In this document: positions 1-64,000 of the stretch, in pieces | How the letters are laid out: each line of letters starts with the position of its first letter | How positions within the stretch are numbered: the first letter of the stretch is position 1 | Source: Flavihumibacter profundi | GTDB lineage: Bacteria > Bacteroidota > Bacteroidia > Chitinophagales > Chitinophagaceae | Direction: 5' to 3' | Assembly: GCF_020076305.1 (NCBI RefSeq) | Contig: NZ_JAIQXE010000002.1 | Span: 496,001-560,000 of the forward strand | DNA length: 64,000 nucleotides | Notes under the pieces: model-generated | Seen by the model: the letters and a program-made list of their open reading frames with translations, nothing else | Database searches by the model: none | What the model was told of the DNA's origin: nothing | Position numbers and translations under genes: made by a program

Positions 1-66
1 TACATGGCTTTCACTGCAAGGGCAGTTGACCATGCTATCCGGGAAATGAAAAATGGTAATTTATGA
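1..66 (+). CDS. C-terminal end of an unidentified protein, cut by the window start
   Basis: An open frame enters the window at base 1 and ends with TGA at 64-66, giving the last 21 residues (ending MKNGNL). The stop overlaps the ATG of the next gene (ATGA at 63-66), which is typical of translationally coupled genes in one operon. The fragment is too short to assign to a family. Its position suggests it belongs to the same transcript as the DoxX and glycoside hydrolase genes that follow. Confidence 0.6.
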   Translation, partial: YMAFTARAVDHAIREMKNGNL

Positions 67-482
67 TCCCGCATTTTTTTTCACCGGAAAGAAAAATATT
101 TTATGAGCCTGGTATTGCCGGGCTACGCATCATCACCGGACTTTTCCTGGCCTATCATGGCTGGGAAATATTTGATGCACAGAAGATGCAGGACTATGCT
201 AAATGGCTAACTGATTTGCATTTCCCCAGCCCACCGTTGATGGCCACCCTGGGTAAGCTTGCAGAATTAGTGAGCGGCATATTTATTACCATTGGATTGT
301 TCACGAGGCTGGCTGTTTGGCCAATGATATTGACAATGCTGGCCATTGTTTTCACCATGGGCCATGGTAAAATATTTTATGAAGACCAGCATCCATTTAT
401 GTTTGTCCTGGTTGGCCTCTTCCTTTTTTTTAATGGTCCCGGTAAGTATAGTGCCGACCATGCTCTTTTCAGTAACCGTTAA
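63..482 (+). CDS. DoxX-family small membrane protein
   Basis: A 139-residue integral membrane protein with about four hydrophobic segments (near residues 20-37, 60-80, 85-105 and 110-130). The Arg-hydrophobic start (GLRIITGLFLAYHGWE), the internal KLAELVSGIFITIGLFTRLA stretch and the C-terminal ALFSNR are typical of DoxX/SURF4-like proteins. The family is linked to redox and membrane homeostasis, but its reaction is not established. Its ATG overlaps the upstream stop and only 12 bases separate it from the GH43 gene, so it probably rides in the sugar-use operon. Family assignment is firm; the role is open. Confidence 0.85.
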   Translation: MIPHFFSPERKIFYEPGIAGLRIITGLFLAYHGWEIFDAQKMQDYAKWLTDLHFPSPPLMATLGKLAELVSGIFITIGLFTRLAVWPMILTMLAIVFTMGHGKIFYEDQHPFMFVLVGLFLFFNGPGKYSADHALFSNR

Positions 483-494
483 CCTTCATTACGC

Positions 495-2246
495 ATGCGA
501 AAAGTAATCTTTCAATATTTAACAGGCCTGCTTTTGTTAACCGGGCTATCCACTAACGGCATCGCACAACAGAAGACCTATTGTAATCCCATCAATATCG
601 ATTATGGCTATTGCCCTATCCCTAATTTTTCCGAATGGGGAAAACACAGGGCAACAGCAGACCCGGTTATCGTTTTATACAAAGGAGATTATTATTTATT
701 CTCTACCAACCAGTGGGGTTATTGGTGGAGCAGTGATATGCTCAACTGGAATTTTGTATCCAGGAAATTCCTTAAGCCTTACCACAAAGTTTATGACGAA
801 CTATGCGCGCCGGCGGTTTGGGCTATGGGTGACACACTGCTTGTTTTCGGTTCAACCTATACCCGTGATTTTCCTATCTGGATGAGCACCAATCCGAAGG
901 GTAATGTATGGTCTGAAGCTATCGACTCACTGCAGATCGGCGGCTGGGACCCCGCTTTTTTCCTGGATGATGATGGCAAATTATACATGTACAATGGCAG
1001 CAGTAACCGCTATCCTTTGTATGGGGTGGAAATGAACCGTAAAACCTTTCAGCCTGTCGGGACCAGGAAGGAAATGTATTTCCTGGAAGACTGGCGATAT
1101 GGGTGGCAGCGCTTTGGTGAATACATGGACAATACTTTTTTGGATCCTTTTATCGAGGGTGCCTGGATGACCAAACACAAGGGCAAATATTATTTACAAT
1201 ATGGTGCGCCGGGTACAGAAATGAGCGGTTATGCCGATGGGGTAGTGGTGGGTGATAGTCCGCTCGGTCCATTTACCCCACAGTCTGACCCCCTTAGCTT
1301 CAAGCCCGGTGGCTTTGCAAGGGGAGCCGGCCATGGCGCAAGTTTCCAGGATAAATGGAACAATTACTGGCATGTTTCCACCATGATTATTTCAGTGAAA
1401 AATACCTTCGAAAGACGCAATGGGATATGGCCTGCCGGCTTTGATGATGATGGTGTCATGTATTGTAACACCGCATTTGGCGACTATCCGCATTACCTTC
1501 CCAATGGTGAAGCAGACCACCTTAAAAGCCAGTTCACCGGCTGGATGTTACTGAACTATAAAAAACCGGTACAGGTATCCTCTACATTGGGAGCTTATGG
1601 TGCAAACAATGCAGTTGATGAAAGCATCAGAACTTATTGGAGTGCAGCAACTGCTGATAAAGGGGAATGGATCAGCACCGACCTTGGGGCAATTTCGACA
1701 GTGAATGCAATACAGATAAATTATGCTGACCAGGATGCGGAATTTATGGGCAAGCAAACAGGTATTTTCCACCAGTATAAACTATGGTATTCGACAGACG
1801 GGAATAAATGGCGTATCCTCGTAGATAAATCTGCCAGCCAAAAAGACGTTCCCCATGATTACATTGAACTGGAGAAGCCTGTGGAGGCGAGGTTTTTAAA
1901 GTTGGAAAACATCCATATGCCCACGGGGAAATTCGCCATAAGCGGCCTGCGCGTTTTCGGGAAAGGGAAAGGGGAACTACCCAAAAAAGTAAAAGATTTT
2001 ATCGTGCTGAGAACCGAGAAGGACAAACGAAGTGCACTGATTAAATGGAGCCCCGTCGACAACGCATATGCGTATAATATTTATTACGGCACCAACCCCG
2101 GAAAACTATACAATTGTATCATGGTACATGATGCCAATGAGTATTATTTCAAGGGAATGGATAAAGAGAAAACCTATTATTTCACCATACAGCCAATCAA
2201 TGAAAACGGTATTGGTGAAAATTTCAAAACAGTAAAAGCAGAATAA
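495..2246 (+). CDS. Secreted family 43 glycoside hydrolase with F5/8C and FN3 modules
   Basis: A 583-residue exported enzyme (signal peptide to about residue 25, ending NGIAQQ). The five-bladed GH43 fold shows its three acidic residues: Asp56 in TADPVIV (general base), Asp152 in GGWDPAFF (pKa modulator) and Glu221 in PFIEGAW (general acid). Residues about 355-490 form an F5/8 type C carbohydrate-binding module (NAVDESIRTYWSA, WISTDLG) and about 498-583 a fibronectin type III module. GH43 enzymes mostly act on arabinose- or xylose-containing polysaccharides; the exact substrate cannot be read here. The stop codon overlaps the next ATG (TAATG), implying coupled expression with the esterase-like gene. 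Confidence 0.92.
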   Translation: MRKVIFQYLTGLLLLTGLSTNGIAQQKTYCNPINIDYGYCPIPNFSEWGKHRATADPVIVLYKGDYYLFSTNQWGYWWSSDMLNWNFVSRKFLKPYHKVYDELCAPAVWAMGDTLLVFGSTYTRDFPIWMSTNPKGNVWSEAIDSLQIGGWDPAFFLDDDGKLYMYNGSSNRYPLYGVEMNRKTFQPVGTRKEMYFLEDWRYGWQRFGEYMDNTFLDPFIEGAWMTKHKGKYYLQYGAPGTEMSGYADGVVVGDSPLGPFTPQSDPLSFKPGGFARGAGHGASFQDKWNNYWHVSTMIISVKNTFERRNGIWPAGFDDDGVMYCNTAFGDYPHYLPNGEADHLKSQFTGWMLLNYKKPVQVSSTLGAYGANNAVDESIRTYWSAATADKGEWISTDLGAISTVNAIQINYADQDAEFMGKQTGIFHQYKLWYSTDGNKWRILVDKSASQKDVPHDYIELEKPVEARFLKLENIHMPTGKFAISGLRVFGKGKGELPKKVKDFIVLRTEKDKRSALIKWSPVDNAYAYNIYYGTNPGKLYNCIMVHDANEYYFKGMDKEKTYYFTIQPINENGIGENFKTVKAE

Positions 2247-2908
2247 TGCATCGGTTCAAACTTATATACCTGTTGGTCTTGTTTTTTGGCCAGGGAATGA
2301 TGGCCCAGTCGCCCCCGTTTTTTGATGACATGCAGGCCTTTAAAAAAATGGACAGTGTCCATAAGCCGCCAAAGCAGGCTATTTTGTTTGTAGGCAGCTC
2401 TTCCTTCACCAAATGGACCGACCTGCAGGATTATTTTCCGGGATATACCCTTATCAACCGCGGGTTTGGCGGCTCTTCACTGCCCGACCTTATCCGGTAT
2501 GAAAATGATATTATCTTTCCCTATAAACCCAGGCAGGTTGTGATCTATTGCGGTGAAAATGATTTTGCAGCAGCAGATACGGTTACAACTGATATGGTGT
2601 TTGCCCGCTTCACCCGTTTATATTCGGATATCCGTCACCGGTTACCAAAAGTTTCCATTGTATTTGTATCCATAAAACCCAGTCCGAGTCGCCGGCACCT
2701 GCAACCCAAAATAATTGCAGCGAACCAGCAGATCCGTGGTTTTTTGTCGAAAGAAAAAAATACAGCATTTGTAGATGTTTATCCGTTGATGCTGGAAAGT
2801 GACGGGTCAATGATGGGGCAAATTTTTCTTGCCGATAGCCTGCACATGAATGCCGGCGGATATGCTATCTGGAAAAAAGCGATCCAGCCATATTTACTGA
2901 AAAAATAA
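2246..2908 (+). CDS. Secreted SGNH/GDSL-type esterase or lipase
   Basis: A 220-residue exported hydrolase with a signal peptide of about 20 residues. SGNH blocks are visible: nucleophile Ser in LFVGSSSFTKW (near residue 51-52), the block II Gly in NRGFGGSS, the block III GEND at 103-106, and the DxxH pair Asp197/His200 in DSLHMNAGGY. Such enzymes in carbohydrate operons often remove acetyl groups from xylan or pectin, which would fit the GH43 partner; the acetyl-esterase role is inference. The gene starts on the last base of the GH43 stop region and ends 10 bases before the GH3 gene. Confidence 0.88.
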   Translation: MHRFKLIYLLVLFFGQGMMAQSPPFFDDMQAFKKMDSVHKPPKQAILFVGSSSFTKWTDLQDYFPGYTLINRGFGGSSLPDLIRYENDIIFPYKPRQVVIYCGENDFAAADTVTTDMVFARFTRLYSDIRHRLPKVSIVFVSIKPSPSRRHLQPKIIAANQQIRGFLSKEKNTAFVDVYPLMLESDGSMMGQIFLADSLHMNAGGYAIWKKAIQPYLLKK

Positions 2909-2918
2909 AACCGCATAT

Positions 2919-5210
2919 ATGAAATTTCCTTTTAGGTGCTTTACCCTCCTGGCCCTGGTGTTATTTTATAGCATAGCAAATGCGCAAACTTCCGATCCGG
3001 CAAAAATGAAATCCTTCATTGATGCCTTAATGGCCAGGATGACGACCGAAGAGAAAATAGGGCAACTTAACCTGGTCGTTGGCGGTGAAGCCACTACGGG
3101 TTCTGTGGTAAGCATGGATGTTAGCAGTAAGATCCGTAAAGGCCAGGTTGGTGGCATCTTCAGTGTAACTACCCCGAACCGGGTGAGAAAGGCGCAGGAA
3201 ATGGCAGTGAATGAAAGTCGTTTGAAGATCCCTATGCTCTTTGGCCTGGATGTAATTCATGGCTACAAGACTATTTTCCCGATACCCCTTGGACTGAGTT
3301 GCTCCTGGGATATGCAATTAATTGAACAAAGTGCAAGGATTGCCGCACAGGAAGCAAGCGCAGATGGATTAAACTGGACTTTTTCCCCGATGGTTGATAT
3401 TTCCCGCGACCCAAGATGGGGGCGTGTTGCAGAAGGTTCTGGTGAAGACCCGTACCTGGGTTCCGCAATCGCCAAAGCAATGGTTAAGGGATACCAGGGC
3501 GATGATCTTTCCGCGAAAAACACCATTATGGCCTGTGTAAAGCATTATGCACTCTACGGCGCAGCTGAGGGCGGGCGTGATTATAATACTGTTGATATGA
3601 GCAGGGTGCGTATGTATAATGAATATTTCCCACCCTATAAAGCCGCAGTGGATGCAGGTGTTGCTACCGTAATGACTTCCTTTAATGAAATCGATGGTAT
3701 CCCCGCTACTGCCAACAAATGGCTGATTACTGATGTGTTGCGCAAACAATGGGGCTTCAGGGGAATGGTGGTTTCTGATTATACATCCGTTAATGAAATG
3801 ACCAGCCATGGATTGGGTGACCTGAAAACAGTATCGGCACTGGCTATTAAAGCCGGGCTTGATATGGATATGGTGGGTGAGGGTTTCCTCACAACATTGC
3901 AGCAGTCCTTAAAGGAAGGGAAAGTAACCATGGCAGATATCAATCGCGCCTGCAGGATGGTTTTGGAATCGAAATACAAACTCGGGTTATTTGAAGACCC
4001 TTATCGGTATTGTGATGAGAACCGCGCGAAAAATGAACTTTTTACGGAAGCGAACCGCAAACAGGAACGCATAACCGCTGCGCATTCTTTCGTGTTATTA
4101 AAAAACCAGGGGCCTGTCCTGCCACTCTCCAGGAAAGGCTCCATTGCACTGGTTGGTCCATTGGCCGACAGCAGGGAAAATTTAGTGGGTACCTGGAGCG
4201 TTGCTGCAGATTACGCAAACCCCCCAATCTCATTGTTGACCGCAATTAAACAGGCTGTTGGCTCTTCTGCCAATGTCCTCTATGCTAAAGGAGCCAACTT
4301 AACCCGGGACGCTGATATGGAAGCCAGGGTAAGCATATTTGGAAAGAAAATGGAAAGGGATAATCGCCCGGCTGACGTACTGATTGATGAAGCGCTGAAA
4401 GTCGCCGCAGGGGCCGATGTAATTGTTGCGGCCCTGGGTGAAGCCGCTGAAATGACCGGGGAATCATCCAGCCGGTCTGATATTAGCCTTCCTTCCAGCC
4501 AGAAGGATTTATTAAAAGCATTGGTTAATACCGGGAAACCGGTTGTCGTGGTGTTATTCACCGGCAGGCCCCTTGTTTTGCCTGAAGAAGAAAAAATCGC
4601 CACCGCGATCCTGAACGTTTGGTTTCCTGGTTCTGAAGGCGCCAATGCCATTGCGGATGTGTTGTTTGGCGATGTAAACCCTTCAGGAAAACTAACTGCC
4701 AGTTTCCCCAGGAGCGTTGGCCAGATTCCCATTTACTACAGCAGCAAAAATACCGGCCGCCCTCTTGTGGGAACCGGCTTCGAGAAATTCAGGTCCAATT
4801 ACCTGGATGTACCCAATGATCCGTTATTTCCTTTTGGCTATGGGTTGAGCTATACCAGTTTTGGATATAGTGAAGTAAAACTCAGTAGTGCAAATCTGAA
4901 AGGAAACCAAAAGCTGGAAGCATCGGTAACGGTGACCAATACCGGAAAATATGCCGGCGAAGAAGTGGTGCAATTGTATATCCGTGATATTGTAGGTACC
5001 AATACCAGGCCGTTGAAAGAATTGAAAGGGTTCCGGAAAATCAGCCTGCAGCCGGGAGAGGCAAAGCAGGTAAACTTTACCGTTAGTACCGACGATCTCC
5101 GGTTTTATAATAATGACCTCAAATACGACTGGGAGCCCGGCGCTTTCCGCATTTTTATCGGGACAAATTCGAGGGATACAAAATCAGCCGACGTAAATTG
5201 GACAAAGTAA
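2919..5210 (+). CDS. bglX: Glycoside hydrolase family 3 beta-glucosidase (BglX type)
   Basis: A 763-residue secreted enzyme with a signal peptide ending near residue 22. It has the GH3 N-terminal barrel (RDPRWGRVAEGSGEDPYL, KHYALYGAAEGGRDYN), the nucleophile Asp287 in MVVSDYTSV, the alpha/beta sandwich domain with a likely acid/base Glu515 in MTGESSSRSDISLP, and a C-terminal fibronectin-III-like domain. The length matches periplasmic BglX enzymes that cleave beta-linked gluco- or xylo-oligosaccharides from the non-reducing end. Only 10 bases separate it from the SGNH gene, so it is part of the same operon and probably finishes degradation of oligosaccharides released upstream. The gene symbol is by architecture, not by proven orthology. 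Confidence 0.92.
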   Translation: MKFPFRCFTLLALVLFYSIANAQTSDPAKMKSFIDALMARMTTEEKIGQLNLVVGGEATTGSVVSMDVSSKIRKGQVGGIFSVTTPNRVRKAQEMAVNESRLKIPMLFGLDVIHGYKTIFPIPLGLSCSWDMQLIEQSARIAAQEASADGLNWTFSPMVDISRDPRWGRVAEGSGEDPYLGSAIAKAMVKGYQGDDLSAKNTIMACVKHYALYGAAEGGRDYNTVDMSRVRMYNEYFPPYKAAVDAGVATVMTSFNEIDGIPATANKWLITDVLRKQWGFRGMVVSDYTSVNEMTSHGLGDLKTVSALAIKAGLDMDMVGEGFLTTLQQSLKEGKVTMADINRACRMVLESKYKLGLFEDPYRYCDENRAKNELFTEANRKQERITAAHSFVLLKNQGPVLPLSRKGSIALVGPLADSRENLVGTWSVAADYANPPISLLTAIKQAVGSSANVLYAKGANLTRDADMEARVSIFGKKMERDNRPADVLIDEALKVAAGADVIVAALGEAAEMTGESSSRSDISLPSSQKDLLKALVNTGKPVVVVLFTGRPLVLPEEEKIATAILNVWFPGSEGANAIADVLFGDVNPSGKLTASFPRSVGQIPIYYSSKNTGRPLVGTGFEKFRSNYLDVPNDPLFPFGYGLSYTSFGYSEVKLSSANLKGNQKLEASVTVTNTGKYAGEEVVQLYIRDIVGTNTRPLKELKGFRKISLQPGEAKQVNFTVSTDDLRFYNNDLKYDWEPGAFRIFIGTNSRDTKSADVNWTK

Positions 5211-5234
5211 TATTAACTAGATTACACGCCGAAT

Positions 5235-6026
5235 ATGAAACCGAAAAAATTGTTTTCCGCAATTCCACTGGCACTGGCAGTCTTTATCTGCTCTTTTTCC
5301 ACCCACCAGAAAGACAACAGGAAGTGGATTGAACTTTTCAATGGAAAAGATATCAAAGACTGGATGGTTAAGATCAACCACCATGATGTCGGCGATAATT
5401 TTGGTAATACCTTCCGGGTAGAAGATGGTATCATAAAAGTGCGGTACGATAAGTACAAAGACTTTAATGAACAGTTTGGGCACCTTTATTACAAGACGCC
5501 TTATTCATATTATCATTTGTTGGTGGAATACCGCATAACCGGGGAGTTTTTAAAATCCGCCCCCGAATATGCTATGAGAAATAGCGGCGTAATGCTGCAT
5601 TCCCAGGATCCACGAACAATGCTCAAAGACCAGGATTGGCCTATTTCGGTGGAGTTGCAACTGCTGGCCGGACTGGATGACGGATTGCCCAGGCCAACCG
5701 GAAATATGTGTTCCCCGGGTACCGATGTCGAATTCAAAGGCCGCATTGACCCGCGGCATTGCATAGAATCCAGTTCCAAAACATACAAACTCGACGAATG
5801 GGTAACTGTTGAAGCCATTGTGCTCGGCGATTCTTTAATTACGCATATAGTTAACGGTGATACAGTATTGCAATATGCACACCCGCAGGTTGGTGGGGGT
5901 GTGGTGCACAATTATGATCCCGCACAAAAGCAGGATGGCAAATTGCTGAAAAGCGGTTTCATTGCCCTCCAGGCAGAAGGCCAGCCCGTCGATTTCAGGC
6001 GCGTCGCAATCCAGGTCTTGAAGTGA
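5235..6026 (+). CDS. DUF1080 (3-keto-disaccharide hydrolase fold) secreted protein
   Basis: A 263-residue protein with an N-terminal export signal (LFSAIPLALAVFICSFS, possibly a lipoprotein signal through the Cys). It has a concanavalin-like jelly roll carrying the DUF1080 start signature WIELFNGKDIKDWMVK and later SVELQLLAG and NMCSPG. Characterised Bacteroidota members of DUF1080 include 3-keto-glucoside hydrolases, and others simply bind carbohydrate. It follows bglX by 24 bases on the same strand and looks like the last gene of the operon. The stop codon is directly followed by three ATTCACC-type heptamers. Confidence 0.88.
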   Translation: MKPKKLFSAIPLALAVFICSFSTHQKDNRKWIELFNGKDIKDWMVKINHHDVGDNFGNTFRVEDGIIKVRYDKYKDFNEQFGHLYYKTPYSYYHLLVEYRITGEFLKSAPEYAMRNSGVMLHSQDPRTMLKDQDWPISVELQLLAGLDDGLPRPTGNMCSPGTDVEFKGRIDPRHCIESSSKTYKLDEWVTVEAIVLGDSLITHIVNGDTVLQYAHPQVGGGVVHNYDPAQKQDGKLLKSGFIALQAEGQPVDFRRVAIQVLK

Positions 6027-6029
6027 ACC

Positions 6030-6056
6030 ATTCACCATTCACTATTCACCATTCCC
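6030..6056. repeat. ATTCACC heptanucleotide repeat tract
   Basis: Three tandem heptamers (ATTCACC, ATTCACT, ATTCACC at 6030-6050) and a partial fourth lie between the DUF1080 stop and the HAD start. They belong to the same repeat family as the tracts at 25214-25238, 25371-25405 and, more degenerately, 56471-56493. Confidence 0.85.
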
Positions 6057-6063
6057 CCCTCCC

Positions 6064-6071
6064 TATCTTCG
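6064..6071 (+). promoter_or_regulatory. Possible -7 box (TATCTTCG) for the HAD gene
   Basis: TATCTTCG differs by one base from the Bacteroidota -7 consensus TAnnTTTG and is followed by CACC and the ATG at 6076. A start point 5-7 bases downstream would make the mRNA almost leaderless. Confidence 0.4.
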
Positions 6072-6075
6072 CACC

Positions 6076-6690
6076 ATGGAACCAATTAAAAACGTACTTC
6101 TCGACCTTGGCGGGGTTCTCCTGAACCTGGATTTTGCAGAAACAGAAGCCGGATTCGCCAGGTTGGGACTTACTGATTTTAACCGGCATTTTTCTCAATT
6201 CAAATCTTCCCCCTTATTTGAAGAACTTGAAACAGGGGCGGTAACCCAGTCGCAATTCCTGGCCCATTTTCGCCAGGAAACCGGCGTAACAGTTCCTGAC
6301 CAGGCTATAATAAAGGCCTGGAATGCCATGCTGCTCGATTTTCCTGCCGAACGGATCAGCTGGCTGGACAAACTTTCTGACCGCTACCGGGTTTTCCTGT
6401 ACAGCAATACCAATGCTTTTCACCATGATGCCTTCCAGGAAAGCTTTTCCTCAGCCCACCCCGGAAAGCCCTTTGATGATTATTTTGAAAAAGCCTACTA
6501 TTCCCATATCCTGGGTAAAAGGAAGCCATATGTGGAATCTTACCACCACCTGCTACAGGATGCAGGTATCCAGGCACATGAAACTGTTTTCATAGACGAC
6601 ACTATGCCCAATATAGAAGGGGCAATAAATGCAGGCTTGAAAGCCATTCACCTGGCTCCCGGAACAACAGTGCTGGACCTTGATTTGTAG
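6076..6690 (+). CDS. HAD-family phosphatase (YihX-like)
   Basis: A 204-residue cytoplasmic HAD hydrolase. Motif I is the LLDLGGVLLNLDF segment with the nucleophile Asp10, motif II the Ser in FLYSNTNAFH, the motif III Lys lies in GKRKPYVESYHHLL, and motif IV is FIDDTMPNIEGA. The arrangement matches the subfamily IA sugar-phosphate phosphatases such as YihX; the substrate cannot be told from sequence. The gene stands alone, between the heptamer tract and the convergent DUF4834 gene. Confidence 0.88.
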   Translation: MEPIKNVLLDLGGVLLNLDFAETEAGFARLGLTDFNRHFSQFKSSPLFEELETGAVTQSQFLAHFRQETGVTVPDQAIIKAWNAMLLDFPAERISWLDKLSDRYRVFLYSNTNAFHHDAFQESFSSAHPGKPFDDYFEKAYYSHILGKRKPYVESYHHLLQDAGIQAHETVFIDDTMPNIEGAINAGLKAIHLAPGTTVLDLDL

Positions 6691-6714
6691 TTGGCCAAAA
6701 AACCGTTAACCCGG

Positions 6715-6957
6715 TTATTTCAGCTCCTCAAAATCGATATAATCACTGGAAAATTTTTTAGGGTTGGGGCGGTTCTGGTTTGCCTCCTGGCTTTGCGCAT
6801 ACCCTTGTTGGGCGCGCATCTGGGCCTCCATCTGATCTTGTGCGGCTTTGAACTGCTGGCGCACGCTGCGGGTGGCCTTGCTGACAGGTATCACAAAGCC
6901 AAAAATAAACCGGTATGCGATGTACGCCAATAACAGTAGTAATACAGTTTTTAACAT
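6715..6957 (-). CDS. DUF4834-family small membrane protein
   Basis: An 80-residue protein with one N-terminal membrane helix (MLKTVLLLLLAYIAYRFIFG) followed by a charged Gln/Arg/Asn-rich tail that ends in the conserved-looking SSDYIDFEELK. This layout fits the Bacteroidota-specific DUF4834 family, whose function is unknown. The ATG at 6957 is chosen over an in-frame ATG 12 codons upstream because a TACCTTTG -7 box at 6965-6972 lies between them. Confidence 0.75.
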   Translation of the reverse strand: MLKTVLLLLLAYIAYRFIFGFVIPVSKATRSVRQQFKAAQDQMEAQMRAQQGYAQSQEANQNRPNPKKFSSDYIDFEELK

Positions 6958-6964
6958 AGCCAAA

Positions 6965-6972
6965 CAAAGGTA
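6965..6972 (-). promoter_or_regulatory. -7 box TACCTTTG for the DUF4834 gene
   Basis: On the minus strand TACCTTTG is an exact match to TAnnTTTG and ends 7 bases before the ATG at 6957, so the transcript would have almost no leader. Confidence 0.5.
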
Positions 6973-7042
6973 CAAGCTATCTTTATAATGCATTTGTTAA
7001 TCTTAACAATGCGGTAATTTGGGCCGTATTGGACATTTACCT

Positions 7043-7050
7043 TACATTTG
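7043..7050 (+). promoter_or_regulatory. -7 box TACATTTG for rimP-nusA-infB
   Basis: TACATTTG matches the Bacteroidota -7 consensus TAnnTTTG. A TTTG at 7018-7021, 21 bases upstream, can serve as the -33 element. The predicted leader before the rimP ATG is about 50 bases. Confidence 0.6.
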
Positions 7051-7104
7051 CACCAGTAAAAGAATCATGAGAAGGGAACGGAAGCGTTCCCTTCTTCCAT
7101 TTTG

Positions 7105-7575
7105 ATGACGAACGAATCTATCATACAGTCCGTTAGCCAGTTGATCCAGGAATTGATCGCAGGAGATACCGATATGTTCCTTGTTGAGGTAAGGGTTAAG
7201 CCTACGCACAACATCAAAGTCTTCCTGGACGCAGATTCCGGCGTTAATATTGCCCGCTGCGCAACGGTTAACCGGGCTTTGTATAAAAAGATCGAAGAGG
7301 CTGGATGGTTCCCGGAAGGTGATTTCTCACTGGAAGTGTCTTCCGCCGGACTGGATGAACCTTTGAAAATGTGGCGCCAATACAAGAAAAATATTGGCCG
7401 GACTGCAGAAGTAACCATGAATGACGGGGCAAAATTTTCAGGTTTACTGCAGGAAGTAACGGAAGACGGAATCGTTCTCGAAGAAACAATAGGAAAGAAT
7501 AAGAAAAAAGAAGTTATAGCACATTCCTTGCTATTCGATAACATTAAACAAACCAAAATTCAGGTAGTATTCTAA
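7105..7575 (+). CDS. rimP: Ribosome maturation factor RimP
   Basis: A 156-residue cytoplasmic protein needed for maturation of the 30S subunit. It shows the RimP N-terminal domain (FLVEVRVKPTHNIKVFLDAD, then the conserved SSAGLDEPL) and the small C-terminal SH3-like barrel (VTMNDGAKFSGLLQEV). A TTG precedes the ATG at 7105; the ATG is preferred. It heads the classic rimP-nusA-infB operon, with 11 bases to nusA, which agrees with the assignment. Confidence 0.95.
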   Translation: MTNESIIQSVSQLIQELIAGDTDMFLVEVRVKPTHNIKVFLDADSGVNIARCATVNRALYKKIEEAGWFPEGDFSLEVSSAGLDEPLKMWRQYKKNIGRTAEVTMNDGAKFSGLLQEVTEDGIVLEETIGKNKKKEVIAHSLLFDNIKQTKIQVVF

Positions 7576-7586
7576 ATAACACTACT

Positions 7587-8834
7587 ATGGCAAGTATCAA
7601 TTTGATTGAAGCATTTCAGGATTTCAAAGAGGCAGAGAATATCGATCGCCCAACGATGATGAAAGTCGTTGAAGACGTATTTAAAACCCTGCTGCGCAAA
7701 AAATATGGCGCCGATGACAACTTCGACGTTATCGTTAACGCCGAAAAAGGTGACCTGGAGATCGTGCGCAGGCGTATGATCGTAGAAGATGGCGCAGTTG
7801 AAGACCCCCTGGCAGAAATCGCCTATAGCGAAGCACGAAAGATTGAACCCGATTTCGAAGTGGGCGAAGAACTCTACCAGGAAGTCGAAATTCTTGATTT
7901 CGGCCGTCGCGCCATCCTGGCCGCCAAACAAACACTGGCGAGCAGGATCAGTGACCTGAAAAAGAACGTCCTGGTAAAAAAATATGGCGACCGCGTCGGG
8001 GATATCATCAGCGCCGAGGTTTACCAGGTGTGGAAAAAGGAAATCCTGCTGCTGGATGAGGATGGAAACGAACTGATCCTCCCTAAAAGCGAACAAATCC
8101 CCCAGGATTATTTCAAAAAAGGGGAAAGCATCCGCGCAGTAGTAAAAAAGGTTGAACTGAAAAATAATTCACCTGTTATTATTTTATCACGCACCAGTCC
8201 ATCTTTCTTGGCTAAATTGCTTGAAATTGAGGTGCCTGAAATTTTTGATGGCCTCATTGTTATTAAGAAAATCGTCCGCGAACCTGGTGAAAGGGCAAAA
8301 GTTGCCGTTGAATCCTACGATGACCGTATTGACCCCGTGGGTGCCTGTGTGGGCATGAAAGGTAGCCGTATCCATGGAATCGTTCGCGAACTGAAGAATG
8401 AAAACATTGATGTAATTAACTGGACCAACAACCAGCAGCTCCTCATCCAGCGGGCATTGACGCCTGCGAAGATTACCAGTATGGAACTGGACAACGAAAA
8501 GCACCATGTGAACGTCTTCCTTAAACCCGACCAGGTTTCCCTGGCTATCGGTCGTAAAGGTGTTAATATCAAGCTGGCGCAGGAATTGACCGGTTTGACC
8601 ATCGACGTATTCAGGGATAATGAAGGCGAAGTGGAAGAATATGATATCGACCTCGATGAATTCAGCGACGAAATCGAAACCTGGATCATCGACGAATTAA
8701 AACGCATCGGTTGCGATACCGCACGCAGCGTTTTGGACCTTACAGTTGACGAATTAGAGAGAAGAACCGACCTTGAACGCGAAACTATTGAAGATGTGAA
8801 GCGCGTAGTGAAGGAAGAGTTCGAAAAGGAATAA
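7587..8834 (+). CDS. nusA: Transcription termination/antitermination factor NusA
   Basis: A 415-residue protein that binds RNA polymerase and modulates pausing, termination and antitermination. Visible parts are the N-terminal polymerase-binding domain (about 1-125), the S1 domain (about 130-200), and two KH domains including DPVGACVGMKGSRIHGIVRE and VSLAIGRKGVNIKLA. The acidic C-terminal tail (EEYDIDLDEFSDEIE) is followed by a short helix-hairpin-helix stretch (LDLTVDELERRTDLERETI). It lacks the double acidic repeat of E. coli NusA, as is usual in this phylum. The gene lies between rimP and infB. Confidence 0.96.
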   Translation: MASINLIEAFQDFKEAENIDRPTMMKVVEDVFKTLLRKKYGADDNFDVIVNAEKGDLEIVRRRMIVEDGAVEDPLAEIAYSEARKIEPDFEVGEELYQEVEILDFGRRAILAAKQTLASRISDLKKNVLVKKYGDRVGDIISAEVYQVWKKEILLLDEDGNELILPKSEQIPQDYFKKGESIRAVVKKVELKNNSPVIILSRTSPSFLAKLLEIEVPEIFDGLIVIKKIVREPGERAKVAVESYDDRIDPVGACVGMKGSRIHGIVRELKNENIDVINWTNNQQLLIQRALTPAKITSMELDNEKHHVNVFLKPDQVSLAIGRKGVNIKLAQELTGLTIDVFRDNEGEVEEYDIDLDEFSDEIETWIIDELKRIGCDTARSVLDLTVDELERRTDLERETIEDVKRVVKEEFEKE

Positions 8835-8859
8835 TTATCTGTTTACTCAGAAAAAATAA

Positions 8860-11800
8860 ATGGCAGAAACAACAACACCCAGATTGATGGCAGCCGCCAA
8901 AGAGTTTAACATCGGTAAAGACACACTGGTGGACTTTCTGGCGAGCAAAGGTTTTCATCGCGATGATCTGAAACCCACGTCCAAACTCACTGAAGATATG
9001 TACCATGCTCTTCAGCGTGAGTTCCAGGGCGACAAAGTGGCTAAGATCAAAAGCGACCAGATTGACCTGCCGAAAGGCAGCGTCCAGGAGAAAAAGAAAA
9101 AAGAAGAGGAAGAAATACTGTTCCGCAAGGATGTGAAAAAAGCGGCTGAACCTTTTAAAGAGGAAAAGCCTGTAGTAGCAGAAGTTCCCCACGTCGAACC
9201 TCCCCAGCCAGCCCCTGAACCTGTGGTGGCTAAAGTAGAACCGCCGAAACCTGAACCAATAGAGCTTGCGCCTGTTAAGCCCGAGCCTGAATCTAAAGCT
9301 CCGGAACCAGTCGCCGCAGCCCCTGAAATTGTGAAAGTGGAAGCGCCCGGTATAGAAGGCCCGAAAATCATTGACAAAATTGATCTTTCGGCTATTGACT
9401 CTTCTACCCGCCCGAAAAAAACCGTTAAAAAACCAATCGAAGAACCTGCCCCTAAACCGGTGCAGGCAAAAAAATCTCCCGAGCCTGCGAAAGAAGCGCC
9501 CGTTGCCCCAATTGCTGAGACCAGGGAGGAAGTCCCCGTTCCGGCAATGAAAGATTTGGCTACACCTGCCCCAGCAGAAACAGAGGAACCAGAAGGTCCT
9601 CCTGTTATTGAGAATATCCAGGCCCAGCGCCTTACAGGTCCTAAAATAATGGGTAAGATCCAATTACCCGTAGATAGCGATACCAGGCCAAAACCTGCCG
9701 CTTCCCATGATGAGAAACGCAAAAGAAAGCGTATCCCTATCGATAAAAAAGGGGAAAATATTACCCGGCAGCAGGCAAGCGGCCATGCACCAGGACAAGG
9801 CATCAGCCGTGGCCCTGGACAAGGTCAGCAGGGTGGCGGATTTAACCGTCCTGCCCAGGGTGGCCAGCAAGGTGGCAATCGGTTTAACCGTCCGGCCGGT
9901 GGTGGACAAGGTGCTCCGGGCCGTGGCCCGGCCCGTGGCCCGCACGCAGCTGGCGGCGCTCGTCCCGGACCTCGCGAAGTAAAAGAGATTGACCAAAAGG
10001 AAATACAGGAGAAAATACGCCAGACCCAGGCTAAAATGGCTGGTGGTAGCAGCAAAGGCAGAAGCGTGAAATCACGCCGCCTTCGCGAAAAACGCCAGGG
10101 AATTGCCGAACAGGAAGGCAACGAAATACAGGATACAACATTACAGGTAACCGAATTCATCAGCGTAAGCGAACTCGCCAGCCTGATGGATGTAGGATAT
10201 GCTGAGGTTATCGGTAAATGTATGGGACTGGGAATGATGGTTTCCATCAACCAGCGCCTCGATGCTGAAGTGATTGAACTGGTTGCAGGTGAATTTGGAT
10301 ATAATGTTGAATTTATCGGCGTGGATGATGTGGATACTTTGGATGAGGAAGAATTGGAAGATGCTCCGGAAGACCTGAAGCCCCGCTCACCCATCGTTAC
10401 CATTATGGGTCACGTTGACCATGGTAAAACTTCCCTGCTGGATTATATCCGCTCAGCCAACGTGGTAGGCGGGGAAGCAGGTGGTATCACCCAGCACATC
10501 GGTGCTTATACCGTTGATTTACCAAATGAAAAGAAAATTACCTTCCTCGATACACCAGGTCACGAAGCCTTTACGGCAATGCGTGCCCGCGGTGCCAAGG
10601 TAACCGATATCGCAGTTATTGTGATCGCCGCTGACGACGCGGTGATGCCACAAACCAAGGAAGCAATTAGCCACGCCCAGGCTGCACAGGTACCGATGAT
10701 TTTTGCCATCAACAAAATCGATAAAGACGGCGCCAACCCGCAGAAAATCTATGAGCAACTGGCCGGTATGAATATCCTCGTTGAAGAATGGGGCGGTAAA
10801 TTCCAGAGCCAGGAACTTAGTGCTAAAAAAGGCCTTAATGTTGACCGCCTCCTGGAAAAAATATTGCTCGAAGCCGAAATGCTCGACCTCAAAGCAAATC
10901 CCGACCGCGAAGCTAATGGTAGCATGATTGAAGCCACCCTCGACAAGGGTCGTGGTTATGTTGCTACCGTGCTCGTTCAAAACGGTACTTTGCACCAGGG
11001 GGATATTGTGGTATCCGGACAATATTTTGGCCGCGTGAAGGCAATGTTCAATGAAAGGAATAAAAAGCTCGATATAGCACCGCCTTCTACCCCTGTATTG
11101 ATCCTTGGATTGAATGGCGCGCCCCAGGCCGGTGAAACATTCAGGGTATATGATGACGAAAGTGAAGCAAAAGAAGTAGCTACCCGTCGCGCCCAGATCC
11201 TCAGGGAACAGGGTATCCGTACCAAGAAACACATCACCCTTGATGAAATCGGTCGCCGCCTTGCACTGGGTAACTTCAAACAACTGAACCTGATCATTAA
11301 AGGTGACGTGGATGGTTCCGTGGAAGCTTTAAGTGACTCCCTGATCAAACAAAGCACAGAAGAAATCGCCGTAAGCGTTGTACATAAGGCCGTAGGTGCC
11401 ATCACCGAAAGTGATGTATTGCTGGCCACCGCTTCTGATGCCATCATCATCGGATTTAACGTAAGGGCCTCTAATCAGGCAGCCCGGCTCGCAGAAAATG
11501 AAGGCGTGGAAATCAAGACATATTCCATTATCTATAACGCTATCGAAGAAATTCGCAGCGCTATGGAAGGGATGCTGGAACCAAAAGTGCAGGAAAAAGA
11601 AGTGGCTACCGTGGAAATCCGCGAAGTTTACAAATTCGACAAGGCCACAATCGCCGGTTGTTTTGTTACTGAAGGCAAGATCAAACGCGATAGCAAGGTC
11701 CGCCTCTTCCGTGATGGCGTACTCATCTATCCCCGCACAGAAGGCGCATTTGCTGAATTGGGCAGCCTGAAACGTTTCAGGGACGATGTGAAGGAAGTCA

Positions 11801-11904
11801 ATAACAATTACGAATGCGGACTTACTCTGAAAAACTTTGCCGATATCCAGGTGGGTGACACCATTGTGGCCATCGAAGAGGAAGAAGTGAAGCGTACCCT
11901 TTAA
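8860..11904 (+). CDS. infB: Translation initiation factor IF-2
   Basis: A 1014-residue GTPase that brings initiator tRNA to the 30S subunit. Residues 1-60 form the IF2_N domain, about 60-300 a Pro/Glu/Lys-rich linker, about 308-375 a Gly/Arg/Gln-rich segment with repeated GGQ, FNRP and GRGP units, and about 505-1014 the G domain and domains II-IV. The P-loop GHVDHGKT is at 517-524, with DTPGHEAF and NKID also present. The catalytic half is normal; the low-complexity N-terminal half is long even for Bacteroidota. Third gene of the rimP operon, followed by a hairpin terminator at 11942-11964. Confidence 0.97.
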
Positions 11905-11941
11905 ATTAGGCCTATCTTTTTGTTAAAACATACTTTAAAAT

Positions 11942-11967
11942 AAACAGGAGCCAGTCTCCTGTTTTAA
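11942..11967 (+). terminator. Intrinsic terminator after infB
   Basis: A 9-bp stem AAACAGGAG/CTCCTGTTT with loop CCAGT is followed by TAATTT. It lies between infB and the SurA-like gene and would end the rimP-nusA-infB transcript. Confidence 0.6.
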
Positions 11968-11990
11968 TTTGGTAGCTGTTAGTAAAGACC

Positions 11991-13349
11991 ATGAAGAAAT
12001 TATTGTTCATTTTTACCGCGCTCATAGCCGGTTTTCTTTCCCAGGGCCAAACACGTAAAGTGGTGGCAGACAAGATAATAGGTGTGGTTGGTGACAAAAT
12101 TATCCTGCAATCTGATATCCGTAACGCTATCCTGGATGCACAACGCCAGAACCAGCCTGTTCCTGAAAATGCGGATTGCTTTATCATGGCACAGGCCCTG
12201 GCCCAGAAAGCCCTGGTTTTGTACGCCGAAATAGATTCCCTGCCGGTTAGCGAAGAGGAAATTGAATCGCAGCTCGACAACCAGGTCCGGGGATTCGTGA
12301 ATATGTACGGTTCGAAGGATGCCCTTGAGCAAATCGCCGGCCGCACCGTTTACCAGATCAAGGAAGATTTCAGGGTGTCTTTCAGGGAACGCAAACAGGC
12401 CGAACTGATGCGGAATAAAATCGTTGCTAATATAAAAATCACCCCTACCGAAGTAAAAGCTTTTTACGAACAGATCCCTGTTGATAAGCTGCAGTATTAT
12501 GAGAGCGAGGTTGAGGTTGGCGAAGTAATTGTTTATCCTAAGGCAAGCCGCGACCTTGAATTGTACGCTATCGAAGAGTTGAATGACATGAAGAAACAGG
12601 TGGAAAGCGGCAACAAAAAATTTGAAACACTGGCCAGCCTCTATACCGATGATCCGGGTAGCAAGCAAACCGGGGGCATGTATAATATTAACCGTACTGA
12701 AAAAACCTGGGACCCGGCTTTCCTTTCCAACGCTTTCCGCTTAAAAGAAGGCCAGGTTTCTCCCGTGTTTAAATCAAAATTCGGGTACCATATTATTCAA
12801 ATGGTAAGCAGGGCAGGCGATGACGCTACCGTAAGGCATATCCTGAAAATTCCAACGATTACAGATACCGAAGTGAACCTGATGGTTAATAAACTTGACT
12901 CCATTCGCAGCAGGATAAATTCTGGTGAGCTTAGCTTTGGGGAAGCCGTATCAAAATACAGTGACGCCGATGAGGCAAGGTTTACAGGCGGAATGAGGCA
13001 GTGCGGAAATGGCACCTACTGTACCTTCGACCAGCTCGATAAAGACCTCGTACTGTCCCTCAAAGATCTCAAGCCCGGCGAATTGTCAAAGCCTATTCCT
13101 TATACCGATGAACGCGGTAAAAAAGCAGTGCGGATCATCTACCTTAAATCGAGGTCAGAACCTCACCGCGAAAACCTTAAGGACGACTATAACAGGATCG
13201 CTGACAGGGCTATTGAAGAGAAAAAAACCGAAGCCGTTGAAAAATGGTTTAAAAGTAAAATCCCAACATTTTACCTTGTCATAGATCCCAAGTATGCCAG
13301 CTGTGAACAACTGGCACCCTGGGTTAAAAATATTTCGAAGAACCAGTGA
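11991..13349 (+). CDS. SurA-like periplasmic peptidyl-prolyl isomerase/chaperone
   Basis: A 452-residue exported protein (signal peptide ending near GFLSQGQ). A SurA N-terminal domain (VVADKIIGVVGDKIILQSDI) is followed by two parvulin-type rotamase domains; the first shows FETLASLYTDDPGSKQTGG and FGYHIIQMVSR, the second FGEAVSKYSDADEARFTGG. SurA proteins escort outer-membrane proteins to the BAM complex. The order SurA_N-PPIC-PPIC and the length match the family. It is transcribed alone, between terminators at 11942 and 13377. Confidence 0.9.
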   Translation: MKKLLFIFTALIAGFLSQGQTRKVVADKIIGVVGDKIILQSDIRNAILDAQRQNQPVPENADCFIMAQALAQKALVLYAEIDSLPVSEEEIESQLDNQVRGFVNMYGSKDALEQIAGRTVYQIKEDFRVSFRERKQAELMRNKIVANIKITPTEVKAFYEQIPVDKLQYYESEVEVGEVIVYPKASRDLELYAIEELNDMKKQVESGNKKFETLASLYTDDPGSKQTGGMYNINRTEKTWDPAFLSNAFRLKEGQVSPVFKSKFGYHIIQMVSRAGDDATVRHILKIPTITDTEVNLMVNKLDSIRSRINSGELSFGEAVSKYSDADEARFTGGMRQCGNGTYCTFDQLDKDLVLSLKDLKPGELSKPIPYTDERGKKAVRIIYLKSRSEPHRENLKDDYNRIADRAIEEKKTEAVEKWFKSKIPTFYLVIDPKYASCEQLAPWVKNISKNQ

Positions 13350-13376
13350 TGCAATTTCCTGTGAAATCAGCAGTAG

Positions 13377-13400
13377 GCCTGCCTTCGGGCAGGCTTTTTT
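13377..13400 (+). terminator. Intrinsic terminator after the SurA-like gene
   Basis: A 7-bp stem GCCTGCC/GGCAGGC closed by a stable TTCG tetraloop is followed by six T residues. It is the clearest rho-independent terminator of the first third of the window. Confidence 0.85.
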
Positions 13401-13447
13401 AATGCAGGGACAACGCAGGCTGGTCTGAATTATTTGTACATTTAGAT

Positions 13448-16400
13448 ATGAACTCCAATTTCCTGCCTGATATTGAATTAGGGGTGAAGATCCCTTTCAG
13501 GTTTTATTGTGACAACGATAGCCTGGTGCAGTATTGTTGCGATAACCTGAAGCAACAATCAGGCATCTTCAACGACCGGAGTAAGACCTGCACCCTGGAT
13601 GAACTCTTACACCTCGATAACAACGCCGGTAATGCACTTAAGCATGTAATAAAATACCAGGAACCTGTCTGCTTCAGGGCATCTGTCAGGATAAAGAAAG
13701 AAAGCCTTTTGCCTGTTTACTGGACTGTCGTTCCTGGTGAAACCGGCTACAACTGGTATGGGTTCCCGGCCAATGAAAAAGACAGGATTGAAGGAAGGTT
13801 GAGGGAACTGGAACTTATTGTCTCTTCCTTCCATGACGTTGTTTTTGAATTGGGCGCTACAGGCGAATTCCTGAATTTCTGGGTCAGGGACCCGGATAAA
13901 TTATTTATCCCGCCTGCTGCCTTCCTCGGGAAAAATATTTTTGAAATTATACAGGAATATTTCACCCCATTGGCAGGGTTATTTACAGGGGCCCTTAAGG
14001 AATCAATCGCAACCGGCACCAATAATATCGTCGAATACCAACTGCCTGGCCTGCCTGAATGGTTCAATTGCAGGTTTACAATGGTTAAGAATCCCGAATC
14101 GCAAATTGTAGGCATGCTCGTGATCATCACTGATATCACCGCGCAGAAAAAGCTGGAGATCAATTTGCGCCAGAGTGAAGAACGGCACCGCGATTTATTT
14201 GAAAACGCGAATGATATCATTTATATCATTGATACCGCTAGCAGGATCACATCAATGAATAAAATGGCGGAAGAGTTGCTTGGGTTTACCGAATCAGAAA
14301 TGATTGGAAAATCATCCCACCTCTTTTTTGCCCCTGAAAAGTTGGCCGCGGCCCAGTTGCAAGGTGACCTTAAGAGGAATGGAAAGGTTAAAACAACGTT
14401 GTATGAATCTGAATTTATATCCCGGTCGGGCACCAGGATCCCCGTAGAAATCAGTTCAAGGATAATTTATAAGGATAATCTGCCCATCGGCATCCACGTT
14501 ACTGCCAGGGATATCAGCCTCCAGAAAAAATCACAGCAGGAGTTGGCAAAAAGTGAGGCCAGGTTCAGGTTCTTATCCGAATACTCGCGCGATATGGTAT
14601 GCCTTCACCGGCCCAATGGGGACTATGTTTATGTTTCAGCTGCTTCGAAATATATGCTTGGTTATGATCCGGAAGAGCTGATCGATAAATCACCCTATGA
14701 TTTTTTCCATCCCGATGATGCGGAAACAGCGGTCAGGGATGCACATAATAAAAACTCAGAGGGTTTGAAAACCCCTTCCGTACAATACCGGTACCTTAAG
14801 AAAGACGGGGAGTATGTATGGCTGGAGTCAATGTCGCAACCCATCCTGGAGGAAGGCGAAATCATATATATCCAAACCAATACCCGCGATATTTCCGATC
14901 GCAAATCAGCTGAACAGCAACTGGTTGAAAAAGACCGACTGTCTTCTGCCCTGGCACAGGCTTCCCGGATTTTGCTGGAACGAAACAACTTGCTGGAAGG
15001 CCTTGAAGATTGCTTCCCCGTTTTGGGTAATGCCGTCCGGTCAGAATGCCTGTTCGTTTTGAAATACAATGTTGAAGAACCTGAATTATACCATATCTGG
15101 TGTGAAAACACCCCATGCTCAGTTATAGACAGGCGCCATCAATTCCTAAGGTCATCTGTACTCATCGGTGATGCGGATTCCTATAAGCCGGGACAGTTTT
15201 TTGAATTCCAGAAAGCTACTGTAGTAGATCCTGAAATCCGGCAATGGATGGTTGACCTCGATTACCAGTCTCTTTTACTGATTCCTGTTGTTACGTCTGA
15301 TGGATTTTGGGGCTTATTGGGATGCGGGCAAAAAAAACAGGCCCGGACCTGGAGTAAAACGATTACTGACTCATTAACCACTTTTGCTTCCTCAATGAGT
15401 AGTGTCCTGGACAAAAACCTCAGGGATAAACAACTTAAAGACAGCGAAGAAAGGTTTAAAGCGCTTTTCCAGAATTCATTGGATATAGTTTTCGTAGTAG
15501 ATGAATTGGCACGCATCACTTTTGCTACCCCAAGTTTGCAAAAAATCCTGGGTTACGATGAAACAGAACTTATGCAGGAATTCTGCCGTTCTATCGTTCA
15601 CCCCGAAGAAAGGGATTTATTCAATGAAGCGCTTAATAAAATGGCCACAGGCCAGCAGGAAGACCTGGTACTCCCTTTGCGTGTAATGCACCGCAATGGC
15701 AATTGGGTCTGGATGGAACTGAAAGGCCAAAGCAAACTCGGCAACCCAAATATCAATGGCATCATACTTAGTTTGCGGGATATCACGGAATACATTGAAA
15801 TCGAAAAGACATTAAAGCAATACTCCCGGAAAATAACCGGGATGCTGAACAGCATTACTGACGGATTTATTGCACTGGACATGGATTTCAATATTTCCAT
15901 GTTCAATACGGTCGCGGAAGAGCTGCTTAACTATAACCTTAAATTAATAGTTGGTGGAAATGCGCTGGAACTGTTACCCGATGCCGGAGATGCTATTGAT
16001 TACACACCCTTAATCAAGGCAGTGACCGAAAAAAAGACCATCCGTTTTGAGCGGTTTGTCCCATCACTCAACCGCTGGTTTGATGTTAGCGCATTCCCCT
16101 ACGACGAAGGCATTTTTGTATATTTCAAGGATGCCACCGAAAGGAAACACCGCGAAAATTTATTGCAACTGGAAAAAGAAGTACTGGAAATGCATACAGG
16201 CTCTTCAGCTACTTTACCTGCTATCGCAGACCATTTATTATCCGGACTGGAATTGCTCAGCGAGAATATGCGCTGTGCAATTTGCCTGGTAAAAAACAAT
16301 CTGCGGGAAGCAATTTGTATATCAGCGCCCGGCCTTCCGCCAGTATTCCGGGAATTGGTTGAATCGACACCGTTGGTCCCAAAATTTACCATCTGCGGCA

Positions 16401-17734
16401 GGGCTATTTTGTCCCGCAGCCTGGTAATGATTCCTGATATTGAAAAAAGTGACCTGGCTGAAGTAACCCGGAATGCCGCCAGGTCATTGGGCATTAAGGC
16501 TGCCTGGTCAATACCGATTATCAGTTCAACCAATGAAATCCTGGGCACTTTTGCAGTGTATTTCATGGAAGCCAGGAAACCGCACCCGGAAGAAATCGCC
16601 ATGATCAGCAGGGCTGCACATATCCTTACGATGATCGTTGAAAACAAGCAAAGTGCCGAGAAACTCCGGATTAGTAATGAACGTTACCTGCTTGCCACAA
16701 GGGCAGCAAATGAGGCAATCTGGGACTGGGACGCGGAAGAAAAAGTGTCATTCTGGGGTGAAGGTTTCAATACCCTGTTTGGTTATCCTTCCAGGCATTA
16801 CAGCAGTGAATCCCAGAATTGGGAGAATAAAGTACATCCCGAAGACAGGGAAAGGGTTATCAGTAATATCGCAAAATTTGTTTCCGGGGAAAAGAGGGGA
16901 CAGTTCACTGAAGAGTACCGTTTACTGAAAGCAGATGGTACTTATGCAATGGTAATTGATAAAGGATATTGTCTTTATGACAACCAGGGAAAAGTTATCC
17001 GGATGGTCGGCTCAGTGGAGGATATAACCGAAAGGAAGAAAATGGAAGAACAATTGCTCCAGCAGGAAATACACAAACACCAGCAGATTGCCCAGGCCGT
17101 GGTTGATGTCCAGGAAAATGAAAGGGCTGAGATTGGTAAGGAATTGCATGATAATATTAACCAGTTGCTTACCACCGCAAAACTGTTCCTGGAAGTAGCT
17201 GAAAATAACCAGGATATGAGGGCCCAGATGATCCGCAGGAGTTCTGATACAATCATGGGGGCAATCAATGAGATAAGGAAAATCAGCCGTTCGCTCATGC
17301 CGGCAAGCATTAGTGACCTCGGACTTATTTCTTCTGTCAATGACCTTGTCCAAAACATTGCCATTGCCCGTCAGCTGGTGGTTGATTTCCGCTATGATGC
17401 CAACCTCGATAAGCTGCTGCACCCCAAGCAGAAACTGATGTTATTCAGGATCATCCAGGAACAGGTTAATAATGTTTTAAAGCATGCACAAGCCAGCAGC
17501 CTTGTCATAGCCATCTCTTATATGCCTAAGAAAACCAGGCTGGAAATAGCTGATAACGGCATTGGCTTTGACCTGGGCATCGCAAAAATGAAAGATGGTG
17601 TCGGATTGTCAAATATTATGAGCCGTGCGGCAATATTCAATGCCGATGTACAGGTAATTACTTCTCCCGGGAAAGGTTGCCAATTAATAATAGATTTGCC
17701 TAATACCCCAAAAAATACAGTGCCTCATGAATAA
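13448..17734 (+). CDS. Very large multi-PAS/GAF sensor histidine kinase (NarL-system type)
   Basis: A 1428-residue predicted soluble kinase without a membrane helix. In order I see PAS-like units near 115-235, 240-360 and 365-485, a GAF-like block near 490-650, PAS units near 665-790 and 795-905, a second GAF near 915-1070, and a PAS/PAC near 1075-1195. The HisKA_3 dimerisation helix carries the phospho-acceptor His1234 in GKELHDNINQLL, and a HATPase domain (EQVNNVLKHAQ, IADNGIGFD, GVGLSNI) ends the protein. It should sense an intracellular or diffusible cue and phosphorylate the response regulator whose ATG overlaps its 3' end by 8 bases. The ligand is unknown. Confidence 0.93.
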   Translation: MNSNFLPDIELGVKIPFRFYCDNDSLVQYCCDNLKQQSGIFNDRSKTCTLDELLHLDNNAGNALKHVIKYQEPVCFRASVRIKKESLLPVYWTVVPGETGYNWYGFPANEKDRIEGRLRELELIVSSFHDVVFELGATGEFLNFWVRDPDKLFIPPAAFLGKNIFEIIQEYFTPLAGLFTGALKESIATGTNNIVEYQLPGLPEWFNCRFTMVKNPESQIVGMLVIITDITAQKKLEINLRQSEERHRDLFENANDIIYIIDTASRITSMNKMAEELLGFTESEMIGKSSHLFFAPEKLAAAQLQGDLKRNGKVKTTLYESEFISRSGTRIPVEISSRIIYKDNLPIGIHVTARDISLQKKSQQELAKSEARFRFLSEYSRDMVCLHRPNGDYVYVSAASKYMLGYDPEELIDKSPYDFFHPDDAETAVRDAHNKNSEGLKTPSVQYRYLKKDGEYVWLESMSQPILEEGEIIYIQTNTRDISDRKSAEQQLVEKDRLSSALAQASRILLERNNLLEGLEDCFPVLGNAVRSECLFVLKYNVEEPELYHIWCENTPCSVIDRRHQFLRSSVLIGDADSYKPGQFFEFQKATVVDPEIRQWMVDLDYQSLLLIPVVTSDGFWGLLGCGQKKQARTWSKTITDSLTTFASSMSSVLDKNLRDKQLKDSEERFKALFQNSLDIVFVVDELARITFATPSLQKILGYDETELMQEFCRSIVHPEERDLFNEALNKMATGQQEDLVLPLRVMHRNGNWVWMELKGQSKLGNPNINGIILSLRDITEYIEIEKTLKQYSRKITGMLNSITDGFIALDMDFNISMFNTVAEELLNYNLKLIVGGNALELLPDAGDAIDYTPLIKAVTEKKTIRFERFVPSLNRWFDVSAFPYDEGIFVYFKDATERKHRENLLQLEKEVLEMHTGSSATLPAIADHLLSGLELLSENMRCAICLVKNNLREAICISAPGLPPVFRELVESTPLVPKFTICGRAILSRSLVMIPDIEKSDLAEVTRNAARSLGIKAAWSIPIISSTNEILGTFAVYFMEARKPHPEEIAMISRAAHILTMIVENKQSAEKLRISNERYLLATRAANEAIWDWDAEEKVSFWGEGFNTLFGYPSRHYSSESQNWENKVHPEDRERVISNIAKFVSGEKRGQFTEEYRLLKADGTYAMVIDKGYCLYDNQGKVIRMVGSVEDITERKKMEEQLLQQEIHKHQQIAQAVVDVQENERAEIGKELHDNINQLLTTAKLFLEVAENNQDMRAQMIRRSSDTIMGAINEIRKISRSLMPASISDLGLISSVNDLVQNIAIARQLVVDFRYDANLDKLLHPKQKLMLFRIIQEQVNNVLKHAQASSLVIAISYMPKKTRLEIADNGIGFDLGIAKMKDGVGLSNIMSRAAIFNADVQVITSPGKGCQLIIDLPNTPKNTVPHE

Positions 17735-18368
17735 GGTTTCCATCCTGATAGTAGATGACCATAAACTGATTCGCGAAACCTGGAGTTTTATCCTTGGCAG
17801 CGATCCGCGTTTCCAGGTGATTGCTGATTGTGGTGACCCTGAACAAGCTATTGAACTGGCCAGGGAATTCACCCCCAATATTGTGCTAATGGATATCAAC
17901 ATGAGCCCCATTAGTGGTTTTGATGCTACGGAACAGATTCGCCGCGTATCACCCCAAACAAAGGTCATTGGCGTTTCCATGCATTCGCAGCCTGCTTATG
18001 CGCGCAAAATGTTGCAGGTTGGCGCACAGGGTTATGTTACTAAAAACAGTAGTCGCGATGAAATGGTGAAAGCGATATTGGAAGTGGATAAAGGCAATAA
18101 ATATATCTGTGACGAAATCCGGAGTATTATCTCGGAGCAACTGACCGGCAACGAATCAGATAGTCCCGATATCCATAGCCTTACAGAACGGGAAATACAA
18201 ATCATACAATTTATTAAAACGGGCAATTCATCCAAGGAAATTGCCATGGAACTGGATATTTCCCTCAAAACGGTTGAAGTACACCGGCATAATATCCTGA
18301 AGAAGCTGAAACTGAAAAATTCTGCATCACTGGTCAATTTTGTTAATAGCAATCCAAGTTTGTATTAG
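17727..18368 (+). CDS. NarL/FixJ-family response regulator
   Basis: A 213-residue DNA-binding regulator. The receiver domain has the acidic pair in ILIVDDHKLI, the phosphorylatable Asp56 in VLMDINMS, and the Lys of YVTKNSS. The C-terminal LuxR-type helix-turn-helix is LTEREIQIIQFIKTGNSSKE followed by ISLKTVEVHRHNILKKL. The start overlaps the kinase gene by 8 bases, so the pair is almost certainly a cognate two-component system. Its targets cannot be read from the window. Confidence 0.95.
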   Translation: MNKVSILIVDDHKLIRETWSFILGSDPRFQVIADCGDPEQAIELAREFTPNIVLMDINMSPISGFDATEQIRRVSPQTKVIGVSMHSQPAYARKMLQVGAQGYVTKNSSRDEMVKAILEVDKGNKYICDEIRSIISEQLTGNESDSPDIHSLTEREIQIIQFIKTGNSSKEIAMELDISLKTVEVHRHNILKKLKLKNSASLVNFVNSNPSLY

Positions 18369-18383
18369 ATAATAAGTATTACA

Positions 18384-19067
18384 GTGGCCAGCTTTGCCCA
18401 GGCAGCAATTGCATTTTTTGCAGCGGTACAACCCCCGCCGCGACTTCCAAAAGGGATCAAAGCGCTTTACCCTCATAAGGACCCTGCAGTACAGCAGGTG
18501 ATCCGCGAGTTTTTCAATAAGTATTATTCGGATAAGGGTAGGCGATATATGCTGATAGGTATCAACCCGGGCCGTTTTGGTGCAGGTATAACCGGTATTA
18601 ATTTTACCGCCCCCAGGCAATTGCGTGAGGAATGTGGCATTGAACATTCGTTTGGGAATTCCTCAGAATTATCAGCCGAATTTATTTACACTATGGTGAA
18701 TGAGTATGGCGGACCGGAAAAATTTTTCAGGCATTTTTATATTGGCTCGGTAAGCCCGATTGGTTTTCTAAAAGAGGGTAAAAACCTGAATTATTATGAT
18801 GACCCTAAGCTGGCTGAAATGATAAGGCCATTTGCAACCCGATGCCTGCAGCAACAACTTGACTTTGGTATTTACCGGAAGGTGGCCATCTGTATCGGAG
18901 GCGATAAAAACTACCGCTACCTGAAATCCCTGAACGACGAATTCGGATTCTTTAAAGAACTGCTTTCCGTACCCCATCCAAGGTTTATCATGCAATACCG
19001 GCGATCCTCAGTAGCCCGGTATTACCAGGAATATTTGGCTGCCTTAAGCCATTGTTTAGAAAAATAA
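18384..19067 (+). CDS. SMUG2-like uracil-DNA glycosylase superfamily protein (DUF4918)
   Basis: A 227-residue cytoplasmic protein beginning with GTG at 18384. The segment MLIGINPGRFGAGITGINF resembles the SMUG-type motif I (G-x-NPGPFG-x-x-x-TG), and VPHPRFIMQYRR near the C-terminus stands where UDG motif II (HPSP) is expected. It is therefore probably a base-excision repair glycosylase of the DUF4918/SMUG2 group, which would remove uracil or oxidised pyrimidines. Activity of this divergent branch is less certain than the fold. It sits 15 bases after the response regulator but need not be functionally linked. Confidence 0.8.
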   Translation: MASFAQAAIAFFAAVQPPPRLPKGIKALYPHKDPAVQQVIREFFNKYYSDKGRRYMLIGINPGRFGAGITGINFTAPRQLREECGIEHSFGNSSELSAEFIYTMVNEYGGPEKFFRHFYIGSVSPIGFLKEGKNLNYYDDPKLAEMIRPFATRCLQQQLDFGIYRKVAICIGGDKNYRYLKSLNDEFGFFKELLSVPHPRFIMQYRRSSVARYYQEYLAALSHCLEK

Positions 19068-19164
19068 TAGCTATTTTTAGGACTGATAATGCACTTTTTA
19101 TGATTTTCTAATTACCCTGGTACCCCTCCAGGCCAGGTTCTGACAAGAACATTTTATTGAAAAA

Positions 19165-19192
19165 AAGCAGCCACTCAGGCGGCTTATTATTT
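19165..19192 (+). terminator. Possible terminator after the glycosylase gene
   Basis: AAGCAGCC and GGCGGCTT pair with one mismatch across an ACTCA loop and run into a T-rich tail (ATTATTTTATTT). It lies between the glycosylase and MATE genes. Confidence 0.45.
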
Positions 19193-19212
19193 TATTTCAT
19201 TCGTTTATTACA

Positions 19213-20637
19213 ATGTCAAATAATACCGGATCTACCCTGAATTTGGGTAGGCTCTACCAATTTATTAAATCAGCCATGCGCGGTGACGCGCAGGATTATA
19301 CCGTGGGCAGTATTCGTCGCGCAGTATTCCTGCTGGCTATCCCCATGATCCTTGAAATGGGCATGGAAAGCGTATTTGCAATTGTTGACCTTTATTTTGT
19401 AGGCAGGCTCCCCGATAGCCGGCATAATATCCAGACAGTCGGACTAACAGAATCTGTACTGTCCATTATTTACTCACTGGCAATCGGCATCAGCATGGCT
19501 GCAACTGCCATGGTTGCAAGAAGGGTTGGTGAAAAGGATAGCAGGGCAGCGGCCCATGCAGCCATGCAATCGCTTTGGCTGGCAGGGGCCATTACATTTA
19601 TTGTAAGCATGGCCGGATTATTCCTTGCCCCTGATATTTTACAATGGATGGGCGCAGAACCAGCCACTGTTGCCATGGGTACTCCTTATACCCGGCTGAT
19701 GATGGGCGGCAGCCTTGTTATTATGTTGCTGTTTCTTATCAACGGTATTTTCCGCGGGGCTGGTGATGCATCTATGGCCATGAAGAGCCTGTGGATTGCA
19801 AACGCTGCCAATATCCTATTGTGCCCCTTGCTTATACTGGGCTGGGGCCCGGTTCCTGCCTTTGGATTATTCGGCGCTGCCCTGGCCACCACCATCGGCA
19901 GGGGTATTGGTGTTTGCTACCAGTTATACCACCTGTTTGGTGGCAAATCGCTGGTTAAACTGGATATCGCTGATTGGAAACCCGACTGGCCCATTATCAA
20001 ATCACTGGTTAATATTGCTACCCCGGGAACCTTCCAGTTCATTATCGGCTCCTGCAGCTGGATTTTCCTGGCCAGGCTGGTAGCGGAAACAGGGCATGCC
20101 GAAGCATCCGCAGGATACCAGACTGCCATCAGGATCCTGATTTTTTTCCTCCTGCCCGCCTGGGGAATGGCCAATGCTGCCGCAACACTGGTCGGCCAGA
20201 ACCTGGGTGCCGGACAGCCTGAAAGAGCCGCACAGTCAGTCATGGCTACTGCCCGTTACAATACTGTTTTTATGGCTTGCGTCATGCTGTTTTTTATGCT
20301 TAGTGCCAATTGGGTAGTTGCACTTTTCACCGCTGAGGCTGAAGTAAAACGGGTTGCTATCCTGGCACTCCGCATTATGAGCGCAGGATATATTTTTTAT
20401 GGCATCGGCATGGTAATGGCCAACGCGTTTAATGGCGCCGGCGACACTAAAACACCTACCTGGATCAACCTCTTCGGTTTCTGGCTTTTCCAGATTCCAC
20501 TGGCTTATATACTGGCAAAATGGTGGTCCCTGGGGCCGCTCGGTGTATTTATTGCGATTCCGGTTGCTGAAACTGCTATTACCATATCCGCATGGCTTTT
20601 GTTTCGCAGGGGAAAATGGAAAACCGTCAAAATTTAG
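19213..20637 (+). CDS. MATE-family multidrug/toxin efflux transporter
   Basis: A 474-residue inner-membrane protein with about twelve transmembrane helices. MATE signatures include FLLAIPMILEMGMESVFAIV at the start, the FRGAGDASMAMKS region in the first half and FNGAGDTKTPTW in the second half, the duplicated element typical of this fold. Such proteins export cationic drugs or metabolites in exchange for Na+ or H+. The substrate is not predictable. The stop is followed after 28 bases by the AI-2E gene, which appears to have its own -7 box. Confidence 0.93.
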   Translation: MSNNTGSTLNLGRLYQFIKSAMRGDAQDYTVGSIRRAVFLLAIPMILEMGMESVFAIVDLYFVGRLPDSRHNIQTVGLTESVLSIIYSLAIGISMAATAMVARRVGEKDSRAAAHAAMQSLWLAGAITFIVSMAGLFLAPDILQWMGAEPATVAMGTPYTRLMMGGSLVIMLLFLINGIFRGAGDASMAMKSLWIANAANILLCPLLILGWGPVPAFGLFGAALATTIGRGIGVCYQLYHLFGGKSLVKLDIADWKPDWPIIKSLVNIATPGTFQFIIGSCSWIFLARLVAETGHAEASAGYQTAIRILIFFLLPAWGMANAAATLVGQNLGAGQPERAAQSVMATARYNTVFMACVMLFFMLSANWVVALFTAEAEVKRVAILALRIMSAGYIFYGIGMVMANAFNGAGDTKTPTWINLFGFWLFQIPLAYILAKWWSLGPLGVFIAIPVAETAITISAWLLFRRGKWKTVKI

Positions 20638-20654
20638 CGATCTTAATTTCTTGG

Positions 20655-20662
20655 TATCTTTC
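20655..20662 (+). promoter_or_regulatory. Possible -7 box (TATCTTTC) for the AI-2E gene
   Basis: TATCTTTC matches TAnnTTTG except for the last base and ends 3 bases before the ATG at 20666. Confidence 0.35.
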
Positions 20663-20665
20663 CGT

Positions 20666-21700
20666 ATGAGCTATTTTGATGAGAATAAAGTAAGGCAGGT
20701 TTTTTTTATTGCAATTATTACGTTCCTGGGTATTCTACTCTTCAGGGAACTGCAATCCTTCCTGCCTGCTGCACTTGGGGCATTTACTTTTTATGTGCTG
20801 ATGAATAAATGGATGGGCAAACTGGTGGCCAGGAAATGGCCGCCAGCTCTTGCCGCCTCCCTGCTTATGCTCTTTTCCTTCCTGGTTATTGTTTTGCCAA
20901 TAGGAATGGTCATTAAAATGCTGATCTCCCGTCTGAGCATATCCGAAGTACAGTTTAATGAAGCTATAAAAGCGATCCAGGTTTTTATACAGCATATTGA
21001 ACAGAGAACGGGCTTGGAACTGTTAAGCCAGAATTATATTGACAAACTCAGCGGGACAGTCGCCGGCCAATTGCCCCAGGTATTAGGCGCTACCTTCAAC
21101 ACAATTACCACCATCGCTGTCATGTATTTTATCCTGTATTTCATGTTAACTCAGGGTAAGGAAATGGAGCATACTTTTTCACGGCTCCTTCCTATGGGCA
21201 GGAACCACCGGCACCTGCTAAAAAAGGAAATGAATACACTGGTCATGTCCAATGCCATTGGGATTCCCCTGATAGCCCTTGCCCAGGGTGTGATGGCATT
21301 GATCGGTTATCTGATATTGGGTGTTAATGAACCCGTACTCTGGTTTGCGGTAACCTGCATTACAGCCATGATTCCTATCGTCGGCGCAGCCCTGGCTTAT
21401 ATACCGCTGGCCATTATTTTTTTCGCCGGCGGGGATAACTTTCGTGGTATTGCTATGCTGGTACTGGGCTTCGGGATTATTGGCACTATTGATAATGTTT
21501 TGCGATTCTGGTTACAGAAGAAAATTGGTGATGTCCATCCATTGGTAACCGTTTTTGGAGTGGTGGTCGGCTTAAACCTGTTCGGGTTTATTGGCCTGGT
21601 ATTTGGCCCTTTGCTTATTTCCTTATTTATGTTGCTTTTCCGTATTTACCGTATCGAATTTACCACTACTGAAAAAACAGAAACGACCCCTCCGGCATAA
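20666..21700 (+). CDS. AI-2E (YdiK/PerM-like) family membrane transporter
   Basis: A 344-residue membrane protein with about seven or eight helices and the family layout: an N-terminal helix pair, a large soluble insertion (about 85-150), then helices ending with DNVLRFWLQKKIGDVHPLVT and FGPLLISLFMLLFRIY, close to the AI-2E consensus. The family was named for autoinducer-2 export, but some members are Na+/H+ antiporters, so the substrate is open. The ATG at 20666 is preferred over a frame extension that would overlap the MATE gene. Confidence 0.88.
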   Translation: MSYFDENKVRQVFFIAIITFLGILLFRELQSFLPAALGAFTFYVLMNKWMGKLVARKWPPALAASLLMLFSFLVIVLPIGMVIKMLISRLSISEVQFNEAIKAIQVFIQHIEQRTGLELLSQNYIDKLSGTVAGQLPQVLGATFNTITTIAVMYFILYFMLTQGKEMEHTFSRLLPMGRNHRHLLKKEMNTLVMSNAIGIPLIALAQGVMALIGYLILGVNEPVLWFAVTCITAMIPIVGAALAYIPLAIIFFAGGDNFRGIAMLVLGFGIIGTIDNVLRFWLQKKIGDVHPLVTVFGVVVGLNLFGFIGLVFGPLLISLFMLLFRIYRIEFTTTEKTETTPPA

Positions 21701-21706
21701 TTTTTT

Positions 21707-22570
21707 TTGGGTAGCTTCGTTATAGATTTCCAACACGCTCAAAGCCTGAATACGCAATCAATCATAAAATACATCCTGGCAGGTTTATGCCTGTTTAGCC
21801 TGGCTTTGGTGCCAAATGAACTGGCTGCCCGTAATTCAAAATCATACGGCAATAAATCTGCTGGCCGGTCAGGGAAATCAGGGTACAAAAAAACAAGGCA
21901 CGGCGCAGCAGGCAAATATTCCCCCGGAACGGCTTCGTTTGCTGAAAATGCCAGTTGGTCTGCACAGGTTCTTAAAGAAGCTGAAATTGCTTACAACCAG
22001 CTCGACCTGGCCGCTAAGGGACTTACAAAAAAAGCCTTCCTCTATGGCTGGAAGGGATACCGGCTTTTACAGAAAAAAGGTTACCTGCAAAGGTCTGATG
22101 TATTATCCATCTGTGATTTCAGCCAATCATCACGTCGTAAAAGATTGTATATCATTAATGTAGAGGATATGTCCCTGCTGGTGAATACCTATGTGGCCCA
22201 TGGCCGCAATTCGGGCGGTGAATTTGCACAGAAATTTTCAAATAAACCCCAGTCACGGCAAAGCAGCCTTGGCTTTTATGTTACCCGTGAAACCTATATT
22301 GGTGAGCACGGACTTTCCCTTAGAATCGATGGCATAGAAAAAGGGTTTAATGACAGGGCCAACGCAAGGAATATTGTCATCCATGGGTCTGAATATTTAG
22401 GGAATGATTTCCTTGAAAATAATCCTTTTAATGGCCGCAGCTATGGCTGCCCGGCTGTTCCGGATAACGAATCACAAGAAATTATTGAGACCATAAAAAA
22501 TGGCTCCTGTCTCTTTATCTATCATCCAACCAGTAAGTACCTGTCGAAATCGCGGATTATAAATGCTTAG
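21707..22570 (+). CDS. Murein L,D-transpeptidase catalytic-domain family protein (YkuD_2 type)
   Basis: A protein of up to 287 residues with an N-terminal hydrophobic export segment (YILAGLCLFSLALVP), a basic Ser/Gly/Lys-rich linker and a YkuD_2-type domain. The catalytic region shows AHGRNSGGEF, NIVIHGSEYLG and the Cys of GRSYGCPAVP. Such enzymes cross-link or remodel peptidoglycan in the periplasm, though the YkuD_2 branch is little characterised. No ATG precedes the signal region; the frame opens with TTG at 21707, so the true start is uncertain. The stop is followed by a terminator at 22611-22636. Confidence 0.85.
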   Translation: MGSFVIDFQHAQSLNTQSIIKYILAGLCLFSLALVPNELAARNSKSYGNKSAGRSGKSGYKKTRHGAAGKYSPGTASFAENASWSAQVLKEAEIAYNQLDLAAKGLTKKAFLYGWKGYRLLQKKGYLQRSDVLSICDFSQSSRRKRLYIINVEDMSLLVNTYVAHGRNSGGEFAQKFSNKPQSRQSSLGFYVTRETYIGEHGLSLRIDGIEKGFNDRANARNIVIHGSEYLGNDFLENNPFNGRSYGCPAVPDNESQEIIETIKNGSCLFIYHPTSKYLSKSRIINA

Positions 22571-22610
22571 CTTGGATATGCTCACCAGCTGGTTTGGACA
22601 ACTAAAGCTA

Positions 22611-22641
22611 AAGCTCAATCTGCGATTGGGCTTTTCTTTAT
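22611..22641 (+). terminator. Intrinsic terminator between convergent genes
   Basis: Stem AAGCTCAATC/GATTGGGCTT (one G-T wobble), loop TGC, followed by a T-rich run. It ends the L,D-transpeptidase transcript before the convergent PAP2-like gene. Confidence 0.7.
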
Positions 22642-22648
22642 TTTGGGG

Positions 22649-23284
22649 CTAGCCAATTACCCAAACCGCTATTATAAAGGAAATGATTCCGCTTATATAA
22701 CCCCATACCAATTCAGCAATAGTATGGTCACTGGCCAAAAAACGCGCGGTTCCTACAAGCCCGGCAACAAATAAGGCAACCGCCAAAGGCAATCCCATTG
22801 GAATCATACTGTTCCAGGAAAGGTAAATGAAGAAACCGGCCAGGATCCCCATGGCAATGGTGTGCAGGCTGATTTTACTGAAATTGTTTGCCGTCAGGGC
22901 AATGATGCTGGAAATGAAAACCGCACAAAGCATCTCAACGAATTCTGGTGGATTATCCGGCAGGGTCTTATTGACGTAAAAGATCCAGAAATAATAAATC
23001 ATGGAGGCTACAATAGGTATAATCCGGTCTTTTTGTGTTTTGAGTTGGATGCTTTCTGCAAAACCCAGTAGTTTCAGCAGCATCACCGTAAAGGCGGGGA
23101 AAAATGCGGTGAGTAAACCCACGGAAATTAATTTGGTGGTCCTATTCCAGTCTGAATATCCCGCAAAGGCAAAAGGATGCAGGTAAAGCAGGAACGCCGT
23201 AATATACCCTGGAATAAACAGGGGATGAAACACAATGGAAATAAATTGTCCTAATACCCGAAGGGGCCCCTTTGTTGCCGTCAT
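22649..23284 (-). CDS. PAP2-superfamily-like integral membrane protein
   Basis: A 211-residue protein with about six hydrophobic segments. The C-terminal ARFLASDHTIAELVWGYISG recalls the last PAP2 phosphatase motif (SR-x5-H-x3-D), but the final Asp is replaced by Glu and I see no clear first motif, so catalytic activity is doubtful. Related proteins in Bacteroidota are annotated as PAP2-family or hypothetical. Its ATG shares one base with the rpoN stop (TAATG), so the two are probably cotranscribed. Confidence 0.65.
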   Translation of the reverse strand: MTATKGPLRVLGQFISIVFHPLFIPGYITAFLLYLHPFAFAGYSDWNRTTKLISVGLLTAFFPAFTVMLLKLLGFAESIQLKTQKDRIIPIVASMIYYFWIFYVNKTLPDNPPEFVEMLCAVFISSIIALTANNFSKISLHTIAMGILAGFFIYLSWNSMIPMGLPLAVALFVAGLVGTARFLASDHTIAELVWGYISGIISFIIAVWVIG

Positions 23285-24765
23285 TATAACTCTTTTCTTA
23301 GTCGGGCCACCGGAATATTGAGTTGTTCACGATATTTGGCCACTGTTCTACGTGCAATGTTATAACCTTTTTCCTGCAATAACTCGGTCAATCGTTCATC
23401 ACTTAGTGGTTTTCTCTTGCTTTCCCCTTCCACCATATCACTCAGGATTTTTTTCACTTCCCGTGTGGATACCTCCTCGCCGCTTTCCGTACTCAGGCTT
23501 TCACTGAAAAAGAATTTGAGCCGGTAAGTACCAAATTCAGTTTGTACAAATTTGCTGTTGGCTACCCTGCTCACCGTACTGATATCCAAACCGGTCCTTT
23601 CGGCAATATCTTTCAGGATCATCGGGCGAAGCATGGTTTCATCACCGGTCAGGAAAAACTCTTCCTGGTAGTCCATGATGGTTTGCATGGTCATCATCAG
23701 GGTCTGCTGCCGCTGCTTAATGGCATCAATAAACCATTTTGCAGCATCAATTTTCTGCTTGATAAAAAGCACTGCTTCTTTTTGCCGCTTGTCTTTTTTA
23801 GACCCCCGGTCATATTCTTTCAACATATCCCGGTATCCCTCGCTGATTCGCAGGTCGGGCGCATTCTTACTGTTCAGGGTGAGCTCCAGTTTCCCCGCAT
23901 TATTGAACATGAAAAAATCCGGGATAACATAGGTCTCGGCTTTGTTCATTTCGCTGAGGTTTCCACCCGGCTTTGGGTTTAGCCGGACGATCTGTTTGAT
24001 GATGTCCCGAAGCTGGTCGTCATCTATGTTTAATCCGCGCTGGATTTTTTCATAATGTTTTTTGGTAAACTCATCGAAATAGTTGGCAAGGATTTCTATG
24101 GCCAGCCGCACGGATTTTCCTTCATTTTTCCGGCGGTCCAGCTGAAGCAGGAGGCATTCCTGCAGGTTACGTGCCGCCACGCCTGCCGGGTCAAAATGCT
24201 GGATCAGCTGGATCAGTTCTTCGATTTCGGCTTCTGTAGCCTCAATATTCTGGCGAAAGGCGAGGTCGTCCTGTATGGATGCCGTTTCCCTGCGCAGGTA
24301 ACCATCATCATCTATGCTGCCTACAATTTGCTCTGCAATGCGCCTGCGGCGGTCATCGAGGGTAAGCATGCCCAATTGGTCGGCAAGCGAATCATGAAGG
24401 CTGGATTCCACTTTAAAGGGCATCACCTGCTTATCGTCCAGCTCCGGGTAATTGTCATCCCTCAACCTGTAATCTGCTATTTCATCATCACCTTCCTGTA
24501 CGTAATCACTGATATTGATATTTTCATACTCATCCTCAGTGCCCTCGGTTTCATACTCTTCTTCACCGCTTTCAAATTCTTCACGGGTTTCATCAAACTC
24601 ATCTGAAGCTTCATCGCTCTGTTCCAATGCCGGGTTCTCTTCCAGTTCCTCCTTAATGCGCTCTTCAAGGTTGGCAGTAGGCACCTGCAGCAATTTCATA
24701 AGCTGAATTTGCTGAGGGGAAAGCTTTTGCAATAACTTCTGCTGTAAACTTTGACTCAGTGCCAT
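23284..24765 (-). CDS. rpoN: RNA polymerase sigma-54 factor
   Basis: A 493-residue sigma factor. Region I at the N-terminus is Gln/Leu-rich (SLQQKLLQKLSPQQIQLMKL), region II is very acidic (about 40-110), the core-binding region follows, and region III carries the diagnostic RpoN box ARRTVAKYR at 471-479. Sigma-54 recognises -24/-12 promoters and needs AAA+ enhancer-binding proteins; none is encoded in this window. The gene overlaps the PAP2-like gene by one base downstream. Confidence 0.97.
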   Translation of the reverse strand: MALSQSLQQKLLQKLSPQQIQLMKLLQVPTANLEERIKEELEENPALEQSDEASDEFDETREEFESGEEEYETEGTEDEYENINISDYVQEGDDEIADYRLRDDNYPELDDKQVMPFKVESSLHDSLADQLGMLTLDDRRRRIAEQIVGSIDDDGYLRRETASIQDDLAFRQNIEATEAEIEELIQLIQHFDPAGVAARNLQECLLLQLDRRKNEGKSVRLAIEILANYFDEFTKKHYEKIQRGLNIDDDQLRDIIKQIVRLNPKPGGNLSEMNKAETYVIPDFFMFNNAGKLELTLNSKNAPDLRISEGYRDMLKEYDRGSKKDKRQKEAVLFIKQKIDAAKWFIDAIKQRQQTLMMTMQTIMDYQEEFFLTGDETMLRPMILKDIAERTGLDISTVSRVANSKFVQTEFGTYRLKFFFSESLSTESGEEVSTREVKKILSDMVEGESKRKPLSDERLTELLQEKGYNIARRTVAKYREQLNIPVARLRKEL

Positions 24766-24843
24766 ACGTTAGGGTTTATGGCGCTCTGGTTTTTCATAAG
24801 AGCCGCCCTGTCCACAAAAATCAGGCCGTAAATTACTTAATTA

Positions 24844-25218
24844 ATGCACATGGGGGTAAAAGGAAACCTTAAAATTATTCTCCTGGTCCTGGCTTCACTC
24901 GCCGGATTCGGCTCAAATGCCCAACAGGCAAGTGTTTTGCTGCCTGCGAAATATTCCCTGGCAGATTCTGTAAAATTGCCACAAACTGGTAAAAAAACAG
25001 TATTTCAGCCTGCCCGCACTGGCCCGGAAGCCTTATTGCCAACTGCCTCCACTGCCTCCTTAACCTACCCACTGCGGCCCCTGTTTCCCGATTATTTTAC
25101 CCGCAACTGGGGCGTTTTCTGCGAAGGGGAATGGCGCCTGGAGAAAAAAACCGGCATCCCTTTCCGCTTCAGGCTTGGTTCGCTTGAATATGTCGACCGG
25201 CTGGAGGGGAAGCGGTGA
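24844..25218 (+). CDS. Small secreted protein of unknown function
   Basis: A 124-residue protein with a signal peptide ending near GFGSNAQQ. The mature part is Pro/Thr/Ala-rich, then a compact C-terminal region with RNWGVFCEGEWRLEKKTG followed by FRFRLGSLEYVDRLEGK. I recall similar C-termini in several Chitinophagaceae hypothetical proteins but know no function. The TGA stop lies inside the first GGTGAAT unit of a heptamer tract, as does that of the convergent GHL10 gene. Divergent from rpoN. Confidence 0.65.
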   Translation: MHMGVKGNLKIILLVLASLAGFGSNAQQASVLLPAKYSLADSVKLPQTGKKTVFQPARTGPEALLPTASTASLTYPLRPLFPDYFTRNWGVFCEGEWRLEKKTGIPFRFRLGSLEYVDRLEGKR

Positions 25219-25238
25219 ATGGTGAATGGTGAATGGTG
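25214..25238. repeat. GGTGAAT heptanucleotide repeat tract
   Basis: Three perfect GGTGAAT units and a partial GGTG. The first unit supplies the TGA stop of the small secreted protein gene. It is the inverse of the ATTCACC tract at 25371-25405 on the other side of the terminator. Confidence 0.9.
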
Positions 25239-25279
25239 CGCGGGGACAAATGGTAAAAATGTACTTTAATTCATAGGTC

Positions 25280-25313
25280 AAAAAAAGTGGGTCATTTACG
25301 ACCCACTTTTTTT
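25280..25313. terminator. Strong bidirectional intrinsic terminator
   Basis: A perfect 14-bp stem (seven A, then GTGGGTC, against GACCCAC and seven T) with loop ATTTAC. It gives a T-tract in both directions and sits midway between two convergent genes. Confidence 0.9.
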
Positions 25314-25370
25314 GCATTTTGTGTCTTATACGACCCCAAAAAATTCATATGATTATTCACCGGTCCTCCC

Positions 25371-25405
25371 ATTCACCATTCACCATTCACCATTCACCAT
25401 TCACC
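25371..25405. repeat. ATTCACC heptanucleotide repeat tract
   Basis: Five perfect ATTCACC units in tandem. The last unit contains, on the minus strand, the TGA stop of the GHL10 gene. Confidence 0.92.
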
Positions 25406-26666
25406 GCTCCCTCCCCGGCATCCAGTCCATTACCGGAATGCCTGCCTTCTGCTGGTAATATTGTAAACGCAGGCTATCGGACCAGCCATTGGGATTATTT
25501 ACAAAACTTTTACTGCTGAAGTAGATCTCCCCCTGCACATTTGGCGTGCTCCGGATGGCACGGATCATACGGGGCAACTGATTCGGGTCGCGCCAGGCTG
25601 CATTCGTGCCTGCTTTATATAAACCAAGGCCTATATAGCAGTGTTTGCCATAACAGTTTTTGCTCCACCAGTCCAGCAGGGTTTCAAAATCCGCAGCCTT
25701 ATGCCCGAATTCCCAATACAACTGCGGTGCCACATAATCAATCCATCCTTTCTTTAACCATAATACGATGTCCGCATACAGGTCATCATAATTTGTTTGT
25801 CCGGCTTTTGTATGGCTTCCAAGGGAATCCTTGTCGCTGTTTCTCCAGACACCAAATGGTGAAATACCGAATTTAACCCAGGGCTTTTCTTCTTTAATGG
25901 CTTTTGATAATTGCACGATGATGCTGTCCACATTGCTTCTGCGCCAGTCATCCCTGCTCAGCCCATTTCCATATTGCGTATAGGTCCGGTCATCAGGGAA
26001 TTCCTTTCCGGGTATACGGTATGGATAAAAATAATCATCGAAATGCACACCATCTACATCATACCGTTGCACCATATCCCGCACCACATTCACTACAAAC
26101 TGCTGGGCTGCTTTATTTCCCGGGTCAAAATATTTTTTGTCGCCATAATCCAGGAACCAATCAGGAAACTCACGGGTAACATGGGTCTTTGAAGGAATTG
26201 ATTTATTCAGGTTAAACACCGCGCGGTAAGGGTTCAGCCAGGCATGGAATTCTAATCCGCGTTTATGGGCTTCTGCAATCATAAACTGGAGGGGATCATA
26301 ATAAGGAACCGGTGGTTTGCCCTGCTGCCCTGTAAGCCACTCGCTCCAGGGTTCGTATGGGGAAGGGTAGAACGCATCGGCTGCAGGCCGCACCTGTACG
26401 ATTACAGCATTCAGCCCATTGGCGGCATGCATGTCCAGCAGCTTAATATATTCTGCTCTTTGTATTTCTGGCTGGGTTGACCCCTTATCGGGCCAGTCAA
26501 TATTATCTACTGTTGCAATCCAGGCTGCCCGGAATTCCCTGGGGGCATTGCTGGCCGGTATACTGCTTTCTTCAGCAGGTCCCTTAACCGGGGCGGCTGG
26601 TTGTGCCAGGGCGAATGAGCAGCTTCCTGCAAAAATGATTATATAGGAGAGGAGTCGTTTTTTCAT
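25401..26666 (-). CDS. Family 10-like glycosyl hydrolase (GHL10/DUF187), secreted
   Basis: A 421-residue exported protein with a signal peptide ending near SFALAQP. It opens with the GHL10 signature FRAAWIATVDNIDWPDKG and continues with HAANGLNAVIVQVRPAADAF, HAWLNPYRA, YDVDGVHFDDYFYPY and DYVAPQLYWEFGH, all typical of this TIM-barrel family. Members are thought to be exo-acting hydrolases on glycans, possibly peptidoglycan-related, but few are characterised. The stop codon lies within an ATTCACC tract, so slippage there would not alter the protein. Confidence 0.9.
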   Translation of the reverse strand: MKKRLLSYIIIFAGSCSFALAQPAAPVKGPAEESSIPASNAPREFRAAWIATVDNIDWPDKGSTQPEIQRAEYIKLLDMHAANGLNAVIVQVRPAADAFYPSPYEPWSEWLTGQQGKPPVPYYDPLQFMIAEAHKRGLEFHAWLNPYRAVFNLNKSIPSKTHVTREFPDWFLDYGDKKYFDPGNKAAQQFVVNVVRDMVQRYDVDGVHFDDYFYPYRIPGKEFPDDRTYTQYGNGLSRDDWRRSNVDSIIVQLSKAIKEEKPWVKFGISPFGVWRNSDKDSLGSHTKAGQTNYDDLYADIVLWLKKGWIDYVAPQLYWEFGHKAADFETLLDWWSKNCYGKHCYIGLGLYKAGTNAAWRDPNQLPRMIRAIRSTPNVQGEIYFSSKSFVNNPNGWSDSLRLQYYQQKAGIPVMDWMPGRER

Positions 26667-26693
26667 ATGGGTAATTACTTAATAAAAAAATGG

Positions 26694-27149
26694 TCAGTCC
26701 TGTGAATTCCTCAATTTATCAAGCAGGTTGTTCAGTTGGGCAGCTTCTTTGGTATCGAGATTCATCAGTATCTTTTCCCAATCGCTTTCATGGGCATCCA
26801 TTTCGGCCAGCAACTCATTGCCTTTTTGGGTAATGGTAACATCAACCAGCCGCCGGTCTGCCTCGCAAACTACTTTCTTAACCAGGTTTTTCTTGACCAG
26901 GCGGTCAACAATCCGCGAAGTGTCGCTCATTTTATCCAGCATTCGCTGGCGGATTTGCAGCGTACTTAGCGGTTCGCCGGCTCCCCTCAGGATGCGCAGG
27001 ATATTGAATTGCTGGTTGGTTAAATCATATTGGTCAAGGTGATTTTTAGTCTGTTCCATGAGCCAGTTGTACGTAAATATCAGGTTGATCATAGCCTTCT
27101 GGTGCTCATTCCTGAATTTTCGCTGATTGATATCTTTATTGATGCTCAT
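26694..27149 (-). CDS. MarR-family transcriptional regulator
   Basis: A 151-residue winged-helix protein. The core DLTNQQFNILRILRGAGEPL, the recognition region TLQIRQRMLDKMSDTSRIVDRLVKKNLV and the wing CEADRRLVDVTITQKG are typical of MarR repressors that respond to small phenolic or oxidising molecules. It precedes the GHL10 gene by 27 bases on the same strand and could be cotranscribed with it or autoregulated. No palindromic operator is obvious just upstream. Confidence 0.92.
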   Translation of the reverse strand: MSINKDINQRKFRNEHQKAMINLIFTYNWLMEQTKNHLDQYDLTNQQFNILRILRGAGEPLSTLQIRQRMLDKMSDTSRIVDRLVKKNLVKKVVCEADRRLVDVTITQKGNELLAEMDAHESDWEKILMNLDTKEAAQLNNLLDKLRNSQD

Positions 27150-27206
27150 GGTTGCAAAGTTCTGCTTTAAAAGTTAAAAAAATGATGATGTCATAGTAAT
27201 GATATG

Positions 27207-28229
27207 TTAACCCCACACTTTTGTGCCTTCCGAACAGTTTGCGCAGATGTCAATATTAGCGCGACTTTCAAGCAATTTTGCCCTGAAGTTGCGGTAGTCG
27301 GCATGTTGCCAGATCTCACGGAATGGCTTCCCCTTCAGGTCGCCAAGCTTATGCTGCGCATCTTTATCAAAACAGCAGGGAACAACAAGTCCGTCCCAGG
27401 TTATTACTGTAGCATGCCAGGCCCTCCAGCAATGGTTTTGCAGCGGGTTTTTGATCGTCACACCCCCTTCCTTATTTTTCCTGTACCTGCTGTATTTTTC
27501 AATAGTAGGAATCAATTGGTTGGGGTCATTTTCATAATCATACACCTGGGCTGTTTTTAACCAGACATCGTTAACGCCAATTTCTTTGGCCAATTGCTTA
27601 ACCTCGCCGATCTGGTGCTCATTCGGTTTTACTACCAGGAACTGGAATACGACCAGGGGTGTGCTGCTCTTCAGTTCCTTTTTCCATTTTACAATATTTC
27701 GGGCGCCCTCCAGTACTTTATTGAGCTGGCCCCCAACCCGGTATTGCTGGTATACCTCCTGGCTGGTGCCATCAATGGAAATGATCAGGCGGTCAAGACC
27801 ACTTTCCACCGTCTTACGCGCATTCGTGTCTGTAAGGTAATGCGCATTGGTGGAGGTGGCAGTGTATATACCCTTACCAGCTGCATATTTAACCATGTCC
27901 AGGAAATCAGGGTTGAGGTAGGGCTCCCCCTGGAAATAAAATACCAGGTAAAAAAGGTCTTTGTATAACTGGTCAATTGTTTCGCGGAAAAAATCATTTT
28001 GCAGCATGCCTGTAGGCCGTGAAAAGGCCCTTAATCCACTTGGGCATTCGGGACAACGGAGATTACAGGATGTAGTTGGTTCAAATGATATAGATATCGG
28101 AACGCCCCACTGTACCGGTTTTTTGGTGTATTTGCTTACGTAATAACTACTCAGCACTTTCCCCGCATTCCAGGCACGACGTATACTTAACTTGCGTAAA
28201 AGGTTCAGGGAATCACTGAGATGAAGCAT
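27207..28229 (-). CDS. Radical SAM/SPASM-domain protein
   Basis: A 340-residue enzyme. The radical SAM cluster is bound by the CxxxCxxC motif in TSCNLRCPECPSG; GEPYLNPD and LIISIDGTSQEVYQQYR are further family landmarks. The C-terminal SPASM/twitch region contributes Cys in HCWRAW, VVPCCFDKD and ICANC, for one or two auxiliary Fe-S clusters. Such proteins modify peptides, sugars or enzymes, or act in unknown maturation steps. No obvious peptide substrate gene lies next to it. The ATG at 28229 is preferred over TTG at 28235. Confidence 0.9.
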   Translation of the reverse strand: MLHLSDSLNLLRKLSIRRAWNAGKVLSSYYVSKYTKKPVQWGVPISISFEPTTSCNLRCPECPSGLRAFSRPTGMLQNDFFRETIDQLYKDLFYLVFYFQGEPYLNPDFLDMVKYAAGKGIYTATSTNAHYLTDTNARKTVESGLDRLIISIDGTSQEVYQQYRVGGQLNKVLEGARNIVKWKKELKSSTPLVVFQFLVVKPNEHQIGEVKQLAKEIGVNDVWLKTAQVYDYENDPNQLIPTIEKYSRYRKNKEGGVTIKNPLQNHCWRAWHATVITWDGLVVPCCFDKDAQHKLGDLKGKPFREIWQHADYRNFRAKLLESRANIDICANCSEGTKVWG

Positions 28230-28232
28230 ATA

Positions 28233-28240
28233 CAAATATA
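28233..28240 (-). promoter_or_regulatory. -7 box TATATTTG for the radical SAM gene
   Basis: Minus-strand TATATTTG is an exact TAnnTTTG match ending 3 bases before the ATG at 28229, implying a leaderless mRNA if it is used. Confidence 0.4.
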
Positions 28241-28258
28241 AGTATAGTAACTAACTGT

Positions 28259-28266
28259 TATTTTTG
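28259..28266 (+). promoter_or_regulatory. -7 box TATTTTTG for the GH25 gene
   Basis: TATTTTTG matches TAnnTTTG and ends 7 bases before the ATG at 28274. It is divergent from the radical SAM -7 box, 18 bases away. Confidence 0.45.
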
Positions 28267-28273
28267 CCCCCTG

Positions 28274-29041
28274 ATGGCGAAGAAAAAATCGAAACCCCTT
28301 TCCGGACGCAAAATTGCCTGGGCATTATTGGCAGTTACAGTAATTGGCTTTTTATCGTGGTGGTGGTACAAAAGCACCTTGCCGGATTTTATTCGCTATG
28401 ACGCATTTGGCATCGATATTCCAACTGAATTCTCTATTCACGGCATTGATGTATCCAAATACCAGGAACGTATAAACTGGGGCGCAGTTAAAGAAATGGA
28501 AGTGCGCGACGTGCAGATTCGCTTCGCTTTTATCAAGGCAACCGAAGGCCTGGGCAATATGGACGCCTGTTTTAAACGGAATTGGGAAAAAGCCGGCGAA
28601 GCTGGCTTGCCAAGGGGCGCCTACCATTTTTTCATAGCACCGAAAAGCGGGGCAGAGCAGGCAGAAAATTTTATCCGCCGCGTTGAGCTGGCAAAAGGCG
28701 ACCTCCCGCCGGTACTTGACGTTGAACAGACCTATGGCGTAAGCTCAGATAAATTGCGAACGGAAGTGCATGCCTTCCTCGACCGGCTCGAAACGCATTA
28801 TGGCGTTAAGCCTATTATTTATACCAATGTAGAATTCTATAACAGGTACCTCAAAGATGAGTTTGACCAGTACCCGCTCTGGGTAGCCCATTACCTGAAA
28901 AAAGACCGTCCTCGTATCGCACGCACCTGGGCTTTCTGGCAATACAGCGAATCCGGGAATGTTAATGGCATCAGGGGGCAGGTGGATTTTAATGTTTTTA
29001 ACGGGGACTCAACAGAGTTTCAGGACCTCTTGATTGATTAG
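28274..29041 (+). CDS. GH25 lysozyme-like N-acetylmuramidase, membrane-anchored
   Basis: A 255-residue protein with a basic N-terminus and one membrane anchor (IAWALLAVTVIGFLSWWW). The GH25 barrel shows Asp59 in HGIDVSKYQ, Glu91 in FIKATEGLG, and the catalytic DxE pair Asp149/Glu151 in PVLDVEQ. It should cleave the MurNAc-GlcNAc beta-1,4 bond of peptidoglycan, either the cell's own or that of prey and neighbours. The next gene follows after 23 bases. Confidence 0.92.
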   Translation: MAKKKSKPLSGRKIAWALLAVTVIGFLSWWWYKSTLPDFIRYDAFGIDIPTEFSIHGIDVSKYQERINWGAVKEMEVRDVQIRFAFIKATEGLGNMDACFKRNWEKAGEAGLPRGAYHFFIAPKSGAEQAENFIRRVELAKGDLPPVLDVEQTYGVSSDKLRTEVHAFLDRLETHYGVKPIIYTNVEFYNRYLKDEFDQYPLWVAHYLKKDRPRIARTWAFWQYSESGNVNGIRGQVDFNVFNGDSTEFQDLLID

Positions 29042-29064
29042 TAACTTTAAAGAAATGGGCTTAC

Positions 29065-29301
29065 ATGAGTGAAATGGAACCTGATGCACGCGACCTGCTG
29101 AGAAGAACCTTAATGACTGTATCGGTAGGGTCCCTGTGGTTGCTGGTTAATTCTACCCTGGGCCTTATGTTCGGCTGGTTCTTCTTTGATCATGCACCCA
29201 CTTTGGGTAACTACCTTTTTTATGCCTGGTTCCTGGCTAGCCTGGCCGGACTTATCTGGTATTTTACCAGGTTATGGAAGAAAAAATTCAACGTGGATTA
29301 A
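29065..29301 (+). CDS. Small two-helix membrane protein, unknown function
   Basis: A 78-residue protein with a charged N-terminus (MSEMEPDARDLLRR), two hydrophobic segments (about 17-40 and 47-68) and a basic C-terminus (RLWKKKFNVD). I recognise no family. It lies 23 bases downstream of the GH25 gene on the same strand and is probably cotranscribed. It converges on the large helical protein gene 6 bases away. Confidence 0.65.
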   Translation: MSEMEPDARDLLRRTLMTVSVGSLWLLVNSTLGLMFGWFFFDHAPTLGNYLFYAWFLASLAGLIWYFTRLWKKKFNVD

Positions 29302-29307
29302 GGCCTA

Positions 29308-30873
29308 TCAGTGCCTGGATTTTTGCTTAACCCGCTGCAAATATTTATCGTGTATCACCTTGCTCATCGGCTTTTCGTATACCTTACTTTCTACCCATGA
29401 AATGATGTCGAGGTAGGCAAATGCCCGGGTTTCAAAACGGCTCTTTTCCAGGTGTTTGATCTTATGCAGGAATTGTTCCAGTTCAGGTTTCATCTTCCGT
29501 GGCGTCAGGCCAAAGGAATGCCTGAGAAAGCGGAACATCTCTTCTTCTACCACGGTCAGGTTCTTCATTTTAGCCATGAACCGGTACACCGACTTAATAA
29601 GCGACTCAATGATTACATCATTGCCTAGTTCATAATGGGCCAGTAAATGCATCAGCCTGGCGTAACTCTGGAGGTCTATCCGCAGGTCGGCTGATGTATC
29701 ATTGATGATTTTCTGCAGGTAATCAATACAGGTATTGTAATCGCCGCTGCCAAAATACAAGGTGGCGAATTTGTAATTAAACACTACGATGCGGTGCGGG
29801 TCTACATAAAGCGCATATTCTTCCAGGTTAGCTGCTATCTTGTCAACCAGGCTTAGTCCCTCTTTAAATGTGCCGGTCATAAGATGCCAGTTCAGCCTGG
29901 CGCTATTAATGTAAATATCTGTATGGATGCGGAAATTATCATGCTGTTGGGCAATAGGTGTTGCGCCAAAATCTTCAAATTCCTTTAGCACGATCTCAAA
30001 CTGCCTGAAATTGCGCAGGTCAAAATGTGCATTCAATAAATTGTGCAGGCCTTTAATGTAGTGACCGATTTCTACCTTCTTCATCACTTCATTTTCATCG
30101 AATAAGTCCTTCCATTTTTGCGCATAACGGTAATACATCAGGAAGTCCTGTCGGATAAATGCATACCAGGTAAAACTTTGGTAGAGGTACAGCCGCTCAT
30201 AAAAATCAGTCAGTTGAAACGCATCAGCAGGAAGCTGTTCTTTAAAGAATTTCCTGATGCCTGCTTCATCTTTTTCATTGCGGGCATGCCCATGCATTAC
30301 ATACCAGCCGTATAACCTAAGCGCAAGATTAGATAACCTGGTTACACGGTCAATATGGCCACTGATTTCCAGGGCTTCCTGGGTAAGTTTTTCAGTTTTC
30401 TCCTGGATGGTCCGGGTAATATGCAGCGTTTCAATCTTTTTTTCCAGTGATATCACCTGCGCCAGGTAATTGAATTTACCGTTTGCCTTTGCCAGTTCCC
30501 TCGCCCGCTCAAGGATCTTCAGTGCCTGGTGCTTCAAACCCTTATGGTATAAGATCCTGGCATTATCGAGCTGCTCGGATAATTGCAGTTCCAGGGTATC
30601 TGTGCTTTTCAGGTCACGTAAACTGGCCAGCAACTGCTTGTAAAGGTGGGTTTTGATATTATTCAGCTGCGGTTTCTGGATAGAAGGCAGTTTCTTAAGC
30701 AAAAGCCTTTCGTCATAGTCGGGTAATTTGTCCAGCGTATCGAATAATTCCACGATTTTAAGGTCCTCTTTTGCCGAACTGCGCTTGATATATAGTTTAA
30801 AATGCCGCTTTTCTGCCTTGTGAAGAGATTGAATTAATTGAAATAAAGCGTCGGTAGATCGGTTGGACATCAT
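29308..30873 (-). CDS. Large all-helical cytoplasmic protein of unknown function
   Basis: A 521-residue protein with no signal peptide or membrane helix. It is rich in Leu, Lys, Glu and aromatic residues and predicted to be helical throughout, with TPR- or solenoid-like spacing (for example LKHQALKILERARELAKANG and GSGDYNTCIDYLQKIINDTS). I know similar hypothetical proteins from Bacteroidota but no function. Two in-frame ATGs start the frame at 30873/30870. Its upstream region carries a minus-strand hairpin followed by T residues, so it may have an attenuated leader. Confidence 0.7.
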   Translation of the reverse strand: MMSNRSTDALFQLIQSLHKAEKRHFKLYIKRSSAKEDLKIVELFDTLDKLPDYDERLLLKKLPSIQKPQLNNIKTHLYKQLLASLRDLKSTDTLELQLSEQLDNARILYHKGLKHQALKILERARELAKANGKFNYLAQVISLEKKIETLHITRTIQEKTEKLTQEALEISGHIDRVTRLSNLALRLYGWYVMHGHARNEKDEAGIRKFFKEQLPADAFQLTDFYERLYLYQSFTWYAFIRQDFLMYYRYAQKWKDLFDENEVMKKVEIGHYIKGLHNLLNAHFDLRNFRQFEIVLKEFEDFGATPIAQQHDNFRIHTDIYINSARLNWHLMTGTFKEGLSLVDKIAANLEEYALYVDPHRIVVFNYKFATLYFGSGDYNTCIDYLQKIINDTSADLRIDLQSYARLMHLLAHYELGNDVIIESLIKSVYRFMAKMKNLTVVEEEMFRFLRHSFGLTPRKMKPELEQFLHKIKHLEKSRFETRAFAYLDIISWVESKVYEKPMSKVIHDKYLQRVKQKSRH

Positions 30874-30946
30874 TAACTATTTTTCCAGAAAGTCTTGTGG
30901 GATAATGGTTTAAGTGTAAAATTAACTCTTTTGAAGTAATAAAAAC

Positions 30947-30967
30947 CCTTCAAATATGATTTGAAGG
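30947..30967 (-). terminator. Perfect hairpin with minus-strand T-tail upstream of the helical protein gene
   Basis: CCTTCAAAT and ATTTGAAGG pair perfectly across a 3-base spacer. Read on the minus strand the stem is followed by GTTTTTATTA, so it has the form of an intrinsic terminator or attenuator. A second small palindrome (GGTTGA-T-TCAACC, 30966-30978) touches it. Confidence 0.6.
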
Positions 30968-31020
30968 TTGATTCAACCAGGGGTACTTTTACATCAGAGT
31001 TCAGGGAAATAAAAAAATAC

Positions 31021-31125
31021 GGCAAGCAATCGTTAGAGTGGCAAAGAATCGTAGAGGTCAAAAATCCCGGAATTCACAACACAGAATTCTAAGAGTTTTT
31101 TTATATGGCAAGCAATCGTTAGAGG
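31021..31125 (+). repeat. Cluster of three 18-20 bp direct repeats (GGCAAGCAATCGTTAGAG)
   Basis: Exact copies lie at 31021-31038 and 31107-31124, and a degenerate copy (GGCAAAGAATCGTAGAGGTC) at 31040-31059. Copies two and three extend to GAGGTC. The stretch 31066-31105 between them holds the small hairpin GGAATTC/GAATTCT followed by AAGAG and seven T. Confidence 0.85.
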
Positions 31126-31158
31126 TCGACTGTTTCTACAGTGGACCTTCCTTTTTTA
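31124..31158 (+). terminator. Hairpin with T-tail after the direct repeats
   Basis: GGTCGACTGT and ACAGTGGACC pair with one G-G mismatch across a TTCT loop and are followed by TTCCTTTTTT. It has the form of a plus-strand intrinsic terminator, although no protein gene precedes it. Confidence 0.6.
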
Positions 31159-31269
31159 TAGGCGGTTGTGAAGATAATAGTTTGCCCCTGAAATTTCCAA
31201 ATTATTTCATGTTTTTTTAACATTCGCCGGTTTTGGCATTGTTCCGATATTAGCAGGACAAGTCAATGC

Positions 31270-31365
31270 ATGAAATATCTCCCCATTTTTTTATTATTCC
31301 TTTCTTTCCCTGGTTCTGCTTCAGCCCAGGAACGATTTGCCGGTCATATAGTTTATTCAAGGTGA
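31270..31365 (+). pseudogene. Orphan signal-peptide ORF in frame with the rhodanese gene
   Basis: A 31-codon frame begins MKYLPIFLLFLSFPGSASAQ, a textbook signal peptide, continues with ERFAGHIVYSR and stops at TGA. Only 39 bases later, in the same reading frame, the rhodanese gene starts with its own signal peptide. It could be the broken 5' end of an older secreted gene, a small secreted peptide or a leader peptide. Its composition is coding-like; expression is unknown. Confidence 0.45.
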
Positions 31366-31404
31366 TTCCGGCACAATTATTTACCTTTTATAGGTACAAA
31401 CCGG

Positions 31405-32634
31405 ATGATCATGCGAATATATGCTATCGCTTTCCTGCTATTCATGGCTGTTGCAGTTAATGCGCAGTATAAAAACGATAATGTTTCCTATAAAACAGTT
31501 TACCTCGAAGACCTCTGCACTACCCTGAAACAACAGCCCGGATACCTGCTGCTTGATGTGAGGAGCAAGGGCGAATATGCTGATACCAGCCAGCATACCG
31601 GCGCGAATATTGGCTATCTTGAAAATGCCATAAACATCGATGTCAGGGAGCTGGATAAAAGGCTGGGGGAATTGTCTTCCTATAAAAACAAACCGGTTTT
31701 CGTGTATTGCTCCCACAGCCAGCGGAGCCGGCGCGCAGCTGCAATGCTGGCCGAAAACGGCTTTACCAGGGTGTTTAATATTAATGAGGGACTCACAGGC
31801 ATTGTCTGGAAAAAGGATGCGGGTATCGGTTGTGCGGCAGAGTTATATGGTACAAAAAATGGCTTTAGTTTAATTGGCCCATCAGCCATAGTTACGCTTC
31901 TCCGGAAACCCGGCAAAGCCATTGTTTATGATTTGCGCGGTGATTCTGCATTTAAGGGGATCGCTTCAGATGAAATCAGGAATTCTTTCGGCAGTATCAA
32001 GGGGGCAATTCCTATTAACTCGGAAGCCGATATGGACCAGAAACTTGTTAATATACCCAGGCATAAAACCATTATACTGGTAGATGATTTCGGGGAGACC
32101 AGTATGAAAGTGGCCGGGTTAATGGTTAAGGAAGGATATACCGATGTGCGGGTACTATTGGAAGGAATGGAAAAATGGATGGATACGGCTCCGGGTGATT
32201 GCCCGGGAAAAACTGATTTCTGGATCCGCAATTCGCCTTACGAGGTAATCACGGCCCCGGAACTTGAAGCATGGCAGACCGTTAATGCAGGGTATTTACT
32301 GGTGGATGTCCGCGACGCCGCAGCATTTAACAACAAGGCAAAAGAGGCTTACCACAACAAAGGGCATATAAAAAATGCTGTTAATATTCCGGCTGCTGAT
32401 TTGGAAAAAACATCGGCAGGCTGGTCATTTCCCAAAGACCGCCCCATCCTGTTGTATGACTTTTCAAACCAGCCGGAAACGTATAAAGCCGCCAGGATGC
32501 TTGCTGGTAAAGGGTTCACCAAAGTGGCCGTATTGTCGGGGGGCTTATTTAACCTCCGCTGGCAGGCGGCAAACATCAAGGGCCGGGAAAATCTCTTTAA
32601 CTGGGTGGTAGATATTCCCGCCGCTGGTTTTTAA
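31405..32634 (+). CDS. Secreted protein with three rhodanese-like domains
   Basis: A 409-residue periplasmic protein with a signal peptide ending at VAVNAQ. Domain 1 (about 28-140) has the active Cys102 in FVYCSHSQRSRR. Domain 2 (about 150-262) and domain 3 (about 275-395) keep the rhodanese fold (LVDVRDAAAFNNKA, GHIKNAVNIPA, VAVLSGGLFNLRW), but their loops read LVDDFGET and LYDFSNQPE and lack the Cys. Single active rhodaneses transfer sulfane sulfur; the two inactive copies may bind partners or shape the pocket. The two ATGs at 31405 and 31411 are equally possible starts. Confidence 0.88.
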   Translation: MIMRIYAIAFLLFMAVAVNAQYKNDNVSYKTVYLEDLCTTLKQQPGYLLLDVRSKGEYADTSQHTGANIGYLENAINIDVRELDKRLGELSSYKNKPVFVYCSHSQRSRRAAAMLAENGFTRVFNINEGLTGIVWKKDAGIGCAAELYGTKNGFSLIGPSAIVTLLRKPGKAIVYDLRGDSAFKGIASDEIRNSFGSIKGAIPINSEADMDQKLVNIPRHKTIILVDDFGETSMKVAGLMVKEGYTDVRVLLEGMEKWMDTAPGDCPGKTDFWIRNSPYEVITAPELEAWQTVNAGYLLVDVRDAAAFNNKAKEAYHNKGHIKNAVNIPAADLEKTSAGWSFPKDRPILLYDFSNQPETYKAARMLAGKGFTKVAVLSGGLFNLRWQAANIKGRENLFNWVVDIPAAGF

Positions 32635-32669
32635 AAATGCTTTATTATTGTCTTTTAAAACAATATCAT

Positions 32670-32828
32670 ATGTCACTGCTAAATAATAACAAGAATAGTA
32701 AAGACAAGAAAAAGTCAAACCAGCCTGCAGGTAAACCTGGCTTCCCTGGTGCAAATAAGGGTAAAACCAATACCAAAGCGGCAACCCGCCAGACGAAACT
32801 TACAGGCGGCTCACAACGCGGATCCTGA
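32670..32828 (+). CDS. Small basic Lys/Asn/Gly-rich protein
   Basis: A 52-residue hydrophilic protein starting MSLLNNNKNSKDKKKSNQ, with Gly, Thr and Lys throughout and ending in GGSQRGS. It is very basic and probably disordered, which suggests nucleic-acid or ribosome contact, but that is inference. The ATG at 32670 is chosen over one 11 codons upstream because the upstream part is hydrophobic and unlike the rest. It lies 35 bases after the rhodanese gene. Confidence 0.5.
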   Translation: MSLLNNNKNSKDKKKSNQPAGKPGFPGANKGKTNTKAATRQTKLTGGSQRGS

Positions 32829-32832
32829 TTTT

Positions 32833-33648
32833 TTACCTGTTACTTCGCCTTGCAGCAGGCCTTTCCCTGGCTTGGTAGGCAGCATATATCCCCCAAAGAC
32901 TGGCTATTATGATGGCAATACAGGCGGTGAGTGCCGTTTGGCTTACCTGGTTGCTTGTTGCCTGCTGTTTTGAATAAATCCCGAATAAAGCCCAGGCAAT
33001 TACACCACTATAGGCGACTTCTTTCCATTTGTATAAAAATGCCATAGCCAGTGCAGTAGCAATTATAATAAGCACACAACTCCAGGCCCAGGGCGCCAGG
33101 CCGAATCCACCCCATTCATGATGCACTAAAAGGGCGGTAATATTTGCGATGGTGGCAACTGAAATCCAGCCCAGGTAAACAGAGAACGGCAGCCGGATAC
33201 ACAAATATTCCAAAAAACCCAGGCTGTTTTTATAGGGCAGCAATCTTTGGTAGCCCATAACCAGGGTAACCAAAAAGCCCAGCATTACAATAACGGTCCA
33301 TTCTATTTGCAGGTGGTGCCATAAAAATATCCATCCGATATTGAGCAGGCAACTGGTAAAAAATATCGCCTGCACAGATTCAATCGCCTGGAAAGGTATT
33401 GGCCTCAGGTTCTTTCCAAAAGCTACTTTAAGGCAGTAAACACAAAAGCATAACAGCAGGATGTAGATGAGTGACCAAATGCTGAATGTAAAACCTGCAG
33501 GCACAAAAAGGTTGGGGTACAGGTCCGATATTTTCCCTGTATCCATACCATTTATGGGTAATACAATTGCCAGTGTGTTCACAATAACAACTGCAATAAA
33601 GGCAAGGAAATTAAGGACCGTCCAGGTTTTTAATGATTTAGCCGTCAT
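32833..33648 (-). CDS. TspO/MBR-like tryptophan-rich membrane protein
   Basis: A 271-residue membrane protein with about eight to nine hydrophobic segments. The features LFVPAGFTFSIWSLIYILL, LLNIGWIFLWHH, LCIRLPFSVYLGWISVATIAN and HEWGGFGLAPWAWSCVL correspond to the TspO/MBR family pattern, in a longer version common in Bacteroidota. TspO proteins bind porphyrins and cholesterol-like ligands; the role of this longer branch is unknown. It converges on the small basic gene 4 bases away. Confidence 0.75.
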   Translation of the reverse strand: MTAKSLKTWTVLNFLAFIAVVIVNTLAIVLPINGMDTGKISDLYPNLFVPAGFTFSIWSLIYILLLCFCVYCLKVAFGKNLRPIPFQAIESVQAIFFTSCLLNIGWIFLWHHLQIEWTVIVMLGFLVTLVMGYQRLLPYKNSLGFLEYLCIRLPFSVYLGWISVATIANITALLVHHEWGGFGLAPWAWSCVLIIIATALAMAFLYKWKEVAYSGVIAWALFGIYSKQQATSNQVSQTALTACIAIIIASLWGIYAAYQARERPAARRSNR

Positions 33649-33672
33649 GCTGCTGCTTTGGTAACAAGATAC

Positions 33673-34521
33673 TTATAAATTATCCGAAGCAATGACTGAC
33701 CAGTCTTTATGGGCATTCCCCTTCTGCAGGAACCTGTCCATTTCCCCGGCTATTACAGGAACCAGGTGCAGGGTTTTATTGCCCTTTGCGGCTGCTTCCA
33801 TCATCAGCCTGGCGTCTTTGCGCGCCATCTGTAATTCCCAGGATGGATTGTCGTAATCAGCATGCATTAACCGTTTCAGTCTTGCAGGTGCCGCAGCCCC
33901 CGGGTTGAATGTCTCAAACAGCGTACTTATGTCATTGCCGCTGATATCCATTGCTTTGGCCAGTGCCAGCATATCGGAAAGTCCGCCGGTTAGGGTGAGC
34001 AGGAAAAGGTTGCCTAAGAGCTTAATGCCGGCTGCTTTACCCGTTTTATCCCCGAAATTCAACAGTTTGCCCGTCATGGCCGAAAGCCAGGGGCTAACCT
34101 TCTGCGCAATATCCTGGTTGCCCGAGATCAGCATAAAGCCAGTGCTTTCCAGGGCATTTACCGGTGCCATGAATACCGGCGCGTGTACATAGGTCAATCC
34201 CCTTTCCGCCCATATTTTGGTACGCTGGATAGCCCCTTCTACAGAAGTAGTGGTATGGTCCATGATAATTGCACCGGCACTGAATCCGGCTGCCGCCTGT
34301 TCCAGCACGCTGTCCACTGCAGCATCATCTGAAAGGGTCAGGTGGACCCTCATTGCACCTTTAACGGCATCAGCAGGGTTGCTGAATGATTTTGCCCCGG
34401 CGGCTTCAAGGGCTTTGGCTTTCTCCGCTGTCCTGTTCCATACCTGCACTTTTTCTCCCTTGGCCAGCAATGCTTTGGTAAAGTTTGCGCCTAACAGGCC
34501 TGTTCCTAAGAATGCGATCAT
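33673..34521 (-). CDS. NAD(P)-dependent beta-hydroxyacid dehydrogenase family oxidoreductase
   Basis: A 282-residue cytoplasmic enzyme. The N-terminal Rossmann fold begins IAFLGTGLLGANFTKALL and VQVWNRT, pointing to NADP. The substrate segment MDHTTTSVEGA and the catalytic Lys with its Asn partner in GIKLLGNLFLL match the 3-hydroxyisobutyrate/tartronate semialdehyde reductase group, which also contains imine and glyoxylate reductases. The actual substrate is uncertain. It lies 24 bases upstream of the TspO-like gene on the same strand. Confidence 0.88.
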   Translation of the reverse strand: MIAFLGTGLLGANFTKALLAKGEKVQVWNRTAEKAKALEAAGAKSFSNPADAVKGAMRVHLTLSDDAAVDSVLEQAAAGFSAGAIIMDHTTTSVEGAIQRTKIWAERGLTYVHAPVFMAPVNALESTGFMLISGNQDIAQKVSPWLSAMTGKLLNFGDKTGKAAGIKLLGNLFLLTLTGGLSDMLALAKAMDISGNDISTLFETFNPGAAAPARLKRLMHADYDNPSWELQMARKDARLMMEAAAKGNKTLHLVPVIAGEMDRFLQKGNAHKDWSVIASDNL

Positions 34522-34626
34522 ATGCTGATTTTTTCCAAAGGTAGCAGCTTTGTTGCTGCTTATGGATACCTGTTGAAGGACTAAACAGGTATAATAATTG
34601 CTATATATATCTTATATTGTTATTAA

Positions 34627-34681
34627 GAGATGAGCGGGAGATGAGCGAGAGATGAGCGGGAGATGAGCGGGACCTGAGCGG
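34627..34681 (+). repeat. Five tandem 11-bp repeats (GAGATGAGCGG) upstream of a hypothetical gene
   Basis: Units at 34627, 34638, 34649, 34660 and 34671 are GAGATGAGCGG with single changes in the second and two in the fifth. The period of 11 is about one helical turn. The array ends 26 bases before the ATG at 34708. Confidence 0.9.
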
Positions 34682-34707
34682 GATATAAAATTAAAAAACT
34701 GAATAAA

Positions 34708-35286
34708 ATGGCCAAAAACAACAATAATATCCTGCTTCGGGGTATATCCGGCTCTATTGGACCACACCAATATGTTCGTCAACGGGGTGGCGTTGAATAC
34801 ATTGTAAACAAACCCATCCGCTCCAAAGACCGGAAACCCAAGCCGGGAGAACAAAAGGGCTGGGAACGGTTTAAAAACGCCGAAAACTATGCCAAAACGG
34901 TAATAGCCGACCCCGATTTAAAAAAATTCTATAAACGCTTTATTAAAGGTGCCCAAACCGAATACAACATGGCCATCTCCGATGCCATGGAAGATCCATC
35001 GATTACCGGTTATGACATTTCAGGATATACCGGCATGGCCGGGGACCTGCTTAAGGTTAAGGCTACCGATAATTTCCGTGTTGCCAAAGTCTGGTGCAGG
35101 ATAGAAACAAACGCTGGTGACCTGGTGGAAGAAGGTGCCGCGCAGGCATCTGCAACTTCTGATGAATGGGTATATACGGTGACCTGGCACCATAAAATCA
35201 TACCGGGCACTGTGATCATTTTTACTGCCCTGGATATGCCTGGAAATGCTGCTGTAATAAAAATTAACCTGTCAGATAAAAAATGA
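34708..35286 (+). CDS. Hypothetical protein with GISGSIG N-terminus and beta-rich C-terminus
   Basis: A 192-residue protein without signal peptide or membrane helix. The N-terminal half has NILLRGISGSIGPHQYVRQR, a basic proline-rich stretch and a helical segment (FKNAENYAKTVIADPDLKKF); the C-terminal half is beta-rich with WVYTVTWHHKIIPGTVIIF. I have seen similar N-termini in other Bacteroidota hypothetical proteins of this size but know no function. It is a single gene directly behind the 11-bp repeat array and followed by a weak terminator. Confidence 0.65.
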   Translation: MAKNNNNILLRGISGSIGPHQYVRQRGGVEYIVNKPIRSKDRKPKPGEQKGWERFKNAENYAKTVIADPDLKKFYKRFIKGAQTEYNMAISDAMEDPSITGYDISGYTGMAGDLLKVKATDNFRVAKVWCRIETNAGDLVEEGAAQASATSDEWVYTVTWHHKIIPGTVIIFTALDMPGNAAVIKINLSDKK

Positions 35287-35396
35287 TTGATGGCTATCAT
35301 ACATGGCTATGTTGAAAATCATTGAATAAGCTACCTGCTATTAATACCTTTATTTTAGCTGTACCTGCCTAAAAAATTATTCCCTTTTCTGAAAAC

Positions 35397-35433
35397 ACTC
35401 CTGTAATTTTTTAATAGGAGTTGTTTTGTTTTT
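35397..35433 (+). terminator. Possible terminator after the hypothetical gene
   Basis: ACTCCT/AGGAGT stem with a 13-base AT-rich loop, followed by TGTTTTGTTTTTA. It lies 111 bases after the stop. Confidence 0.4.
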
Positions 35434-35462
35434 ATTTCTCTGTAATGCCTAAAAATAAATTT

Positions 35463-36059
35463 ATGAAAAAGATCAGGTTCAATTTGCTTACTGCACTTTT
35501 CATGGGATCTGTACTTATTGGTTTTATTGGTTGCACCAGTAAGGAGACCGGAAACTCAAAGGAAATGCAGGCTAAGGTAGATTCAATGCAAAACCTCCTG
35601 AAAGAAATGGCTAATGGAAGTCCGGCGCTTGAAAAAAACCTGACGACATTTGATACGCTTGACTTTGTAATATTCAGCGGACAGCAATGGGTACGTTTCC
35701 ATGAAAGTCATGCTGATGACATCATTGTGAACTGGCCCGACGGGCATCACACAAATGGCCTGCCCAGGCACGTGGAAGACCTGAAAACAATGTTTGTTTA
35801 TGCACCTGACACACGCATAAAAGTGCATCCTATCCGCTTTGGTAATAATACCGGCGAATGGACCTGCGTTACCGGCGTAATGGAAGGCACATTTACAAAA
35901 CCAATGCCTGTCGGTAATGGTAAATTCATCCAGCCAACCGGTAAATCATTTAAGTTGCCTATGTGTACCATTGGCCATTGGAAAAACGGCCTTATGATTG
36001 AAGAATCATTATTCTGGGATAACCAGACTTACATGACACAAATGGGTTTGGGGAAATAA
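35463..36059 (+). CDS. SnoaL/ester-cyclase-like lipoprotein
   Basis: A 198-residue protein whose N-terminus ends in the lipobox GFIGC (Cys24), so it is likely anchored to a membrane. The mature domain resembles the SnoaL-like polyketide cyclase fold (WVRFHESHADDIIVNWPDG, RHVEDLKTMFVYAPDTRIKV, MEGTFTKPMPVGNGK, HWKNGLMIEESLFWDN). Catalysis is not certain, since this fold also serves as a binding module. The ATG at 35463 is chosen because the signal sequence starts there. It is first of a plus-strand group with two YceI genes, 30 bases before the first. Confidence 0.8.
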   Translation: MKKIRFNLLTALFMGSVLIGFIGCTSKETGNSKEMQAKVDSMQNLLKEMANGSPALEKNLTTFDTLDFVIFSGQQWVRFHESHADDIIVNWPDGHHTNGLPRHVEDLKTMFVYAPDTRIKVHPIRFGNNTGEWTCVTGVMEGTFTKPMPVGNGKFIQPTGKSFKLPMCTIGHWKNGLMIEESLFWDNQTYMTQMGLGK

Positions 36060-36089
36060 TTCCTGCACCCGCCAAATAATCAAACAATC

Positions 36090-36668
36090 ATGAAGAAGCT
36101 ATTTTTTATTTCAGCAATTCTGGTTGCGGGCAATTTTTTATTTGGCCAAACGACATCGTGGAAGAATGATCCATGGCATTCCAAATTGACCTTTACAGTT
36201 ACACATAAAGGGTTCTCCACAATTTTTGGATTATTTCAAAAATTCGATGTATCAATTACATCATCAAAACAAGATTTCAGCGATGCCGTTTTTAACCTTT
36301 CAGTTGATGTAGCATCCATTAACACTGAAGTTAAAATGCGTGACGATGATTTGAGGAGTCCGAACTTTTTTGATGTTTCCAAATACCCTGTTATGACGTT
36401 TAAGTCAACTGCCATCCGTAACACAACCGGTATGAAGGACAGGTTCAGGATTACCGGAGACCTTACGATGCATGGCATAACAAAAACTGTTACGATGGAT
36501 TTGTGGTTCAGGGGAACACTGGAAGATGCTATGTCGAAAAAAACAAAGGCTGGGTTCCAGTTAACCGGTATGATCAGCAGGACCGACTTTAATGTTGGCC
36601 CGCCTGATCCTTTTGATATAAGTACAGATGTAATAATAAATGCAGACGGCGAATTTTTTAAACAATAA
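36090..36668 (+). CDS. YceI-family lipocalin-like protein, exported copy
   Basis: A 192-residue protein with a signal peptide (MKKLFFISAILVAGNFLFGQ). The YceI beta-barrel is shown by WHSKLTFTVTHKGFSTIFGLF, MRDDDLRSPNFFDVSKYPVM, GDLTMHGITKTVTMDLWFRG and ISRTDFNVG. Family members bind isoprenoid lipids such as ubiquinone precursors in the periplasm and are often induced by stress. A second, unexported YceI gene follows after 15 bases, so the pair probably arose by duplication and serves two compartments. Confidence 0.93.
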   Translation: MKKLFFISAILVAGNFLFGQTTSWKNDPWHSKLTFTVTHKGFSTIFGLFQKFDVSITSSKQDFSDAVFNLSVDVASINTEVKMRDDDLRSPNFFDVSKYPVMTFKSTAIRNTTGMKDRFRITGDLTMHGITKTVTMDLWFRGTLEDAMSKKTKAGFQLTGMISRTDFNVGPPDPFDISTDVIINADGEFFKQ

Positions 36669-36683
36669 CTTAAAAAGAATACA

Positions 36684-37238
36684 ATGGAAACAACAAGTAT
36701 AAACACAAAAACAAAATGGAACATTGATGAAGCCCACAGCGAAATTGGGTTTAAGGTAAAACACCTTATGTTTGCGAATGTGAGGGGCTCATTCAAGGAA
36801 TTCGAGGCTAGTATCTACACCACTGGCGAGGATTTTTTGACTGCTGAAATTGATTGCTGGGTAAACCCTGCATCAGTTGACACTGGTGATGAAAAAAGAG
36901 ATGGGCATTTAAAGAGTGCAGACTTTTTTGATGTGGAAAATTTCAAGGAAATAAATTTCACAGGCAACACCTATAAGGAAATTGATAAACAGGGCAATTA
37001 TGAATTGTATGGCGACCTTACTATTAAGGGCATCAGGAAACAGGTGAAATTGGCTGTTGAATTTGGTGGTGTCGTGAAGGATCCCTGGGGCAATAGCAAA
37101 GCAATTTTCACCATTAATGGAAAAATTAACCGGAAAGACTGGGGACTGAACTGGAATGCTGCCCTCGAAGCTGGTGGTGTCCTGGTAAGCGAAGAAGTTT
37201 GGATCAATTGTGAAGTACAATTGGCTAAGCAGGTATAA
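36684..37238 (+). CDS. YceI-family protein, cytoplasmic copy
   Basis: A 184-residue YceI protein without a signal peptide (METTSINTKTKWNIDEAHSE). The barrel signatures HSEIGFKVKHLMFANVRGSF, KRDGHLKSADFFDVENFKEI, YGDLTIKGIRKQVKLAVEFG and INRKDWGLNWN are clear. It should act in the cytoplasm, possibly binding a quinone or other hydrophobic cofactor. It lies between the exported YceI gene and the FMN reductase, with 16 bases to the latter. Confidence 0.93.
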   Translation: METTSINTKTKWNIDEAHSEIGFKVKHLMFANVRGSFKEFEASIYTTGEDFLTAEIDCWVNPASVDTGDEKRDGHLKSADFFDVENFKEINFTGNTYKEIDKQGNYELYGDLTIKGIRKQVKLAVEFGGVVKDPWGNSKAIFTINGKINRKDWGLNWNAALEAGGVLVSEEVWINCEVQLAKQV

Positions 37239-37254
37239 ATAAAAATTAAAATAA

Positions 37255-37923
37255 ATGCCCATAAACCAGCAACAAAAAAACATAAACCCGGGGCCGATAA
37301 GTTTCCTTGTTTTTTCGGCTTCACTAAGAAAAGACTCGCTCAATACCCGACTGGCAAAAATTGCTGCAGCTGTCATCGAAAAAAATGGTGGCAAAGTAGA
37401 CTTTGCAAACATGAGTGAATTCGATTGCCCCTCCTTCAACCAGGATCTTGAAATCAATGATTTCCACCCGGCAGGAGCAGTTGAATTCCGTAAGCGGCTG
37501 TTAGCGAATGACGCTTTTATTATAGCCTCCCCTGAATTTAACGGCGCCATGCCCGGGTTCCTGAAAAATACGATTGACTGGGTGTCAAGGTATCGTCCTC
37601 AACCTTTCAACGAGCAGCATGCTTTGCTGATGTCGGCTTCCCCTTCAATGGCAGGTGGCAACCGGGCGCTATGGACTTTGCGTATGCCGCTGGAACACTT
37701 GGGTACAAATGTTTTCCCGAATATGTTCTCCCTGGCCATAGCCCATAAAGCATTTACACCTGAGGGCAATATTGCTGATGCAACTCTGGCTAAACGCTTT
37801 GAAGATAACATTGTGGCATTCATGAACCTTGTTGAAGCTGCAAAGCATTACCCTTGTATTAAAAAGGCCTGGGTGGAATTTTTAGGAGAGGTGCCCGATC
37901 CTGTTACAGAACGTGTGGAGTAA
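37255..37923 (+). CDS. NADPH-dependent FMN reductase family protein
   Basis: A 222-residue flavodoxin-like protein. The phosphate-binding start FLVFSASLRKDSLNTRLAKI, the IIASPEFNGAMPGFLKNTID motif and MSASPSMAGGNRALWTLR are typical of chromate/quinone/azo reductases of this superfamily. It probably reduces quinones or electrophiles using NAD(P)H. Position after the YceI pair and before the OsmC-Fe-S protein suggests a shared role in redox or electrophile stress; that is inference. Confidence 0.9.
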   Translation: MPINQQQKNINPGPISFLVFSASLRKDSLNTRLAKIAAAVIEKNGGKVDFANMSEFDCPSFNQDLEINDFHPAGAVEFRKRLLANDAFIIASPEFNGAMPGFLKNTIDWVSRYRPQPFNEQHALLMSASPSMAGGNRALWTLRMPLEHLGTNVFPNMFSLAIAHKAFTPEGNIADATLAKRFEDNIVAFMNLVEAAKHYPCIKKAWVEFLGEVPDPVTERVE

Positions 37924-38008
37924 GTAAAAAAATCATGTCAAACGGATTGTCCTGTAAGATGCAATTATTCACAGCAGGCATGGGTTTCAGGGATCAGGGC
38001 TTAGTCAT

Positions 38009-38116
38009 ATGGAAATTGTTTCCATCCCGCAGGAAACTGACCTCGCCATCGAAAGGAAAATTTCTATTATAACCAATTCAATGGATGGGCAACCTTATGG
38101 ATGGAACTGCCAATGA
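38009..38116 (+). CDS. Possible 35-residue ORF directly before the OsmC gene
   Basis: A short frame starting MEIVSIPQETDLAIERK and ending in GWNCQ stops at TGA immediately followed by the ATG of the OsmC gene (TGAATG). Its composition is protein-like, but it matches no family I know. It could be a small protein, the remnant of a deleted gene or chance. Confidence 0.25.
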   Translation: MEIVSIPQETDLAIERKISIITNSMDGQPYGWNCQ

Positions 38117-38776
38117 ATGAATAAAATCAAAACGATGCAATACAAGTTGGAACAACCGGTCCACCTGTCAACAGGAACTGAAAAATACCAGGTTACAGTT
38201 GAATGGCGGAACGGGAAATTCATTGCCGATGAACCTGAAGTTGCTGGCGGAAAAGATACTGGTCCCGATCCTTATACCTTATTGCTTTCATCTCTTGCTT
38301 CCTGCATCCTGGTGACCCTGCGTATGTATATTGATCGGAAGGAATGGACAATCCCACAGATTGCTGTAGATACAAATTTGTACGCTGAAAAAATCGGGGA
38401 AAAGACAGTCACCATTATCGATTGTGATATACGTTTCCCGGGTACTGTTGAAGAAGAACAAAAGACCCGGTTACTCGAAATTGCAAAGAAGTGCCCCATC
38501 TCAAAAATTTTAGAGAACGATATCAAGGTCCGGACATTCCTGTTCAGGGAAGGCGAATCAGCAAAAAAGGTTAATTACGCCAATGATGAAATCACTGTTG
38601 TGTGGAAGCCCGAACTATGCCAGCATTCTACAAGGTGCTGGACGCAACTACCTGAAGTATTTGATTACAAAAAAAGACACTGGATAAACCCCGACGGGGC
38701 TTCTTCGGAAAAAATCATTGAACAGGTAAATAAATGCCCAAGTGGTGCTTTGTCATTTTTTTACAATAAAGAATAA
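38117..38776 (+). CDS. OsmC-family protein fused to a divergent 4Fe-4S mono-cluster domain
   Basis: A 219-residue fusion. Residues about 1-140 form an OsmC/Ohr-like domain (VTVEWRNGKFIADEP, GPDPYTLLLSSLASCILVTL with one Cys, CPISKILENDI with the second). Residues about 150-219 are a Fer4_19 domain with likely ligands Cys, His and Cys in ELCQHSTRCW and the last Cys in KCPSGALSFF. OsmC proteins reduce organic peroxides through a Cys pair, and the cluster may supply or sense electrons. Start may also be the ATG at 38135. It is the last gene of the redox group. Confidence 0.88.
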   Translation: MNKIKTMQYKLEQPVHLSTGTEKYQVTVEWRNGKFIADEPEVAGGKDTGPDPYTLLLSSLASCILVTLRMYIDRKEWTIPQIAVDTNLYAEKIGEKTVTIIDCDIRFPGTVEEEQKTRLLEIAKKCPISKILENDIKVRTFLFREGESAKKVNYANDEITVVWKPELCQHSTRCWTQLPEVFDYKKRHWINPDGASSEKIIEQVNKCPSGALSFFYNKE

Positions 38777-38929
38777 TGAACTTAGGGATAACCAGCCAAA
38801 CCTGCCTGCCACAGTTTCCAATACCAATATCATAATATCTGCACCACCCTTCCCCCAAATCGTTGTAAATTGCATCCTTGACCCGGGGCCCGCCAAACCG
38901 GACCCAAACTCCCCGGTCAACTGAATTTG

Positions 38930-41275
38930 ATGACGCAAGATTACCTGAAAGGACTCAATGAACAGCAACGGGAAGCTGTGCTGCATGTGAAAGGGCCGTT
39001 AATGATTGTGGCGGGTGCAGGAAGTGGAAAAACAAAGGTACTTACTACCAGGATTGCCCACCTGATGGCCTGCCATAAGGTTGACGCCTTCCAGATTTTG
39101 GCCCTCACTTTTACCAATAAGGCCGCTAAGGAAATGAAGGAAAGGATTGAGAAGATTCTGGGCAATTCCGATGCCCGTAACCTCTATGTGGGTACTTTCC
39201 ACTCCGTTTTTGCAAGGATCCTGCGTAGCGAAGCCCACCGCCTGGGTTACCCCAACTCTTTCACGATCTATGATACCGACGATGCCAAAAGCGTGGTTAA
39301 AACAGTTATCAACGAATTGAACCTCGACGATAAACTCTACAAACCCAATATCGTCTATAACCGGATCTCCAGTGCTAAAAACGCATTGGTCGGCCCGGCG
39401 GAATATGCGCAGGACTATTACATCCAGCAGGAAGACAGCCGCTCTAATCGTCCGGCTATCGCACAGATTTATGATGCCTATGCCAAGCGTTGTTTCAAGA
39501 ACGGGGCAATGGACTTTGACGACCTGCTGATCAAAATGTATGACCTGCTGAAATATTTCCCCGAATCACTGCATAAGTACCAGCATAAATTCAAATACAT
39601 ACTCATTGATGAGTACCAGGATACCAACCCGGCCCAGTATGAGATCATCAAACTGCTTGGTGCCGCACATGAAAATGTTTGCGTTGTGGGTGATGATGCC
39701 CAAAGTATTTATTCCTTCCGCGGGGCTACTATCCAGAATATCCTGCAGTTCCAGAAAGATTATGATGATGTGAAAGTGATAAAACTGGAACAGAATTACC
39801 GCAGCACCCGGCATATATTGAATGTTGCCAACGAAGTCATTTCGAATAATAAAAACCAGATCCCCAAGGAACTGTGGACGGAAAATGCCGAGGGTGATAA
39901 GATAATGCTGGTTCGTACCATGAGTGACAACGAAGAGGGGAAGTTTGTAGCTGATACCATACAGGAGCAAAAACTACGGAACCATTTCAGTAACCGCGAC
40001 TTTGCGATCCTTTACCGCACAAATGCACAAAGCCGGGCATTTGAAGAAAGCCTGCGGCGCATGGGCATTGCATATACCATGTACGGTGGCGTTAGTTTCT
40101 ATGCCCGCAAAGAGATCAAGGATATGGTGGCCTACCTGCGGGTTATTGTGAACACCCGCGATGAAGAGGCACTCAAACGTATCATCAATTATCCCGTTCG
40201 TGGTATAGGAAAGACCACCATCGACAAACTGATGCTGATCGCCAATACCAACAATATCACTATGTGGGAAGTGCTGGAAAACGCGGCACAGGCAGGTTTT
40301 AAGGCAGGCACCCTGGAAGCCATCGAGAACTTTGTTACGATGATCAAAAGCAGCCAGAGCATGCTGCAAACGAAGAACGCTTATGAAGTGGCCTTCCATA
40401 TTGGTAAACAGGCCAGTATCGTCAGGGAACTTTTTAACGATAAAACGACCGAAGGACTGCAGCGCTATGAGAACGTGCAGGAATTGTTGAACTCCATCAA
40501 GGAATTCACCGAAACGCCAAGTAACGACGATGGCGAAGTGGGCGATAAAGGGCTTGGTGCATATCTGCAGCAAATCACGCTGCTTACCGATGCTGATGAA
40601 AAAGATCCCCATGCAGATACAGTGAAATTGATGACCATACATGCAGCTAAAGGCCTGGAATTCCCGGTAGTGTTTGCTGCCGGACTGGAAGAAATGCTTT
40701 TTCCCAATGCAATGAGCATCAATACCCGCGAAGAGCTGGAAGAAGAGCGAAGGCTTTTTTATGTAGTAATTACCCGGGCAAAAACAAAACTCTGGATTAC
40801 CTATGCCAATACACGGTATAAATTCGGGCAACTGCAGCAGAATGAACCGAGCCGTTTTATAGAAGAAATACCCCAGCAATATTTAGACCGGAGTTTTGCC
40901 GGCGGTGGTATCCGGAACCAGGGTGCCGGTTATACCCAGGGCAGCGCCTTCGACCGCATGCGTGGTGCGGGTTCAGGGGAACAGGCGGAAAGGATGTACG
41001 GTCCGCCTCCTTCCAAAAGGAAAGATACTGTGCCTTCGTATGTCCCGCCAAAATCCGCCCCAAAAGTGGTGGAGCATAAACCTGCAGCAGATTTTGTACC
41101 CAGTGATACCAGTAACCTGCAGGCCGGGCAGAAAGTGGAACACCAGAAATTCGGTTATGGGACCGTTAGTAAAATGGAGGGGAGTTCACATAATCCTGTT
41201 GCTACGGTTCTTTTTGATTTAAACGGGGAAAAGAAAATCATGTTAAATTATGCCAAACTTAGAATTGTAGGGTGA
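38930..41275 (+). CDS. UvrD/PcrA-family ATP-dependent DNA helicase
   Basis: A 781-residue superfamily I 3'-5' helicase. Motifs seen are the Q motif region LNEQQREAVLH, Walker A AGAGSGKTKVLTTRIA, Ia ALTFTNKAAKEM, motif II LIDEYQDTNPAQYE, III VGDDAQSIYSFRGA, IV LEQNYRST, V TIHAAKGLEF and VI EERRLFYVVITRAK. The C-terminal region after about 670 is Gly/Pro-rich and ends in a Tudor-like PcrA tail (QKVEHQKFGYGTVSKMEG). It acts in repair and removal of proteins from DNA. TTG at 38927 is a less likely start than the ATG at 38930. Confidence 0.95.
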   Translation: MTQDYLKGLNEQQREAVLHVKGPLMIVAGAGSGKTKVLTTRIAHLMACHKVDAFQILALTFTNKAAKEMKERIEKILGNSDARNLYVGTFHSVFARILRSEAHRLGYPNSFTIYDTDDAKSVVKTVINELNLDDKLYKPNIVYNRISSAKNALVGPAEYAQDYYIQQEDSRSNRPAIAQIYDAYAKRCFKNGAMDFDDLLIKMYDLLKYFPESLHKYQHKFKYILIDEYQDTNPAQYEIIKLLGAAHENVCVVGDDAQSIYSFRGATIQNILQFQKDYDDVKVIKLEQNYRSTRHILNVANEVISNNKNQIPKELWTENAEGDKIMLVRTMSDNEEGKFVADTIQEQKLRNHFSNRDFAILYRTNAQSRAFEESLRRMGIAYTMYGGVSFYARKEIKDMVAYLRVIVNTRDEEALKRIINYPVRGIGKTTIDKLMLIANTNNITMWEVLENAAQAGFKAGTLEAIENFVTMIKSSQSMLQTKNAYEVAFHIGKQASIVRELFNDKTTEGLQRYENVQELLNSIKEFTETPSNDDGEVGDKGLGAYLQQITLLTDADEKDPHADTVKLMTIHAAKGLEFPVVFAAGLEEMLFPNAMSINTREELEEERRLFYVVITRAKTKLWITYANTRYKFGQLQQNEPSRFIEEIPQQYLDRSFAGGGIRNQGAGYTQGSAFDRMRGAGSGEQAERMYGPPPSKRKDTVPSYVPPKSAPKVVEHKPAADFVPSDTSNLQAGQKVEHQKFGYGTVSKMEGSSHNPVATVLFDLNGEKKIMLNYAKLRIVG

Positions 41276-41307
41276 TTTCGAAAATGAAATATTAATTTTA
41301 CAAATAC

Positions 41308-41323
41308 TTTAACCGCGGTTAAA
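41308..41323. promoter_or_regulatory. Perfect 16-bp palindrome TTTAACCGCGGTTAAA
   Basis: A perfect twofold palindrome that ends 18 bases before the ATG at 41342, overlapping the sequence TACTTTAA (41305-41312) that resembles a -7 box. It has the size and symmetry of an operator for a dimeric regulator. Confidence 0.55.
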
Positions 41324-41341
41324 TCAAAAATTGAAATTTCA

Positions 41342-41794
41342 ATGGGGCAGAGAATCTTGTTGTTGCTGTTTGTAGTTTCAGGCTTTTTAGTAGCGCCTGG
41401 CGCACAGGCTCAGTACAAAGCGGATTCGGCGAAAATTGTTACCCTGCTTGAAGAAGATTACAAAACCCTGGCTAATTACGATACAATTAAGCATCGGCTG
41501 AATTGCACCTACGATTACCAGCTTGTTGAAGAAGGCGAAGTGTGGAATATCGATAAAGAGATCGATTATATTTCAAAAATTGCCCTTTCAAAAGCCAGCC
41601 GTACCAATGAATTCTTCATCCGCTCCGTAAAGATAAGCGGCTCAACAGCCTACGCGGTTTATGACCTGAGATCCACTATTACCGAAGAAGGCAATGCAAA
41701 AAAATACCGATGGCTGGAATCAGCAATTTTCAGGAAGGTAGGCAACCGCTGGAGGATTGCACTCATCCACTCTACCCGCGTCGAACGGTTGTAA
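41342..41794 (+). CDS. Secreted NTF2/DUF4440-like protein
   Basis: A 150-residue exported protein with a signal peptide ending GAQAQ. The mature part matches the DUF4440/NTF2-like fold: helical LLEEDYKTLANYDTIKHRLN followed by strands ending in WLESAIFRKVGNRWRIALIH. Such domains are usually small-molecule binding or catalytic pockets of unknown ligand. It is preceded by a perfect palindrome and followed after 20 bases by the large dyad-containing protein, with which it probably forms an operon. Confidence 0.85.
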   Translation: MGQRILLLLFVVSGFLVAPGAQAQYKADSAKIVTLLEEDYKTLANYDTIKHRLNCTYDYQLVEEGEVWNIDKEIDYISKIALSKASRTNEFFIRSVKISGSTAYAVYDLRSTITEEGNAKKYRWLESAIFRKVGNRWRIALIHSTRVERL

Positions 41795-41814
41795 ATCCTG
41801 ATACTATTTTTTCC

Positions 41815-43968
41815 ATGTACAGAGCCATTTACAGTTTGATTATAATTTTATACTGTAATACAAACACGGTAAATGCCCAGTCGACTTTAGGTGAAGCCAA
41901 TGCATCATTAGACGCCGCACAGGTAAAATTTTTAAGCTTCCTGGACAATTTTCATGGAGACAAGGGCATACGTTCGATGATGGTAGATTTTTGCAATAAC
42001 CAGGTCGATAGCCTCCAGGCCGCATTTAATGCAATAGAACCTGCAGGCAGGGAAGAGAAAATAAAAAGCATCAATACGGTAAAGTTTTTTATACAGGCAC
42101 TCAGGACAACTTTGGAGCGCCATAAATTGGAATTGTATGATGTACCTGATGCCTTGCAAAAGTTCCCTTTGATTGCTGATGCTATTGTACACAAAACGCC
42201 TTACCGGGAGTATGTCCTGGGATTCGGGGGCCGCCGCACACAACTCATGGCAGATGCATTCCGGCAATACCCTGAAGGAAAGATACTTCAATATGCTGCT
42301 GACGTCCGCAGGCTGTCGGTTAATCCCGACAATATTCTACCCTTGTTAGAACGCCAGCCCGAATTCCCTTTTATCGATACTGCCATTTTATATGTTGCTG
42401 AGCATTCCCCCATGAGTATAGTGGATTATGTGTCAACGAAAAATAACAGGATTACCGACACGATTAAGCACCTTAATCATCCTTTGCTCAACCAGCTTTT
42501 ATTGTTATCGGGTAACAGGAATGCAACAGAGATAGCCCCGCTTGCCGGGGAAATGGCGCTTGGGAAATATACTGCAGAAGACATTCAAAAAATCAGGAGT
42601 TCAGATGTAAAAGGTTATTACCAGTTATTGGTAAATACCATCCAGTCTAACCGGTCAATATTGCTGGCTGGGGGTCCTGCCGGCATGCAACCTGCACTCA
42701 GGGCAGCTTTGAAAGAAAAAGCCATTGCCTTTTATGTGCAGCCGGTAAATGAATTGCACGAATCAAAAGACCCGGTGCGATTTGCCAGCCTTAGGCCACT
42801 CAGGGTAATTGATCTGTATTACCTGGTAATCAGCGGTGAGGAAGAATTGTATACCTCCAGTTTCCTGGGTATATATAAGCGCATCATGCAGGCAATTCCT
42901 GCAGGTAGTTCAGATAGTTTATTAACAATGGTGCAATATGACCAGTTCAGGAAATTTATCCGGGTGTGCTCGCACTATAATGTACTTACGGACTTCCTGA
43001 ACCACATGCCGGAATTGTCAAGGGTTACTTTGTTGAAACAGTTTATTACCGGCATTGAAGGGAATACAGAAAGCGGCCTTGAAGATGCCATGGATGTTGC
43101 CGATGCTTTTGCAGGCCTGTCGGTAGACCCGCAATACAGCGGCATTGTTGAACAACTGCTGAAGGATAACCGGGTAAGGTGTGAACTGGACAAAAACTAT
43201 TATGGTATCCGGCTTTATGGAATTTTATTGGATGTATTCAATATGGCACATGACCCAAATGAGCAAAAAGTGATTTTCAGCAAACTAGGGAATTACGAAT
43301 TGCTTCCGGTTGAAGCTGTAAGGGATAAAAAAGGGGTCATCAATCAACTGGTTATCTTTTATGGGGATAAGGATGGTATGACCTCTTTCCAGAATTTCCT
43401 TGCCCTGTTTAAAGATGCAAAGACCTGGCAGGTTGCTGCCAAACCGCAATGGATAGAAATCAATTCCATTTCTGGTTCCCAGCCAATAAAAATCTTTGCA
43501 AACAGGCCTTTGAGCCATGAAGACCACCTCGATGAGGAAGCCCAGCTGGCAATGCTCCAATATATGAAGGAGACAGAAGCAGAAGCCGGAATTATTATTC
43601 ACCGCGGACATAGTTACCATTTGGCTTCAACTCTGAATTACCTGCAGCCCAATATGAAACTGGCTATACTTGGGTCTTGCGGCGGATACAAAAATATCCT
43701 TACAGTTGCCGAAAAAAGCCCGGCGGCACAGGTAGTAGCAACAAAGCAGGTCGGTTCAAAGCTAATTAACGACCCGATGATCCTTATGGTGAATGATTAC
43801 CTGCTACATTCCAGGGATATTTACTGGCCGGATGCATGGACGAAAATGGGTGCCAGATTTGCTTCATCTAACTTTACGCATGACCTTTTTGCAGAATATG
43901 TACCGCCATACCGGAACCTGGGCCTGTTTGTTATAAGGCTGTATAATTATGATGAAGCAAGTTTCTGA
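41815..43968 (+). CDS. Secreted helical protein with a C-terminal clan-CD-protease-like His/Cys pair
   Basis: A 717-residue protein with a signal peptide (MYRAIYSLIIILYCNTNTVN, cleaved near NAQ). Residues about 25-480 are mainly helical and of no known family. Near the C-terminus a hydrophobic strand leads to IIIHRGHSYH (His596/His599) and a second strand to LAILGSCGGY (Cys622), then VVATKQVGSKLINDP. Strand-H-G/strand-C layout is that of clan CD peptidases (caspase, gingipain, separase, CHAT). The 23-residue His-Cys spacing is short, near that of separases as I recall it. The ATG at 41815 is chosen for the signal peptide. Protease activity is inference. Confidence 0.7.
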   Translation: MYRAIYSLIIILYCNTNTVNAQSTLGEANASLDAAQVKFLSFLDNFHGDKGIRSMMVDFCNNQVDSLQAAFNAIEPAGREEKIKSINTVKFFIQALRTTLERHKLELYDVPDALQKFPLIADAIVHKTPYREYVLGFGGRRTQLMADAFRQYPEGKILQYAADVRRLSVNPDNILPLLERQPEFPFIDTAILYVAEHSPMSIVDYVSTKNNRITDTIKHLNHPLLNQLLLLSGNRNATEIAPLAGEMALGKYTAEDIQKIRSSDVKGYYQLLVNTIQSNRSILLAGGPAGMQPALRAALKEKAIAFYVQPVNELHESKDPVRFASLRPLRVIDLYYLVISGEEELYTSSFLGIYKRIMQAIPAGSSDSLLTMVQYDQFRKFIRVCSHYNVLTDFLNHMPELSRVTLLKQFITGIEGNTESGLEDAMDVADAFAGLSVDPQYSGIVEQLLKDNRVRCELDKNYYGIRLYGILLDVFNMAHDPNEQKVIFSKLGNYELLPVEAVRDKKGVINQLVIFYGDKDGMTSFQNFLALFKDAKTWQVAAKPQWIEINSISGSQPIKIFANRPLSHEDHLDEEAQLAMLQYMKETEAEAGIIIHRGHSYHLASTLNYLQPNMKLAILGSCGGYKNILTVAEKSPAAQVVATKQVGSKLINDPMILMVNDYLLHSRDIYWPDAWTKMGARFASSNFTHDLFAEYVPPYRNLGLFVIRLYNYDEASF

Positions 43969-43977
43969 CTTGTATTC

Positions 43978-44328
43978 TTAAAGCGCGTTTTTAAGCGCTT
44001 CAATGCTTGCCTTTGTATTTCCGATAAATATCTGGTTACCTGCTATAGCAACAGGTCTTTTTAGGAAGGTATATTCTGATAAGATCAATTGCAGGTAATC
44101 TTTTTCAGTTAGGTCTTTTTCCGCTAACCCCATTGTCCGGTACTTAACAGCTTTCCTGCTGAAAAGGGCTTCGTAGCTGCCTGCAAGTTCTTTCATTTCA
44201 TCCAATTGCTGAGGAGTAACCGGATTGGATTTTATGTCCTGCAATTCAATTTTCTTTTTCGTGGCATCAATTTCCTTCAAAATTTTCCGGCAAGTGTCGC
44301 AGGTGGAAAGGTGGTATATCTTTTTCAT
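43978..44328 (-). CDS. ArsC/Spx-family thioredoxin-fold protein
   Basis: A 116-residue protein with the redox motif CDTCRK near the N-terminus (IYHLSTCDTCRKILKEI) and the family segments TPQQLDEMKELAGSYEALF, LTEKDYLQLI and FLKRPVAIAGNQIFIG. These match arsenate reductase-like ArsC and the related Spx/YffB proteins. The resistance Arg of true ArsC appears in LKRP, but the substrate is uncertain because many such genes in Bacteroidota lack arsenic context, as here. It stands alone between convergent and divergent neighbours. Confidence 0.85.
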   Translation of the reverse strand: MKKIYHLSTCDTCRKILKEIDATKKKIELQDIKSNPVTPQQLDEMKELAGSYEALFSRKAVKYRTMGLAEKDLTEKDYLQLILSEYTFLKRPVAIAGNQIFIGNTKASIEALKNAL

Positions 44329-44381
44329 GCAATTTGGTTGAATAAGAGCGCCAATGTACCTTCCTTTTAAAAATAAATCAA

Positions 44382-44804
44382 ATGAAAGCGCTATTCCTCG
44401 GGTTGGTTCTTTTAGTCACTTCATCCCTTTTTGCCCAGCAAAATGCTGAAAATGCGATCCGGCAGGTAATGGGTGATCAGCAGGATGCCTGGAACCAGGG
44501 GGATATTGAATCATTTATGAAAGGATACTGGAAGTCAGATTCACTGATGTTTATTGGTAGCAAAGGGGTCACTTACGGATTCCGGAATACATGGGAACGG
44601 TATAAGAAAACCTATGACAACCGTGATAAAATGGGTACCTTAAAATTCGACCTTCTGCATATTCTCCCGCTTTCGCCAGAAGTTTATATGGTAGTGGGTA
44701 AATGGCATTTAACCCGTTCAATTGGTGATATCGGCGGCCACTTCACACTGATCTTCAGGAAAATAAATGGCCAGTGGTTAATCACTTCAGACCATACCAG
44801 CTAG
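44382..44804 (+). CDS. Secreted DUF4440/SnoaL-like protein
   Basis: A 140-residue exported protein (signal peptide ending SSLFAQQ). It has the DUF4440 signature MGDQQDAWNQGDIESFMKGY, SLMFIGSKGVTYGFRNTWER and a C-terminal HFTLIFRKINGQWLITSDHT. The fold suits binding or conversion of a small molecule in the periplasm; the ligand is unknown. It is a second member of the NTF2-like superfamily within 3.5 kb but is not closely similar to the one at 41342. Confidence 0.88.
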   Translation: MKALFLGLVLLVTSSLFAQQNAENAIRQVMGDQQDAWNQGDIESFMKGYWKSDSLMFIGSKGVTYGFRNTWERYKKTYDNRDKMGTLKFDLLHILPLSPEVYMVVGKWHLTRSIGDIGGHFTLIFRKINGQWLITSDHTS

Positions 44805-44880
44805 TAAGTTTAGATCTTTATTTGCCTGGTGGTGTAATATTTCAGGAACAATTCCAACCTATATTTAAATTTCCTCCCGT

Positions 44881-45366
44881 TTGAGTGAAAAAGACTTCCT
44901 GGATCAGATACGTGCTAACCAGGGCATTATTTATAAGGTGGTGTCCTTATACGCTGCGGACCCTGAGGAGAAGAAAGATCTCTACCAGGAGATCCTTTTG
45001 CAATGCTGGAAGGGCTGGCCTTTATTCAGGAATGATTCAAAATTCAGCACCTGGTTATACAGGGTTAGCCTGAATACGGTTTTTTCAAGCCTCAGGAAAA
45101 AAACAATGCTGGTGTACCAGGATAGTATACCCGACAACCAGGCCCTGAGGCCCAATTCACTGGAAAAGGAAGACTCTGTTGCACTGCAACAGGCCATCCG
45201 CCAATTAACAGATATTGACAGGGCCATTATTCTTCTGCATCTCGATGGCTACAATAATGGTGAGATCGCGCAGATGATGGGAATTTCTGCGAATAGCCTT
45301 AGTGTAAAACTCTACCGGATAAGGCAAAGATTAGCTAACATTTTAAATGCAGCCAACCGTGGATAA
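44881..45366 (+). CDS. ECF-type RNA polymerase sigma factor
   Basis: A 161-residue sigma-70 family protein of the small ECF type, starting with TTG at 44881. Region 2 is seen in AADPEEKKDLYQEILLQCWK and FSTWLYRVSLNTVFSSLRK, and region 4 in DRAIILLHLDGYNNGEIAQM and LSVKLYRIRQRLANIL. A TATATTTA at 44860-44867 is near the -7 consensus. It overlaps the following membrane protein gene by 20 bases, the usual arrangement of a sigma factor with its regulator. Confidence 0.92.
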   Translation: MSEKDFLDQIRANQGIIYKVVSLYAADPEEKKDLYQEILLQCWKGWPLFRNDSKFSTWLYRVSLNTVFSSLRKKTMLVYQDSIPDNQALRPNSLEKEDSVALQQAIRQLTDIDRAIILLHLDGYNNGEIAQMMGISANSLSVKLYRIRQRLANILNAANRG

Positions 45367-45964
45367 ACAAAATACCTGGCAATCCTGGCAGCCGAAAGAT
45401 GATGACCTTGACAGGTTGCTTTCGCCTGGCTTTGCAAACCGCCTGCAGCCAAATCATCCCCTGATGAAACTTAAACGGAATTTATTTATCAATATCATTT
45501 GGGGTATAGTCATTACGCTTGCCTATTTTTTTGTAATAATCAGTACTTCAGTTTGGCCGGTTCAGCTTGCTTTGGCGATTACTTCCATGTATAATATTAT
45601 CATTTTGGTTCAGGCAGTTCATTTATACCGGTCAATTAAAATGGAAATTTCTTCAACAGAAAGTGTATTGGAAGTTTTGAAAAAACATTACATAGGGATT
45701 TCAGCCTGGAGTAGAATGCAGCTTAAGCTGGCAATCGGGGTATATCCAATTGCAGCTGCCGGTGGATATATTTATGGCGGCATCCTTAGTTCAGGAAGAA
45801 CATTAGAAGAACTGATGGCGCAGCATTTATTTGCCTGGCTTTTACCGGTTATCGTGATTATACTTGTTCCGATTGGCCATTACTGCGCGAAATGGATGTT
45901 TAGGAAAAGCTTTGGTGTTTACCTGGATATGTTAAAGGCAACAATTGATTCGATGGAAGAATAA
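45347..45964 (+). CDS. Membrane protein coupled to the ECF sigma factor (possible anti-sigma)
   Basis: A 205-residue protein with a soluble N-terminus of about 45 residues (rich in Asp, Gln and Trp) and about four membrane helices in two pairs (47-66, 70-92, 125-150, 165-185). The N-terminal soluble part could bind the sigma factor at the membrane. I do not see a ZAS zinc motif (HxxxCxxC), so an anti-sigma role rests on the 20-base overlap and topology only. Followed by a strong hairpin at 45977. Confidence 0.75.
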   Translation: MQPTVDKQNTWQSWQPKDDDLDRLLSPGFANRLQPNHPLMKLKRNLFINIIWGIVITLAYFFVIISTSVWPVQLALAITSMYNIIILVQAVHLYRSIKMEISSTESVLEVLKKHYIGISAWSRMQLKLAIGVYPIAAAGGYIYGGILSSGRTLEELMAQHLFAWLLPVIVIILVPIGHYCAKWMFRKSFGVYLDMLKATIDSMEE

Positions 45965-45976
45965 GGTATAAAAAAA

Positions 45977-46007
45977 AGTCATCGTTACTATTCCAGTAAC
46001 GATGACT
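45977..46007. terminator. Bidirectional terminator between convergent genes
   Basis: A perfect 13-bp stem (AGTCATCGTTACT/AGTAACGATGACT) with loop ATTCC. On the minus strand it is followed by eight T, on the plus strand by CACTTTT. Confidence 0.9.
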
Positions 46008-46028
46008 CACTTTTAGTAACCCCATCAT

Positions 46029-48305
<2,277 letters not shown>

Positions 48306-48691
48306 ACCTGAATAATTCTACGGTTAAAGAATAAAAAATTAATTGGAATTGGATGCTATGAAAATCGGGGATAACCAGTAGTCTTAATAGGGTGGTAGGG
48401 AATCTGGTATAGTCTGATCGTAGTAGTTTAAAGATAAATTTTTTTAAGATGCGATAAAAAAATATTTCCAAATATTTTTAAAAATATTAAATGTGGAAAC
48501 TTTAAAATTCGCTTAAACATGACTGGGATGATTAACTAGTATTTAAGACTAAAAAATCAGTAAATTATAATTGAAAAAAAATAGTTTTTAATATTTTGAT
48601 TGAACAGTATAGTAAATCTACGATAACAAAAAAGTGATCGTAGATTTACTATACTTGGGGAATAAAGATTATTAAAATAAAAAAGTAAATA
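48306..48691. other. AT-rich divergent control region between esterase and chitinase genes
   Basis: The 386 bases hold no protein gene. They contain a long AT-rich core (about 48425-48600), a 9-mer TGATCGTAG at 48415-48423 that recurs at 48636-48644, and the perfect inverted repeat at 48606-48655. Promoters for both divergent genes must lie here; a likely plus-strand -7 region is AATATTTTG near 48590-48598. Confidence 0.7.
48606..48655. promoter_or_regulatory. Perfect 19-bp inverted repeat upstream of the chitinase
   Basis: Left arm AGTATAGTAAATCTACGAT (48606-48624) and right arm 48637-48655 are exact reverse complements separated by 12 bases (AACAAAAAAGTG). It ends 36 bases before the GH18 ATG. 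No T-tract follows the right arm, so it is not an ordinary terminator; an operator or a 5' mRNA hairpin is more likely. Confidence 0.8.
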
Positions 48692-49792
48692 ATGAATCGA
48701 AATATCTTTTGGTGTTTTTTTCTGCTGCTTTTGTCTGCTAATTATTCTATGGCACAAATCACAAATAAAAGGTCTGTAATTGCCTATTATACCGGTGATG
48801 AAAACACTATCCGAAAATACCCGCTGGCCAGTTTAACACACATCATTTACAGTTTTCTCAAACTCGAGGGTGATACCCTCGCTTTTATACGACCTGAGCA
48901 GCAGCAAACACTAAGGTCGTTAGTTGCATTGAAGAAAAAATTCCCGCAATTAAAAGTTGAGGTTTCTTTAGGCGGGTGGGGTGGTTGCCAGCCATGTTCC
49001 CAGTCATTTGCCAGTGCCGGTGTAAGGCAAAAATTTTCAGCAAGCGTGGTTAAGTTATTAACTGCATACGGCGCAGATGGTTTAGATCTCGATTGGGAAT
49101 ATCCGGGTATTGAAGGATTCCCGGGCCATCACTGGATGAAGGAAGATGTGGCAAACTTTACTGAATTGGTTCGTTCGCTAAGGTCAGCTATGGGGCAACG
49201 TTATGAACTTAGTTTTGCTGCGGGTGGGTTTACCCGGTTCCTGGAAGAATCAATCGACTGGAAGCAGGTCATGCCTTTGGTTGACCGGGTTAACCTGATG
49301 ACCTATGACCTTGTTAATGGATATAGTAGGACTACAGGGCATCATACTGCCCTGCATGCAACTGAAAAGCAACCTGAGGCCACAGACCATTGCGTTGATT
49401 ACCTTTTAAAGCTTGGCGTTCCTTCAGAAAAACTGGTAATAGGGGCTGCATTTTATGCCCGCGTCTGGAAAAATGTTCCATCTGAAAATAATGGACTTTT
49501 CCAACCAGGGGAATTCAAAACAATGATAAGCTATAAGGATTTTGGTAATGAACTTTCAACCGCCAATGGGTTTGTTTCATTTTGGGATGATGCATCCAAA
49601 GCACCTTATAGTTATAATGCCCGGAAGCTGGAGTTTGCCACTTATGATAATGAACGGTCAATAGCTGAAAAAACAAAGTATGTACTGGACAAAAAGCTGG
49701 GCGGAATAATGTTCTGGGAACTTAGCGGAGACAAATTTAATTCGGGCTTATTGGACCAGATCCACAATACCCTTATAGCTTCCCAAAAATAA
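48692..49792 (+). CDS. Secreted GH18 chitinase-like glycosidase
   Basis: A 366-residue exported TIM-barrel enzyme (signal peptide ending near YSMAQ). The GH18 signatures are SLGGWGGC (near 93-99) and the catalytic DGLDLDWEYPG, with Asp129, Asp132, Asp134 and the acid Glu136. VNLMTYDLVNGYS and the final GGIMFWELSGDK complete the barrel. It should hydrolyse chitin or chito-oligosaccharides, possibly also peptidoglycan-derived GlcNAc chains. It lacks binding modules and a T9SS tail, unlike the divergent esterase. Confidence 0.94.
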   Translation: MNRNIFWCFFLLLLSANYSMAQITNKRSVIAYYTGDENTIRKYPLASLTHIIYSFLKLEGDTLAFIRPEQQQTLRSLVALKKKFPQLKVEVSLGGWGGCQPCSQSFASAGVRQKFSASVVKLLTAYGADGLDLDWEYPGIEGFPGHHWMKEDVANFTELVRSLRSAMGQRYELSFAAGGFTRFLEESIDWKQVMPLVDRVNLMTYDLVNGYSRTTGHHTALHATEKQPEATDHCVDYLLKLGVPSEKLVIGAAFYARVWKNVPSENNGLFQPGEFKTMISYKDFGNELSTANGFVSFWDDASKAPYSYNARKLEFATYDNERSIAEKTKYVLDKKLGGIMFWELSGDKFNSGLLDQIHNTLIASQK

Positions 49793-49796
49793 AAAA

Positions 49797-49819
49797 GGCT
49801 TTCCCGCGATGGGAAAGCC
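49797..49819 (-). terminator. Terminator between convergent chitinase and OmpA genes
   Basis: A perfect 9-bp stem GGCTTTCCC/GGGAAAGCC, loop GCGAT. The minus-strand T-tract (six T) makes it mainly the terminator of the OmpA gene; the plus side has only CTTAA. Confidence 0.8.
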
Positions 49820-49843
49820 CTTAACTATATTGCCAGTAACTAA

Positions 49844-50716
49844 TTACTGCTTTTTCTCAAGCAATTTGTAGAATTGGTCAAGTTGCGGCAGGATAAGGAT
49901 CCTTGTGCGACGGTTTGCAGCTTTTCCTTCTGCTGTAGAATTGTCTGCAACCGGTAGGAATTCCCCGCGGCCTGCAGCTGTAATTTTTGCCGGGTCTAAA
50001 CCATATTTCTTTTGGAGAACACGTACCACACTGGTTGCACGCATAACGCTGAGGTCCCAGTTGTCTTTCATTGGTCCGATATTTCCTTTCAATTCAGCAT
50101 TATCTGTATGGCCTTCAACCATGAATTCCAGTTCAGGTTGTGCTTTGAGTACGGTAGCTACCTTTCCTAATACTTCCTGTGCCTTTGGAGTAATGCTGTA
50201 GCTTCCGCTTTTAAATAACAATTTGTCCGAAATGTCTATAAATACAACACCCTTGTCAACTTTGATATTGATATCCTGATCGTCCATATTTCCAATAGCG
50301 CCTTTCAGGTTCATAACCAGGGCCATATTCAGGGAGTCTTTTTTCGCCATTTGCGTTTGCAGGTCCTGGATATATGCATCTTTTAAACCAAGGTTATCCA
50401 TTGATTTTTTAATGCTTTCAGCCTGGGTAGAACTAATTACAGAAAGATCCTGCAATTGCTTCAGTGCTGAAGTATTATTTGCTTTCACCAGTTCCAGTTG
50501 CTTGTTGAGGTTCGCAACATCAGTTTCGAGGCCGGCTCTTTTACGGGCTTCCTCTGCCTTAGCGTCATCGCAGGCTTTCAGGTCATTTTGCAGTTGTGTG
50601 TGTTTCGCATCAAGTTCGGCGTATTTTGCCTGTTCTGCTTTGAATTTTTTGGAGCTTACACAAGAAAACATTGTAACGGAGGTAAGTGCTACTACCACCA
50701 TGTAAGAAATCTTCAT
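49844..50716 (-). CDS. OmpA-family outer-membrane lipoprotein
   Basis: A 290-residue protein with a lipoprotein signal (Cys19 in VTMFSCVSS). Residues about 25-150 are a coiled coil rich in Lys, Glu, Ala and Gln, and about 165-280 an OmpA C-terminal peptidoglycan-binding domain (LLFKSGSYSITPKAQEVLGK, FMVEGHTDNAEL, SVMRATSVVRVLQKKYG, ANRRTRILI). It should tether the outer membrane to peptidoglycan. It is a single gene. Confidence 0.92.
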   Translation of the reverse strand: MKISYMVVVALTSVTMFSCVSSKKFKAEQAKYAELDAKHTQLQNDLKACDDAKAEEARKRAGLETDVANLNKQLELVKANNTSALKQLQDLSVISSTQAESIKKSMDNLGLKDAYIQDLQTQMAKKDSLNMALVMNLKGAIGNMDDQDINIKVDKGVVFIDISDKLLFKSGSYSITPKAQEVLGKVATVLKAQPELEFMVEGHTDNAELKGNIGPMKDNWDLSVMRATSVVRVLQKKYGLDPAKITAAGRGEFLPVADNSTAEGKAANRRTRILILPQLDQFYKLLEKKQ

Positions 50717-50789
50717 TGGTTATCGTTTTATGAATGATTACGTAAAAGTAGGCCACAATATACAACTACTGTGCCTGAATTTTGTGATT

Positions 50790-51374
50790 TTATTGTTTGA
50801 AATTCTGATTTTCTACAGCTAAATGTCCCATTCCTAATTCCGGATGCTTCCCTTTTATGGGTGCAAAAAAACCAATCAGCCTGGGCATATCGTCATCCGG
50901 ATGGATGCCGGGCATGAATGCTTCAGAGAGTATAAGTGTTTTATTGGCAAAATCCATTCCTGCCATTACTATAGGCACACCAGCCAGTTTGGCAATATGC
51001 CAGAATCCTGTACGCAGGCGGTCTACCTTCTTTCTTGTTCCTTCTGGAGAAAGCGCCAATACAAAATCATCCCTTTTATGGAATTCTTCAACCACCTGCT
51101 CTACCATATTATTCTTGCTGAACCGATCCACGGGAACACCGCCGGTTGCCCTGAAAAACCAACCGAAGGGTCCGTCAAATAATTCTTTTTTACCCAGGAA
51201 ATGTGCATGTGGTATCGGGATTACCGACCGCGCTGCCATTCCTACAAGTATATCAGCCCAACTTGTATGAGGTCCGACAACTATAATAGCCCGGTTTAGG
51301 CCCTTCGGCCAGTTTCCTTTTACAGACCATCCGGCAAGTTTCCAATAGATTTTCCAGAAAAATCGAGCTACCAT
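50790..51374 (-). CDS. 1-acyl-sn-glycerol-3-phosphate acyltransferase (PlsC family)
   Basis: A 194-residue membrane-associated acyltransferase. The catalytic HxxxxD motif is in VVGPHTSWADIL; GKKELFDGPFGWFFRATGG and VPVDR carry the second and third blocks, and ALSPEGTRKK the fourth. It transfers an acyl chain to lysophosphatidic acid or another lysolipid. It is shorter than typical PlsC (about 240), like the small variant common in Bacteroidota. The META-domain gene precedes it by 4 bases, so they form one unit. Confidence 0.9.
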   Translation of the reverse strand: MVARFFWKIYWKLAGWSVKGNWPKGLNRAIIVVGPHTSWADILVGMAARSVIPIPHAHFLGKKELFDGPFGWFFRATGGVPVDRFSKNNMVEQVVEEFHKRDDFVLALSPEGTRKKVDRLRTGFWHIAKLAGVPIVMAGMDFANKTLILSEAFMPGIHPDDDMPRLIGFFAPIKGKHPELGMGHLAVENQNFKQ

Positions 51375-51378
51375 ATTA

Positions 51379-51873
51379 TTATTTTTTCTTCAAGCGCATA
51401 AGTACAATATCGTCCTTTAGCAGTACCAGGCTGCTCCCTTCAAAAGCAAACCTGTTTGTTTTTTTCATTGCGTCCAGGAAAATGCCTTCTCCTTCACCCG
51501 TACAGGCCATGCGTGTTAAAGCCATTTTCTCCATGTCAAAACGGAGCTGGCCATTCACCGCAACATAGCTGCCGCTGAACCTGTTACAGCCTGTATTGCC
51601 GGAACTGCTCATAGTAGCAGTATCGAAACGTATTGCCGGCCGTTGCCGGGGAAATAAACTGCTGCTGTCCTTGACAGCCGAAAGCAGGAATTCCAGTTGC
51701 CAATCGCCCTGAAGTACTGATGGTTGGGGATTTTGTACACCGGTTCCGGTGTATGTTGATAATAATCCTGTTGGGTACAGTAAGGAGGTGCATAATGGAC
51801 CCATATGTATTCTGGCTGTAATGGAAAACCAGCCGCCAATTAACAGTGGAAATAATAATAACCTGCTATGCAT
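51379..51873 (-). CDS. Secreted META-domain protein
   Basis: A 164-residue exported protein (hydrophobic N-terminus LLLFPLLIGGWFSITARI). A META (HslJ-like) domain follows: LQGDWQLEFL, IRFDTATMSSSGNTGCNRFS and KMALTRMACTGEGEGIFLDA, ending in LVLLKDDIVLMRLKK. HslJ-type proteins are linked to heat-shock and envelope stress, with no known reaction. It lies 4 bases upstream of the PlsC-type gene on the same strand. Confidence 0.88.
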   Translation of the reverse strand: MHSRLLLFPLLIGGWFSITARIHMGPLCTSLLYPTGLLSTYTGTGVQNPQPSVLQGDWQLEFLLSAVKDSSSLFPRQRPAIRFDTATMSSSGNTGCNRFSGSYVAVNGQLRFDMEKMALTRMACTGEGEGIFLDAMKKTNRFAFEGSSLVLLKDDIVLMRLKKK

Positions 51874-52077
51874 ATCTATGGATAACGTTGAATGAAAACT
51901 TTTACAACAGCCGTATTAAAAAACCAATACCGCTTTCATGATGTTAAATATAGGTAACTATCATTTCCCGCCAATATGAGTTCTGGAACCTGTTTTAGCA
52001 GGTTTAATACCCAAAAAGCGGGGGTAAAGACAAAATAAAAGAATTGGTGAGGTTGGCAAGGGTGTTTTAACGATAAA

Positions 52078-52103
52078 ATATTTAGTGAAAAAATGCTAAA
52101 TAT
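52078..52103. promoter_or_regulatory. Inverted repeat ATATTTAG-N10-CTAAATAT upstream of the recA promoter
   Basis: Perfect 8-bp arms (52078-52085 and 52096-52103) lie just upstream of the -33 region of the predicted recA promoter. The form is that of a dimeric repressor or activator site, conceivably an SOS operator. Confidence 0.45.
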
Positions 52104-52129
52104 GTTAGTGTTGGTAATTAAAAGCTACC

Positions 52130-52137
52130 TATCTTTG
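52130..52137 (+). promoter_or_regulatory. -7 box TATCTTTG of recA
   Basis: Exact match to TAnnTTTG, with a TTG about 17-19 bases upstream as -33 element. The predicted leader before the ATG at 52183 is about 40 bases. Confidence 0.65.
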
Positions 52138-52182
52138 AACAACCAATAATTTTAACCCCATAACTATTAAACAACAGAATTT

Positions 52183-53184
52183 ATGTCAAACGCAGAAAAA
52201 CTGAAAGCGCTGAAGCTGACGATGGATAAAATAGACAAGGACTTTGGAAAAGGTTCTGTTATGATGATGAACGAAAGGGCGAGTGATGTGCAGGAAGTCA
52301 TCTCCACCGGTTCACTCGGACTGGATGTAGCACTGGGAATTGGTGGTTTTCCCAAAGGCCGGATCGTTGAAATTTACGGACCTGAATCTTCGGGTAAAAC
52401 AACAATTGCTATACATGCAATTGCTGAAGCTCAGAAAAAAGGTGGTATCTGTGCTATTATTGACGCAGAACATGCGTTTGACAGTGCCTATGCGCAAAAA
52501 CTAGGTGTTGACGTGGATAACCTGCTTATTTCACAGCCTGATTACGGAGAGCAGGCACTTGAAATCGCTGACCGGTTGATTTTATCCGGAGCAATTGATG
52601 TTGTGGTGATTGACTCGGTTGCTGCGCTTGTTCCTAAAGGTGAACTTGAAGGTGAAATGGGGGATAGTAAAATGGGGCTTCAGGCAAGGTTGATGAGCCA
52701 GGCCCTTCGTAAGCTCACGGCAACAATTAATAAAACAAACACAATCTGCATATTTATTAATCAGCTTCGTGAAAAAATTGGTGTGATGTTCGGCAATCCT
52801 GAAACAACGACAGGTGGTAACGCATTGAAATTTTATGCGTCAGTCCGCCTGGATATACGCCGGATGAGCCAGATTAAAGACGGCGATGAAGCTGTGGGAA
52901 ACAGGGTTAAAGTGAAAGTGGTGAAGAATAAAGTAGCTCCGCCATTCAGGGCTGCGGAGTTTGATATCATATTCGGGGAAGGCATTTCAAAAGTCGGTGA
53001 AATTGTAGATATGGGCGTTGACCTTGGCATCGTGCAAAAGAGTGGAAGCTGGTACAGCTATAATTCTGATAAACTGGGACAGGGCCGTGATGCAGTGAAA
53101 ACACTGTTACATGATAATCCAGAACTGCAAGCGGAAATCGAAAAGAAAATAAGGGAGAAGGTAGCAGAAATGGCGGCTGCATAA
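52183..53184 (+). CDS. recA: DNA recombinase RecA
   Basis: A 333-residue ATPase that forms filaments on single-stranded DNA, drives strand exchange and activates the SOS response. The Walker A motif GPESSGKT, the Walker B region [11 protein letters not shown], loop L1 near [19 protein letters not shown] and loop L2 near [16 protein letters not shown] are all intact. Length and sequence are normal. It is a single gene with its own -7 box and a strong terminator at 53223-53249. Confidence 0.98.
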
Positions 53185-53222
53185 GTGAAGTAGCGTTACT
53201 GATTTGCCGGTTGGCAATATTG

Positions 53223-53252
53223 AAGGCATCCTGATTTTCAGGATGCCTTTTT
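53223..53252 (+). terminator. Intrinsic terminator after recA
   Basis: A perfect 12-bp stem AAGGCATCCTGA/TCAGGATGCCTT with loop TTT, followed by TTT. It lies between recA and the convergent CNNM/HlyC-type gene. Confidence 0.85.
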
Positions 53253-54528
53253 ACTTCAGTATTTTAAGCCGTACCATTTCAATCCGGGTATCACTAACTG
53301 CCAGGATTTCAAATTCAAAATCATCTATAATTATTCGTTCCTTTATTTTAGGAATCGTTTCATGGTGCTGAATGATATAACCAGACAGGGTTTCAGATTC
53401 ATCCTGCTCAAAAATGAAATCATATTTATCATGCAGGTAATCAAGTTCGAGGCGGCCAGATAAAATATACTCAGTATCGCTTATTTTTTTCTCTTCCAGT
53501 TCTTCAGTGTCATGTTCATCCTGGATCTCTCCAAAAATTTCCTCCAGCAGGTCTTCCATGGTAACAATGCCGGAAGTGCCGCCAAACTCATCAACTACCC
53601 AAGCCATGCTTTTGCGTTCCTTGGTAAATTTGTTGATCAGGTCAGTGGCGTTCATGCTTTCAGGAACAGCAGGAATAGGCAACAGTATTGATTTCAGGTC
53701 AGCAGGGTGTTTGAAGAGGTCTAATTGGTGCACATATCCAAGGATATGATCAATATTCCCTTCATAGACTACCAGTTTGGAAAGTTTGGTATCTATGAAT
53801 TTGTTCACTACAATATTAATCGGGGTGGTTACATTAATGCCTTCAATCTCCTTGCGCGGAATCAGGCATTGCCGCACTTTAATATTGGGCAGGGATAAAG
53901 CGTTCTCAAAAAGGTTTGTATTAACATCCTGACCGTCGCTGTCTTTTTCCCCGGTGATTTGCTGGTAAAATGCATCCAGGTCGGCCCGTACAAATGCTTC
54001 CCTTTTCTCACTCAGCCTGATATTGAAGAGGTATTTCAGGATCCATTCTGCAATAGATACAAAAACGGTGGCAATGGGCTGCAATATCTGAACAAAAAAA
54101 TTGATTATGCTGGCAACCGCACTGCTCAGCAACCATTCATTGCGGGCTCTCCAGATTGCCCTGGGGAGGAATTCACCAAAAACAACGAATATGGCAGTTG
54201 CTATAAATATTTCAAAAAAAATATGGATAATGTTTGCATATGCTACCGGTATAGTTTCTTCCAGAAAATGCCACAGTGGTTCAAGGAATTCCCCTATCAT
54301 CAGGCCATAGACTACCAGGCAGATATTAAAACCGATAAGCACAACGCCAATAAAATTGGAAGGCCTGTCGAGGTACTGACTAATAAGTATGCCTCCGGTG
54401 CGGCCTTGTTTTTTACGCAATTCCACACTCAGGCGGTTAATACCGGAAAAAGCAGCTTCTATCCCGGCAAAGAATCCGACAAGTAAAAGGAAAAACAGCA
54501 GTGCTCCCAGTGAATTCAGGTTAGGCAT
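53251..54528 (-). CDS. CNNM/HlyC-CorC family membrane protein (DUF21, CBS pair, CorC_HlyC)
   Basis: A 425-residue protein. Residues about 1-190 form a DUF21 membrane domain with four helices (LLVGFFAGIEAAFSGINRL, GVVLIGFNICLVVYGLM, FVVFGEFLPRAIW), about 200-330 a CBS pair (LIPRKEIEGINV, AWVVDEFGGTSGIVTMEDLL), and about 345-425 the CorC_HlyC domain (GRLELDYLHDKYDF, FEILAVSDTRIEMVRL). Relatives transport Mg2+ or, as GldE, affect gliding in Bacteroidota; I cannot decide between them here. Followed upstream, 49 bases away, by gmk on the same strand. Confidence 0.9.
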   Translation of the reverse strand: MPNLNSLGALLFFLLLVGFFAGIEAAFSGINRLSVELRKKQGRTGGILISQYLDRPSNFIGVVLIGFNICLVVYGLMIGEFLEPLWHFLEETIPVAYANIIHIFFEIFIATAIFVVFGEFLPRAIWRARNEWLLSSAVASIINFFVQILQPIATVFVSIAEWILKYLFNIRLSEKREAFVRADLDAFYQQITGEKDSDGQDVNTNLFENALSLPNIKVRQCLIPRKEIEGINVTTPINIVVNKFIDTKLSKLVVYEGNIDHILGYVHQLDLFKHPADLKSILLPIPAVPESMNATDLINKFTKERKSMAWVVDEFGGTSGIVTMEDLLEEIFGEIQDEHDTEELEEKKISDTEYILSGRLELDYLHDKYDFIFEQDESETLSGYIIQHHETIPKIKERIIIDDFEFEILAVSDTRIEMVRLKILK

Positions 54529-54577
54529 AAAACGAATATAAGCAATGTTTTTTTTCGTTAAAAGTACTGAATGTGTC

Positions 54578-55159
54578 TTATGATGGCCGGGCCAGGAATT
54601 CCAGGATCAGCTTTTCTGCTTCAGAACAAGCCCGTGAAAGATCACCATTTATGATAATATGGTCGAAATGATGTTTGAAAGAGATTTCATAGGAAGCTTT
54701 GTTTACCCTGGCCTGAAGGCTTTCTGCAGTTTCTGTTCCCCTGCTTTCAAGTCTTCTTTTGAGTTCTTCTACAGAAGGCGGTTCAATAAAAATTGAGAGT
54801 GTATTCTGCGGGTATTGTTGCTGTACATGTATCGCCCCTTTTACATCTATATCAAGCATGGGTACCTGCTTATTTTTCCAGATCCGCTCCATTTCCGATT
54901 TCAGTGTACCATAATATTTTCCTTCATAAACCATTTCCCACTCCATAAAATCATTATGGAGAATATGTTCCCTGAATTGCTCTACCGACATAAAATAATA
55001 ATCCACCCCGTTTTTTTCTGCACCCCGGGGTTGCCGTGTTGCAGCTGAAATGGAAAAAGCCAGCTGGGGGTGATGCTGTAATAAATACCTGGTGATGGAT
55101 GTTTTCCCTGCTCCGGAAGGCGCAGTAATAACAATAATTTTTTTTTCAGAATAGTTCAT
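54578..55159 (-). CDS. gmk: Guanylate kinase
   Basis: A 193-residue enzyme that phosphorylates GMP to GDP. The P-loop ITAPSGAGKTSITRYLL, the GMP-binding region ATRQPRGAEKNGVDYYFMSV, EWEMVYEGKYYGT and the lid-proximal LKRRLESRGTETAESLQ are present. The ATG overlaps the murA stop by one base (TAATG), so it is translated with murA. Confidence 0.96.
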   Translation of the reverse strand: MNYSEKKIIVITAPSGAGKTSITRYLLQHHPQLAFSISAATRQPRGAEKNGVDYYFMSVEQFREHILHNDFMEWEMVYEGKYYGTLKSEMERIWKNKQVPMLDIDVKGAIHVQQQYPQNTLSIFIEPPSVEELKRRLESRGTETAESLQARVNKASYEISFKHHFDHIIINGDLSRACSEAEKLILEFLARPS

Positions 55160-56463
55160 TACACTCGTTTAATATCAGCGCCAAGTGCAATTAACCTCTG
55201 GTCTATATATTGGTAGCCCCTGTCGATCTGTTCAATATTTTGGATCACACTTTTACCTTCAGCACTTAATGCAGCAATTAGCAGGGAAACGCCGGCACGG
55301 ATATCCGGACTGCTCATTGTGATACCCCTTAATTTTTGTTCCCGTGCTAATCCAATTACGGCCGCACGATGCGGGTCGCAAAGTATAATCTGGGCACCCA
55401 TATCTATCAACTTATCTACAAAAAACAACCGGCTCTCAAACATTTTTTGATGAATGAGTACCGAGCCCCGGGCCTGTGTTGCCACTACCAGTACAATACT
55501 CAACAGGTCCGGTGTAAAACCGGGCCACGGATGGTCGGAAATAGTTAGTACAGAACCATCCAGGAAGGTCTGGATTTCATAAATATCCTGCTCAGGTATA
55601 ATTATATCATCGCCTTCTATTAGCATTGAAATGCCCAGTTGGCGAAATTTTTCCGGAATTATTCCAAGATGCTCAACGCCGGCACCTTTAATATGGATAT
55701 GGCTTTTAGTCATGGCTGCTAACCCGATAAAAGAACCTACCTCAATCATGTCGGGAAGCATGCGGTGTTCCGTCCCTCCAAGCTTTTCAACCCCTTCAAT
55801 AGTTAATAAATTACTGCCAATACCGCTGATTTTTGCCCCCATACGGTTTAACATACGGCAGAGCTGTTGTAGGTAAGGTTCGCAGGCTGCATTGTAAATA
55901 GTAGTTGTTCCTTTCGCCATCACGGCAGCCATAACAATATTGGCAGTACCAGTAACTGAAGGCTCGTCCAGGAGCATATATGTACCTTTCAGGTTAGAGG
56001 CATCAAGATGGAAATAACCGTCTTCAGGATGGTAATTAAATTCCGCACCTAATTTTTCAAAACCAATAATATGAGTGTCCAACCTGCGTCGGCCGATTTT
56101 ATCACCACCGGGTTTGGGGATGAAAGCTTTTTTAAACCTTGCCAAAAGCGGACCGGCAAACATTACAGAACCCCTTAATCGGCCACTTTTCTTTTTGTAA
56201 GCATCACTATTCAGGTAATCAATATTCACGTTGTCCGCCTTGAAAATAGCTGTATGCCTTTCAACACGTTCTATGGCTACCCCCATATCGCCCAGTAACT
56301 CAATTAGGAGGTTAACATCAAGAATGTCGGGGATATTGCTAATAGTAACGGGTTCTGCAGTTAGTAATACTGCACTTATAATTTGCAACGCTTCATTTTT
56401 GGCACCCTGGGGTATGATAGTGCCATTCAGTTTCTTGCCGCCATTTACTTCAAAGCTGTTCAT
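55159..56463 (-). CDS. murA: UDP-N-acetylglucosamine 1-carboxyvinyltransferase MurA with Asp in place of the active Cys
   Basis: A 434-residue enzyme of the first committed step of peptidoglycan synthesis. The start is the ATG at 56463 (MNSFEVNGGKKLNG), since the frame upstream is antisense to DUF4290. The substrate loop reads PKPGGDKIGRRRLDTH, with Asp121 where E. coli MurA has Cys115. Asp at this position keeps activity but removes the fosfomycin target, as known in mycobacteria and Chlamydia. The rest is normal (QNIEQIDRGYQYIDQRL). Upstream are DUF4290 (43 bases) and a degenerate heptamer tract. Confidence 0.96.
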   Translation of the reverse strand: MNSFEVNGGKKLNGTIIPQGAKNEALQIISAVLLTAEPVTISNIPDILDVNLLIELLGDMGVAIERVERHTAIFKADNVNIDYLNSDAYKKKSGRLRGSVMFAGPLLARFKKAFIPKPGGDKIGRRRLDTHIIGFEKLGAEFNYHPEDGYFHLDASNLKGTYMLLDEPSVTGTANIVMAAVMAKGTTTIYNAACEPYLQQLCRMLNRMGAKISGIGSNLLTIEGVEKLGGTEHRMLPDMIEVGSFIGLAAMTKSHIHIKGAGVEHLGIIPEKFRQLGISMLIEGDDIIIPEQDIYEIQTFLDGSVLTISDHPWPGFTPDLLSIVLVVATQARGSVLIHQKMFESRLFFVDKLIDMGAQIILCDPHRAAVIGLAREQKLRGITMSSPDIRAGVSLLIAALSAEGKSVIQNIEQIDRGYQYIDQRLIALGADIKRV

Positions 56464-56470
56464 TGGAGGA

Positions 56471-56493
56471 GAGTGATAGTGAATAGTAAATAG
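56471..56493. repeat. Degenerate heptamer tract (GTGATA/GTGAATA/GTAAATA) in the murA leader
   Basis: Three imperfect 7-base units related to the GGTGAAT family lie 8-30 bases before the murA ATG on the minus strand. Confidence 0.5.
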
Positions 56494-56506
56494 ACAATTC
56501 TGCCGC

Positions 56507-57235
56507 TTACTTAAACCGCTTCTTATTATACTTATTATTTCCTCTGTTACCGCCAATATTACGGTCGCTTCCACTACGGTCACTGCGATCGATACCACGG
56601 TTTCCGCCTCCACCGCCTCCGGTGTTGCGTTGCTGGAATTTTTGAGGGCGTTTTCCACCGCCACCACCACGAAAATCGCGCTGCCCTTCATTTGGCCTGA
56701 ATGCCTTTACATATGGTGTATTGGTAAACTCGAGTTGCCCACCTGTTATACTTTTCAATTCACCCTGTATCGCATCATCATGTACAATTTCTTTATGCCA
56801 GTTGCTGTAAGCAAGTTTCATATAATAGGCAATAGCATTGGCAAACCCCTGCTTTTTCTCTGGATTTTCTTCTTTCAGGGCTTTTTGTATAACTACTTCA
56901 ATATTCTTTCCAATATGGGAATAGCGCGGGTATCCTTTAGGGTATTTAAGCGGGGAAGGCTTCGCTTTAAGCGTTTCTTTAGTAGGTATTGGATAAGGAG
57001 ATTCTACCTCAAGCTTAAAATCAGAAATTAAAAAAAGGTGATCCCAGAGCATATGCCTGAAGTCTTCCACATTTTTCAGGTGTGGGTTGAGAAACCCCAT
57101 TAATTCAATAACAGCCTTTGCATTCTTTTGCCGTTTTTCATCATCCTCCAGCGACATCAGGTATTCAATCATTTTTTGGATATGACGGCCATATTCCCTC
57201 ATCACCAGGTGATTTCTCGTTGTGTTGTATTCCAT
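56507..57235 (-). CDS. DUF4290 protein with RGG-like C-terminal tail
   Basis: A 242-residue cytoplasmic protein. Residues 1-180 match the Bacteroidota family DUF4290 (TRNHLVMREYGRHIQKMIEY, VEDFRHMLWDHLFLIS, YSNWHKEIVHDDAIQGEL), whose function is unknown. From about 186 the tail is Gly/Arg/Asn-rich with blocks RDFRGGGGGKRP, GGGGGGNRG and DRNIGGNRGNNKYNKKRF, resembling RGG RNA-binding tails. First gene of the DUF4290-murA-gmk unit, with a TACATTTG -7 box at 57256-57263. Confidence 0.88.
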   Translation of the reverse strand: MEYNTTRNHLVMREYGRHIQKMIEYLMSLEDDEKRQKNAKAVIELMGFLNPHLKNVEDFRHMLWDHLFLISDFKLEVESPYPIPTKETLKAKPSPLKYPKGYPRYSHIGKNIEVVIQKALKEENPEKKQGFANAIAYYMKLAYSNWHKEIVHDDAIQGELKSITGGQLEFTNTPYVKAFRPNEGQRDFRGGGGGKRPQKFQQRNTGGGGGGNRGIDRSDRSGSDRNIGGNRGNNKYNKKRFK

Positions 57236-57255
57236 TCAAACAATTTGTCTTATTG

Positions 57256-57263
57256 CAAATGTA
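57256..57263 (-). promoter_or_regulatory. -7 box TACATTTG for DUF4290-murA-gmk
   Basis: Minus-strand TACATTTG matches TAnnTTTG and ends 20 bases before the ATG at 57235. Confidence 0.55.
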
Positions 57264-57318
57264 AGTGATGCCATTCAGGAAAAAGAACCAATTTGCAGGC
57301 ATTGTTTAAATTACCTGT

Positions 57319-58497
57319 ATGAACACCCTGGCCTATAATATAGACCCACTCTTGGATGAACATGCCCATTTTGGTGCTCAATCGTTTTTAAATGCTATCC
57401 CAGACCTGGCCGAAAGCTTATCCGGGTTCCGGCATATTGCAGTCACGACCGCAACAGGAGTTAAACTTGAACCAGCTTCAGTTGAATTTACATCCGAATC
57501 AATTGAAAATCAATCTATTGATTCAGGATCGGAAAAAAATACCCAGCTCGAACTGGTTAGTTTGAAGATTCCTGGCGCCCTGTTTCAAAGCCGGAAATCC
57601 GTATATAAGAATGTGCTGAAAAAATGGCTCAGGACGGCTGAAATTAATGCCTGGGTTACTACAGACCCGCAGACTATCTGGGAAGGCCTTGAGGTTCCGG
57701 CTATTTTAATGGCATCTGCACAGCAATTACTGCAACCGGGCGGTAAGACAAATAAACAAAGGTCGGGGCGGGATATGCCTGGTTGGACTGCCGCCAAAAA
57801 GATCCTGGTGCCCCTGCAGGTCGATAAAACAGCCATTCTTAAAGACTATCCGGAATTGGAGAATAAAATCTCAGTTGTTTATCCTGCTTTCCAGGAGCCG
57901 GTATTGCCTATTACCTGGGCAGAACAGGAGCAGGTTAAAATGCGCTATTCCGGAGGCCGAGATTATTTTTTATATGCCGGGGAGTTGGATGAATCACAAG
58001 ATATCCTGTTTTTATTGAAAGCTTATTCGCTGGTAAAGAAATGGCTGATGACAGGTATGCCGCTTATTCTTGCCGGTCCTTCCACCGAATGGACGCCAAC
58101 GCTTGAAAAATTACTGCTCACCTATAAATACCGTTCGGATGTTTCTATATTTCCCAATTTGGAAATAAAGGATGTGAAGGAACTGGTTGCCGGTGCCTAT
58201 GTGATGGTATATCCTGCCGCGTCAACAGAAGATGCCTATCCGCTCGAATGGGCTTTTTCTGCGGGAACACCAGTAATAACATGCGATTCTGAGGCCATAA
58301 AGGAACTCACAACAGGAGCATCTATGCTTTCTACTGCCAGGGATATAGACCAGCTGGCGCATGCAATGATGTTATTATACAAAGATGAAAACCGGCGCGC
58401 CGGCCTGATTTCAGCTGGAAAGGAAAGGGTCGAAAAGTTAAACCGGGAATATACCATAGAACAGTATAAGTCTGTAATTCAGGACCTGTTTGGCTGA
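57319..58497 (+). CDS. GT-B type (family 4-like) glycosyltransferase
   Basis: A 392-residue protein with a GT-B fold. The C-terminal donor-binding half has YFLYAGELDESQDILFLLKA, PLILAGPSTEW, VMVYPAASTEDAYPLEWAFS and GTPVITCDSEAIKEL, which carry the E-x7-E-type acidic motif of family 4 enzymes. The N-terminal half is divergent and lacks typical acceptor motifs. It probably adds a sugar to an envelope glycan. The stop is 2 bases from the gldC ATG, so the two are cotranscribed. Confidence 0.82.
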   Translation: MNTLAYNIDPLLDEHAHFGAQSFLNAIPDLAESLSGFRHIAVTTATGVKLEPASVEFTSESIENQSIDSGSEKNTQLELVSLKIPGALFQSRKSVYKNVLKKWLRTAEINAWVTTDPQTIWEGLEVPAILMASAQQLLQPGGKTNKQRSGRDMPGWTAAKKILVPLQVDKTAILKDYPELENKISVVYPAFQEPVLPITWAEQEQVKMRYSGGRDYFLYAGELDESQDILFLLKAYSLVKKWLMTGMPLILAGPSTEWTPTLEKLLLTYKYRSDVSIFPNLEIKDVKELVAGAYVMVYPAASTEDAYPLEWAFSAGTPVITCDSEAIKELTTGASMLSTARDIDQLAHAMMLLYKDENRRAGLISAGKERVEKLNREYTIEQYKSVIQDLFG

Positions 58498-58499
58498 TA

Positions 58500-58880
58500 A
58501 TGGCTAGTTTTGCATCCTTAAAAGACAATATGCAGGAATCGACTATTACTATAGATGTACAACTCGACCCAGATAAAGTGCCTTCAAATATATACTGGAG
58601 GGCAAGCGGAAGTACTGTTGAAGAAGCTCAGCAAGCCAAAGCAATGATGCTGGCATTCTGGGACGGGGCAGATAAAACCGCTATGCGGATTGATTTATGG
58701 ACAAAGGAAATGATGGTAGATGAAATGGCTGATTTTTTCTACCAGACGTTTATGACAATGGCTGATACTTTTCACCGCGCCACCAGGAATGATGATATGA
58801 TGAAAGACATGAAAAATTTCGCAAAAGATTTTTACAATAAATTTCGCGAACAACAAATGAAAGAAAATGCAGCCGGCTGA
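58500..58880 (+). CDS. gldC: Gliding-motility-associated protein GldC
   Basis: A 126-residue cytoplasmic protein. The family pattern is ITIDVQLDPDKVPSNIYWRA, MMLAFWDGADKTAMRIDLWT, MADFFYQTFMTMADTF and ATRNDDMMKDMKNFAKDFY, as in the Bacteroidota GldC family. GldC is associated with gliding and type IX secretion in flavobacteria, but homologues exist in non-gliding species too. It follows the glycosyltransferase closely and precedes yqeY by 33 bases. Confidence 0.9.
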   Translation: MASFASLKDNMQESTITIDVQLDPDKVPSNIYWRASGSTVEEAQQAKAMMLAFWDGADKTAMRIDLWTKEMMVDEMADFFYQTFMTMADTFHRATRNDDMMKDMKNFAKDFYNKFREQQMKENAAG

Positions 58881-58913
58881 TCTGATCTTTATCCCATACT
58901 AAATTATAACTAT

Positions 58914-59363
58914 ATGTCCCTGGAAGAAAAAGTGATGGCCGATATGAAAGAGGCCATGAAATCTAAGAATGAAGCCGCTCTTCGCGGACTCCGTGCCATT
59001 AAAGCAGAAATTATTAAAGCGAAGACTGAACCTGGTGCAAACGGACAGGTTTCACCGGAAACAGAAGGAAAAATGCTTCAGAAAATGGTTAAGCAACGCA
59101 AGGATTCACTGGAGATATTTAATCAGCAGAACAGGGCAGACCTTGCTGCAAAGGAAATGGAAGAAATTGCCATAATTGAGCAATTTTTACCAAAGCAATT
59201 GAACGAAGACGAATTGAAAGCTGCTTTAACTGCGATTATTACAGAACTTGGAGCAACGAGTGCAGCTGATCTTGGGAAGGTGATGGGCGTGGCTTCAAAA
59301 AAATTAGCTGGCCAGGCTGATGGGAAAGCCATTAGCACAATGGTAAAAACACTTCTCGGATAA
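58914..59363 (+). CDS. GatB/YqeY-domain protein
   Basis: A 149-residue protein with the full YqeY pattern: EEKVMADMKEAMKSKNEAAL, GLRAIKAEIIKAKTE, MVKQRKDSLEIFNQQNRADL, EIAIIEQFLPKQL and GKVMGVASKKLAGQADGKAI. The domain also ends GatB of the amidotransferase, where it helps bind tRNA; alone its role is unclear. A strong terminator follows immediately, separating it from cvpA. Confidence 0.93.
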   Translation: MSLEEKVMADMKEAMKSKNEAALRGLRAIKAEIIKAKTEPGANGQVSPETEGKMLQKMVKQRKDSLEIFNQQNRADLAAKEMEEIAIIEQFLPKQLNEDELKAALTAIITELGATSAADLGKVMGVASKKLAGQADGKAISTMVKTLLG

Positions 59364-59366
59364 TTA

Positions 59367-59398
59367 TACCCGGCGGGTATTACCCGCCGGGTAAAAAA
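59367..59398 (+). terminator. Intrinsic terminator between yqeY and cvpA
   Basis: A perfect 11-bp GC-rich stem TACCCGGCGGG/CCCGCCGGGTA with loop TATTA. The T-tract on the plus strand is missing; instead an A-run follows, so it works best on the minus strand or as a 3' mRNA stabiliser. Confidence 0.55.
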
Positions 59399-59420
59399 GG
59401 TGAAAACACTTTTGCAATTT

Positions 59421-59960
59421 ATGGTCCTGGACTTAATTACATTGGGCATACTGTTGCTGGCTATGGTTAAGGGCTTGTCAAAAGGACTTTTAGTGGCTGT
59501 ATTTTCTATGGTTGCCCTTGTAATTGGTTTAGCAGCAGCCCTGAAATTATCTGCTATTACTGCATTTTGGCTGGAAGGCTCAGTGAATATTTCATCGAAA
59601 TGGCTGCCCCTGGTTGCCTTTCTATTGGTTTTTATAATAGTGGTAATATTGGTTAACCGTATTGCCCTATTGATGGAAAAGACAATTGAGTGGGCTTTTC
59701 TGGGCTGGATAAACAAGGCAGGTGGTATCTTGTTTTTTGGCATATTATACCTGTTAATCTGGAGTGTTATTTTATTTTACCTTGTTAAAATGCATATTAT
59801 TACAGATCAACTAATGGAAAAATCTGTAACATATGCGGTTATTGCTCCATTTGGACCCGCAACAATGAATTGGATAGCAGAGCTGATTCCGGTTTTCAAA
59901 CACGTTTTCGATGATATCGGCCATTTTTTTGAACAGTTATCTTCAGGTATTAAACCATAA
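59421..59960 (+). CDS. CvpA-family membrane protein
   Basis: A 179-residue membrane protein with four helices. The start MVLDLITLGILLLAMVKGLS and the later LNRI-like segment VILVNRIALLMEKTIEWAF, FLGWINKAGGILFFGILYLL fit CvpA (colicin V production protein) proteins. The family is linked to envelope integrity. A GTG at 59400 would add seven residues; the ATG at 59421 matches typical CvpA starts. Confidence 0.85.
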   Translation: MVLDLITLGILLLAMVKGLSKGLLVAVFSMVALVIGLAAALKLSAITAFWLEGSVNISSKWLPLVAFLLVFIIVVILVNRIALLMEKTIEWAFLGWINKAGGILFFGILYLLIWSVILFYLVKMHIITDQLMEKSVTYAVIAPFGPATMNWIAELIPVFKHVFDDIGHFFEQLSSGIKP

Positions 59961-60061
59961 CTATGAACTCTTTATGGCAAGCAGTACAGTAAGGCACTTC
60001 CCATAATTGAGTCAAATGGCCTATTTTAGCAAATAATTGGAAGTATTATTTTTAGATACAG

Positions 60062-60838
60062 ATGCAATACGAGATCAAACAGCTGGATAAGTTCAGGTTT
60101 ATTGAGGAAGGAGAAGGTGAACCCCTGGTATTATTACATGGCCTTTTTGGGGCTCTTAGCAATTTTCAGGACCTGATTGAATATTTCCGCAACTATTATA
60201 AAGTTGTGGTCCCGATTTTGCCATTGTTTGAATTGGATATCCTGCATACATCAGTAGGGGGCTTACAAAAATTCGTTCAGAAATTTATTGAGGCCAAAGA
60301 TCTCCGCCAAATTCATTTAATGGGGAATTCTTTGGGCGGGCATGTTGGTTTGGTTCATGTACTGAAACAACCCGAAAGGATCAGAAGCCTCATTCTGACA
60401 GGAAGTTCAGGACTTTTTGAAAATGGAATGGGCGACACTTATCCTAAAAGAGGTGATTATGAATATATAAGAAAAAAAACAGAGCTAACCTTTTACGACC
60501 CTAAAATGGCCACTAAGGAATTGGTGGATGAAGTATATGATATCGTAAACAGCAGGATAAAAGTAATCAAGATAATAGCACTTGCAAAAAGCGCCATACG
60601 GAATAACCTGGGTGAAGAATTAAACCAAATCAAACAACCAACACTACTGGTTTGGGGGAATAATGATTCTATTACCCCTCCATTCGTTGGAAGGGAATTC
60701 AACAGGCTTATCCCTAACAGTGAACTTCATTTCATTGACCATTGTGGTCATGCGCCGATGATGGAAGTACCTGATGAATTTAACCGCATCCTGCATAAAT
60801 TTTTGACAAAACTGAATGCGCCTGCAGCGGTAGCCTGA
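60062..60838 (+). CDS. Alpha/beta-hydrolase fold enzyme
   Basis: A 258-residue cytoplasmic hydrolase. The oxyanion region is LVLLHGLFGALSNFQDLIEY, the nucleophile Ser lies in IHLMGNSLGGHVG, the acid in LLVWGNNDSITPPF and the His in HFIDHCGHAPMMEVPDEF, giving a complete triad. The substrate is not predictable; relatives cleave esters, lactones or C-C bonds. It lies 30 bases before the CBS gene and may be cotranscribed with it. Confidence 0.92.
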   Translation: MQYEIKQLDKFRFIEEGEGEPLVLLHGLFGALSNFQDLIEYFRNYYKVVVPILPLFELDILHTSVGGLQKFVQKFIEAKDLRQIHLMGNSLGGHVGLVHVLKQPERIRSLILTGSSGLFENGMGDTYPKRGDYEYIRKKTELTFYDPKMATKELVDEVYDIVNSRIKVIKIIALAKSAIRNNLGEELNQIKQPTLLVWGNNDSITPPFVGREFNRLIPNSELHFIDHCGHAPMMEVPDEFNRILHKFLTKLNAPAAVA

Positions 60839-60867
60839 AAATTAGCGTCTACGCATAAACATTAACA

Positions 60868-61530
60868 GTGATTAATAAGGATCTTATTTCTGCGTCTTTG
60901 CCGGTGCTATCTCCTAAAGATCCCGTGTATCGTGCATTGCAACTAATGGACGATTATAATGTCATTCATTTACCGGTAGTAGACGAAGAAAAATACCTTG
61001 GACTGATCGCCGAGGGTGACCTTCTGAATGCAGAAAATGACCAGGAATTGGTAGAATCTTTGCTGGGAGTGATTTCAAAAGTCAAAGTTCTTCCGGCAAA
61101 TCATTTTACGGATGCGCTGCAATTGGCCAATGAATACGGGTTGGCTGTTATTCCGGTTGCTGAATCTGATATGCAATGGGTAGGTTCTATTGCTTCTACC
61201 GACCTCCTTAAATTCACCGGGCACATGATTGGTGCAGATGAACCGGGGGGAATTATAGTCCTGGAAATGGATAAGCGAAGTTTTGCATTTTCTGAAATAT
61301 GTAAACTCGTGGAAACCAATGATGCACAAATTACCCAGCTCAATACTCATTTTGATAATAACCTTGGCGTTTTTTATGTAACAATTAAACTGAATAAACT
61401 TGAATTGTCTGATATTGTTGCCACATTCCAGCGATATGACTACCAGGTAAGTTATTTTTTTGGAGAAGAACAGTATGAAAATGAACTCCGCAACAATTAT
61501 GATCATCTAATGAATTATCTCAATCTCTGA
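60868..61530 (+). CDS. CBS-domain protein
   Basis: A 220-residue cytoplasmic protein starting with GTG at 60868. Residues about 1-125 contain two CBS motifs (DPVYRALQLMDDYNVIHLPV and the second near ADFTDALQ-like ALQLANEYGLAVIPVAE), which bind adenine nucleotides. Residues about 135-220 look like an ACT-type or related regulatory fold (GIIVLEMDKRSFAFSEICKL, VSYFFGEEQ). Such CBS genes stand next to nadK in many Bacteroidota, as here. Confidence 0.85.
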   Translation: MINKDLISASLPVLSPKDPVYRALQLMDDYNVIHLPVVDEEKYLGLIAEGDLLNAENDQELVESLLGVISKVKVLPANHFTDALQLANEYGLAVIPVAESDMQWVGSIASTDLLKFTGHMIGADEPGGIIVLEMDKRSFAFSEICKLVETNDAQITQLNTHFDNNLGVFYVTIKLNKLELSDIVATFQRYDYQVSYFFGEEQYENELRNNYDHLMNYLNL

Positions 61531-61591
61531 AAAAATCATATTCCTGTTACCATTCTTCTTGCTAATCCTGTATTTTCATGGGCAGCGCAGA

Positions 61592-63088
61592 ATGAATATG
61601 GTATGGAAATATAGAATGCTTTTGGTTGCAGGCTTATCTTTTTTAAGTTGTACCCTCTTGGCGCAAAAAGCGCTAAATACCCCAATTGAAAAAAATCAAC
61701 CCTTATCTGATAGCAGCCTTACAGAAAAAAACTTTCCTTCAATTCATGCTGATTCAGTCCGTAAACCCTTTGTTGTAGGCATTATTTATGTTTCTGGAAA
61801 TATAAGGACCAAGGATTATATAGTAAAAAGGGAAATGCCTTTCCAGGAAGGCGATTCCATTTCCTTGACTGAGCTGGTCAGCAAATTTAAATTGGCCAAG
61901 GAACTTCTATTCAATACCCATCTTTTTAATGAGGTGATTGTCTCGTTGAAGAGTTTCAGGGGTTATATGGTTGATGTTCAGGTAGATGTAAAAGAACGCT
62001 GGTATATTTTCCCCATTCCATATATAAAACCGGTAGACAGGAACCTGCAAACCTGGGCATCAAAGGGATATAGTTTCGAGAGACTTGATGTAGGTGCAAA
62101 ATTTACCCATTATAATACTACCGGAAGAAATGATCACCTGAGACTTTGGTTGATTACGGGCTATTCAAGGCAAATCCAGGCAGCATATGAACAGCCATTT
62201 GCTGATAAAACCTTAAAGAAAGGATACGGACTAAATTTCGGTTACATTGCCCAAAAAGAAGTTAATGCCCTGACTGTCAATGATCAGCAATTTTTTTTAA
62301 AATCTGATTCACTGCCCGATGCAGGACATTTTTTACAGGAGCAATGGGCTGCTTCTGCGCAATATACCTACCGGCCGGGATTAAAGACACGTTATTCTTT
62401 TAAGGTTGGCTATAATTTTAACCGGGTAGACAGCGCCGTATTGGCTGTAAATCCTACCTACCTGAGTATAAGTGGAAAAGGCAAAGTAATGTATCCTGAA
62501 TTTGTGTATGCAATTAACTATGTGGATGTCGACTATGTGGCTTATCCGATACGTGGGCAAATGGCTGAAGGTACCCTCGCGAGGGCAGGTTTTGGAAAAG
62601 ATATCGATTTGTGGGCTATTTATCTCAAAGGCCTGAAGGCATGGGAACTTAAATGGAAAAGTTCTTATTCCATTCAATTTAATGGCATACTAAGAGTGCC
62701 TTTTGATCAGCCCTTTTCCCAACAGCGCATTTTCGGATATGGTGATTTTTATTTACGCGGACTTGAAAAATATGTCGTTGATGGAGTGGCTGGGGTAATG
62801 GTCCGGAATACACTGAGGCGGGACCTGTTCAATTATATCCTGCGGCTTCCTGTTAAAAGCGGAAGCCATGACAGAATTCCTTTTCATTTTTATGCGAAAG
62901 CGTTTAGTGATTTCGGTTATTCCTATAATAAAAACAACACTGAAAACTATTTGCCTAACCGTTTTTTGTACACAGCTGGCGCAGGGTTGGATATTGTAAC
63001 TTTCTATGATGTGGTCTTGCGGTTTGAATACAGTTTCAACCAGTTAGGGCAAAAAGGTTTGTATTTTCACTTCAAGAATGATTTTTAA
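61592..63088 (+). CDS. Omp85-family (BamA/TamA-like) outer-membrane protein
   Basis: A 498-residue exported protein (signal peptide LLVAGLSFLSCTLLAQ). A POTRA-like domain (about 60-140) reads IIYVSGNIRTKDYIVKREMP and FNEVIVSLKSFRGYMVDVQV; the remainder is an aromatic, beta-strand-rich C-terminal barrel (LNFGYIAQKEVNALTV, YGDFYLRGLEKYVVDG) ending in Phe, as expected for a protein inserted by BAM. It is shorter than BamA and has one POTRA, so it is a paralogue rather than BamA itself. Starts at 61592 or 61598 are equally possible. Confidence 0.78.
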   Translation: MNMVWKYRMLLVAGLSFLSCTLLAQKALNTPIEKNQPLSDSSLTEKNFPSIHADSVRKPFVVGIIYVSGNIRTKDYIVKREMPFQEGDSISLTELVSKFKLAKELLFNTHLFNEVIVSLKSFRGYMVDVQVDVKERWYIFPIPYIKPVDRNLQTWASKGYSFERLDVGAKFTHYNTTGRNDHLRLWLITGYSRQIQAAYEQPFADKTLKKGYGLNFGYIAQKEVNALTVNDQQFFLKSDSLPDAGHFLQEQWAASAQYTYRPGLKTRYSFKVGYNFNRVDSAVLAVNPTYLSISGKGKVMYPEFVYAINYVDVDYVAYPIRGQMAEGTLARAGFGKDIDLWAIYLKGLKAWELKWKSSYSIQFNGILRVPFDQPFSQQRIFGYGDFYLRGLEKYVVDGVAGVMVRNTLRRDLFNYILRLPVKSGSHDRIPFHFYAKAFSDFGYSYNKNNTENYLPNRFLYTAGAGLDIVTFYDVVLRFEYSFNQLGQKGLYFHFKNDF

Positions 63089-63093
63089 AACCC

Positions 63094-63101
63094 TATCTTT
63101 C
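63094..63101 (+). promoter_or_regulatory. Possible -7 box (TATCTTTC) for nadK
   Basis: TATCTTTC has one mismatch to TAnnTTTG and lies 19 bases before the nadK ATG at 63121, inside the short gap after the Omp85-like gene. Confidence 0.35.
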
Positions 63102-63120
63102 AGCGGATAAATAACCCATC

Positions 63121-64000
63121 ATGAGAGTGGCGATTTATAGCCGGGTAATAGATCAGAGTGATCACACAGAAATTCAGGAATTGTTCAATGAACTGGAAGC
63201 GCAGCATATAGAGCCTGTAATATACCAGCCATTTTTTGAGCAAATCATCCATACTGTAAAATTCAGGGAACTTAATATAAATACCTTCACCGGCTCGAAT
63301 GACCTGGATGAATCTATTGAGTTTATTATCAGCCTTGGGGGTGATGGAACGCTACTGGACACTGTTACCCTGGTAAGGAACAAAATGATTCCGATACTTG
63401 GAATAAATTTCGGCAGGCTGGGCTTCCTTGCCAGCATTGGTAAAAAAGAGCTGAAGATAGCAGTGTCTTCAATGGTGAACCGAAGTTTTGTATTGGATAA
63501 ACGGTCATTGATTCATCTTGATGCCGACCGGTTATTATTTGGTGAAACACCTTATGCACTAAATGAATTTGCTATCCACAAAACGGATATTTCCCCAATG
63601 ATTAAGATCCATACTTACCTTAACGGGGAGTTTTTGAATACTTATTGGGCAGACGGATTAATTGTAAGTACACCTACGGGTTCAACCGGTTATTCACTCA
63701 GTTGCGGGGGGCCAATAGTTTTTCCGGAATCTGGCAGTTTTGTGATTACCCCGGTGGCACCCCATAACTTAAACGTCCGCCCGATTATTGTTCCCGATGA
63801 CAATATCATCTCATTTGAAGTTGAGGGCCGTTCGGACAATTTTATTTGCGCCCTGGACAGCAGGCGGGAAATAGTTTCCAGGAATATTCAGTTAGCAGTA
63901 AAAAGAGAAAAATTTGATGTTAATATCGTACGCCTGAATGAAAACAATTTCCTGGCCACCTTGCGTAATAAATTGTCCTGGGGCCTGGATACCCGCAATT
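63121..64000 (+). CDS. nadK: NAD kinase, cut by the window end
   Basis: The first 293 codons of NAD kinase, which makes NADP from NAD. The hallmark GGDGTLLD lies in IISLGGDGTLLDTVTLVRNK, the second motif in ALNEFAIHK, and the third in DGLIVSTPTGSTGYSLS; LGINFGRLGFLASI is also present. The frame (MRVAIYSRVIDQSDHTEIQE) starts with ATG at 63121 and is open to the edge, about complete in length. In many Bacteroidota the following genes are uppS and bamA. Confidence 0.95.
   Translation, partial: MRVAIYSRVIDQSDHTEIQELFNELEAQHIEPVIYQPFFEQIIHTVKFRELNINTFTGSNDLDESIEFIISLGGDGTLLDTVTLVRNKMIPILGINFGRLGFLASIGKKELKIAVSSMVNRSFVLDKRSLIHLDADRLLFGETPYALNEFAIHKTDISPMIKIHTYLNGEFLNTYWADGLIVSTPTGSTGYSLSCGGPIVFPESGSFVITPVAPHNLNVRPIIVPDDNIISFEVEGRSDNFICALDSRREIVSRNIQLAVKREKFDVNIVRLNENNFLATLRNKLSWGLDTRN

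Follow-up and report, generated by a model that had tools for sequence, protein, structure and literature searches.

The window, a stretch of 64,000 nucleotides of Flavihumibacter profundi DNA, carries on its forward strand a gene for a probably exported protein of 717 amino acids, in which a long helical region is followed by an alpha/beta domain with a candidate His/Cys active site. The gene, its parts and its upstream neighbour are as follows.

41342..41794, + strand: gene for an NTF2-like (DUF4440/SnoaL_3) protein (DUF4440 E = 1.6e-6), upstream, not a conserved partner
41815..43968, + strand: gene for the predicted exported protein (717 aa), the 'A' copy, a genus-level duplicate within a core family
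41815..41877, + strand: predicted signal peptide, residues 1-21, cleaved after VNA (hydropathy; site by eye)
41878..43275, + strand: helical region, residues 22-487 (low-confidence helices), with an invariant YTSS block, Y346-S349 (conservation, 26 sequences)
43276..43965, + strand: C-terminal alpha/beta domain, residues 488-717, putatively caspase-like
43357..43377, + strand: FYGDKDG loop after the first strand (D518, D520; conservation)
43600..43617, + strand: HRGHSY motif with the candidate catalytic H599; H596 is also conserved
43672..43686, + strand: GSCGG motif with the candidate nucleophile C622
43744..43770, + strand: KQVGSKLIN loop after the next strand (N652; conservation)
43825..43839, + strand: W671 and W675 (conservation)
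43897..43917, + strand: YVPPYRN block (Y695, P698, N701; conservation)

The first ATG of the open reading frame would give a gene at 41710 to 43968 of the forward strand, overlapping the preceding gene; the start at 41815 is favoured because a signal peptide fits there, although inspection by eye revealed no strong ribosome-binding site before it. From this start, the three residues singled out in the original prediction, H596, H599 and C622, are found at the positions given there, with HRGHSYH beginning at residue 596, GSCGG at 620 and SKLINDP at 648. The signal peptide is likewise borne out by a hydrophobic N-terminus and a plausible signal-peptidase-I site between VNA and QS, as judged from hydropathy and, by eye, the motif. 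A motif check found no lipobox at the N-terminus of the window protein, and among 26 aligned members the lipobox pattern is matched by L005 alone. No NCBIfam family, including TIGR04183, which we take to be the type IX C-terminal sorting domain model of the library searched, matches the window protein at E <= 1. Of the periplasmic or surface location first proposed, export to a probably periplasmic location is thus plausible, and surface location by the type IX route finds no support in these matches.

No model of Pfam or NCBIfam matches the window protein at E <= 1, so that the suggestion of a new family stands, and the best match in a search of PDB sequences (E 0.26) is not usable. At the same threshold, neither CHAT (PF12770), caspase C14 (PF00656), gingipain C25 (PF01364) nor separase C50 (presumably PF03568 in the library searched) was matched by the window protein or appears among the families listed for the 26 members, and the PF00656 profile has no match throughout the window's genome. 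The helical region, predicted with low confidence before about residue 488, is also of no known family, as claimed, in that Pfam does not match it in the window protein. DUF7923 is matched by 4 of the 26 members (best E 9.4e-5) and was set aside as an identity, all four matches lying in the helical region (residues 370-461) and below the curated cut-off; the best, at residues 370-431 of L030, reaches 22.7 bits against a cut-off of 24.5, and the three others are weaker. DUF7923 may nevertheless be a lead for the helical region. An EF-hand reading of a GDxDxDG loop was rejected, the Pfam EF-hand matches (E 0.06-0.42) being not significant; the FYGDKDG loop resembles the calcium-loop pattern, and some core copies (GDEDKDG) come closer to it. 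A literature search listed nothing on the protein family or on periplasmic caspase-like clan CD proteins in Bacteroidetes; the string HRGHSY was absent from the literature searched, and HRGHS occurred only under a plant-gene title. Among the titles listed for Chitinophaga and caspase, one is topical, a survey of caspase homologues in prokaryotes from 2012.

The proposed dyad is conserved among homologues. The fetched loci gave 214 domain matches, of which 213 were kept at a coverage of at least 70%, corresponding to 184 distinct domains from 172 loci; this is a non-random sample, mostly from one bacterial family, with some overlapping loci, and it was found by profiles that contain the motifs. 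C622 is present in all 184 distinct domains and H599 in 183, the exception being a single Tyr. Around H599, R597, G598 and S600 are invariant and H596 is kept in 182 of the 184; around C622, G620 and G623 are each invariant and S621 is kept in 182. Further along the domain, W671, W675, Y695 and P698 occur in 184/184, D518 in 183, N701 in 183 (with one gap), N652 in 182 and D520 in 181, and the most conserved blocks sit directly after predicted strands. The distance from His to Cys is 23 in each of 214 motif matches (duplicates counted, allowed range 15 to 65) and in 211 of 211 matches to a stricter motif.

The same site recurs in a second phylum. A tblastn search of plasmids identified four Azospirillum proteins (L341-L344) with 27-32% identity, all annotated as 'hypothetical protein'; the distribution outside Bacteroidota reported here is that seen in plasmid records. 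The domain profile matches all four (2.7e-50 to 1.3e-44 in a search of 19 proteins), and the helical-region profile matches one of them over 53 residues (2.6e-7). HRGHSYH and GSCGG are intact in all four, as are DxDG (D518, D520), N652, W671, W675, Y695 and P698; K644-Q645 and P697 are lost. Because these motifs persist at such low identity, the site has survived divergence across two phyla, and because HRGHS and GSCG are also near invariant in the 184 domains, the pattern is not due to chance. The conservation in Azospirillum is the best evidence for a functional His/Cys site. Three of the four Azospirillum genes have ethanolamine ammonia-lyase/DUF1194 genes on one side and a gene for a LysE-type transporter on the other.

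Members of the family were found in 41 of 59 genomes, namely the window's own, 14/14 of the same genus, 20/21 of the same bacterial family and 6/23 others of the order. The window's genome also encodes a paralogue with 35% identity to the window copy. Of the 14 same-genus genomes, 13 have copies more than 50% identical to the window copy (A copies), which the remaining genomes among the 59 lack; the fourteenth, G008, has the other type only (34%). Of 396 genomes from the order, 176 contain the family according to the domain profile: 131 of the 133 genomes of the window's bacterial family, as counted from a profile listing that omits 200 matchless genomes and that had already passed beyond this family, and 45 more from the order's other families. 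A phylum-wide draw gave matches at E <= 0.001 in 14 of 395 genomes, all from the window's bacterial family; weak matches in 13 further genomes (E 0.00135 to 0.75) were taken as chance, all covering under 100 positions of the profile and five of them containing stops. A single-sequence scan of genome contigs yielded one close relative, and no relatives were found in viral contigs or in phage records. A 188-domain tree with Azospirillum as its root places the 13 A copies in a single clade with a support of 1.0, whose sister group has a support of just 0.11. The window copy is a genus-level duplicate, and the gene is near-universal in its bacterial family.

Several loci carry a second copy. That of L254 has one in-frame stop codon, which may mean a duplicate in decay or an error in the sequence. 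L050, L051 and L052, from the order's other families, have tandem pairs in which a protein of about 670-700 aa is encoded beside one of 931-1076 aa; the long proteins of L050 and L051 have two helical regions followed by one His/Cys domain. In L052, the long partner (2474-5266, 931 aa) carries Tyr where H599 would be and keeps the Cys; it is a possible pseudoenzyme partner.

The A copy adjoins genes that were identified by eye as encoding a UvrD-type helicase and an arsenate-reductase/Spx-like protein, as well as DUF4440 genes. On either side of it a separate DUF4440/SnoaL-like protein is encoded, at 41342-41794 and 44382-44804; the downstream one is kept in those genus relatives whose flank reaches it, and the upstream one is mostly absent. 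The flanks examined measured about 1500 bases, so that neighbour absences are lower bounds. Core copies have a different setting, in which Pfam matches identify the exporter, the regulator and the kinase. In the 17 loci L002 and L016-L031, the core copy has a divergently transcribed response regulator next to it in 13 and an ABC exporter, which we take to be MsbA-type, downstream in 7; an ABC exporter follows the core copy in 26 of the 30 loci L195-L224, a biased set because these are the best-scoring ones of the domain-profile search. The other core loci, which partly come from the same genomes, were left out of these counts. The core paralogue of the window's own genome (L058, 8400-10685) has a divergent response regulator and a histidine kinase as neighbours, and an ABC exporter and ATP synthase subunit A are encoded downstream of it. 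From gene position, one might guess that the core family is tied to envelope export or stress.

The domain was also compared with known folds by structure prediction. Two AlphaFold2 models, each given two sequences, reached a pLDDT of 51.5 with a pTM of 0.51 and a pLDDT of 44.8 with a pTM of 0.32. With a poor model as query, Foldseek returned no match at E <= 0.001 (best E 5.8e-3, top rows small GTPases), and the best VIA-align match was Gtr1, with a Z of 8.5; no clan-CD chain was among the 50 structural matches listed, an absence that by the tool's own account excludes nothing, and the other rows were common alpha/beta folds. The structural comparison proposed with the original prediction was thus carried out, and its GTPase-like matches were taken as evidence neither way. 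A reading of the domain as a GTPase was rejected, as it lacks a GK[ST] P-loop motif. In the full-length low-confidence model, the predicted order is a strand (511-516), a helix, two strands (545-550 and 557-562), a helix, a strand (593-597), a helix, a strand (615-618), a helix and a strand (639-642); H599 and C622 directly follow the fourth and fifth strands, and the two low-confidence models are similar in this.

Coevolution was analysed in 184 sequences (equivalent to about 117 effective sequences at 80% identity), with the strand limits taken from the low-confidence model and with P values uncorrected throughout. By pseudolikelihood, the His strand and the Cys strand are the top pair, parallel and at register 23, which places H599 level with C622 (P 0.006 relative to 2553 segment pairs drawn at random, with 15 strand pairs tested and no correction). 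This pair is top in five of six mean-field settings and second in one; register 23 was obtained in four of the six (0.7 or 0.8 weighting, P 0.003-0.007) and register 20 in the two with 0.9 weighting (P 0.005-0.010). Of 12 random 70% subsamples, only 6 ranked the pair among the top three with register 23. The first strand and the His strand are among the top three pairs in all seven coevolution runs (P 0.02-0.07). A competing pair of the third strand with the His strand has a P of 0.028 by pseudolikelihood, the second and third strands pair in parallel and not as the expected hairpin (P 0.08 by pseudolikelihood, 0.007-0.041 by mean-field), and adjacency of the second and first strands, which the caspase/haemoglobinase fold requires, was not seen in these runs. 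According to an excerpt of a published definition, the strands of this fold are ordered 2-1-3-4 in the sheet, and the catalytic His and Cys sit at the C-terminal ends of the neighbouring, parallel strands 3 and 4 (PMC4357240); the predicted strand order and the His/Cys adjacency suggested by coevolution fit that definition as excerpted. Adjacency of the His and Cys strands is supported but not proven, and coevolution gives modest but independent support for a clan-CD layout.

Profile comparison, with family alignments built here, gave this family scores of 20.3 against CHAT (4 of 150 shuffles as high) and 20.6 against C14 (2 of 150); with the Azospirillum proteins added, 2 of 120 shuffles were as high for CHAT and the same for C14, and an earlier round of 60 shuffles, conducted without SDR, agrees. 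In the best local alignments, C622 falls on the catalytic Cys of both CHAT and C14, and H599 on the His of CHAT. No signal was seen between this family and C25 (105/150 shuffles as high), C11 (34/150) or SDR (127/150). However, a score near 20 is not discriminating, because SDR, the Rossmann control, equals it against CHAT (21.5-22.9, 0 of 40 shuffles as high; 13.4-18.4 against C14), whereas the true pair CHAT-C14 scores far above it (44.5-48.5); for this reason, weight is given only to the register. Because the true clan-CD pairs CHAT-C25 (15.1-15.7) and CHAT-C11 (12.7-16.2) also show nothing, the missing C25 and C11 signals are no counter-evidence. The loci kept were 25/30 for CHAT, 29/30 for C25, 25/30 for C14, 28/30 for SDR and the first 5 of 13 for C11, loci whose frame was ambiguous or whose domain was short being dropped from the CHAT, C25 and C14 sets; C80 was left out as a yardstick, its known members being toxins.

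Among known systems, CHAT proteins (PF12770) have a helical-repeat plus protease layout, and the profile alignment registers H599 and C622 on their His and Cys; they differ in that the score of this family is no better than that of the Rossmann control and in the spacing of the two residues. The spacing of 23 had been thought closest to those of separases and CHAT. In separase it is short, about 26 in the human protein; in CHAT it is 45-82 in the 18 of 25 sequences that a rough motif scan could score, so that the likeness to CHAT in spacing does not hold. The window's genome encodes a separate CHAT protein. Separases (C50) resemble the window protein in that, according to an excerpted description (PMC4626109), their N-terminal region is mostly helical and a caspase-like His/Cys domain lies at the C-terminus, but they are cell-cycle proteases, whereas the window protein is bacterial and probably exported, has His-Ser for His-Gly and lacks a Pfam match. 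Caspases and metacaspases (C14, PF00656) share the register of C622 on Cys, with a score slightly above the SDR control, and differ in having His-Gly where this family has His-Ser; PF00656 does not match. The gingipain family (C25, PF01364) comprises cysteine peptidases of Bacteroidota, with 2 matches in the window's genome, and shows no profile similarity to this family, although none is seen between C25 and CHAT either.

His precedes Cys in this family and both are strictly conserved, as in clan CD. A published account of the clan, as excerpted, places a Gly directly before the catalytic His and names as a hallmark the conserved His-Gly, with Gly after the catalytic His (PMC12445089). The preceding Gly is present here (G598, 184/184), but the residue after H599 is Ser (S600, 184/184 and 4/4 in Azospirillum). 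Because the His-Gly hallmark is missing and the fold is predicted, clan-CD membership is not claimed. A precedent is YabG, a His-Cys protease lacking sequence similarity to other clan-CD members, which, in the same excerpt, was proposed for the clan on the basis of its dyad and specificity; it differs in being a sporulation protease with Gly after His and with Ala-Cys, and is likened here by description and not by sequence (PMC12445089).

The clan-CD-like reading of the original prediction is thus partly supported: it is favoured by conservation, by residue order and by strand adjacency from coevolution, and loses the His-Gly pair, the CHAT spacing and the NTF2-like partner. We favour, with some confidence, an exported caspase-like cysteine peptidase that belongs to a new, unassigned family, and do not count it as a proven member of clan CD; the unnamed exported family is probably a new kind of cell-envelope cysteine protease. 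The residues, their conservation and the family with its distribution are established here directly. In the mechanism that we infer for the protein, with regard to export, fold, catalysis, substrate preference and role alike, the protein would be exported to the periplasm, where its C-terminal 230 residues would form a caspase/haemoglobinase-like alpha/beta domain. H599, ending one strand, would activate C622, ending the neighbouring strand, as in a clan-CD-like cysteine peptidase. The N-terminal helical region may recruit the substrate or gate the active site, as is thought of the helical part of separase. Where the first strand ends, D518 and D520 may line the substrate pocket or hold calcium, and the acidic pocket residues suggest that cleavage would occur after Arg or Lys. 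An excerpted account describes a P1 preference for Arg or Lys in metacaspases and clostripain and a calcium requirement in several clan-CD members (PMC4357240).

A different His/Cys enzyme or a metal site, in which H596, H599 and C622 of a Rossmann-like domain bind metal or form a non-peptidase thiol site, is the most serious competitor, though we consider it rather unlikely. It would account for H596 being conserved like H599 (182 and 183 of 184), and it gains from the invariant Ser after H599, which is unusual in clan CD, from the likeness of the poor model to common alpha/beta folds and from a CHAT profile score at the Rossmann-control level. The lack of a P-loop and the failure of the SDR profile to match the family argue against it, as does the clan-CD layout itself, in which His comes before Cys, each ending one of two successive predicted strands, with a distance of 23 and matching register. 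That the protein is instead a non-catalytic envelope protein, its helical region doing the work and its conserved motif being structural or binding, seems improbable: near-universality in one bacterial family suggests a housekeeping role, and the tandem copy of L052 has dispensed with the His, but H599 and C622 are otherwise nearly invariant in the distinct domains, and the top conserved blocks directly follow predicted strands, as those of an active site do.

The original prediction also placed the gene in a two-gene unit with the NTF2-like gene, which lies on the same strand at a gap of 20 bases, so that the two proteins might work as a pair. However, only 2 of 13 A-copy relatives (L003 and L007) have this gene upstream, and unrelated genes occupy the place in several others. 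The pairing is largely refuted by this neighbourhood comparison, and a joint function is very improbable.

If the favoured reading of an exported caspase-like peptidase is true, a near-universal envelope caspase-like protease of a whole bacterial family has been missed by Pfam and NCBIfam, the relaxed His-Gly rule widens what counts as clan CD, and a core envelope protease becomes testable outside the cell-death and defence settings usual for caspase-like domains. More speculatively, the family might consist of lineage-defining periplasmic caspase-like peptidases with a His-Ser dyad. The core copy, with a divergent two-component system on one side and often an MsbA-type exporter on the other, would then perhaps be a regulated envelope-processing protease, and the tandem partners with doubled helical regions and the His-less copy would be regulatory subunits; we put this forward as a tentative and rather doubtful extension. 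Elsewhere in the window, the gene at 48692-49792 encodes a putative exported GH18-like chitinase, named by eye from its motif.
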